A DNA stretch of 36,887 nt from Planctomycetota bacterium (GTDB lineage: Bacteria > Planctomycetota > UBA1135 > GCA-002686595), in the NCBI GenBank assembly GCA_020847695.1, contig JADLBP010000102.1, positions 1 through 36,887 on the forward strand. The letters are read 5' to 3'. Both the position numbers and the translations under genes were made by a program. Position 1 is the first letter of the stretch. Each line of letters starts with the position of its first letter. Below the pieces are notes generated by a model that searched no databases, was not told where the DNA came from, and was given only the letters and a program-made list of their open reading frames with translations. Shown in pieces: positions 1 through 36,887 of this stretch.

Positions 1-270
1 CTCGAAGCGGCCGAGCGCGTCCGAGACGGCGGTCGAGCCGTCGGGCGCGGTCACGGTCGCGCCGGCGAGCGGCTCGCCGCTCTCCGCGTCCAACACGGTG
101 CCGCGGACGAGGACCCGGTCCTCGTCCGCGTCGTCCTCGCTCGCGCCGACCGAGCTCGGACCGAAGGCGTGGCGGCCGACGTCGCCCTGAGACCGGAGGA
201 AGTACGCGATCGCGCCAGCGACCGCCACGAAGCACGCTACGGTGACGACCGCGCGACTTGCTCTGCTCAC
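1..270 (-). CDS. Carboxypeptidase-regulatory-like domain membrane protein (C-terminus cut by window start)
   Basis: The first 90 codons of a gene that runs off the window. It begins with GTG at 270, and that GTG shares four bases (GTGA) with the stop of the upstream mutase gene, which fixes the start and suggests translational coupling. Residues 7-24 form a hydrophobic segment (VVTVACFVAVAGAIAYFL), either a signal anchor or an uncleaved signal. An acidic linker follows (EDDADED). Then comes the opening of a carboxypeptidase-regulatory-like beta-sandwich: VRGTVLDAESGEPLAGATV, then a DALGRF turn. Such domains are usually extracytoplasmic. Its role is unknown. Two other genes in this window (24430 and 25954) carry the same domain type. 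Confidence 0.75.
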   Translation of the reverse strand, partial: MSRASRAVVTVACFVAVAGAIAYFLRSQGDVGRHAFGPSSVGASEDDADEDRVLVRGTVLDAESGEPLAGATVTAPDGSTAVSDALGRFE

Positions 271-1619
271 GACTCCGGCTCGCCGAGCAGCGCGACCAGC
301 TCCGCGCGCTTGGCGTCGCGCAGCTTCGCGGTCGACGCTTCGAGGTTGAGGCGCAACAGCGGCTCGGTGTTCGACGCGCGCACGTTGAACCACCACCACT
401 CGCCGGCCCCGAGCTCGCCGAACTCGACCGAGATGCCGTCGAGCTCGTCTTGGCGGCCCGCGGAGTAGCGCTTCTTCAGCTCGGCGATCGCCGCGTTCTT
501 GTCCTCGACGTGGAAATTGATCTCGCCGGTCGCGTGATAGCGTCGGAGCTCGCTGGCCATTTGCGAGAGCTTCTTCGGGCTCTGCGACACCAAGTTGAGC
601 GCGCTCAGCATCGCGATCACGCCCGAGTCGCACACGTAGTTGTCGGCGAAGTAGAAGTGGCCCGACAGCTCGCCGCCGAAAACCGCGCCTTCCTTGCGCA
701 TCGTCGCCTTGATGAACGAGTGCCCGACGCGGTCGCGCAGCGGCTTGCCGCCGGCCTTCAGGATCTCCTCCTTGACCACCCACGACGAGCGCAGGTCGTA
801 GACCACCGGCGCGCCGGGCTTCGCCTTCAGCACTTCGCGCGCGAGCAGCGCGGTCATGAAATCCGCCGGCACCGTGCGGCCGGTCTCGTCGACGAAGCAG
901 CAGCGGTCCGCGTCGCCGTCGAAGCCGACGCCGAGCTCGGCGCCGGAGCTCCTGACCAGCGCGCGCACCGGATCGAGGTTCTCCTCCTTCAGCGGATTGG
1001 CCTCGTGGTTCGGGAAGGTGCCGTCGAGCTCCATGAACAGCGTCCGCGCCTCGATCAACGGCACGCGCTTCAGGATCGCCGGCAGCGTGTACGCCTCCAT
1101 CCCGTTGGCGACATCGACCGCGATCTTGACCTTGCGCGAGAGCTTCGCGAACCGCGCGACGTGATCGGCGTAGGCGTCGAGCAGCTCGCGCTTCTCGATC
1201 TTGCCGCGCGCCGCGACCGGCGCCGGGTACGGTTCCTTGGTCATCCGCTCGACGTCGAGGATGCCGTTCGCCGCCGAGATCGGCCGCGCGCCGCGCGAGC
1301 AGAGCTTGAAGCCGTTGTACTCCCCCGGATTGTGGCTCGCGGTGACGTTCAAGCCGCCGTCGCAATCGAGCGAGCCGATCGCGAAGTACGCCATCGGCGT
1401 CGACGCGAGCCCGATGTCGATCACGTCGCATCCCGCGTCGCGCATGCCCTCGATCGTCGCCGCGGCGAGCTCGGGGCTGTGCGTGCGCATGTCGCGTCCG
1501 ACGACCAACCGCTTCGCCTTCAGGAAGCGCGCGAAGGCGTTGCCGATCTTCTTCGCGAGCTCGGCGTCGAGTTCCTTCTTGTACAAGCCGCGGATGTCGT
1601 ACGCCTTGAAGATGCCCAT
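267..1619 (-). CDS. Phosphomannomutase/phosphoglucomutase (alpha-D-phosphohexomutase family)
   Basis: A 450-residue enzyme that interconverts hexose 1- and 6-phosphates and supplies nucleotide-sugar precursors for envelope polysaccharide. All four family motifs are visible: the phosphoserine loop TASHNP with Ser95, the Mg2+ loop DGDADR at 234-239, the sugar-binding GELSGHF, and the C-terminal phosphate-binding RASNTEPLLR. The length matches the bacterial PMM/PGM group of about 450-460 residues. The ATG at 1619 is chosen because MGIFKAYDIRG is the normal N-terminus and GGAG lies five bases upstream. The reading frame stays open to 2009, but that part would run antisense through the oxidase gene and has no family similarity. 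Sugar preference cannot be read from the sequence. Confidence 0.95.
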   Translation of the reverse strand: MGIFKAYDIRGLYKKELDAELAKKIGNAFARFLKAKRLVVGRDMRTHSPELAAATIEGMRDAGCDVIDIGLASTPMAYFAIGSLDCDGGLNVTASHNPGEYNGFKLCSRGARPISAANGILDVERMTKEPYPAPVAARGKIEKRELLDAYADHVARFAKLSRKVKIAVDVANGMEAYTLPAILKRVPLIEARTLFMELDGTFPNHEANPLKEENLDPVRALVRSSGAELGVGFDGDADRCCFVDETGRTVPADFMTALLAREVLKAKPGAPVVYDLRSSWVVKEEILKAGGKPLRDRVGHSFIKATMRKEGAVFGGELSGHFYFADNYVCDSGVIAMLSALNLVSQSPKKLSQMASELRRYHATGEINFHVEDKNAAIAELKKRYSAGRQDELDGISVEFGELGAGEWWWFNVRASNTEPLLRLNLEASTAKLRDAKRAELVALLGEPES

Positions 1620-1740
1620 GGAGTCTCCGTGATCGTGGAAAGGGGGCGCGAAGGATACCGTCCGGCCGCGCGAGCGTCGCTCGGCACTCCGACGAAGTCC
1701 GCGGTCGCGTTTCACGCTCCTGGACGCCGCGGCACCGCTG

Positions 1741-1773
1741 CTGCCGAGCGCTCGACGTCCGTGCGCTCGGCAG
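1741..1773. repeat. Perfect 11-bp inverted repeat upstream of the copper oxidase gene
   Basis: CTGCCGAGCGC (1741-1751) and GCGCTCGGCAG (1763-1773) are exact inverted copies with an 11-base spacer. The element lies 21 bases before the oxidase ATG and about 120 bases before the mutase ATG, in a divergent intergenic region. It could be a dimeric-repressor operator or a stem-loop in the oxidase leader. It is not followed by a T-run, so it does not look like an intrinsic terminator. Confidence 0.6.
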
Positions 1774-1794
1774 TCCACACCTCGGAGCCCACGC

Positions 1795-3246
1795 ATGTAT
1801 CCCGTTCGCCTAGGTCTCTCCCCCGCCGCGCTCTGCCTCGGTCTCTGCGCGCTCGCGCTCGCGACGCCCGCCCAGGCCCAAGTGAAACCGAAGCCGCGCT
1901 CGCTGCCGATCGTCGACGGCTTCTGGGAAGGTCCGTACGACTGGCCGCACGCCTCGGTGCACACCGCGCTGCTGCCGACCGGAAACGTGCTCTCGTACGC
2001 GTACGGCACGAGCGCGATCGACGTCTTCTGGACCGAGCTCGACGCGACGCACTACACCGCGTCGGTCGGTTACCTCGCGAAGAGCCTGTTCTGCGGCGGG
2101 CACGTGCTCTTCGCCGACGGCCGCTTGCTGGTGGCCGGTGGAACGACCTCCGATCCGACCTTCGGTCACGTCAAGGGACCGACGCACACCGAGTTCTACG
2201 ACCCGTGGACCCACGCGTGGTCCGCGGGAGACGACATGAACCACGGTCGTTACTACCCGACGTTGCTGACGCAGGCGGACGGCACCGTGCTCGCGCTCTC
2301 CGGCATCAACGAGCTCGGCGAGTACGAGCAGGTCGTCGAGCGCTACGACGACGTGCTCGGATGGAACGACCTCCAGGGTTCCGAGCTGCTCCAAGACCTC
2401 TACCCGCGCGCGCACCTGCTGTCGTTCGGAGGCGTGCTCGTCGCCGGTCCCGGTCCGGTGTCGATGCTCTTCGATCCCTCGCTGCCCGCGTGGTATCCGA
2501 TCGCGACGACGCAGTCCGCATATCGCGCGGAAGGTTGCAGCGTGCTCCTCCCCGGCGCGACCGACCGCGTGATGCTGATCGGCGGTACCGACGACGGGGT
2601 GATCGGCACCGACACGTGCGAGTCGATCGATCTCGCGTCGGGCTCGCCCTCGTGGCAGCCCGCGCCGCCGATGGCGTACCCGCGCTTCCACCACAACGCG
2701 CTGATCCTCGCCAACGGGACCGTGTTCGTGTTCGGCGGCGCGGAGTTCGACGATCCCGCCGCGTCGGTGTTGCCGTGCGAGATCTACTTCCCCGAGTCCG
2801 ATCGCTGGCGCACGGTCGCGCCGCTCCATCGCGCGCGGCTCTACCATTCGTCGGGCGTGCTGCTGCCCGACGGCCGAGTCCAGGTCGGCGGCGGCGACGG
2901 CGAGCATTCGCTCGAGATCTACTGGCCGCCGTACATGTTCCGGCCGCGCCCGGCGATCCAGAACGTCTCCTCCGACCTCCAGTACGCGTCCTCGTTCACG
3001 CTCGATCTCGACGGCACGCCGGCGACGGACATCGAGCGCGTCGCGTTGATCCGCCCGGTCGCGACGACGCACTCGGTCGCGATGGACCAGCGCTTCGTCG
3101 AGCTCCCGTTCGGGATCTCCGGCGACCACCAACTGGTCGTCGACGCGCCCGCGAACCCGAACCTCGCACCGCTCGGTGTCTACATGTTGGTCGTGATCGA
3201 CGGCCACGGCACGCCGTCGGTCGCGCGGATGGTGTATCTCGACTGA
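1795..3246 (+). CDS. Secreted copper-radical oxidase (galactose oxidase/glyoxal oxidase-like Kelch protein)
   Basis: A 483-residue protein with a Sec signal peptide (about 1-29, ending PAQA-Q), a Kelch-type seven-bladed propeller and a C-terminal immunoglobulin-like domain of the galactose-oxidase-like early-set type (about 380-483). Residues matching the copper-radical site are present: Cys100 (LFCGGH) and Tyr154 (GRYYPT) for the Cys-Tyr crosslink, axial Tyr350 and ligand His351 (RLYHSS), and His426 in TTHSVAMDQR, which closely resembles the same stretch of galactose oxidase. The family oxidises primary alcohols or aldehydes with O2, yielding H2O2. It probably acts outside the cytoplasm on a sugar, polysaccharide or small aldehyde; the substrate cannot be told. 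GGAG eight bases before ATG 1795 supports the start. It is monocistronic. Confidence 0.85.
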   Translation: MYPVRLGLSPAALCLGLCALALATPAQAQVKPKPRSLPIVDGFWEGPYDWPHASVHTALLPTGNVLSYAYGTSAIDVFWTELDATHYTASVGYLAKSLFCGGHVLFADGRLLVAGGTTSDPTFGHVKGPTHTEFYDPWTHAWSAGDDMNHGRYYPTLLTQADGTVLALSGINELGEYEQVVERYDDVLGWNDLQGSELLQDLYPRAHLLSFGGVLVAGPGPVSMLFDPSLPAWYPIATTQSAYRAEGCSVLLPGATDRVMLIGGTDDGVIGTDTCESIDLASGSPSWQPAPPMAYPRFHHNALILANGTVFVFGGAEFDDPAASVLPCEIYFPESDRWRTVAPLHRARLYHSSGVLLPDGRVQVGGGDGEHSLEIYWPPYMFRPRPAIQNVSSDLQYASSFTLDLDGTPATDIERVALIRPVATTHSVAMDQRFVELPFGISGDHQLVVDAPANPNLAPLGVYMLVVIDGHGTPSVARMVYLD

Positions 3247-3247
3247 C

Positions 3248-3272
3248 GACGCGCCGCGGCACCGCGCGCGTC
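3248..3272. terminator. GC-rich hairpin between convergent genes, possible bidirectional terminator
   Basis: GACGCGC (3248-3254) pairs with GCGCGTC (3266-3272), with a further short inner stem. It begins two bases after the oxidase stop and faces the end of the threonine aldolase gene. There is no T-run on either side, so it may be only a barrier or an RNA-end-protecting stem. Confidence 0.35.
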
Positions 3273-3315
3273 CACGACCGCGACGCCGGCCCTCCGTCGG
3301 CCGACGAACGCGAGC

Positions 3316-4353
3316 TCAGCCCGCCAGGATCGAGCGCGCCGCGCGAGCGGTGCGCTCGACGTCCTTCGGTCCGACGTCGAGGTGCGTCACGAAACGCAGC
3401 ACGCGCGGCGAGAGCGCGGAGACCAGCACTCCGTGCTCCTTGAACTTCGCGGCGAGCGCCGCGCCGTCGAGCTCCGCGTGCGTCACCTGGACGAGCACCA
3501 GGTTGGTCTCGACCGCTTCCGGCGGACACGCGAGCCCCGGCAGCCCGTGCAACGCGCGCGCGAGCTCCTTGGCGAGCGCGTGGTCGTCCGCGAGTCGCTC
3601 CACGTGGTGCTCGAGCGCGTGCAGCGCGCCCGCGGCGATCAAGCCGCTCTGGCGCATCCACCCGCCGAGACGCTTGCGCACGACCTTGGCGCGCGCGAGG
3701 AAGTCCGCCGAGCCCGCGATCACCGAGCCGACCGGCGCGCCGAGGCCCTTCGAGAAGCAGAGCGAGACCGAGTCGGCGCACGCCGCATAGCGACTCGCCG
3801 CGATGCGCGACGCGACCGCGGCGTTCGCGAGCCGCGCGCCGTCCATGTGCACCGGGATCGCGTGCTCGCGCGCGACCTTCGCGATCGCTTCGAGGTTCGC
3901 GAGCGGCACCACCGACCCGCCGGAACCCATGTGCGTCTGCTCGACGCAGATCAGCGCGGTCCGCGGACAGTGGATGAAGTCGGGTCGGATCGTCGCGCGC
4001 ACCTCGCCGGGGTCCATCGCGCCCCGCACGCTCGACAAAGTCACGCTCTGCACGCCGTGGAGGAATCCCGCCGCGCCGGCCTCCCAGCGCACGACGTGGG
4101 CTTCGCGCTCGACCAGGATCTCGTCGCCCGAGCGCGTCCACGCGCCGAGCGCGACCTGGTTCGCCATCGTGCCGCTCGGCACGAACAGCGCGCCGTCCTT
4201 GCCGAGGAACTCCGCCGCGCGCGCCTCGAGCTCCTTGACCGTCGGATCGCCGTCGAGCACGTCGTCGCCGACCTCCGCCGCCGCCATCGCCGCACGCATC
4301 GCGGCGGTCGGACGTGTGACGGTGTCGCTGCGGAAGTCGCTCGCGCCGTTCAT
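3316..4353 (-). CDS. ltaE: Low-specificity L-threonine aldolase
   Basis: A 345-residue PLP enzyme of fold type I that cleaves L-threonine or L-allo-threonine to glycine and acetaldehyde. The N-terminus FRSDTVTRPT is the family hallmark. His86 (REAHVVRWEAGA) is in the cofactor-stacking position, HMDGAR (159-164) holds the PLP-pyridine Asp, and Lys192 in CFSKGLGAPVGS is the Schiff-base lysine. The length is normal. ATG 4353 overlaps the stop of the upstream aminotransferase gene in ATGA, so the two are probably co-translated. Together they would move amino groups and carbon between threonine, glycine and 2-oxo acids. Confidence 0.93.
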   Translation of the reverse strand: MNGASDFRSDTVTRPTAAMRAAMAAAEVGDDVLDGDPTVKELEARAAEFLGKDGALFVPSGTMANQVALGAWTRSGDEILVEREAHVVRWEAGAAGFLHGVQSVTLSSVRGAMDPGEVRATIRPDFIHCPRTALICVEQTHMGSGGSVVPLANLEAIAKVAREHAIPVHMDGARLANAAVASRIAASRYAACADSVSLCFSKGLGAPVGSVIAGSADFLARAKVVRKRLGGWMRQSGLIAAGALHALEHHVERLADDHALAKELARALHGLPGLACPPEAVETNLVLVQVTHAELDGAALAAKFKEHGVLVSALSPRVLRFVTHLDVGPKDVERTARAARSILAG

Positions 4354-5531
4354 CGCGCGACCGCTTGGGCGGCGAGGAACGCCTTCACGCGGCGCAGCGC
4401 TTCTTGGATGTTCTCGGTGCTCGACGCGTAGCTGAAGCGAAGGAAGCCCTCGCCGTACTGGCCGAACGCGGTGCCCGCGAGCACGGCGACACCGGCTTCG
4501 TTGAGGAGCAACTGCTCGAGCTTCTTCGCGCCGATCCCGGTGCCGGTGATGTTCGGGAACGCGTAGAACGCGCCCTTCGGCATCACGCAACGGAAGCCGG
4601 GGATCGAGTTCAGGCCGGCGACGATCACCTTGCGGCGCTCGTCGAAGGCCTTCATCATCCGCTCGACCGCGTCCTGCGGACCGTTGAGCGCCTCCATGCC
4701 CGCCATCTGGACCGGCGCGCTCGCGCACGAGTTCGAGTTGATCTGCAGGCGCTCGGCGTGCGCGACGATCGACATCGGCCACACGCCGAAACCGAGGCGC
4801 CAACCGGTCATCGAGAACGTCTTCGACCAACCGTCGAGCAGGATCGTGCGGTCGCGCAGGTGCTCGTACGAGAGGAAGCAGTGGTGCTTCTCGCCGTCGT
4901 ACGTCATCCGCGAGTAGATCTCGTCGGCGAGCACCGTGACGTGCGGGTGGTTCGCGAGCCCGACCGCGAGCTTGTCGAGTTCGGCCTTCGGCACGACCCC
5001 GCCGGTCGGGTTCGCCGGCGTGTTGAAGATCAAGAGCCGCGTACGCGGCGTGATCTTCGAGAGCACCTCGTCGGCGCTGAACGAGAACCCGTTCTCCTCG
5101 CGCAGCGGGATCGGCACCGGCGTCGCGCCGGTGTACTTGATCACCGACTCGTAGATCGGGAAGCCCGGGTTCGGGTACATGATCTCCGCGCCCGGCTCGC
5201 CGAACATCGAGATCGCGAAGTACATCGTCGGCTTGCCGCCGGGCACGATCACGACCTGGTCGGCGTGGACCGGCACCGAGTACTGGCGCTTCAGGTACGC
5301 GGCGACCGCTTCGCGCAGCTGCGGCAGGCCCTTGGCCGGCGTGTAGAAGTGGAAGCCGTCGCGCAGCGCCTTGATGCCCGCTTCGACGATGTTGTCCGGC
5401 GTGCGGAAGTCCGGCGAACCGATGCCGAGGTTGACGATGCTCTTGCCCTGGGCCTCGAGGGCCTTGGCGCGGGCGAGGACCTCGAAGGCGCTTTCGGTCC
5501 CGAGTCGGGACATGCGTTCGGCGAGTTGCAT
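4350..5531 (-). CDS. Class I/II PLP-dependent aminotransferase (aspartate aminotransferase-like)
   Basis: A 393-residue fold-type I aminotransferase. NTPANPTGG (170-178) contains the conserved Asn, ADEIYS (202-207) the PLP-ring Asp, SKTFSMTGWRLG (236-247) the Schiff-base Lys237 and a phosphate-binding Arg, and FLRFSYA near the C-terminus the carboxylate-binding Arg. The N-terminal IGSPDFRTP is typical of the AspAT subgroup that also contains alanine and aromatic aminotransferases, so the exact donor and acceptor are uncertain. ATG 5531 is preferred: AGGA lies seven bases upstream, and MQLAERMSRLGTESAF aligns with family starts. The frame is open further upstream to 5732, but that extension is basic, low in complexity and unlike the family. 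Confidence 0.92.
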   Translation of the reverse strand: MQLAERMSRLGTESAFEVLARAKALEAQGKSIVNLGIGSPDFRTPDNIVEAGIKALRDGFHFYTPAKGLPQLREAVAAYLKRQYSVPVHADQVVIVPGGKPTMYFAISMFGEPGAEIMYPNPGFPIYESVIKYTGATPVPIPLREENGFSFSADEVLSKITPRTRLLIFNTPANPTGGVVPKAELDKLAVGLANHPHVTVLADEIYSRMTYDGEKHHCFLSYEHLRDRTILLDGWSKTFSMTGWRLGFGVWPMSIVAHAERLQINSNSCASAPVQMAGMEALNGPQDAVERMMKAFDERRKVIVAGLNSIPGFRCVMPKGAFYAFPNITGTGIGAKKLEQLLLNEAGVAVLAGTAFGQYGEGFLRFSYASSTENIQEALRRVKAFLAAQAVAR

Positions 5532-5782
5532 GGCGGTTCCTGGCGATCTGGGGTCGCGACGCGACCGGGTGAAGACGACGAGCGTAACAGCAGCCCTCGG
5601 CACGAGGAAGTCCGTCGAACGGCCTACGTTCCTCGGCCGTAGCGAGCGGGCCACGCGCTCGTAACCGTGAGGCTCACGACCTACGCTACGCGTGAATCGC
5701 GGCGCTCGACCGCGGGCACGGCGCTTGCGCACGCGGCGCCCTCGCTCCGACTCCGTCGCCGTCCCCCGCGTCCCCCCGAAAC
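5532..5782. other. Divergent intergenic region with several short inverted repeats
   Basis: This 251-base gap separates the aminotransferase from the importer operon. It contains short inverted repeats: ACGGCC/GGCCGT (5619-5640), the alternative GAACG/CGTTC (5617-5631), CGAGCG/CGCTCG (about 5643-5661) and CGTGA/TCACG (about 5666-5678). Minus-strand TACGCT at 5581-5586 could be a -10 element for the aminotransferase. I find no convincing promoter for the plus-strand operon and no Shine-Dalgarno before 5783. The region probably holds the controls of both transcripts. Confidence 0.35.
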
Positions 5783-7075
5783 ATGTCGAAGCTCACACTT
5801 GCCTGCGCCGCCGGGCTCGCGCTCACCGCCGTCGCCTGCCGCGCTCCGCAGCGCTCGGAACCGCAGGCCACAACGGATTCCGCCCCCACGTCGCTGACCA
5901 TCGAACGGATCACGACTCGGGTGCCGTTCCCCCGCGGGCTCGAGTGGATCGACGGCCAGCTCTACGTGCTCGCGCGCGGCCGCTCGCGAGAAGCGGGCGG
6001 CGCGAACACCACGGTCGCCGACGAAGCCGGGACGATCTTCCGGGTCGACCCGACCGTCGCCGAGCCCGCGAACGCACCGACGGTTTCCGAAGCCGTGCGC
6101 ACCAACGGCGAGCCGTTCGCGATCCCGACCGCGCCGCCGTTCCGTCTGTTCGACGTGCGCGTCGCGAAGCCGACCGACGATCGCGTCACCGATCGGCCGT
6201 ACTGCACGCTGCGGTTCCACCCAGCGACGTCGAGCTTCTACGTCTGCGCGTTCTCCGGGATCGACAAGAGCGACACCGACAAGAGCACGTTCAGCAAGAA
6301 CCTGTCGGACGCGATCCTGCGCTACGACCTGCGCACCTCGAAGTGGTACGAGGTCGAGCGCCACGACATCGAGAAGGGCGGACTCTACCCCCATCACGAT
6401 CCTGCGGTCCGGCCCGCGCCGCACGGTTGGCTCAACGGTCCTGACAACTGCCTCGCGATCGGCGATCAGCTCTACGCGGTCGCGAAGGACAACTGCGTGC
6501 TGGTGCGGTACGACCTCTCGAAGCTCGCGGCCGACCCCGAGGCCGGCGCGCCGGCGAGCGAAGTGGTCTTCGGTAGCGAGCTCGACGTCGCCGGCCTCGG
6601 AACGCAACGCTTCTACGGCCACAGCGCGCTCGCGCACCACGACGGTTGGCTGTACGTCGCATTCCGCACGTCGTCCGAGATCGTCCGCATCCGGCTCGGG
6701 GACGACCACCTGCCGAAGCGGCCGCTGCGCGCCGAGCTGGTCGCGCGCTTCGATCCGTACGACCCGACGACCAAGAAGTCGGCGAACCTGACCGACATCG
6801 CGGTCGACCGCGAAGGTCGTCTCTACGTGCTCTCCGCGAAGCCGTCGCGCGTCTTCCGCTTCGCGCCCGATCCCGAGCACCCGTTCGACGGTCGCAGCGC
6901 CGCACAGCCGAAGCCGTGGGTCGATCTCGGCGCGCTGGTCGGTCGCAAGGACATGAAGAGCGAGAACATCCTGATCGACGACGCCGGTCGCCTCTACGTA
7001 CCCGCCGCGGATCCGTACGACTTCCAGCAAGGTGCGAACGGGACCGTCTACCGCATCACCGAGATCCGCGGCTGA
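5783..7075 (+). CDS. Beta-propeller lipoprotein, first gene of the importer-cytochrome operon
   Basis: A 430-residue exported protein. A short signal sequence ends in a lipobox (ALTAVAC), so Cys19 is probably lipidated. The body has blade-like repeats, for example GLEWIDGQLYVLARG, DIAVDREGRLYVLS and NILIDDAGRLYVPA, which resemble NHL/SMP-30-type propellers. I do not recognise the exact family and see no catalytic motif. It lies only ten bases upstream of the solute-binding lipoprotein gene in a run of six tightly packed genes, which suggests an envelope-located partner of the transporter, such as a substrate-presenting scaffold. No clear ribosome-binding site precedes ATG 5783; the start is chosen because it yields a complete signal peptide. 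Confidence 0.8.
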   Translation: MSKLTLACAAGLALTAVACRAPQRSEPQATTDSAPTSLTIERITTRVPFPRGLEWIDGQLYVLARGRSREAGGANTTVADEAGTIFRVDPTVAEPANAPTVSEAVRTNGEPFAIPTAPPFRLFDVRVAKPTDDRVTDRPYCTLRFHPATSSFYVCAFSGIDKSDTDKSTFSKNLSDAILRYDLRTSKWYEVERHDIEKGGLYPHHDPAVRPAPHGWLNGPDNCLAIGDQLYAVAKDNCVLVRYDLSKLAADPEAGAPASEVVFGSELDVAGLGTQRFYGHSALAHHDGWLYVAFRTSSEIVRIRLGDDHLPKRPLRAELVARFDPYDPTTKKSANLTDIAVDREGRLYVLSAKPSRVFRFAPDPEHPFDGRSAAQPKPWVDLGALVGRKDMKSENILIDDAGRLYVPAADPYDFQQGANGTVYRITEIRG

Positions 7076-7085
7076 GAGGCTCCCC

Positions 7086-8087
7086 ATGAACCCGTTCCGC
7101 ACGCTCTCCGCGCTCTGGCTCGCCCTCGCAGCGATCGGTTGCGCGCGCGAGCCCGACCTCACCGTCTACTGCGCGCACGACCAAGTCTTCGCCGAGCCGT
7201 TGATCCAGCGCTACGCGAAGGAGCACGGGCTCGACGTGCGCGTCGAGTTCGACATCGAAGGCCAGAAGACGGTCGGACTCGTCACGCGGATCATCGAAGA
7301 GCAAGCGCGGCCTCGCTGCGACGTCTTCTGGAACAACGAGGCGGCGCACTCCGCGCGCCTCGCCGAGCGCGGACTGCTCGCGAGCTACGACTCGCCGAGC
7401 GCGAAGGACATACCCGCCGAATTCCGCGACCCGCAGCACCGCTGGACCGGGTTCGGCGCGCGCGCGCGGGTGCTGATCGTCAACACCGAGCTCGCGGATC
7501 CGTCCAAGCTGCACGGTGTCCGCGATCTCCTCGATCCCGCGTTCAAGGGCAAGACCTGCATGGCGAAGCCGCTGACCGGCACCACGCTCTCGCACGCGGC
7601 GGCTTGGGTCGACGAGCTCGGCGAAGCGCAGACGCTGGCGTTCTTGAAGGAGCTGCAGGCGGGCGGCGTCAACTTCGTGCAGTCGAACGGACAGGTGATG
7701 CGTCTGGTCAGCTCGGGTGAGATGGCGTACGGCATGACCGACACCGACGACTTCAACGTCGCTCGCATGAAGGGCTCGCCGGTCGCCGTGGTCTACCCCG
7801 ACCAGGACGGCGACGGCACGCTGGTGATCCCGAACACGGTGATGGTGCTCGCGTCCGCGCCGCACCCGGAAGCCGCGAAGCGCTTCGTCGACTGGGTGTT
7901 GTCCAAGGAGGTCGAGGCCGAGCTCGCGCGCTGCGACGCTGCGCAGATCCCGGTGCGCGCCGACGTCCCGCGGCCCGCGCACGTGCGTTCGACCGCGGAC
8001 TTCAAGACGCTGCCGGTCGACTGGGCGAAGATCGGGGCAGACCTCGAACGTCGCTTCGAGTTGATGAAGGGACTGTTCGTCGGTTGA
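7086..8087 (+). CDS. ABC importer solute-binding lipoprotein (FbpA/AfuA-like fold)
   Basis: A 333-residue lipoprotein: the signal ends LAAIGC, so Cys19 is lipidated. The rest is a family 1 extracellular solute-binding protein resembling FbpA and FutA ferric-binding proteins (DLTVYCAHDQ, then CDVFWNNEAAHSARLAERGLL, then SGEMAYGMTDTDD). Classical FbpA has two adjacent iron-binding tyrosines in the segment after GEIDAALINN. Here the equivalent segment reads TDTDDF, so the tyrosine pair is missing. The ligand may therefore be a different metal complex, an oxyanion or a phosphorylated compound, as found for AfuA. AGAGG lies shortly before ATG 7086. The stop overlaps the next gene's TTG. Confidence 0.87.
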   Translation: MNPFRTLSALWLALAAIGCAREPDLTVYCAHDQVFAEPLIQRYAKEHGLDVRVEFDIEGQKTVGLVTRIIEEQARPRCDVFWNNEAAHSARLAERGLLASYDSPSAKDIPAEFRDPQHRWTGFGARARVLIVNTELADPSKLHGVRDLLDPAFKGKTCMAKPLTGTTLSHAAAWVDELGEAQTLAFLKELQAGGVNFVQSNGQVMRLVSSGEMAYGMTDTDDFNVARMKGSPVAVVYPDQDGDGTLVIPNTVMVLASAPHPEAAKRFVDWVLSKEVEAELARCDAAQIPVRADVPRPAHVRSTADFKTLPVDWAKIGADLERRFELMKGLFVG

Positions 8088-9610
8088 GCCGAACGCTCGT
8101 CCTCCTCGCGTTTGCGGCCTTCGCCGCGGCGGCGCTCGCGCCGATCGCCGCGATGCTGCCGCGCGTCGAGGCAGCGGATTGGCAGGCGCTGTTCGCGACG
8201 GCGCACTGGGAACTGCTCGGCAACACGCTGCTGTTCGGCGCGGCGACCGCGGTGCTCGCGTTGCTCGTCGGCTTGCCCTTCGGCTTGCTCGTCGCTCGCA
8301 CCGACGTGCCCTTCGCCCGGACGGCCCGCGCGCTCGGGATCGTCCCGCTGTGCATCCCGCCGATGCTCTTCGCGATGGTCTTCACGGTGCTGTCCGACCT
8401 GCGCGGCGCGGCTGCGTCGATCCTGATCCTCGCGACGAGCACGTTCCCGATCGTCGCGGTCTTCACCGTGCGCGCCGCCGAACGCATCGACGCCCGCCTG
8501 GAGGAAGCGGCACTGCTGGTCGGCGGCGTTCGCGCCGCGCTGTGGATCGACCTCAGGCTGGTCATGCCTTCTGCGCTGTGCGGCGCGTGCTTCGCGTTCG
8601 TCTTCGCGATCCACGACTTCTCCGTGCCCGACTACGTCGCGTTCGTCGGCCCGAAGTTCAACGTCTACGCCGCCGAGATCTTCGCGTCCTGGCGCGTCGA
8701 TTCTCGACCGGGCCTCGCCGTCGCGAAGAGCCTGCCGTTGGTGCTGCTCTCGATCGCGGTGATCGTGCCCGCGCTGCGGCTCAACCGAGCAGCGAGCGCG
8801 ACGACGATCCAGGCGGGCTTCCGCACCGGCGCTCCGCTCGCGCTCGGGGGCTGGAAGGTGCCGGCGGCGTTCTTCGTGCTCGCGGTGCTCGCGTGCGGGG
8901 TGTTCGTGCCGCTCGGACGACTGCTCTGGGAGGCGGGTGGTGGCGCGGCGGGTTTCGAGGTGCCGCGGATCGCGAGCGCGTTCGGTCGCGCGCTCGAGCT
9001 CTCGCGCGTCAACCTCCAACAGAGCTTCCTCTGGTCGGTCGGCGCCGCCGCGGCGGTCGTGCCGGTCGCGCTCGTGCTCGGACACGCGCTGTCGCGCGCG
9101 CGCTGGCTCGAGCCGTTCGCGATCCTGCCGCTCGCGGTTCCCGCGATCCTCTTCGGCATCGGCGAGATCGTGCTCTGGAACCACGCTTGGAGCGCGCCGT
9201 TCTACGACGGCCCGGGGCTGGTCGTGCTGCTCTTCGCCGGGCGCTTCGCGTGCTTTGCGATCCTCGCGGTCTCCGGCGCCGCGACCGCACTCGACCCGCG
9301 GCTCGAGGAAGCCGCCACGCTCGCCGGCGCGAGGCCCGCGCGGCGGCTCGTGTCGATCGTCGCGCCATCGTTGCGTTCCGCGCTGGCCGGTGGGTTCGTG
9401 CTCGTCTTCGTGCTCTCGATGCGCGAACTCGACGCCGCGATCCTGGTGCCGACCGCCAACCAGACAGCGATCTTCCGCGTGTACCAACAGGTCCACTTCG
9501 GCCGCGACGACTTCGTCGCCGCGCTCGCGTTGCTCGTGGTCTGCCTGATCCTCCTCCCCGGCGTCCTGTGGGCCGCCTTCGGAGGCCGACGTCTGGAGGT
9601 CTTGCCTTGA
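8084..9610 (+). CDS. ABC importer permease, two fused membrane domains (FbpB/ThiP type)
   Basis: A 508-residue integral membrane protein with about 12 predicted helices in two homologous halves. Each half carries an EAA loop that docks the ATPase: EEAALLVGGVRAALW (about residue 145) and EEAATLAGARPARR (about residue 408). Fused two-domain permeases are typical of the FbpB/ThiP/CysU-like class, so no second permease gene is needed. The start is TTG 8084 inside TTGA, overlapping the stop of the binding-protein gene. There is no good Shine-Dalgarno, which fits translational coupling. The substrate follows that of the binding protein and is unknown. Confidence 0.88.
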   Translation: MSRTLVLLAFAAFAAAALAPIAAMLPRVEAADWQALFATAHWELLGNTLLFGAATAVLALLVGLPFGLLVARTDVPFARTARALGIVPLCIPPMLFAMVFTVLSDLRGAAASILILATSTFPIVAVFTVRAAERIDARLEEAALLVGGVRAALWIDLRLVMPSALCGACFAFVFAIHDFSVPDYVAFVGPKFNVYAAEIFASWRVDSRPGLAVAKSLPLVLLSIAVIVPALRLNRAASATTIQAGFRTGAPLALGGWKVPAAFFVLAVLACGVFVPLGRLLWEAGGGAAGFEVPRIASAFGRALELSRVNLQQSFLWSVGAAAAVVPVALVLGHALSRARWLEPFAILPLAVPAILFGIGEIVLWNHAWSAPFYDGPGLVVLLFAGRFACFAILAVSGAATALDPRLEEAATLAGARPARRLVSIVAPSLRSALAGGFVLVFVLSMRELDAAILVPTANQTAIFRVYQQVHFGRDDFVAALALLVVCLILLPGVLWAAFGGRRLEVLP

Positions 9611-10287
9611 GTGCGCGCATCGTCCTCACCTCCGTCACCGTCGACCAACGCGGCGCGCGGCTGCTCGGCCCGCTCGACCTGGCGATCCAGCCGCGCGAGC
9701 ACCTGCTGGTCACCGGTCCGTCCGGTTGCGGCAAGACGACGCTCCTGCGGGTGATCGCCGGGCTCGCAGTGCCTTCCGCCGGAAAAGTCGAGATCGACGG
9801 CGAGCTCGCGAGCGACGGCCGACGGCTGCTCGTGCCGCCCGTCCGCCGGCGGATCGGCTTCCTCTTCCAGGGCACGGCGCTCTGGCCGCACATGACCGTC
9901 GCCGACACGCTGCGTTTCACCCTGAAGCAGAGCGGCGCCGCGGTCGAGCGCGCCGCGGTCGAACGCCGCGTTGCCGAACTGCTCGCTTGGGTCGAGCTGG
10001 TCGGGTTCGAGAAGCGCTTGCCTTCGACGCTCTCGGGCGGCGAGGCGCAGCGGCTCGCGCTCGCGCGTGCGCTCGCTCCCGCGCCGCGGATCCTGCTGCT
10101 CGACGAGCCTCTCGGGCCGCTCGATGCCGAGTTGCGCGGAGCGTTGATCGCGAAGCTCTTCGAGCTAGAAAAGCGCCTGGAGCTCACCACCGTGCACGTC
10201 ACCCACGATCCCGAGGAATCCGCGGCGTTGGCGACCCGGCGCCTGCGCTTGGAGCACGGCCGCGTGGTCGAGGCGGTGCGCGCATGA
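9607..10287 (+). CDS. ABC importer ATPase
   Basis: A 226-residue nucleotide-binding subunit. Walker A is GPSGCGKTT (37-45), the Q-loop Gln88, the signature LSGGEAQ (about 142-148), Walker B ILLLDEP with Glu167, and the switch His200 in VTHDPEE. It ends soon after the H-loop, so it lacks the C-terminal TOBE/regulatory domain of FbpC-type ATPases of about 350 residues. The start is TTG 9607 in a second TTGA overlap; no other nearby start in this frame fits the beginning of the domain. It energises the permease encoded just upstream. Confidence 0.9.
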   Translation: MSARIVLTSVTVDQRGARLLGPLDLAIQPREHLLVTGPSGCGKTTLLRVIAGLAVPSAGKVEIDGELASDGRRLLVPPVRRRIGFLFQGTALWPHMTVADTLRFTLKQSGAAVERAAVERRVAELLAWVELVGFEKRLPSTLSGGEAQRLALARALAPAPRILLLDEPLGPLDAELRGALIAKLFELEKRLELTTVHVTHDPEESAALATRRLRLEHGRVVEAVRA

Positions 10288-11264
10288 ACCCGGGCCGGAT
10301 CGTCCTCGCGCTCGCCGTCGTGGGCCTGTCGGCGTGGCTGCTGCTCGCGGTGTTCCGTCCGCCGCCGCCTCCGGCACCTCCGCGCGCGTTCACGTCGTCG
10401 AGCGAATGCCGCGATTGCCACGCGGGCGCGTACGCGGAGTGGCAGGAGTCCTGGCACTCGAAGGCCTGGGTCGACAGCGACGTGCGCATGCTCTCCAACG
10501 ACTTCGCGAACACCGACTGCATCGATTGCCACGCACCGCGCCCGGTGTTCGAGACCGGCATCGGACAGCGCGTCCTTCCGCGCGAGACGCGCCGCGTCGA
10601 AGGCGTCGATTGCATCGCGTGTCACCTCCGACCCGATGACCGGATCGCGGGGACGATCGACGCGCCGTCTGCAGCGTGTCGGCCGGTCGCGACCCGCGAA
10701 CTCGCGAACGTCGACTTCTGCGCGCCTTGCCACAACCAGCACAACACCGTCGACCAGTGGCGCGCGTCGAAGTACGCGCAACCGGGGCCCGGCTACCAGG
10801 ATTGCCTCTCGTGCCACATGCCCTACCGCGATGGCGACCCGTCGAAGGGGCGGGACCACCGCATGCACGGCGGACACGATCTCGAGCTCGTGAAGCGCGC
10901 GGTCGAGCTGCGCGTGAAGCGCGTCGACGGCAAGGCCGTCGTCGAGGTCGAGAACGTCGGCGCGGGTCACAACTACCCGACCGACGAGCGCTCGCGCGCG
11001 TCGGATCTCTTCTGGCGCCCGCGCGGCGAAACGACGTGGCGACACCTCTATCGCTTCCGCAACCCCTACCGCTTCGAGGTCGACCTGCCGAACACGGAGC
11101 TGCCCGCTCACGCGACGTTGACTCGCGAGATCGACGATCCGGCCGCGGCCGGTGCGATCGAGGTCGCGCTCTTCTACAAGTTCTCGCCGTACTGGACGAC
11201 ACCGACCGCGCCGGATCCCGAACGCGAAGCCGTGCTCGTCCATCGCGCGGAGCTCGAGCCGTGA
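10284..11264 (+). CDS. Membrane-anchored pentahaem cytochrome c
   Basis: A 326-residue protein with one N-terminal helix (about 5-24), a proline-rich linker (25-33) and five CxxCH haem c sites: CRDCH (His46), CIDCH (His83), CIACH (His114), CAPCH (His150) and CLSCH (His178). The haem region resembles the cytochrome c554-like multihaem superfamily. The remaining 140 residues form a beta-rich domain starting VEVENVGAGHNYPT, which is common at the C-terminus of multihaem cytochromes. It should sit on the outer face of the inner membrane and pass electrons. It overlaps the ATPase stop by ATGA, an unusual partner for an ABC importer; it may reduce or oxidise the transported solute. The acceptor is unknown. 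Confidence 0.88.
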   Translation: MNPGRIVLALAVVGLSAWLLLAVFRPPPPPAPPRAFTSSSECRDCHAGAYAEWQESWHSKAWVDSDVRMLSNDFANTDCIDCHAPRPVFETGIGQRVLPRETRRVEGVDCIACHLRPDDRIAGTIDAPSAACRPVATRELANVDFCAPCHNQHNTVDQWRASKYAQPGPGYQDCLSCHMPYRDGDPSKGRDHRMHGGHDLELVKRAVELRVKRVDGKAVVEVENVGAGHNYPTDERSRASDLFWRPRGETTWRHLYRFRNPYRFEVDLPNTELPAHATLTREIDDPAAAGAIEVALFYKFSPYWTTPTAPDPEREAVLVHRAELEP

Positions 11265-12706
11265 TGCGGCGTCTGGCGAGTGTCTGGTTGTTCGTCGCCG
11301 CGTGCGCGCCCGCGAGCGAACCCGCTCCGGCGCCGTACACACTCGAGCCGGTGGTCGTCAGGGAGCTGTCGACGCTCGAGGCCGCACTCGCTCGCGAACC
11401 CGCGTCGCCCCGGCCGGCCGGGCCGCCGCTCGAGCTCTCCGAGGCTCGCGATCTGCTCGGCGCTGTGGTCGGTTCCGAGGGCAAGCTGCGGCTCGCCGCG
11501 CTGGACGACCTGAAGCAGCTCGGCGAGCGCGTGGTGCCCGCACTGCGCGCCGAGTTGGTGGCGACCGACGACGATCCCGCGCTGCGCGCCGCGGCGGTCG
11601 AGGCGCTCGCCGAGATCGCCTCTCCGAGCGCGATCGAAGCGCTGCTCGAGCGACTCGAACGCGCGCGCCGCGAGCCCGACCCCGAGCCGTGGATGCGAGC
11701 GCATTGCGCTTGGAGATTGCCGCTCGCGAAGGCGGACTGGGCCGCGGACCGACTGCTGCTCGCGTTGAAGTACGAGACCGACTACGAAACGGTGATCTGG
11801 CTCGCGCGTTCGCTCGAAGCGAGCGGCTCGCTCGCCGGCGTCGTCGGGCTCGACGTGATCGCTCGCGGTCCGGATGCGGAGCGCGCGGCGGAAGCGACCA
11901 GCGTGCTCCAGGCGTGGGCGGACGCGCGCCAGCTCGCGGGGCCCGCGGAGCTGATCGCGGCGTATCACGGCGGCGAGTTCGTCGCTCGCGAGGAGCCCAC
12001 GCCACCGAGCGTCCGCGCGCGCCTGAGAACGTGGACGCGGATCCAATCGCTCTCGGAATGGCAGCTGCGCGGCGTCGACGACGCGCGCTTCGTCCTGGTC
12101 CAGTCCGGACCCAGCGCGGTCGACGCGCTCGCGAAAGCGCTGCACGACGAGAACCGCTACGTGCGCGTGCACGCCGCGCAGGTGCTCGAGCGGATGGGGC
12201 CACGAGCGCGGGCCGCGGTCGATCCGCTGATCGACGCCCTGCGCGAGCGCGAACTCGCGCCCCCAGCGGCGCGTGCGCTCGGTCGAATCGGCGAGGCGCG
12301 CGCGCGGCGAGCGCTCGCCGCCGAACTCGACGCAGCCCGCCGCTTCGAGCTCCGCGTCGCCGCCGCGCGCGCGCTCGCGGACCTCGGGGCCGAAGGCGAG
12401 GAGGGCGCGCTACAGCCGTTGCTCGACCCGGCGACGCCGCTGGACCTGCGCAACGCGGCGGCGAGCGCGCTGCTCTCGGTCCGCGGTTTCGACGACGCCG
12501 GCGCCGAGCTCGCGCTGATCGCCGCGGCGATCGAGGCGAACGCAGCCGAGGCGCCGCCGTACGAAGCGACGGTCGAGCGTTGGCTCGCGCGCGTCGGCGA
12601 ACCCGCCGCGGAGCTGCGGACCCGCTGGGCCGAGCTCGCGTCCGATCCCGAGCGCCCGCGCAAACGCGCCGAGCTGCTCGCCGCCCTCGCTCAGCCGCGG
12701 ACGTAG
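11264..12706 (+). CDS. HEAT-repeat lipoprotein
   Basis: A 480-residue protein whose short signal ends VAAC, so Cys14 is probably lipidated. The body is alpha-solenoid HEAT-like: one group around residues 78-140 (RAAAVEALAEIASPSAIEAL), another around 285-430 (YVRVHAAQVLERMGPRA; RVAAARALADLGAEGEEGAL). Such solenoids usually hold protein partners. It is the last gene of the importer-cytochrome operon and may scaffold the complex. The ATG at 11264 shares one base with the cytochrome stop; the GTG at 11261 in the same frame would give a four-base overlap and one extra residue. Its 3' end overlaps the convergent prenyltransferase gene by 16 bases. Confidence 0.82.
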   Translation: MRRLASVWLFVAACAPASEPAPAPYTLEPVVVRELSTLEAALAREPASPRPAGPPLELSEARDLLGAVVGSEGKLRLAALDDLKQLGERVVPALRAELVATDDDPALRAAAVEALAEIASPSAIEALLERLERARREPDPEPWMRAHCAWRLPLAKADWAADRLLLALKYETDYETVIWLARSLEASGSLAGVVGLDVIARGPDAERAAEATSVLQAWADARQLAGPAELIAAYHGGEFVAREEPTPPSVRARLRTWTRIQSLSEWQLRGVDDARFVLVQSGPSAVDALAKALHDENRYVRVHAAQVLERMGPRARAAVDPLIDALRERELAPPAARALGRIGEARARRALAAELDAARRFELRVAAARALADLGAEGEEGALQPLLDPATPLDLRNAAASALLSVRGFDDAGAELALIAAAIEANAAEAPPYEATVERWLARVGEPAAELRTRWAELASDPERPRKRAELLAALAQPRT

Positions 12707-13602
12707 ATCGAGAACGCGACGACGCCGGCCCAGGCGAGCGCGTTGAGCACGAAGAGCACGTCGCCGCCGAGCAGGACCTTGGTCGGGCTCCCACCTCCGC
12801 GCCGCGTCTGCACCAGCAGCATGTAGCGCGCGAGCCCGAACACGACGAACGGCACGCTGTAGAGCAGGTGGTTGCCCTCGCCGAACTTCACGGCGGTGTC
12901 GTCGGACACGGTGTACATCGTGTAGCAGACGATCGTCGTCGCCGCGAGGACGGTGACCATCTGATCGAGGAAGCCGACCGTGTACTCGCGCAGGTTCTGG
13001 CGGTGCTCTCCGCGATTCTCGCCGAGCAGATCGATCTCCGCGCGGCGCTTGCAGAGCGCGAGGAAGAGCGCGATGAACAGCGTGCAGAGCATCAACCAGT
13101 GCGACACCGTCGCGTCCGCCGCACGCGCGCCGCCCTCGACGCGCAGCAGGAAGCCCGTGGCGATGCAGAACGCGTCGATCAGCACCACGTGCTTCAGCTT
13201 GGTGCTGTAGGCGAAGTTCATCGCGACGTAGAGCGCGACGACGAGCAACACGTCGTACCCACCGCCGCCGGCGAGCCACCCGAACGCGAGCGCGCCGAAC
13301 ACGCACGCCAGCGAAGTCACCAGCGCCGTCGGTACGCTGACCTCACCCGCCGCGATCGGTCGGTTCTTCTTCTCCGGGTGCGCGCGATCGGACTCGACGT
13401 CGAGCACGTCGTTGACCAGGTAGATCGCGCTCGCACCCAGGCAAAACGCGGCGAACGCGAAGAGCGCTTGCCGAACGTCGTGCCAGTCGGTCGGGTGGAC
13501 CGCCGTCTGGTCCGCGCGGGAGAACGCGACCGCGGCGAGAACGAAGATGTTCTTCACCCACTGGTGCGGTCGCAGGGCGCGCAACAGAGCCGGGAGTCGC
13601 AT
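12691..13602 (-). CDS. UbiA-family prenyltransferase, decaprenyl-phosphate phosphoribosyltransferase-like
   Basis: A 303-residue polytopic membrane enzyme with about eight to nine helices. The first Asp-rich motif NDVLDVESD (64-72) is followed by RAHPEKKNRPIAAG. The second region, YSTKLKHVVLIDAF and then FLLRVEGG, matches the decaprenyl-phosphate 5-phosphoribosyltransferase subgroup better than the quinone or haem prenyltransferases. That reaction attaches phosphoribose from PRPP to polyprenyl phosphate, giving a lipid-linked ribose/arabinose donor. The two downstream enzymes needed to reach decaprenyl-arabinose are not visible here. Start ATG 13602 fits the family N-terminus (LRPHQWVKN). It may alternatively act on another polyprenyl acceptor. 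Confidence 0.85.
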   Translation of the reverse strand: MRLPALLRALRPHQWVKNIFVLAAVAFSRADQTAVHPTDWHDVRQALFAFAAFCLGASAIYLVNDVLDVESDRAHPEKKNRPIAAGEVSVPTALVTSLACVFGALAFGWLAGGGGYDVLLVVALYVAMNFAYSTKLKHVVLIDAFCIATGFLLRVEGGARAADATVSHWLMLCTLFIALFLALCKRRAEIDLLGENRGEHRQNLREYTVGFLDQMVTVLAATTIVCYTMYTVSDDTAVKFGEGNHLLYSVPFVVFGLARYMLLVQTRRGGGSPTKVLLGGDVLFVLNALAWAGVVAFSIYVRG

Positions 13603-13706
13603 GCGAAGGGATTTCCTACCCCGCGAGAGCTCGGGGGACGGCCGAGCAGCGGGAGGGAGCCTCTATCGGCCGATCGCCGGCTCGAACCGCATCGAGGGCG
13701 CGGAGC

Positions 13707-14351
13707 TCAATCGAGGCTCAGCTTCTGCAGGTCCTTGTGCGGCGAGTTGGGCCCGACCTGGAGGAACTCGTCCTCGGTGATCAGCCCCGCCTTGACCAGG
13801 TCGGCCTTCTCGATCGTGTCGACGCCGCGACCGTAGAGCACGACGGTCGTGGTGCGGTGATTCGGGGTGTCGCCTTGGTTGTCGTCCGCGACCATCGCCT
13901 CGCCGCCCGGCGGCAGGAAGGTCTTGAACGGATAGCGGTCGCAGTCGCGGCCGGCGTAGGACGAGCACGTGCCGTCGACCAACGCCGGGTCCTTGAACCA
14001 CTCCTCTTCCGGCTTCTCCGCGATGCCGGTGAGGAACCCGACATCGACGTTGGGACACGTCAGGCGCTTCGCGCTCGACTTGTCGTTGTCCCACGTGCCG
14101 CTGGAGACCAGCTCGGCGAAGAACTTGACGCCGGTGCCGCGCGGCGCGCGATCGAACTTGGCCTTGTACATCAGGAACCCCTTGTGGATCTCCTGCATGT
14201 TGGCCTTGCACGCGGTCACCTTCGCGGCGTCGAGCGCCTCGGGGATCTTCGGCACGAGGAAGGTCGCGAGGATCCCGATGATCAGGATCACGGCGAGGAG
14301 CTCGATCAGCGTGAAGCCCGCGCGGGCGCTCGAACGGAGGATTCTCGGCAT
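13707..14351 (-). CDS. Type II secretion/type IV pilin-like pseudopilin
   Basis: A 214-residue protein with a class III prepilin leader: MPRILRSSARAG, cleaved before FTLIELL, with Glu at mature position 5. A long hydrophobic helix follows (AVILIIGILATFLVPKI), then a globular domain with several cysteines (Cys in RLTCPN, GTCSSY, GRDCDRY) that may pair. It belongs to the GspG/GspH/pilin-like group and is inserted in the inner membrane, then assembled in a pseudopilus or pilus. The frame stays open to a GTG at 14435, but a plausible promoter lies exactly there, so the short 12-residue leader from ATG 14351 is preferred. No other secretion-system gene is adjacent. Confidence 0.85.
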   Translation of the reverse strand: MPRILRSSARAGFTLIELLAVILIIGILATFLVPKIPEALDAAKVTACKANMQEIHKGFLMYKAKFDRAPRGTGVKFFAELVSSGTWDNDKSSAKRLTCPNVDVGFLTGIAEKPEEEWFKDPALVDGTCSSYAGRDCDRYPFKTFLPPGGEAMVADDNQGDTPNHRTTTVVLYGRGVDTIEKADLVKAGLITEDEFLQVGPNSPHKDLQKLSLD

Positions 14352-14406
14352 GGTGAGTGGGATCCCCGCGCCGTTCCGCGATGCGTCGGCGGCTTCGGGG
14401 TCGGCG

Positions 14407-14435
14407 GTTCTAACCCATCGCTTCGGGTCAGTCAC
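14407..14435 (-). promoter_or_regulatory. Candidate sigma-70-type promoter of the pseudopilin gene
   Basis: On the minus strand, GTGACT (14430-14435) and TAGAAC (14407-14412) are separated by 17 bases; each matches the consensus at four of six positions. Transcription would start near 14400, giving a leader of about 50 bases before ATG 14351. It lies just downstream of the metK terminator, as expected for an independent unit. Confidence 0.4.
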
Positions 14436-14450
14436 GCACGAGCGCGGCCG

Positions 14451-14496
14451 GAAAAAGGGAGCGAGCCCGCTCCGGCGGAGGCCGGAACGGGCTCGC
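14451..14496 (-). terminator. Intrinsic terminator of metK
   Basis: GCGAGCCCG (14461-14469) pairs perfectly with CGGGCTCGC (14488-14496), with an extra inner CCGG/CCGG stem. On the minus strand the stem is followed at once by TCCCTTTTTC. It lies 17 bases beyond the metK stop codon and would end the long minus-strand housekeeping block. Confidence 0.88.
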
Positions 14497-14513
14497 GTGA
14501 GCCGAGCGCTCGC

Positions 14514-15674
14514 TCAGGAGCCGGAAACGGCCTTCTTGAGCTCCTTCACGCGATTGAGCTTCTCCCAGGGGAAGTTTCCGCGCCCGAAGTGACCGTGGTA
14601 GGCGGTCTGCTCGAAGATCGGCTTCTTCAGCCCGAGGTCCTTGATGATCGCCGCCGGACGCAGGTCGAACACCTTCTCGACCGCCGCGGTCAGCACGTCG
14701 TCACCGACCGTGCCGGTGCCGAACGTATCGACTCGGACCGATGTCGGACGCGCGACGCCGATCGCGTACGAGACCTGGACTTCGCAGCGAGTCGCGAGCT
14801 TCGCGCCGACGACGTTCTTCGCGACCCAGCGCGCGGCGTAGGCGGCCGAACGGTCGACCTTCGACGGATCCTTGCCGGAGAACGCACCGCCGCCGTGACG
14901 GCCCATGCCGCCGTACGTGTCGACGATGATCTTGCGGCCGGTCAGACCGCAGTCGCCGTGGGGCCCGCCGACGACGAAGCGTCCCGTCGGGTTGATGTGG
15001 TAGACGGTCTTCGAGTCGAGGAACTCCTTCGGGATCACCGCTTCGATGCAGTGCTTCTTGATCTCCTTGACGATCGTCTTGTGGTCGACGTCGGGCGAGT
15101 GCTGGGTCGAGATCACGACCGTGTTGACGCGCACCGGCGTGTCGCCTTCGTACTCGACGGTGAGCTGGCTCTTCGCGTCGGGGCGCAGCCACTTGAGCAC
15201 GCCCTTCTCGCGCAGCTCGGCGAGCTTGGCGACGAGCAAGTGCGCGTAGTAGATCGGGAACGGCATCAGCTCCGGCGTCTCGGTGCAGGCGAAGCCGAAC
15301 ATCAGACCTTGGTCGCCGGCGCCTTGCTCGGCGTGCAGACCTTGGCCTTCGGTGACGCCTTGCGAGATGTCGGGCGACTGCGTGCCGACCGTGACCATGA
15401 CGCAGCACGAGTCGGCGCTGATGCCGCACTCCTCGTCGGTGTAGCCGATGCGGCGCAGCGTCTTGCGAGCGACCGCTTGGTAGTCGACCTTCGCCTTGGT
15501 GGTGATCTCTCCGGCGACGACGACGAGTCCGGTCGTGGCGAGCGTCTCGCACGCGACGCGAGAGTTGGGATCCTGAGCGAGGCAGGCATCGAGGACGGCG
15601 TCCGAGATCTGGTCGCACACCTTGTCGGGGTGGCCCATGGAAACGGATTCGGACGTGAACAGATGTCGAGCCAT
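14514..15674 (-). CDS. metK: S-adenosylmethionine synthetase
   Basis: A 386-residue cytoplasmic enzyme that makes S-adenosylmethionine from methionine and ATP, releasing phosphate and pyrophosphate. The N-terminal [17 protein letters not shown] carries the ATP-binding His-Pro-Asp-Lys. [12 protein letters not shown] is the methionine/ATP signature, and [19 protein letters not shown] is the C-terminal phosphate-binding loop. Length and order are canonical. ATG 15674 is preceded by AGGA at nine bases. A candidate promoter at 15799-15827 gives it its own leader of about 115 bases, although read-through from waaA is possible. A clear intrinsic terminator follows. Confidence 0.97.
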
Positions 15675-15798
15675 GAGATGCGGTCCTGTGCGCGGTGCGT
15701 GTGGGGATCGAAGGAGTGGTTAGGTGGGGCCGCGGCCGGCGCCTGAAAAGGGCCTGGCACGCGGGGGACGGCCTGTTCCGCAGAAAAGGCGGCGCAAA

Positions 15799-15827
15799 AG
15801 GATACTCGGCTCCGGCGCGACGGCCAA
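15799..15827 (-). promoter_or_regulatory. Candidate sigma-70-type promoter of metK
   Basis: On the minus strand TTGGCC (15822-15827) and TATCCT (15799-15804) are separated by 17 bases, each matching four of six consensus bases. Transcription would start near 15791. The resulting leader of about 115 bases is GC-rich and has short stems such as CCGC/GCGG, but I do not recognise a known SAM-riboswitch core in it. Confidence 0.4.
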
Positions 15828-15847
15828 GCGGCCGGCAGACGCGGAAT

Positions 15848-17215
15848 TCACGAGACCAAGCAGCGGCGCACCAGGGCTTCGAGGGTCAGCGCCGTCGCCC
15901 CCTTCTGCGCGGCGACGACCTCGAGGCCGGAGGCCCCCATGCGTGCGCGCGCAGGTGGGTCGGCGAGCAGCTCCCGAAAGACGTTCCCGAGCTCGACCTC
16001 GTCGGCGACCCGACGCGAGGCGCCGGCGCTCTCGAGCAGTGCCGCCTCCTGCGCGAAGTTGTGGACGTGAGGGCCGTAGACCACCGCGCGCCCCTGGGCG
16101 GCGGGTTCGAGCATGTTCTGACCGCCGTGCGGCAGCAGCGAGCCGCCGACGTAGACGAGGTCCGAGAGCGCGTAGACCGATTCCAGCTCGCCGATCGTGT
16201 CGACGATCGCCGGCAGTCGAGGATCGGCCGTTTCGGTGCCCGCCCTCAGCTTCGTCAGGAGCTGGCCGGTCAGTCCGAGCGTCGCGAGGTCGCCGAGCAC
16301 CTCGGTCGCGCGATCCGGGTGGCGCGGCACGAGCACGAGCCGCGCGTCGCGCGCGCCGGCGAGCCACGCGCTCGCGACCAGCTTCTCCTCGGGCCGGTGT
16401 GTCGAGCCCGCGACGATCACCGGTGTTCCGGTCGGCGCGGAGAGCAGGCGCACGAGCTCCGCCTTCGGCGTCACCGCGCCGATCTTCAGCCCGTCCGCTT
16501 TCATGTTGCCGGTGACGATCACACGCTCGGGCGCGGCGCCGAGCCCGCGGAAGCGCTCGGCGTAGTCCTCCCCTTGCACGCAGAAGATCGAGATGCGGTC
16601 GAACTGCGGCAACGTGTGTCGGAACAGCCGATAGCGCTCGAAGCTGCGCGGCGTGATCCGTCCGTTGACCACCGCGACCGGCGCGCCCGCGCGATTGCAC
16701 GAGCGCAGGAAGTTCGGCCAGACCTCGAGCTCCATCAGCACGACCGCGCGCGGCTGGAGCGCGCGCAGGAACCGGCGCGTCACCAGAGAGAGATCCAGCG
16801 GGTAACGCACGACCGTCAAGTTGGGATACGTCTTGCGCGCGACCTCGAGGCCGGTCGCCGTGGTCACGCTGATCACGACCTCGAGCCCGGGCTCGCGCTC
16901 GAGCAGCGCGCGCACCAGCGGCGCGGCGCCCTTGACCTCACCGACGGACACGCCGTGCACGAGGACGCGCGGACGCGCGGGATCGAAGCGCGGCAACGAG
17001 AGCGTCAGGCGATCCGCGACCATCGCCCGGAAGCGCGCGTCGAGCAGCGACCGGACGATCCACCAAGGCGAGCCGACCAGCAGCCCGACGCACCACATCA
17101 GGTCGTAGAGCGCGTGCAACACCGCGGTCTTCGGACCCGGATGCGGATCGCCGAGGATCGGCATCGGCGCGCCGAGCTCGGCGTTCGCGACGCGTGCTCG
17201 AGTTCGTTCGGTCAT
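15848..17215 (-). CDS. waaA: 3-deoxy-D-manno-octulosonic acid (Kdo) transferase
   Basis: A 455-residue GT30-family glycosyltransferase that adds Kdo from CMP-Kdo to lipid IVA, an essential LPS core step on the cytoplasmic face of the inner membrane. An N-terminal hydrophobic anchor lies near residues 38-58 (ALYDLMWCVGLLVGSPWWIV). It is followed by VLVHGVSVGEVKGAAPLV with the catalytic Glu, then MELEVWPN, GNMKAD, GSTHRPEE, VPRHPDR and GGSLLPHGGQNMLEPAA, all family hallmarks. ATG 17215 is used. A GTG 21 bases further upstream sits in a perfect hairpin (17221-17236) and has no ribosome-binding site. It implies that this organism makes LPS. Confidence 0.93.
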   Translation of the reverse strand: MTERTRARVANAELGAPMPILGDPHPGPKTAVLHALYDLMWCVGLLVGSPWWIVRSLLDARFRAMVADRLTLSLPRFDPARPRVLVHGVSVGEVKGAAPLVRALLEREPGLEVVISVTTATGLEVARKTYPNLTVVRYPLDLSLVTRRFLRALQPRAVVLMELEVWPNFLRSCNRAGAPVAVVNGRITPRSFERYRLFRHTLPQFDRISIFCVQGEDYAERFRGLGAAPERVIVTGNMKADGLKIGAVTPKAELVRLLSAPTGTPVIVAGSTHRPEEKLVASAWLAGARDARLVLVPRHPDRATEVLGDLATLGLTGQLLTKLRAGTETADPRLPAIVDTIGELESVYALSDLVYVGGSLLPHGGQNMLEPAAQGRAVVYGPHVHNFAQEAALLESAGASRRVADEVELGNVFRELLADPPARARMGASGLEVVAAQKGATALTLEALVRRCLVS

Positions 17216-17273
17216 CCGCGGTGCGCGGCGGCGCACGCGAGGCCGGTCGCGTTCGGCGCCGGCCGCGCGCGGC

Positions 17274-20168
<2,895 letters not shown>

Positions 20169-20301
20169 AGGTGTGTCCGCGCCGTCGGACGCCGTGTGGG
20201 TGGGCGCGCCGGATCGAGCGAGCCGGCTATTTAAGCCGTTCCCCCCGCCGAAAGGAAGCGCGGCGGTGCGGGAACGCGCCCGGGACGCGCAAGCCGGCGG
20301 T

Positions 20302-21153
20302 CTAGGGAGCGCGCGGAGGCGCTTCGACGTGCGCCAAGAGCTGCGCGATCATCGTGAAGAGCACTTCGCGCGAGTAGGGCTTGCGCAGGAGCCCGCTGAC
20401 CCGCCGGAGTCGCGCCAGGTCGATCTGCGAGGCGGTCGCCATCAGCACCGGCAGGTGCGCGGTCCTCGGGTCGGTGCGCAGGCGCGTCAGCACCTCCTCG
20501 CCGTCGACGCCTGGGAGCTCGTAGTCGAGCAGCACCAGGTCGGGCAGCGGCTCGCTCGCGACCCGCTCGAGCACCGCCTCGCCGGTGAAGCAGAGCTCGA
20601 CGTCGTAGCCGCGGGCACGAAGCAGCGCCGCGATCCCCTCGCAGACGTGCGTCTCGTCGTCGACGATCAAGAGGCGCATCGTCTTCTTCTCCTCGCGCTC
20701 GACCGCGGCGAGGCCCTCGGCGAGCAGCCGCAGGTCCTCGAGCGTCGGCAGGCGCTCGTCGCGCCAGGCGCTCTCGATCGCGGCGCGCAGCTCGCGGTTG
20801 TAGGCCTTGAGCTCCTGGAACCGCTCGTAGTCGGGCGAGTTCGGGCGCACGTCGAGGTTGTCGTGCGTGTCGACCGAGAAGAAGAACTCTTCGTCGACCA
20901 GGTACTCCTGCACGACGAACTTCATGAACGGGTACCGCGCGTTGCCGAGGCGCAGCGTGTAGCGCAGCGACCCGGCTTCCTGGTCCTGCGCTCGGTGCTC
21001 CATCCGCGCGAAGACGTCGGACATGTTGACCGCGCCCTCGAGCAGCAGCGCGGTGACCTTCGGTCGCTGCGCTTGCGACGGCGGGAACGCGTGCTCGAGG
21101 AAGAGCTCGATCGCTCGCCGCACGTGGGCCGGGGTCATGTCCTCGAGACGCAT
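20302..21153 (-). CDS. Response regulator with an unrecognised N-terminal domain
   Basis: A 283-residue protein. The C-terminal receiver domain (about 159-283) is intact: acidic pair Asp165/Asp166 (LLIVDDE), phospho-acceptor Asp210 (LVLLDYELPGVDGEEVL), Thr240 and Lys258 (LLRKPYS). The N-terminal 150 residues match no domain I know. They begin MRLEDMTPAHVRRAIELFLEH, contain a central aromatic/acidic patch (VVQEYLVDEEFFFSVDTHDN), and end in a predicted helix rich in Glu/Arg. No DNA-binding domain is visible. No histidine kinase is in the window. It starts 19 bases after pyrD. Phosphorylation probably controls the N-terminal module or its partner. Confidence 0.8.
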   Translation of the reverse strand: MRLEDMTPAHVRRAIELFLEHAFPPSQAQRPKVTALLLEGAVNMSDVFARMEHRAQDQEAGSLRYTLRLGNARYPFMKFVVQEYLVDEEFFFSVDTHDNLDVRPNSPDYERFQELKAYNRELRAAIESAWRDERLPTLEDLRLLAEGLAAVEREEKKTMRLLIVDDETHVCEGIAALLRARGYDVELCFTGEAVLERVASEPLPDLVLLDYELPGVDGEEVLTRLRTDPRTAHLPVLMATASQIDLARLRRVSGLLRKPYSREVLFTMIAQLLAHVEAPPRAP

Positions 21154-21172
21154 GGCGTGCGACGCTCGGCGA

Positions 21173-22120
21173 TCAGGAAGGCGCGCCCGGGACTTTGGCG
21201 AGCGTGTTCGGGACGTGCAGCGTGCCGATCAGGTCGGTGACCGACGCGATCCCGTGCGCGTCGAGCAACGCGGACATCTCCGCTGCGAGCCTGCCGATGC
21301 GTCCGGGATCGGTGAACGACGCGGTGCCGAACTGGATCGCGCGGCAGCCGACGACCAGGAACTCGAACACGTCCTCGGCGCACGCGATGCCGCCGCAGCC
21401 GATCACCGGGATCTTGACGGCGCGCACGCACGTCCACGCGCAACGCAGCGCGACCGGCTTGATGCCGACGCCCGAGTAGCCGCCTTGGATCGTGTTGAGC
21501 GCGGGCTTGCGCGTGCGCCAATCGACGCGCATGCCGAGCAGCGTGTTGACCGCGGTGATGCCGTCCGCGCCGCCGGCTTCGACCGCGCGCGCGATCTCGC
21601 CGATGTCGGAGACGTTCGGGGAGAGCTTCGCGAAGACCGGTTTCTGCGTCGCGGCGCGCACGCGGGCGATCACCGCTTCCGCCATCGTCGGACTGGTCGA
21701 GAACGGCAGCTTGCCGCCTTGCACGTTCGGGCACGAGAGATTGACCTCGAGCGCGTGGCACGCGCGCTCGCCGTCGAGCCGCGCCGCGAGCTCGGCGAAG
21801 TCCTCGACGCTCTCGCCGCCGATGTTGGTCAGCACCACCGCATGCGCCGCCGCCATCTCGGGCAACACGTCGCGCACGTAGGCGTCGATCCCGCGGTTCT
21901 CGAGACCGATCGAGTTGAGGAAGCCCGCCTCGGTCTCGGCGATCCGCGGCAACGGGTTGCCGGGCCTCGGCTTCCTCGTCACCGTCTTGCTCACCCACGC
22001 GCCGAGCGACGAAGGCCCGGCGAAGTTCCGCATCTCCAGTCCGTGTCCGTACGTGCCGGACGCCGACATCACAGGGTTCGCGAGCTCGAGTCCCGCGATC
22101 GTCACCGCCATGCTGGCCAT
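21173..22120 (-). CDS. pyrD: Dihydroorotate dehydrogenase, class 1B catalytic subunit
   Basis: A 315-residue FMN enzyme that oxidises dihydroorotate to orotate in pyrimidine synthesis. The active-site base is Cys130 in EVNLSCPNV, which marks soluble class 1 enzymes rather than the membrane class 2 (Ser). Other motifs are NPVMSASGTYGHG, LNSIGLEN, KLSPNV, NTLLGM, and GCGGI plus GCRAIQFGTA for FMN phosphate. Class 1B enzymes work with an iron-sulfur/FAD partner, PyrK, to use NAD+; no pyrK is adjacent or elsewhere in the window. ATG 22120 is used, with an alternative Met three codons later. It lies 40 bases after lspA. Confidence 0.93.
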   Translation of the reverse strand: MASMAVTIAGLELANPVMSASGTYGHGLEMRNFAGPSSLGAWVSKTVTRKPRPGNPLPRIAETEAGFLNSIGLENRGIDAYVRDVLPEMAAAHAVVLTNIGGESVEDFAELAARLDGERACHALEVNLSCPNVQGGKLPFSTSPTMAEAVIARVRAATQKPVFAKLSPNVSDIGEIARAVEAGGADGITAVNTLLGMRVDWRTRKPALNTIQGGYSGVGIKPVALRCAWTCVRAVKIPVIGCGGIACAEDVFEFLVVGCRAIQFGTASFTDPGRIGRLAAEMSALLDAHGIASVTDLIGTLHVPNTLAKVPGAPS

Positions 22121-22160
22121 GCGCGCACTCTAACGGCGCGCGTGGCGCGCGAGCAACGTG

Positions 22161-22745
22161 TCAGGCGCCGGCGGGCGGGTTCTCGGGCTTGTCGTCCTTG
22201 CCGAACAACCCGGTCGCGAACAGGATCACCGCGCCGACGGAGATGCAGGAGTCGGCGACGTTGAACGTGTGGAAGTGCCAGTCGAAACCGGTGAAGTACA
22301 CGTCGATGAAGTCGCGCACCATCCCGAACGGACGGCCGTCGACTCGCGGCATGAAGAGGTTGTCGTAGAGGTTGCCCATCGCGCCCGCGGCGATCAGCAC
22401 GAACGACGCGGAGAGCCACGGCTTCGTGCGCGGCGTCTTCGCCACCAGCCAGAGCAGGAACACCGACGCGACGATGCGACCGCCGACCAACAACCACGTC
22501 GGCAGGAACTCCATGCCCCACGCCATGCCCGGGTTCCACGACTGCATGAACGAGAACCAGGGGCTGATGATCTCCCACCGGCGGTGGAAGTGCGGGTCGA
22601 ACGTCAGCGCTTCGGGGTGCGCGTCGATGTACGCGAACACCGCCGACTTCGACCACAGATCGAGCGCGAGCAACGCGACGACCCACGGCATGCGGGTCAG
22701 CACGCGTCGGAGGACGCCGTCAGCGGGGCTCGAGCTCGCCTCCAC
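22161..22745 (-). CDS. lspA: Lipoprotein signal peptidase
   Basis: A 194-residue inner-membrane aspartyl protease that cleaves prolipoproteins before the lipidated cysteine. Four membrane segments are visible. The first has LDLWSKS, equivalent to the DxxSK motif. The catalytic aspartates are Asp128 in GNLYDNL and Asp165 in FNVADSCI. The first motif is normally GNxxDR; here Arg is replaced by Asn. A soluble insertion of about 20 residues (49-70) before the conserved NPGMAWG is longer than in E. coli. The start is GTG 22745, 12 bases after the DksA-type gene, so translation may be coupled. It would process the many lipoproteins encoded in this window. Confidence 0.93.
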   Translation of the reverse strand: MEASSSPADGVLRRVLTRMPWVVALLALDLWSKSAVFAYIDAHPEALTFDPHFHRRWEIISPWFSFMQSWNPGMAWGMEFLPTWLLVGGRIVASVFLLWLVAKTPRTKPWLSASFVLIAAGAMGNLYDNLFMPRVDGRPFGMVRDFIDVYFTGFDWHFHTFNVADSCISVGAVILFATGLFGKDDKPENPPAGA

Positions 22746-22757
22746 GCGACGTCGCGG

Positions 22758-23126
22758 TCAGAAGCCTTCGCGCTCCAGCTTGCGCTGGCACTCGATGCAG
22801 TAGCGGGCGTGCGGGACGGCCTTCAGTCGCTCCTTGAGGATCGCCTTCTGGCAATTCTCGCAGGTCCCGAACGAGCCGTTCTCGATGCGATCGAGCGCTT
22901 CGATGATCTCGCCGAGCGTCTGCTCGTCGCGCTGGAGCAGCTCCAGGTTGAACTCCTGGTAGTACCCGTCGGACGTGTCGCCGGGATTGGTCTCGCCGGC
23001 GGGCGAGTGTCCGGTGCCCAGCGCTTCTTCTTGCAACTGGGACATGTCTCCCGAGATGGCTGCGCGCGCGCGGGTCAAAGCGTTCTTGAACGCTTCCAAG
23101 TCTTTGGCGGAGAGTTTCTTGGGCAT
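22758..23126 (-). CDS. DksA/TraR-family zinc-finger regulator
   Basis: A 122-residue protein with an N-terminal coiled-coil-forming region (about 5-82) and a C4 zinc finger made by Cys89, Cys92, Cys110 and Cys113 (CENC, then YCIEC). DksA-type proteins enter the RNA polymerase secondary channel and, with ppGpp in many species, adjust stable-RNA and amino-acid promoters. The coiled-coil tip here (GETNPGDTSDGYY) does not carry the DxxDxA motif of true E. coli DksA, so it is better called a TraR/YocK-like family member. ATG 23126 is the natural start. It heads the minus-strand operon, about 105 bases downstream of a strong promoter. Confidence 0.9.
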   Translation of the reverse strand: MPKKLSAKDLEAFKNALTRARAAISGDMSQLQEEALGTGHSPAGETNPGDTSDGYYQEFNLELLQRDEQTLGEIIEALDRIENGSFGTCENCQKAILKERLKAVPHARYCIECQRKLEREGF

Positions 23127-23237
23127 GTCGAGCAGCGCGAAATCGGGAGCTCCGTGTGGTCCGCCCGATCGTTGCGAGCGGATGCGGGGCGGAGGCGGGG
23201 CCCTGCACGTCCCCGGCCGCTTTTTGCGAGGCGCAGC

Positions 23238-23265
23238 ATTATGGGGAAGAGCCCCCTCCAGTCAA
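23238..23265 (-). promoter_or_regulatory. Near-consensus sigma-70 promoter of the dksA-like/lspA/pyrD block
   Basis: On the minus strand, TTGACT (23260-23265) and CATAAT (23238-23243) each match five of six consensus bases and are 16 bases apart. This is the best promoter I can find in the window. Transcription would start near 23230, leaving a leader of about 105 bases that includes a GGGG/CCCC stem. It likely drives the DksA-like gene, lspA, pyrD and the response regulator, and perhaps further. Confidence 0.65.
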
Positions 23266-23327
23266 GGCGACGCGGGCGTTCGCGGAAGAGCTTGCCTCGG
23301 ACCGACGCCTGGGCGACGCTCGCCGCC

Positions 23328-24350
23328 ATGCCCACGGCCCCGGACGGTCCGGCCCGACCCGCCCACCCCGCGAGCGATGGCGCGTCGCGCCGCAACCGAC
23401 TCGCGTCGAGCCGACTCGAGGCCGCGTCGCGCCGGGCGGAGGTCGCCGCGCTCCCGGCGGAGTTCGCGACCGCCGTCGACGACTTCCTGACCGCCCTGCG
23501 GGTCGAAGCCGGGCTCGCGCGCACGACCCTCGCGGCGTACCGCGGCGACCTCGAGCGCTTGCTCGCGTGGTGCGACGAGCACGGTCGCCGCCGGCTCGCT
23601 GCGATCCGCGACGACGACGTGATCGACTTCCTCGGCGCGCGCCGCGCCGCCGGGATTGGCGAGGCGACGGTCGCACACCATCTGACGGTCGCGCGGATGT
23701 TCTTCCGCTTCCTGGTCGCCGAAGGCGAGCTCGAGCGCGACCCGACCGCGCGCATCGTCTCGCCGAGACTCCGACGGTTCCTGCCGTCTCTGCTCTCGCC
23801 CGCCGACGTCGAGCTGCTGCTCGCGGCGCCGAAAGGCGACGGCTGGCGCGCCGAGCGCGACCGCGCGCTGCTCGAAGTGCTCTACGCCGCCGGCGCGCGG
23901 ATCAGCGAGGCGATCGCGCTGCGCACCGACTCGATCGAGCCGTCGTTGCGCGTGCTGCGGCTGACCGGCAAGGGCCAGAAGACGCGCGTCGTCCCGTGCG
24001 GCGAGAACGCGCGCGTCGCGCTCGCCCGCTGGATCGGCGGCGGTCGGATGCGCCTTCCCAACGCGGCGCAGCGCGCCGAGGTGTTCCTCTCGAAGACCGG
24101 GCGGCCGCTCGACCGCCTGACCGGATGGCGCATCGTCAAGGCCGCGGCGCGAGCGGTCGGTCTGCCCTCCGACGTCTCGCCGCACACGCTGAGACACTCG
24201 TTCGCGTCGCACCTGATCGAGGGCGGCGCGGACCTGCGCAGCGTCCAGGAGATGCTCGGCCACGCGTCGATCCGCACCACCGAGGTCTACACGCACCTCG
24301 ATACCGAGCACGTGCTCGCGATCCACCGCTTGCACCATCCGCGGGGCTGA
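23328..24350 (+). CDS. XerC/XerD-type tyrosine recombinase
   Basis: A 340-residue site-specific recombinase. The N-terminal SAM-like DNA-binding domain (about 44-135) is followed by the catalytic domain with the full set of active-site residues: Arg191 (GARISEA), Lys215 (TGKGQKTR), His286 and Arg289 (HTLRHSFASHL), His312 (LGHAS) and nucleophile Tyr321 (EVYTHLD). Family members resolve chromosome dimers at dif, and this Xer-like domain order fits that job better than a phage integrase. The first 40 residues are basic, disordered-looking and longer than usual. An alternative in-frame ATG at 23241 overlaps the minus-strand promoter, so 23328 is preferred but uncertain. No dif-like site was identified. 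Confidence 0.9.
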   Translation: MPTAPDGPARPAHPASDGASRRNRLASSRLEAASRRAEVAALPAEFATAVDDFLTALRVEAGLARTTLAAYRGDLERLLAWCDEHGRRRLAAIRDDDVIDFLGARRAAGIGEATVAHHLTVARMFFRFLVAEGELERDPTARIVSPRLRRFLPSLLSPADVELLLAAPKGDGWRAERDRALLEVLYAAGARISEAIALRTDSIEPSLRVLRLTGKGQKTRVVPCGENARVALARWIGGGRMRLPNAAQRAEVFLSKTGRPLDRLTGWRIVKAAARAVGLPSDVSPHTLRHSFASHLIEGGADLRSVQEMLGHASIRTTEVYTHLDTEHVLAIHRLHHPRG

Positions 24351-24429
24351 ACTCTTTTCCGCATCGTCGAATCTCCGCGCTCCCCTGGCCAGCCCACGCC
24401 CCCGCGTTACCCTGGAACCCGAGTCCCCC

Positions 24430-25215
24430 ATGCGCGCTCTGCTCGTCCTCGTGTTGTTGATCGGCGGCGCCGCGTTCTTCCTCAGCTCGACCGAGGAAGG
24501 CAGCGATCGCAAGGGCCCGACCGTCTCCGCGTGGGACGGCGGACGGCGCTCGAGCGAGGAGCGCGTCGAGAGCCCGTCGCTCGCGACCGAGATCGAGGCC
24601 GACGCCGAGGGCCACGTGACCATCTTCCTCGGTGACAACGGCGGCGAGGACGCGGGAGCGGCGGCGCAGCTCCACGTCGCGGGCCGCGTGATCGATCCGC
24701 GCGGCGACGCGGTCGAGGGCCTCGCGCTCGCGTACCGCTCGAGCGCCGAGCTCGGCTCCGAGCCGGACACCGCGCAGGTGCGCTGCGACTCGCTGGGCTC
24801 GTTCACGCTGACCGCGGACAGCACGTACGCGGAGTTCTCGTGCGAGGACACGCGCTGGACGCTGCTGTTCGCCGGCATCGAGGAGAGCGGCGCGCACGGC
24901 TTCCGCTTGACCTTGATCGCCGCGCCGACGACGCCGTGCGCAGGCTTGGTGCTCGACCGCGCGGGCCACCGCATCGAAGGCGCGCGCGTGCAAGTCACCG
25001 GCCGTGTCGAGATCCCGCGCATGCGCAACTTGACCGCTCACGACTTCGCTCGCCGCGTCGACAGCGACGAGCGCGGACACTTCGACCTCGGTCGCGTGCC
25101 GTTGCTCGCTCCGACGTCGTTGCGCGCGCACACGCCCGAGCTCGGCTCCGCGGAGCTCGAGCTCGTGTCCTCCGAGGACCGCGATCTCTCGATCGTGCTC
25201 CAGGGCGTGCAATGA
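24430..25215 (+). CDS. Membrane-anchored carboxypeptidase-regulatory-like protein
   Basis: A 261-residue protein with an N-terminal hydrophobic segment (residues 3-18, ALLVLVLLIGGAAFFL) and a polar linker. Two beta-sandwich-like units follow: one opens LHVAGRVIDPRGDAVEGLAL (about 78-98), the other CAGLVLDRAGHRIEGARV (about 164-182). Both resemble carboxypeptidase regulatory-like domains, and the protein should lie outside the cytoplasm. TACCCT at 24408-24413 may be a -10 element, but no good -35 is seen. Its stop overlaps the next gene by ATGA, so both are made together, although the next product looks cytoplasmic. Function unknown. Confidence 0.75.
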   Translation: MRALLVLVLLIGGAAFFLSSTEEGSDRKGPTVSAWDGGRRSSEERVESPSLATEIEADAEGHVTIFLGDNGGEDAGAAAQLHVAGRVIDPRGDAVEGLALAYRSSAELGSEPDTAQVRCDSLGSFTLTADSTYAEFSCEDTRWTLLFAGIEESGAHGFRLTLIAAPTTPCAGLVLDRAGHRIEGARVQVTGRVEIPRMRNLTAHDFARRVDSDERGHFDLGRVPLLAPTSLRAHTPELGSAELELVSSEDRDLSIVLQGVQ

Positions 25216-25913
25216 CGGCGCTGACGGTCGCCCCGCACCCGTTGCTCGAACCCGCGGCCTTCGAAGCCGAGCTCCCGCGCGCGCTCGGCGAGCTCGCGAG
25301 CCCGCCCGAGCTCCTCGCGCTGCTCTCGACGCGCGCCGCCGCGCCGCTCGGCTCCGGGAACCCGCTCGAAGCCGCGGGTCCCGCGCCGACGGGAGCCCGA
25401 ATGGCGTCGAGCGACGCCGTGCGCGCCGCGGTGCGCGACCTCTTGCGGCACGGCGGCTTCAAACCGACCGGCCGCTCGAAGCCCGCGTCGGAGTACCTGA
25501 TCCGCGCCGCGGACGAAGGCCAGCTCGGCAGCATCAACCTGGTCGTCGACGCGTGCAACGCGACCTCGCTGCACTCCGGATTGCCGATCAGCGTGATCGA
25601 CGAAGCGCGCGGTCGCGCGCCGTTCTCGATCGCCGTCCAGCCCGACGGCATGAGCTACGTGTTCAACGCGTCGGGCCAGACGATCGACGTCGGCGGCTTG
25701 CTCTGCTTGTGCGACGCCGACGGCCCGTGCGCGAACGCGGTCAAGGACGCGCAGCGCACGAAGACGAACGCCGAGACCCGTAAGGTGCTCGCGGTGATCT
25801 GGGGCACGCGGACGTTGCCCGGACGCGCGGCGGAGGTCGCGCGCTGGTATCGCGAGCTCTTGGAGCAGTGCGGCGCGCGCACGAACGCCGTCGAGCTCCA
25901 GTCGCCCGCCTGA
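25212..25913 (+). CDS. B3/B4 (Phe-tRNA synthetase beta-like) domain protein
   Basis: A 233-residue protein without a signal peptide. Residues of about 65-215 form a B3/B4 domain as in the beta subunit of phenylalanyl-tRNA synthetase and stand-alone COG3382 proteins. The diagnostic stretches are RSKPASEYLIRAA, GSINLVVDACNATSLHSGLPIS and DAQRTKTNAETRKVLAVIWG. In the synthetase this domain edits misacylated Tyr-tRNA(Phe); the stand-alone family has no settled function, and editing or nucleic-acid binding is only a guess. A cysteine cluster (LLCLCDADGPC) is notable. The first 60 residues are Ala/Pro/Leu-rich. ATG 25212 overlaps the preceding stop by four bases. Confidence 0.85.
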   Translation: MTALTVAPHPLLEPAAFEAELPRALGELASPPELLALLSTRAAAPLGSGNPLEAAGPAPTGARMASSDAVRAAVRDLLRHGGFKPTGRSKPASEYLIRAADEGQLGSINLVVDACNATSLHSGLPISVIDEARGRAPFSIAVQPDGMSYVFNASGQTIDVGGLLCLCDADGPCANAVKDAQRTKTNAETRKVLAVIWGTRTLPGRAAEVARWYRELLEQCGARTNAVELQSPA

Positions 25914-25953
25914 GTACCGACGAACGGCCGTCGCGGGCTCGCACGCGACGCGT

Positions 25954-28530
25954 TCAGAACGCGACCGTGGTCACGTGCTCGGTCGTGAGCGCGAGCGGCG
26001 CGCGCGCGACCTCGACGTCGCCGGAGAACAACACCAGCGTGCGCGCCTCCGAGCTGACCGAGAACACCGCGGTCCGCCCGTCGATCACCTCGATCTCGGT
26101 GTAAGCGTTGACGCTGCCGCCGCGGATCACGAGCAGGTCGAGCGGACGCCCCTCGCCGTCGAGCGCCTGCACACGATTTCCGCGGTCGAGCGGAGGCGCG
26201 AGCTCGACCTGCAGGTTGCAGCGCGAGTGCACGACGATCGACCAGCGCTCGGGCTCGTCGCCGGGGCCGAGCTCGGCGGATTGCGGCAGCACGAGATCGC
26301 CTTGGAAGTCGAGCGCGACGCCGCGCTTGGGCACGTCCTCGAGCTCGAACCAACCGTCGTCGTCGGTCTCGACGCGTTGGCCTTGCTGGTAGAGCACGAG
26401 CTGCACGCGCCCGCCGTACACACGCCCGGTGGTGTCGACCACGTTCATCCGCTCGCGCACGCGCACGCCGGCGAGCGGCGCGCCGAAATCGTCGAGCACG
26501 CGGCCACGGAACTTCGCCCACCGCTCGCCGAGCGGCAGCGTGACGCGGACGTCGTCCCGACCGGCGGCGAGGGGCTCGCTGGTCGCGAGCGCGAGCGGGT
26601 CGTCCGACAGCGCGCAGAGTCGGTAGTCGCGGTCGAGCAATCCGTCGAGTCGGAAACGGCCCTCGTCGTCGGTCGCGACCCAGTGCCAGAACGCGCTCGG
26701 CGGTCCCGCGCGCATCCAGAAGTCGTTGAACGAATCCCCGTCCTCGTCGGGTGCTTGCGGCTCGAACGCGTGCGCCGGGATCTCGGCGCCGGCGAGCAGC
26801 CCTTCGAGCGGCGCGGGGAACGCGCCGACGACGCCGAACGGCGTCGGATCGGCGAGCCACACCTTCACGCCCTCGAGCGGCTCGCCCTGCGCGTCGACGA
26901 CCACGCCGGCGAGCGACAGGTTCGGTCGCGCGAGCCGCAGCGTCACCGACGCCGGCCAGCGCTCGCCCGGACGCTCGACGCGGTCCGGCAGGAGGCCGGC
27001 TTTCGCCGCGGTCACCGCGTCCGCGGTCACGGCGCGCGAGAGATCGAGCTCGAATCCGCCGTCCTCGCCGCTCGCCGTCGACGTCAATCCGCACGCGACG
27101 CGCGCGCCGGCGACCGCTCGACCTTCGCCGTCGACGACGCGACCGCGCAGCGCGCCGGCGAGCGCGACCTGCGGTCGTTCGAGCGTCAGCGTGAACGCGG
27201 CGCCGCCCGCGAGCGGCACGTCGACGCTCGCCGGCGCGTAGCCGTCGAGCACCGCGCGCAACGTCGCTCCCGCGACCGCGGGCACGCGCTCGAACGCGAA
27301 CCGTCCGTCGCGCGCGCTCGTTTCGCTCCAACCCGGGAGCTCGCTGCCTTCGAGCACCGTCTCGAAACGGGTCTCGAAGTCCGCGGGCAGTCGGTACGAC
27401 ACCCGCGCGTGCTCCAAGGGCTCGCCGTCGCTCGAGACGACGCGACCGGCGACCGCGACCGGCGGCGCGACGATCACCAGAGGCTCGTGCTGCGAGTGGT
27501 TCTGCCAGACTCCCGCGCGCACCGCGGCCCAGCGTTCGTCGTCGGCGCGCACCCGGCCGTTCTTCGCGTCCGAGCGGACGACGAACGTGCCGTCGTCGCC
27601 GCTGGTCGCGCGCGGTTCGAGCGCGCCGTCGAGCGCGAGCTCGACGCCCGCGACCGCGCGCCCCTGATCGTCGAGCACCCGGCCGACGAGCTCGTACACC
27701 GCGCTCGCCGCGACCGTCGCCGCGGGCTTCGACGCGCTCGCCGAAGCGCCGCCGCCGACCGCGCTGCGCTCGTCGCGCGCGAGCTCGGCCGCGAGCGTCT
27801 CGCCGGCGTCGCCGCCGCGGCCCCCGGGAGCCGGCGCGAGCGCCGACGACGGCGCGGCCGTCGGAGCGAGTCCGTCATCCGACCGAGCGGGCTCGCGGGT
27901 CGCGAACCACCAACCGCCGGCCGCGACCAACACCGCCATCGCCACGAGCAGTTTCGTCTTCATCAGAGCGAGTCCGAGCCAAGGCCAAGCGGCGCCGTCG
28001 CCGCCGGAGAAACGGAGGAGCAGCGCGAGCGACCACGCGCCGCCGAGTTCGCGCTGCAGGCGCGCGCGCAGCAGCGCGTGCGCTCGAGTGAGTCGGCTCT
28101 CGACGGTCGCAGGCGGCACGCCGAGCTCCTCGGCGATGCGCCGCGTCGCGTGGCCGGCGAAATGCCGGCGCAACACCGTCGAGCGATACGGTTCCTCGAG
28201 CGCGAGCACCGCGGCGACCAGACGTTGTTGGAGCTCGGCGCGCGCGACGAGCTCGTCGACCGGCTCGGTCGCTTCGCTCGCCGACGCCGCGCGCTCGCGC
28301 GCTTCGCGTCGGTCGTGCGCGCGACGCGCCTGGCGCGCCAGGTTGCGCAGCACGCCACCGAACCAACCGCGCGAGCATTCGACGCGCTCCGGAGCCTGCA
28401 ACGCGGCGACCCACGCGTCCTGCGCGAGGTCGTCCGCCGCCGCTCCGTCGCGCACCAACGAGCGCGCGAGCCGCCGCGTCCAGGCGAGCTCGTCGAACCA
28501 GGCGTCGGGGGTCGAGGTCGGGGGCGTCAT
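25954..28530 (-). CDS. ECF sigma factor fused to a membrane helix and extracytoplasmic carboxypeptidase-regulatory-like repeats
   Basis: A continuous 858-residue frame. Residues 11-75 form sigma region 2 (LARSLVRDGAAADDLAQDAW; RGWFGGVLRNLARQ). Residues 95-160 form region 4 with a helix-turn-helix (TRRIAEELGVPPATVESRL). A hydrophobic helix at about 184-209 (LALMKTKLLVAMAVLVAAGG) then leads through an Ala/Pro-rich linker to about five repeats of the type GRVLDDQGRAVAGVEL (near 283, 362, 462, 541 and 675). These resemble carboxypeptidase-regulatory domains and should be extracytoplasmic, with the sigma part in the cytoplasm. No separate anti-sigma gene is adjacent. The design suggests a one-piece surface sensor and transcription factor. 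Met190 could be an internal start, but no ribosome-binding site precedes it. Confidence 0.88.
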   Translation of the reverse strand: MTPPTSTPDAWFDELAWTRRLARSLVRDGAAADDLAQDAWVAALQAPERVECSRGWFGGVLRNLARQARRAHDRREARERAASASEATEPVDELVARAELQQRLVAAVLALEEPYRSTVLRRHFAGHATRRIAEELGVPPATVESRLTRAHALLRARLQRELGGAWSLALLLRFSGGDGAAWPWLGLALMKTKLLVAMAVLVAAGGWWFATREPARSDDGLAPTAAPSSALAPAPGGRGGDAGETLAAELARDERSAVGGGASASASKPAATVAASAVYELVGRVLDDQGRAVAGVELALDGALEPRATSGDDGTFVVRSDAKNGRVRADDERWAAVRAGVWQNHSQHEPLVIVAPPVAVAGRVVSSDGEPLEHARVSYRLPADFETRFETVLEGSELPGWSETSARDGRFAFERVPAVAGATLRAVLDGYAPASVDVPLAGGAAFTLTLERPQVALAGALRGRVVDGEGRAVAGARVACGLTSTASGEDGGFELDLSRAVTADAVTAAKAGLLPDRVERPGERWPASVTLRLARPNLSLAGVVVDAQGEPLEGVKVWLADPTPFGVVGAFPAPLEGLLAGAEIPAHAFEPQAPDEDGDSFNDFWMRAGPPSAFWHWVATDDEGRFRLDGLLDRDYRLCALSDDPLALATSEPLAAGRDDVRVTLPLGERWAKFRGRVLDDFGAPLAGVRVRERMNVVDTTGRVYGGRVQLVLYQQGQRVETDDDGWFELEDVPKRGVALDFQGDLVLPQSAELGPGDEPERWSIVVHSRCNLQVELAPPLDRGNRVQALDGEGRPLDLLVIRGGSVNAYTEIEVIDGRTAVFSVSSEARTLVLFSGDVEVARAPLALTTEHVTTVAF

Positions 28531-28553
28531 CGCGTGCTGCCTTCGGATGGTCG

Positions 28554-28583
28554 CCGACCGCGCGCACCCGGCAACCGGTTACA
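28554..28583 (-). promoter_or_regulatory. Possible ECF-type (self-recognised) promoter of the sigma fusion gene
   Basis: On the minus strand TGTAACC (28577-28583) resembles the AAC-containing -35 elements of ECF promoters. GTCGG (28554-28558), 18 bases downstream, resembles their GTC-type -10 elements. The pair lies 23 bases before ATG 28530. ECF genes often activate themselves; this assignment rests on motif resemblance only. Confidence 0.25.
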
Positions 28584-28630
28584 CACTTCCAACCCGGTGA
28601 TCTCGAGAGCGCGGAGCGGTCCGGCCCGAG

Positions 28631-28655
28631 CGCTGCCGTGCGGCGCGCGGCAGCG
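28631..28655. terminator. Perfect 8-bp hairpin downstream of uvrC, possible terminator
   Basis: CGCTGCCG (28631-28638) and CGGCAGCG (28648-28655) are exact inverted copies with a nine-base loop, about 40 bases past the uvrC stop. No T-run follows on the minus strand, so it may be only an RNA-stabilising stem between uvrC and the sigma fusion gene. Confidence 0.35.
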
Positions 28656-28696
28656 AGCGACGCGTTGCGCCGGCCGCGCCGACGGATTCCCGACGC

Positions 28697-30532
28697 TCAG
28701 GGCTTCTCGAGGTGCTCGCGCAGCCGCTGCGCGAGCTCGCGACCGATCCCTTGGACCGCCGCGATCTCCTCGAGGCTCGCCGCGCGGATGCCGGCGACGC
28801 TGCCGAAGCGCCGCAGCAGCGCCTTGCGCTTCTGGTCGCCGACGCCGGGCACCGAATCGAGCTGCGAGCGGATCTTGCCGCGCTCCTTGCGGTGGTACGT
28901 GATCGCGAAACGGTGCGCTTCGTCGCGGATGCGCTCGAGCAGGTGGCGCGCCGGCGAATGGCGCGCGAGCTCCAGCGGCGCCGCAGCGCCGGGCAGGAAG
29001 ATCCGCTCCTCGCTCGCCGCCTTGGTCGCGCCGCGCACCTTGCGCTCGGAGCGCGCTTTCGCGAGCCCGATGATCGGCACGTCCCACGCGCCGGCCTCGT
29101 CGCGCGCCGCGAGCGCGCTCTCGAGCTGCTGCGCGCCGCCGTCGATCACGACCAGGTCCGGCAGCTCGAAGTCCTCGACCCCGCGCCGCAGCGCGCGCCC
29201 GACGACCTCGCGCATCGCGGCGAAATCGTCCTGGCCGTCGACGCCGCGGACCTTGAAGCGCCGGTAGCCCGACTTGTCGGCGTGGCCGTGGCGGAAGCGC
29301 ACCCGTGACGCGACGACGTTTGAGCCCTGGAAGTTCGAGACGTCGAAGCAATCGATGGTCTCGGGCAGCTCCTCGAGGTCGAGCAGTTTCGCGAGCTCGC
29401 CGAGCGCCGCCTCCTCGACCGCTTCCTCGCGCTCGCGCCGGCCGAGGACCGCGCGGGCGTTCTCCTCGGCGAACTCGAGCATCCGCCGCCGCTCGCCGCC
29501 CGCCGGCACGACGAACTCGATCTCCCGTCCGAGCACGTGCGCGAGCAACGCGGCGTCGGTCGGCAGCTCCGACAGCACGATCTCGCCCGGCGGCTCGCGC
29601 CGGCCCGAGCCGTAGAGCGCGGTCAGCACGCTGTGCCAGAGCTCCGCGTCGGGCAGCTCGGAGCGGAAGAGGTGCGAACGGCTCTCGCTGAGTCGGCCGT
29701 CGCGGAACGCGAGGCGCTGCACCACCGCTTCGTTGCCGGCGCGCGCGAGCGCGAGCACGTCGCGGTCCTTGGTGTCGCTCGGTCGGACGCCCTGGCGTTC
29801 GACGGTGCGGCGCAGGGCGCCGAGGCGATCGCGCCACACCGCCGCGCGCTCGTACGCGAGCTCGGCCGCCGCGGCGCGCATGCGGCTCTCGAGCTCGTCC
29901 TCGAGCTCGCGGATGTCGCCGGAGAGCACCCGCGCTGCGCGTTCGAGGTGCAGACGGTAGTCGTGCTCGGAGATCAGGCCGACGCACGGCGCCGCGCACA
30001 GGCCGATCTGGTGCTTCAGGCACGGTCGGGTGCGATGGTCGAAGACGCTGTCGGGACAATCCCGCAGCGGCACGACGCGATGCAGGTCCGCGAGCGTGCG
30101 CCGCAGCGAGCTCGTCGACGCGAACGGACCGAAGAAGCGCGAGCGCCCGCTCGCCCGGTCCTCCTTCGGGCTGTGCGCACGCACGAACTTGAAGCGCGGG
30201 AAGCGCTCGCCGAGGTCCAGCCGCAGCATCAGGAACGACTTGTCGTCCTTCAGGCGGATGTTGTGCGGCGGCTTCTCCTTCTTGATCAGCGAATCCTCGA
30301 GCAGCAGCGCCTCCTGCTCGGTCCGGGTCACGATCGTCTGCACGCTGCGCGCTTGCTCGACCAAGAAGCGCACCAACAGGCGCCCGTCGCCGCCCGGCCG
30401 GCGGTAGCTGCGCAGCCGCGCCTTCAGGTCCGCCGCCTTGCCGACGTAGAGCACCTTGCCCGCTTCGTCGCGGAACAAGTACACGCCCGGCTTCTCCGGG
30501 ACGTCGTCGATCGACCAGGTCGGCTCGCCCAT
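28697..30532 (-). CDS. uvrC: Excinuclease ABC subunit C
   Basis: A 611-residue nuclease that makes both incisions in UvrABC nucleotide-excision repair. The GIY-YIG domain (about 14-92) has GVYLFRDEAGKVLYVGKA and performs the 3' cut. The UVR motif near 205-240 contacts UvrB. The RNase H-like domain contains IDCFDVSNFQGSNVV and DLVVIDGGAQQL with catalytic Asp residues for the 5' cut. The C-terminus (about 550-611) has tandem helix-hairpin-helix DNA-binding motifs (VPGVGDQKRKALL; VQGIGRELAQRL). ATG 30532 is the family-typical start, with GGGG close upstream. The partner uvrB lies 2 kb away on the same strand, separated by an opposite-strand gene. Confidence 0.97.
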   Translation of the reverse strand: MGEPTWSIDDVPEKPGVYLFRDEAGKVLYVGKAADLKARLRSYRRPGGDGRLLVRFLVEQARSVQTIVTRTEQEALLLEDSLIKKEKPPHNIRLKDDKSFLMLRLDLGERFPRFKFVRAHSPKEDRASGRSRFFGPFASTSSLRRTLADLHRVVPLRDCPDSVFDHRTRPCLKHQIGLCAAPCVGLISEHDYRLHLERAARVLSGDIRELEDELESRMRAAAAELAYERAAVWRDRLGALRRTVERQGVRPSDTKDRDVLALARAGNEAVVQRLAFRDGRLSESRSHLFRSELPDAELWHSVLTALYGSGRREPPGEIVLSELPTDAALLAHVLGREIEFVVPAGGERRRMLEFAEENARAVLGRREREEAVEEAALGELAKLLDLEELPETIDCFDVSNFQGSNVVASRVRFRHGHADKSGYRRFKVRGVDGQDDFAAMREVVGRALRRGVEDFELPDLVVIDGGAQQLESALAARDEAGAWDVPIIGLAKARSERKVRGATKAASEERIFLPGAAAPLELARHSPARHLLERIRDEAHRFAITYHRKERGKIRSQLDSVPGVGDQKRKALLRRFGSVAGIRAASLEEIAAVQGIGRELAQRLREHLEKP

Positions 30533-30627
30533 CGCCCCGATTGTCGCCCGCGAACTTGCACTTTCCACACGGTGTCCGTGCCCCGACTCGGCGACCGAGC
30601 CCTAGACTGGGGCGGTCCCCACAGGCC

Positions 30628-30633
30628 AGGAGG
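30628..30633 (+). promoter_or_regulatory. Strong Shine-Dalgarno that fixes the start at 30640
   Basis: AGGAGG is followed by a six-base spacer and ATG 30640. The frame is also open from 30541, but this site and the hydrophobic N-terminus after 30640 settle the start. TAGACT at 30603-30608 may be the -10 element; I see no matching -35. Confidence 0.8.
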
Positions 30634-30639
30634 CCCACG

Positions 30640-32316
30640 ATGTTCGCTCTCGCGTTGCCGCTCGCGTTCACGTTCCTCGTCCCGTCCACGTCGACCAACG
30701 ACGCGTCCCACAAGGACTCCGCACGCGCCGACCACCTCGAGGTGACCCCGCAAGGCGCGTTCGTGCGCACCGGTCGCGGCCTCGCGGTGCCTTCGACCGG
30801 CGCGGCGAAATCGACCGCCGCCGGCGCGCTCTGGAGCTACGGCGACAACGGCCTCGCCTGGATCGCGACCGCGGTGTCGATCGGCGATCGCGGCGGTCAG
30901 GTGTTCACCGAGTTCGACCAGAACAGCGAGCGAGCCGAGCTCTTCTCGGTCTACGACACGAGCCCGCCGACTCCGGTGTGGACCGACACCACGCCGTTCG
31001 GCACCGAGTTCCGCCAGGTCGCGAGCGCCGACGCGCAGCCGATCCACGTCGCGATCGACCAAGTGGTGCTCGGCGGACAGATGACCACCCGCCAGGCGAT
31101 CCTGCGCAAGTACACCTCGTCGTCGGGGACGCCGGATTGGACGTACACGTTCGCGCCGGTGATCAACGCGCAATCGAACGTCGCCATCTCGCGCGACGGC
31201 CAGCGCATCGTCGCGGCGATCTTCGACGACACCAACTGGGAGGTCGAGATCGCGGTGTTCGCGCCGGGCTCGAACGTGCCGCTCTCCTACACCGCCGTGC
31301 CGACCGGCACCAACGGCTACCTGCGCGGCTTCGATCTCTCCTCCGACGGCTCGACGCTCTACTTCACCGGCGGAACGACCGCGTACCTGTTCGACGTCGC
31401 CAGCGCGCAGGTCGTGCACACGAGCCCGCTGAACGCGCTCTTCGACAGCCACGCGATCTCCGGCGACGGCAAGGTCTTCGCGAACGGCAGCTTCAACGCG
31501 ATGTACGTCTGGGAGAAGCAGGGCGCGACGTGGGTGAACACGTTCACGCGCTCGGTCGCCGGCCAGTGCTACTGCGCCGAGATCGACATCTCCGACGACG
31601 GCTCGACGATCGCGTCGGGCTGGACGTTCTACTCGAACTACCTGACCGTCCGCGTCGAAGCGCTCGACGTCGCGACCAAGGCGACGACGATGAGCAACGT
31701 CGCGTCCGGCCTGGGCTCGAAGCAGAACGTGATCGCCGACGTCTCGATCTCCGCGGACGGCAAGCACTTCGCCGTCGGAGTCTGGGGCGACGCCGGAGGC
31801 ATCGTCCCCGAGCTCCGCATCTTCGACCGCGCGCAGAACGCGCCGATCGCGACGATCGACACGCCGGGTTCGGTGTTCGACGTCGAGATCTCCGCGGACG
31901 GCAAGCGCGCGATCGCGGGCTCGAAGGCGGTGCACGCGAACGACTTCGGCAACGGCGGACGACTCGACCTGCTCGACGCCGGCGGCTCGGACCTCGCCCT
32001 GCGCGGTGCGCCGCGGATCGGCGCGACCGTCCAGTTCGACCTGCACTTCACGCCGGGCAAGAACGCGTTCCTGATGCAGTCGCTCGGCGAAGATCCGACT
32101 CCCGCGACGTTCCCGGGGATCGGCACGCTGCACATCGATCGCGCGACCCTGACGTTCCTGCCCGCGGGCACGGTTCCGGCGGGCGGCGTCGCGACCAAGA
32201 GCCTCTCGATAGCGAACAATCCCGCGCTGGTCGGCACGTCGCTCTACTTCCAGGGCTTCAGCGTGCCGCCGCGCCAGTTCTCGAGCGACTGGATCAAGAT
32301 GACGATCCTCCCGTAG
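30640..32316 (+). CDS. Secreted beta-propeller protein
   Basis: A 558-residue protein with a short N-terminal hydrophobic signal (2-15) and no lipobox. Repeats of the kind VAISRDGQRIVAAIFDD, DISDDGSTIASGW, VSISADGKHFAVGVW and VEISADGKRAIAGSKA recur about every 45-60 residues, as in WD40/TolB-like propellers. The last 95 residues form a separate beta-rich domain (IGATVQFDLHFTPGKNAFL, then PALVGTSLYFQGFSVP) that I regard as a C-terminal module common on exported proteins of related bacteria. No catalytic motif is seen, so a role in surface binding or structure is likely. It stands alone between uvrC and uvrB and ends with a strong terminator. Confidence 0.82.
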   Translation: MFALALPLAFTFLVPSTSTNDASHKDSARADHLEVTPQGAFVRTGRGLAVPSTGAAKSTAAGALWSYGDNGLAWIATAVSIGDRGGQVFTEFDQNSERAELFSVYDTSPPTPVWTDTTPFGTEFRQVASADAQPIHVAIDQVVLGGQMTTRQAILRKYTSSSGTPDWTYTFAPVINAQSNVAISRDGQRIVAAIFDDTNWEVEIAVFAPGSNVPLSYTAVPTGTNGYLRGFDLSSDGSTLYFTGGTTAYLFDVASAQVVHTSPLNALFDSHAISGDGKVFANGSFNAMYVWEKQGATWVNTFTRSVAGQCYCAEIDISDDGSTIASGWTFYSNYLTVRVEALDVATKATTMSNVASGLGSKQNVIADVSISADGKHFAVGVWGDAGGIVPELRIFDRAQNAPIATIDTPGSVFDVEISADGKRAIAGSKAVHANDFGNGGRLDLLDAGGSDLALRGAPRIGATVQFDLHFTPGKNAFLMQSLGEDPTPATFPGIGTLHIDRATLTFLPAGTVPAGGVATKSLSIANNPALVGTSLYFQGFSVPPRQFSSDWIKMTILP

Positions 32317-32369
32317 TCGCCCGAGCACGCGGATCGCGCTCGCGGCACGCTGCGTGCTGCTCCGGATCC

Positions 32370-32413
32370 CGCGCGGCGGTCGCCTCGAACGGCGATCGCC
32401 GCGCGCATTTTTT
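32370..32413 (+). terminator. Intrinsic terminator of the secreted propeller gene
   Basis: A 15-bp stem (32370-32384 with 32391-32405, one G-U pair) closes on the loop TCGAAC and is followed by six Ts at 32408-32413. It lies about 55 bases after the stop codon. Confidence 0.9.
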
Positions 32414-32550
32414 GCGGTCCGCTCCTGTGCGCATCGAGCTGTCGTCGCCGCCGAGCCGAGCTACTCTCTAGCACGACTCCGGCACCCGCTGCGCATCCAA
32501 CAAGCACCGGATCGCGGCCGCGATCCACACCAGGCGTCGAGCCGGAGTCT
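32414..32550. other. Intergenic spacer between two terminators, with an 18-bp perfect palindrome
   Basis: The spacer between the two hairpins shows no convincing gene. It contains GGATCGCGGCCGCGATCC (32509-32526), an exact 18-base palindrome. It might be a protein-binding site or part of a small structured RNA ending at the second hairpin; nothing in the sequence decides between these. Confidence 0.4.
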
Positions 32551-32595
32551 CGAGCGGCTTCGAGTCACCCACGTGACCCGAAGCCGCTCGCTTTT
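32551..32595 (+). terminator. Second strong hairpin with T-run, abutting the uvrB stop codon
   Basis: CGAGCGGCTTCG (32551-32562) pairs exactly with CGAAGCCGCTCG (32579-32590). An inner GTCAC/GTGAC stem and the loop CCAC complete it. CTTTT follows on the plus strand (32591-32595), running into the uvrB stop. On the minus strand the same stem directly follows uvrB but lacks a T-run beyond it. It would keep plus-strand transcripts from entering uvrB antisense and may also protect the uvrB mRNA end. Confidence 0.8.
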
Positions 32596-34679
32596 CAGCG
32601 CGCGAGCTCGAGGTGCTCGAGCTCGGTGACGCGGTCGCGCAGCTTGGCCGCGTCCTCGAAGCGGAGCTCGTTCGCCGCGTGGTACATCTCCTCGCGCAGC
32701 TTCGCGATCTCGCCGCGCAGGCGATCGAGCGACCACGTCGCCGCGTCCGACTTCTTCTTCGACTTCGGATCGGGCACGTCGACCTCGACGTAGTCCATCT
32801 CGTAGAGCGCCTCGATCGAGTCGCGCACCGGCTTGATGATCGTCTTCGGCTCGATCCCGTGCTCGACGTTGTACGCCTCTTGCACCTTGCGTCGCCGCAG
32901 CACCTCGGCGACGGTCGCGCGGATCGAGTCGGTCTCCTTGTCGGCGTAGAAGATCGCTCGGCCCTCGACGTTGCGCGCGGCGCGGCCGCAGGTCTGGATC
33001 AACGACGTCGCGGAGCGCAGGAAGCCCTCCTTGTCGGCGTCGAGCACGGCGACCAACGCGACCTCGGGCAGGTCGAGGCCCTCGCGCAACAGGTTGATCC
33101 CGACCAGCACGTCGAACGCCCCGAGCCGCAGATCGCGCAGGATCGTCGCGCGCTCGATCGCGTCGATCTCCGAGTGCAGGTAGCGCACGCGCAGCCCGAG
33201 CTCGGAGAAGTACGTCGTCAGCTCCTCGGCCGAACGCTTGGTCAACGTGGTCACCAGCACGCGCCAGCCCTGCGCGACCGTCAGCTTGATCTCGTGCAGC
33301 AGGTCGTCGACCTGCGTCGCCGCCTTGCGCACCTCGATCTCGGGGTCGAGCAGCCCGGTCGGGCGCACGATCTGCTCCGCGACGCGGTCCTTCGAGTGCG
33401 AGAGCTCGTACGCGCTCGGCGTCGCCGAGATGTACACCGCTTGGCGGACGAGCTTCTCCCATTCCTCGAAGCGCAGCGGCCGATTGTCGAGCGCGCTCGG
33501 CAGGCGGAACCCGTGCTCGACGAGCACTTCCTTGCGCGAGCGATCGCCACGGTACATCCCGCCGATCTGCGGCACCGTGACGTGGCTCTCGTCGATGAAC
33601 ACGAGCCAGTCCTCGGGGAAGTAGTTGAGCAACGTGAACGGCGGCTCGCCTTGCGCACGACCGTCCATGAAGCGCGAGTAGTTCTCGATGCCCGGGCAGA
33701 CGCCGATCTCGCGCAGCAGCTCGAGATCGTGCCGCGTGCGGGTCTCGAGGCGCTGGGCTTCGAGCTGCTTGCCCAACTTCTTGAGCTCCCACAACCGCTT
33801 CGCGAGCTCCTCCTCGATCCCCTCGCACGCGCGCAGCGTCCGATCCTTCGGCGTGACGTAGTGACTCGCCGGGTAGATCGTCGCCGCCGACAACTCGGCG
33901 AGCACCTCGCCGCGCAGCGGGTTGACCTCGACCAGCGACTCGATCTCGTCGCCGAAGAGCTCGACGCGGATCACGCGCTCCTCCTCGTAGACCGGGAAGA
34001 TCTCGACGACGTCGCCGCGGGCGCGGAACGTGCCGCGCCGGAAGTCGACGTTGTTGCGCGCGTATTGCATCTGCGTCAGGCGACGCAGGAGGTCCTCGCG
34101 CTCGATCGCCTGGCCGACGGAGAGCTGGAGCGACATCTCCGCGTACGCGTCCGGGTTGCCGAGGCCGTAGATGCACGACACCGACGCGACGATGATCACG
34201 TCGCGCCGCTCGAGCAGCGAACGCGTCGCCGAGTTGCGCAAGCGCTCGATGTTCTCGTTGCGGCTCGCGTCCTTCTCGATGAACGTGTCGCTCGACGGCA
34301 CGTATGCTTCGGGCTGGTAGTAGTCGTAGTAGCTGACGAAGTACTCGACCGCGTTCCTCGGGAAGAGCTCCTTGAACTCCGAGTAGAGCTGCGCGGCGAG
34401 CGTCTTGTTCGGGCTCAGCACCAACGACGGCCGATTGAGCCGCTCGATCACCGCCGCGGTCGTGAAGGTCTTGCCCGAGCCTGTGATGCCGAGCAGCGTC
34501 TGGTGCGCCGCTCCCTCGGCGATCCCGCGCGCCAACGTCTCGATCGCCTTGGGCTGGTCGCCCATCGGCTGGAACGGACAGACGAGCTCGAACCGCCCAG
34601 GGCCCGGCTCCGACGCCTTGACCACCCGCGGCGCGCCACCCGGCGTCGGCGTCCGCCCGTCCTTCTTCGGTCGCTTCAC
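32595..34679 (-). CDS. uvrB: Excinuclease ABC subunit B
   Basis: A 694-residue DNA-damage-verification helicase of nucleotide-excision repair. Walker A is GITGSGKT (64-71). The damage-probing beta-hairpin contains [10 protein letters not shown] (117-126). FIDESHVT marks motif [12 protein letters not shown] and QTCGRAARN mark later helicase motifs, and a C-terminal UVR domain (about 655-690, [22 protein letters not shown]) binds UvrC. About 25 extra basic, disordered-looking residues precede the conserved start. The start is GTG 34679. Minus-strand TAGGCT at 34686-34691 is a possible -10 element so close to the GTG that a nearly leaderless message would result. It is convergent with the secreted propeller gene. 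Confidence 0.97.
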
Positions 34680-34709
34680 GTCCGGAGCCTAATCGATCGG
34701 CGGCGCGCC

Positions 34710-34738
34710 TTGCAGCGTCCGCGCGGCGCCCGTACCTT
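34710..34738 (+). promoter_or_regulatory. Candidate sigma-70-type promoter of the zinc-ribbon/TM gene
   Basis: TTGCAG (34710-34715) and TACCTT (34733-34738) are separated by exactly 17 bases; each matches four of six consensus bases. The start codon lies 45 bases downstream. It is in the divergent gap between uvrB and the paralogous pair. Confidence 0.45.
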
Positions 34739-34783
34739 GACCGCCGTCTTCCGCCCCCTTCCCCTCGCCGCCGCCGAACGCCC

Positions 34784-35944
34784 GTGCTGATCGCCTGCCC
34801 CTTCTGCAAGACCGAGGCGCAGATCTCCGAGGATCTGGAAGGCTCGAAGGTCAAGTGCCCGAAGTGCAAGAAGACGTACTCGGCGCACGAAAAGGTCGAG
34901 CGCGGGGACAAGGCGTTGACGCCGATGAAGGTGCTGGTCGCGGCGCTGGTGATCCCGGTGCTCGGCGGCTTCATCCTCTACGTCGCGAAGAAGACGTCGC
35001 ACGACGAGCCCGCGCCGACGAAGACTCCCGCGGCGTCGTCTGCGCCGGTCCAGCCGGCTCCCGCGGCCGCCGCTCCGAGCGCGGCCGTCGCCGCGGCGCC
35101 CGAGGCGAAGTGGGGCACCGAAGCGCTCGACGCGGTGCGCGAGCTGCTCGGCGCCGCGTACGCGTTCGACGTCGCGCGCGCGACCGACGCGTTGTCGTCC
35201 GGAGCGGGCCGCGAACGCGCGAAGGCGCTGGTCCAGGACGAGAGCGAGCTCGCGTTCGCCAAATGGAAGGCGGGCGACTTGCGCATCCTCTCGCAGGATG
35301 ACGCGCATTCGACCGTCGCGGCGCGGCTGACGTCGCGCGCGAACGCCGCGACGACCAGCGAGTACCGGTTCGAGCTCGTCAAGGAAGGCGGACGCTGGCG
35401 GATCGGCGACTGGAAGCTGCTCGGCGACGGCACGACCGGTTCGAGCACCGCGAGCGCGCCGAAACCGAGCCCCGGCGGCGACGCGCGCGCGCAAGCCGCG
35501 AGCGCGCTGAAGGTCAACGTCGAGCCGCGCCATCTCGAGCACCTCGAATCGACCAGCGCCGAGCTGCGCTCGAAGATCGACGGCCTGTACTCGCGCATGC
35601 TCGACTTCTCGCTGTCGCCGGGTGACAACGCGCGCGCCTCCGACGAGCTCGCGGAGCTCGGCAAGCCCGCACTGCCGGTGCTCTTGAACGGCATGCTCGA
35701 GCAACGGATCGTCGACACCGATTCGGTTTCGAAGGTGATCCTGATCAACCAGACGCTCCAACGCATCACCGACCACACCACCGTGTTCGCGCCGAGGCCC
35801 GCGCTGCCCGACGTCGAAGCGCTGCGCCTCGAAGCGGTTAAGTCGTGGTTCTCGTGGTGGGGCTATTCCGGCGAGCGCTTCCAGACCAAGCCCAAGCTCC
35901 CCGATCCGTTCGACGCGGAGCTCGAGACCAAGAAGAAGCGCTGA
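34784..35944 (+). CDS. N-terminal zinc-ribbon, single-TM protein, first of a tandem pair
   Basis: A 386-residue protein that opens with a CxxC...CxxC zinc ribbon (Cys5, Cys8, Cys25, Cys28) of the MJ0042/YebC-ribbon kind. A transmembrane helix at about 50-67 (VLVAALVIPVLGGFILYV) is followed by an Ala/Pro-rich linker. A folded domain (about 110-215) with YRFELVKEGGRWRIGDWKLL resembles the NTF2-like/lumazine-type fold. A helical tail contains LAELGKPALPVLLNGML, reminiscent of one HEAT unit. The ribbon is expected in the cytoplasm and the rest outside. The start is GTG 34784. No function is recognised; the next gene shares its plan. Confidence 0.8.
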   Translation: MLIACPFCKTEAQISEDLEGSKVKCPKCKKTYSAHEKVERGDKALTPMKVLVAALVIPVLGGFILYVAKKTSHDEPAPTKTPAASSAPVQPAPAAAAPSAAVAAAPEAKWGTEALDAVRELLGAAYAFDVARATDALSSGAGRERAKALVQDESELAFAKWKAGDLRILSQDDAHSTVAARLTSRANAATTSEYRFELVKEGGRWRIGDWKLLGDGTTGSSTASAPKPSPGGDARAQAASALKVNVEPRHLEHLESTSAELRSKIDGLYSRMLDFSLSPGDNARASDELAELGKPALPVLLNGMLEQRIVDTDSVSKVILINQTLQRITDHTTVFAPRPALPDVEALRLEAVKSWFSWWGYSGERFQTKPKLPDPFDAELETKKKR

Positions 35945-35964
35945 CGCCGCCTCGTTTTCGACCC

Positions 35965-36887
35965 ATGGACCATCGCCTCGGGACGTGCAGCGCGTGCAGC
36001 GCTCGTTACCAGATCCCCGCAACCTTCCCCCACTCGCGCGCGAAGTGCCGCAGCTGCGGCGGCGTCGTCGAAATCGGCCCGGTGGTCGGCGCGAAGCCCG
36101 CGCGATCGTCGGGAGCCGCGCCCGCCGCGCGCGAGACGTCGCAAGCCGCGGAAGCCGGCGAGCCCGCGGCGCGCGCCGAGCGACCCGTCGAACGCCCGAG
36201 CATCGCGCGCGAACCGAGTGCAGAGCGCGCGCCGGACTCCACGGGTCGAGCGACGCCGCAGCGCCCCGACGCGCCTGTGACGCCCGCGCCGAAGTCGGCG
36301 CCCGCGCGGTCCGAGTCCCCGGCGAAGGCGGATTCGCCGACGACGCCCGAAGCTCCCGCGAAGCCCTCGCTCGAACGCGCCGCGCGCGAGCCGAAGGCCG
36401 CACCCGCGCGTCCGGCGCGCGACCCGAAGCCCGCGGGGACGCCCGAACCCAAGCGCAAGTCCAAGGTCGTGCCGGTCGTGCTCGGCGCGCTGATGCTGAC
36501 CGCGGCCGCGATCGCTGCTTTCTTCTACAGCCGCGGCGAGCGCGACGACGCCGCGCACGCGGCGCCGCCGCGCGACGAGGCGCCGCCCGAGGCTGCGGCG
36601 CCCGAGGCCACCGCGAAGACCGACGCGCCGGCCGGCCCGCAAGCTCCGCGCGCGCTCGACCGCGATCTCGCCGACGCCGCGAGCGTCGACCTCGCCGCGC
36701 TCGCCGACCTCGCGACCAGCGACCTGCGCGCGTCCGCCGACGGAGCGAAGCTCGAAGCCGCGTTGCAGCGTTTTCTCGCCGCGCCGACCGACGCCGAGCG
36801 CGAGCTCGCTGCGCGCGAGCTGGTCGCCGCCGGCCGACCCGCGCTGCTGCTCGCTCTCGATGCGTGGAAGCGCATCGACCTCGCGAC
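35965..36887 (+). CDS. N-terminal zinc-ribbon, single-TM protein, second of a tandem pair (3' end cut by window)
   Basis: Frame open from ATG 35965 to the window end (307 codons). Cys8, Cys11, Cys28 and Cys31 form a zinc ribbon like that of the preceding gene (TCSACSARYQIP; KCRSCGG). A very long Ala/Pro/Arg/Glu-rich linker (about 40-165) leads to a transmembrane helix at about 168-187 (VVPVVLGALMLTAAAIAAFF), then another linker. The visible end contains ELVAAGRPALLLALDAW, which parallels ELGKPALPVLLNGML in the neighbour, so the two are likely paralogues. It lies 20 bases after that gene, probably in one transcript. The high-GC linker makes the opposite strand look coding as well, but the ribbon and helix favour this frame. 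Confidence 0.75.
   Translation, partial: MDHRLGTCSACSARYQIPATFPHSRAKCRSCGGVVEIGPVVGAKPARSSGAAPAARETSQAAEAGEPAARAERPVERPSIAREPSAERAPDSTGRATPQRPDAPVTPAPKSAPARSESPAKADSPTTPEAPAKPSLERAAREPKAAPARPARDPKPAGTPEPKRKSKVVPVVLGALMLTAAAIAAFFYSRGERDDAAHAAPPRDEAPPEAAAPEATAKTDAPAGPQAPRALDRDLADAASVDLAALADLATSDLRASADGAKLEAALQRFLAAPTDAERELAARELVAAGRPALLLALDAWKRIDLA

Follow-up and report, generated by a model that had tools for sequence, protein, structure and literature searches.

A planctomycete family of ECF sigma factors carried on one polypeptide with a transmembrane helix and a CarboxypepD_reg array, with an internal translation start conserved in many members

The gene described here encodes, in a single reading frame, an ECF sigma factor (regions 2 and 4), a tryptophan-containing juxtamembrane helix, one transmembrane (TM) helix, a linker predicted to be disordered and a CarboxypepD_reg array of 580 residues, in that order. 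It lies in a window of 36,887 nucleotides from a Planctomycetota bacterium, the window being the whole stretch of DNA that was analysed. The gene belongs to a large planctomycete family, and from nucleotide-level comparisons we conclude that a translation start immediately before the membrane helix is kept by selection in a substantial part of that family. We favour, with moderate confidence, the explanation that these proteins are one-component, membrane-tethered sigma-receptors and that two products are made from one gene in much of the family.

Background

ECF sigma factors with a transmembrane regulatory extension are a known kind, and in the known one-piece examples sigma is believed to be released when the anti-sigma part fused to it is proteolysed (PMC8999054; SCO4117, PMC5826349). 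ECF52, represented by SCO4117 of Streptomyces, combines sigma, a TM helix, an outer proline-rich stalk and a carbohydrate-binding domain in one polypeptide, for which cleavage has been proposed (PMC8999054, PMC5826349). IutY of Pseudomonas putida (ECF243) is a sigma factor fused to a membrane-bound regulator and is released by the proteases Prc and RseP (PMC8999054).

Gene structure

The gene is read on the minus strand, with its ATG at 28530 and its stop at 25954, and the plus strand of this interval does not encode it. An earlier note on this DNA had described one uninterrupted frame of 858 codons in which sensor and transcription factor form a single molecule. Both points were borne out. 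Third-position GC was 0.82-0.97 in each 60-codon window of the frame, codons 151-210 included, so the entire frame reads as one coding unit; nothing in these windows points to a frameshift or a stop codon from codon 165 to codon 190, and sigma factor, membrane anchor and outer array lie on one chain (Table 1).

Syntenic orthologs in two genomes of the same genus (L121 and L122; 65% and 68% identity) adjoin uvrC and the B3/4-domain gene and retain the fused frame with every part of the architecture, so the fusion is not a chance event. Two genes misread as one were considered and rejected: the frame is uninterrupted and has been conserved, and each of the short-frame members examined proved to be a contig end, a sigma-only sister or an interrupted frame. 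A lone lineage-specific fusion or an assembly error is likewise contradicted by the syntenic orthologs, by 17 paralogs and by members in closed isolate genomes.

Table 1. Features of the gene and of its convergent neighbour, in window coordinates
Feature	Position	Strand	Details
Whole gene: ECF sigma, TM helix, CarboxypepD_reg array	25954..28530	-	858 codons + stop
Sigma region 2	28306..28482	-	residues 17-75; Pfam Sigma70_r2, E 6e-9
Sigma region 4	28081..28227	-	residues 102-150; Pfam Sigma70_r4_2, E 1.4e-8
Juxtamembrane helix with Trp166	28006..28038	-	residues 165-175 (11 residues); AlphaFold2; W in 79% of 81 members
Single transmembrane helix	27898..27981	-	residues 184-211; hydropathy, AlphaFold2, family positive-inside charges
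GGA of Gly186, where the family has its internal Shine-Dalgarno	27973..27975	-	weak in the window gene, GGA only; strict test false
ATG of Met190, the family's conserved internal start position	27961..27963	-	
Disordered, fast-evolving linker	27697..27897	-	residues 212-278; AlphaFold2 pLDDT <50; 17-38% identity, dN/dS 0.8-1.1
Predicted periplasmic CarboxypepD_reg/beta-sandwich array	25957..27696	-	residues 279-858; 66-72% ortholog identity, no gap column
Convergent sigma-less neighbour	24430..25215	+	hydrophobic N-terminal segment, then two array-like repeats; conserved in G001

Sigma and membrane-proximal regions

Pfam matched both of the sigma regions previously claimed for the protein, and the NCBIfam sigma70-ECF superfamily model scored 62.1 bits against a cut-off of 42.9. 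Structure searches with the first part of the protein returned ECF sigma factors; profile matches of the sigma part were to SigE, SigL, SigW and SigH structures, and the region-4 fold matched structures 3hug and 2h27. With regions 2 and 4 present and the remainder of group 1 missing, the protein falls among the ECF factors.

The highest hydropathy in the window protein (1.97, residues 185-203; runner-up segment 1.33) coincides with an AlphaFold2 helix at residues 184-211, which is followed by predicted disorder at about 210-276, in agreement with the single hydrophobic helix and linker of the earlier note. Among 81 members, conservation reaches 93% for Gly186, 79% for Trp166 and 80% for Trp208. 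The net charge across 88 members is +1.2 before the membrane core and -1.3 after it, with the N-terminal side the more positive in 73 of the 88 and ties in 10. The topology check proposed in the earlier note accordingly gave a predicted N-in orientation, on the basis of flanking charge.

A soluble sigma factor, whose hydrophobic segment stays out of the membrane and whose array serves cytoplasmic interactions, would have a precedent in planctomycete ECFs with WD40 arrays; some of these were recovered in detergent fractions, which does not prove that they are inserted (PMC8567305). We regard this as extremely unlikely here, given that the TM position, the flanking charges and the tryptophan are conserved in the family and that the linker behaves as a stalk. 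CarboxypepD_reg arrays, moreover, are usually found in exported proteins.

The stretch between the end of sigma region 4 and the TM core has a median length of 38 residues in 88 members. None of the 88 carries a CxxC/HxxxCxxC zinc motif there, and the Pfam listings for 70 members include no anti-sigma or zinc-finger domain. As no anti-sigma domain fits between region 4 and the membrane, we infer that tethering limits sigma activity.

Linker and outer array

CarboxypepD_reg was matched by Pfam in three to four separate stretches of the window protein (E 9e-31), and the array is of the CarboxypepD_reg type in 61 of 70 members. AlphaFold2 predicted beta-sandwiches throughout residues 279-858, which makes the previous count of about five repeats a fair one. 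Structure searches with the array matched pilins and macroglobulins; we read these matches as generic transthyretin/prealbumin-like sandwiches. No carbohydrate-binding module is among the Pfam families listed for the 70 members.

Ortholog comparisons gave dN/dS values near 0.34 for the sigma part, 0.40-0.50 for the array and 0.8-1.1 for the linker. The array contains no gap column over its 580 residues and is conserved to the same degree as the sigma part, and these alignments support purifying selection along its full length. A freely evolving stalk between two modules under constraint is the pattern expected of a tethered receptor, not of a decaying or accidental fusion.

Two further features of the outer region were observed. 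The motif DEDGDSFND (residues 595-603; window 26722-26748, minus strand) resembles a thrombospondin type-3 calcium loop, and it sits in a low-confidence yet strongly conserved insertion of the array at residues of about 563-614. Three members (L262, L267 and L270) have shorter tails with a coiled-coil-like appearance instead of beta-sandwiches, which suggests exchange of outer domains.

Distribution and phylogeny

A search for the same fusion, as the earlier note had proposed, recovered a whole family and not a single case. The genome that contains the window has 72 matches to sigma region 2, and 18 of these have the same fused architecture; all 18 possess regions 2 and 4 and 17 possess CarboxypepD_reg. 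Sigma-profile matches were present in all 31 related genomes searched, with up to 71 in one 9 Mb genome, and most of the matches listed from these genomes lie in frames of more than 600 codons. Strong matches occurred in 60 of 292 genomes of a phylum sample. At least 70 frames with a TM helix and a long tail were found in a scan of named genomes, almost all of them in Planctomycetota and a few in Myxococcota bins; a contig scan with the window protein alone as query gave no match. Closed isolate genomes also carry the family: 15 members were read in Pla86 (Engelhardtia mirabilis), out of about 25-30 long-frame members in that genome, and 7 in Pla163 (Rohdeia mirabilis), with TM helix and long tail.

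All 43 fused rows of a sigma tree, together with one soluble row, fell into one clade with support of 98/87. An independent origin of the L005/L011 subclade was considered and rejected: the tree places it as a sister inside the fused clade, so that a single origin suffices. The soluble row is a conserved sigma-only sister beside L012. In each of the four genomes of the genus this sister (L012 (G000:C222), L254, L258 and L259) is found next to a fused member, and its lack of TM helix and array looks like secondary loss.

Runs of four or five long-frame members in a row occur at 4.030-4.044 Mb in Pla163 and at 4.807-4.816 Mb in Pla86; those read from the Pla163 run (L136, L138, L140, L142 and L146) have a TM helix and long tails. 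Four members come from Myxococcota bins (L081, L093, L109 and L113), and the three of these in the tree (L081, L109 and L113) nest in the planctomycete clade, which may reflect lateral transfer or mis-binning.

Internal translation start

The column of Met190 is rich in start codons. In 69 ungapped sequences it holds ATG in 31, GTG in 15 and the GTG synonym GTC in only 2, whereas GTC and GTG are used about equally elsewhere; the codon of Gly186, just upstream, is often GGA across the family. A strict test required a Shine-Dalgarno 3-10 nt before an in-frame ATG or GTG in the juxtamembrane window, and was applied to 159 members, a larger set in which identity did not exceed 85%. The site was present in 60 of the 159, against 13.7 ± 2.8 after synonymous-codon shuffling, and in 6.1% of 4649 control windows from the same genes; 62% of members lack it by this test. 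Hold-out sequences, kept apart from the discovery set, gave 29 of 73 against 6.6 ± 2.1 after shuffling. The excess over shuffled expectation persisted when sequences were thinned to 60% identity (56/143 against 10.9), to 50% (26/80 against 6.2) and to 45% (11/41 against 2.8). The 16S anti-Shine-Dalgarno is intact in Pla86 and in G001, a genome of the same genus as the window.

Shine-Dalgarno-like pauses are known early in E. coli membrane-protein genes (PMC4359368), and GGAG before the membrane helix might be a mere elongation pause that aids membrane targeting, with no start involved. Three observations make this very unlikely. Co-selection of start codons is seen at a single spacing, since 8 nt after GGAG the in-frame codon is ATG or GTG in 49 of 81 cases (GTG over GTC 19:2) as against 6-12% at the other well-sampled spacings; the signal is confined to the reading frame (66/224 starts with a Shine-Dalgarno in frame, 4/81 out of frame); and none of 22 single-TM kinases of the same genomes has an internal Shine-Dalgarno and start. 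A pause as the only cause of the internal GGAG is thus disfavoured by start-codon co-selection, by frame and by the kinase control.

The internal start might also be a relic of a two-gene operon, consisting of a sigma factor and a separate membrane sensor, whose product is now unimportant. The site does have the look of a full gene start (Shine-Dalgarno, start codon, lysine, hydrophobic segment), sigma-less relatives such as P0003 exist, and the strict site is absent from most members. We nevertheless judge a relic distinctly unlikely, because the synonymous-site signal persists in members thinned to at most 45-60% identity and because the short-frame members that were examined, all of them contig edges, sigma-only sisters or interrupted frames, included no unfused two-gene state.

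A start retained by selection thus leads us to predict two products for the members that have it, a sigma-receptor and a receptor alone. A Shine-Dalgarno and start beyond what the protein sequence demands were found for the family, and weakly for the window gene, which has ATG190 preceded by GGA only and failed the strict test. The G001 ortholog reads GGAG-N8-GTG, and the G003 ortholog has GGGGA before ATG. From these sequences a second product of the window gene is possible and not established. The earlier note had raised the prospect of separate proteins made from codon 1 and from Met190 in place of a fusion; for the family this is half correct, as many members conserve a ribosome-binding site and start codon in the Met190 column, alongside the full-length frame.

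Proposed mechanism and comparison with known systems

In the explanation that we favour, a cytoplasmic ECF sigma factor would be kept near the inner membrane by its own TM helix, while the C-terminal beta-sandwich array would stand in the periplasm on a flexible stalk as a sensor or docking surface. Sigma activity would be limited by tethering, with contributions from the Trp helix and from how the outer array is shaped or clustered, and a signal on the array would make sigma available. By analogy with IutY, regulated intramembrane proteolysis would be the most likely route, and activity at the membrane a less likely one. Site-2-protease-family genes are present in this genome, yet also in all 14 control genomes.

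A sigma factor acting in place would recruit RNA polymerase at the membrane without cleavage, and the array would control how the protein clusters or where the juxtamembrane helix sits. Membrane-bound one-component regulators such as CadC and ToxR provide a model for such action, and it would accord with the lack of an anti-sigma segment to remove and with the conserved, structured helix beside region 4. We consider it rather unlikely, since a membrane-bound RNA polymerase holoenzyme would be unusual and since Prc and RseP release IutY, which among characterised one-piece sigma factors is the closest (PMC8999054).

Under the favoured tethered-receptor explanation, much of the family would yield two co-terminal products by way of the internal ribosome-binding site and its start codon, a sigma-receptor and a sigma-less receptor. 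The latter could share or compete for ligand and partners, and by analogy with two-polypeptide endolysins it could form mixed assemblies. We put forward tentatively, as somewhat short of probable, the further idea that each gene supplies a sigma-receptor pair in which the ratio of the two products made through the internal ribosome-binding site sets signalling and so takes the place of an anti-sigma factor, dozens of these circuits running in parallel in one cell.

Like ECF52, ECF53 and ECF48, the family has a TM helix C-terminal to region 4 on one chain. Those groups are described from Actinobacteria and have a zinc-finger anti-sigma segment before the membrane, whereas the present family is planctomycetal and multicopy, lacks such a segment, and includes many members with an internal start; in place of the carbohydrate-binding outer domain of ECF52 it carries a CarboxypepD_reg array. 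IutY similarly joins sigma and a membrane-bound part in a single chain, but its fused part is the anti-sigma factor of a cell-surface siderophore system, and no such domain or partner was found in the family. The planctomycete WD40-fused ECFs, including ECF57, are also lineage-expanded and also bear C-terminal repeat arrays (PMC8567305, PMC8999054); theirs are WD40 repeats with protein-interaction models, in contrast to a TM helix and an outer transthyretin-like array. Two-polypeptide phage endolysins likewise derive two products with a common stop from one frame, and the short product can assemble with the long one (PMC9430671), although the short form predicted here would be without the whole transcription-factor part.

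The family thus departs from the known kind in lineage, copy number, absence of the anti-sigma segment, outer domain and internal start. The literature we found contains no report of in-frame internal starts for sigma factors and no description of the architecture, which may have been listed earlier in ECF classification or planctomycete ECF papers (2012, 2020, 2021). One-piece transmembrane sigma factors are known from few groups, and a whole lineage appears to use them here as a major signalling style. The known cases are explained by an anti-sigma segment, which is absent here, and how sigma is silenced becomes a testable question. The conserved start makes a concrete prediction, namely that the same gene would also give a sigma-less co-receptor, and it carries a warning as well, for annotation reads such genes as one product only.

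Genomic neighbourhood

On the same strand, uvrC lies upstream of the gene and uvrB further on; downstream, in convergent orientation, come a gene with a B3/4 domain and a small one with CarboxypepD_reg. The earlier statement that no anti-sigma gene is adjacent agrees with these neighbours. The repeats of the protein encoded at 24430-25215 align with the first two array repeats (27% identity, E 5e-10), and the protein is 67% identical in a sister species; it is possibly a sigma-less partner or decoy.

Across 88 family loci no conserved neighbour family was seen besides a single cluster, made up of 15 long ORFs that are probably paralogs, and a partner gene common to all loci was sought without success. 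The classic ECF autoregulation motif AAC...CGT is not enriched upstream of the fused genes. TGAACC is enriched in a minority: within 150 bp upstream at the 88 loci it occurs 15 times on the coding strand and 2 times on the other strand; it may be an ECF -35 element and a hint of autoregulation in a subset of the family. A frame for a tyrosine recombinase of the phage integrase family lies close to the locus, at 22158-24350 on the plus strand of the window.
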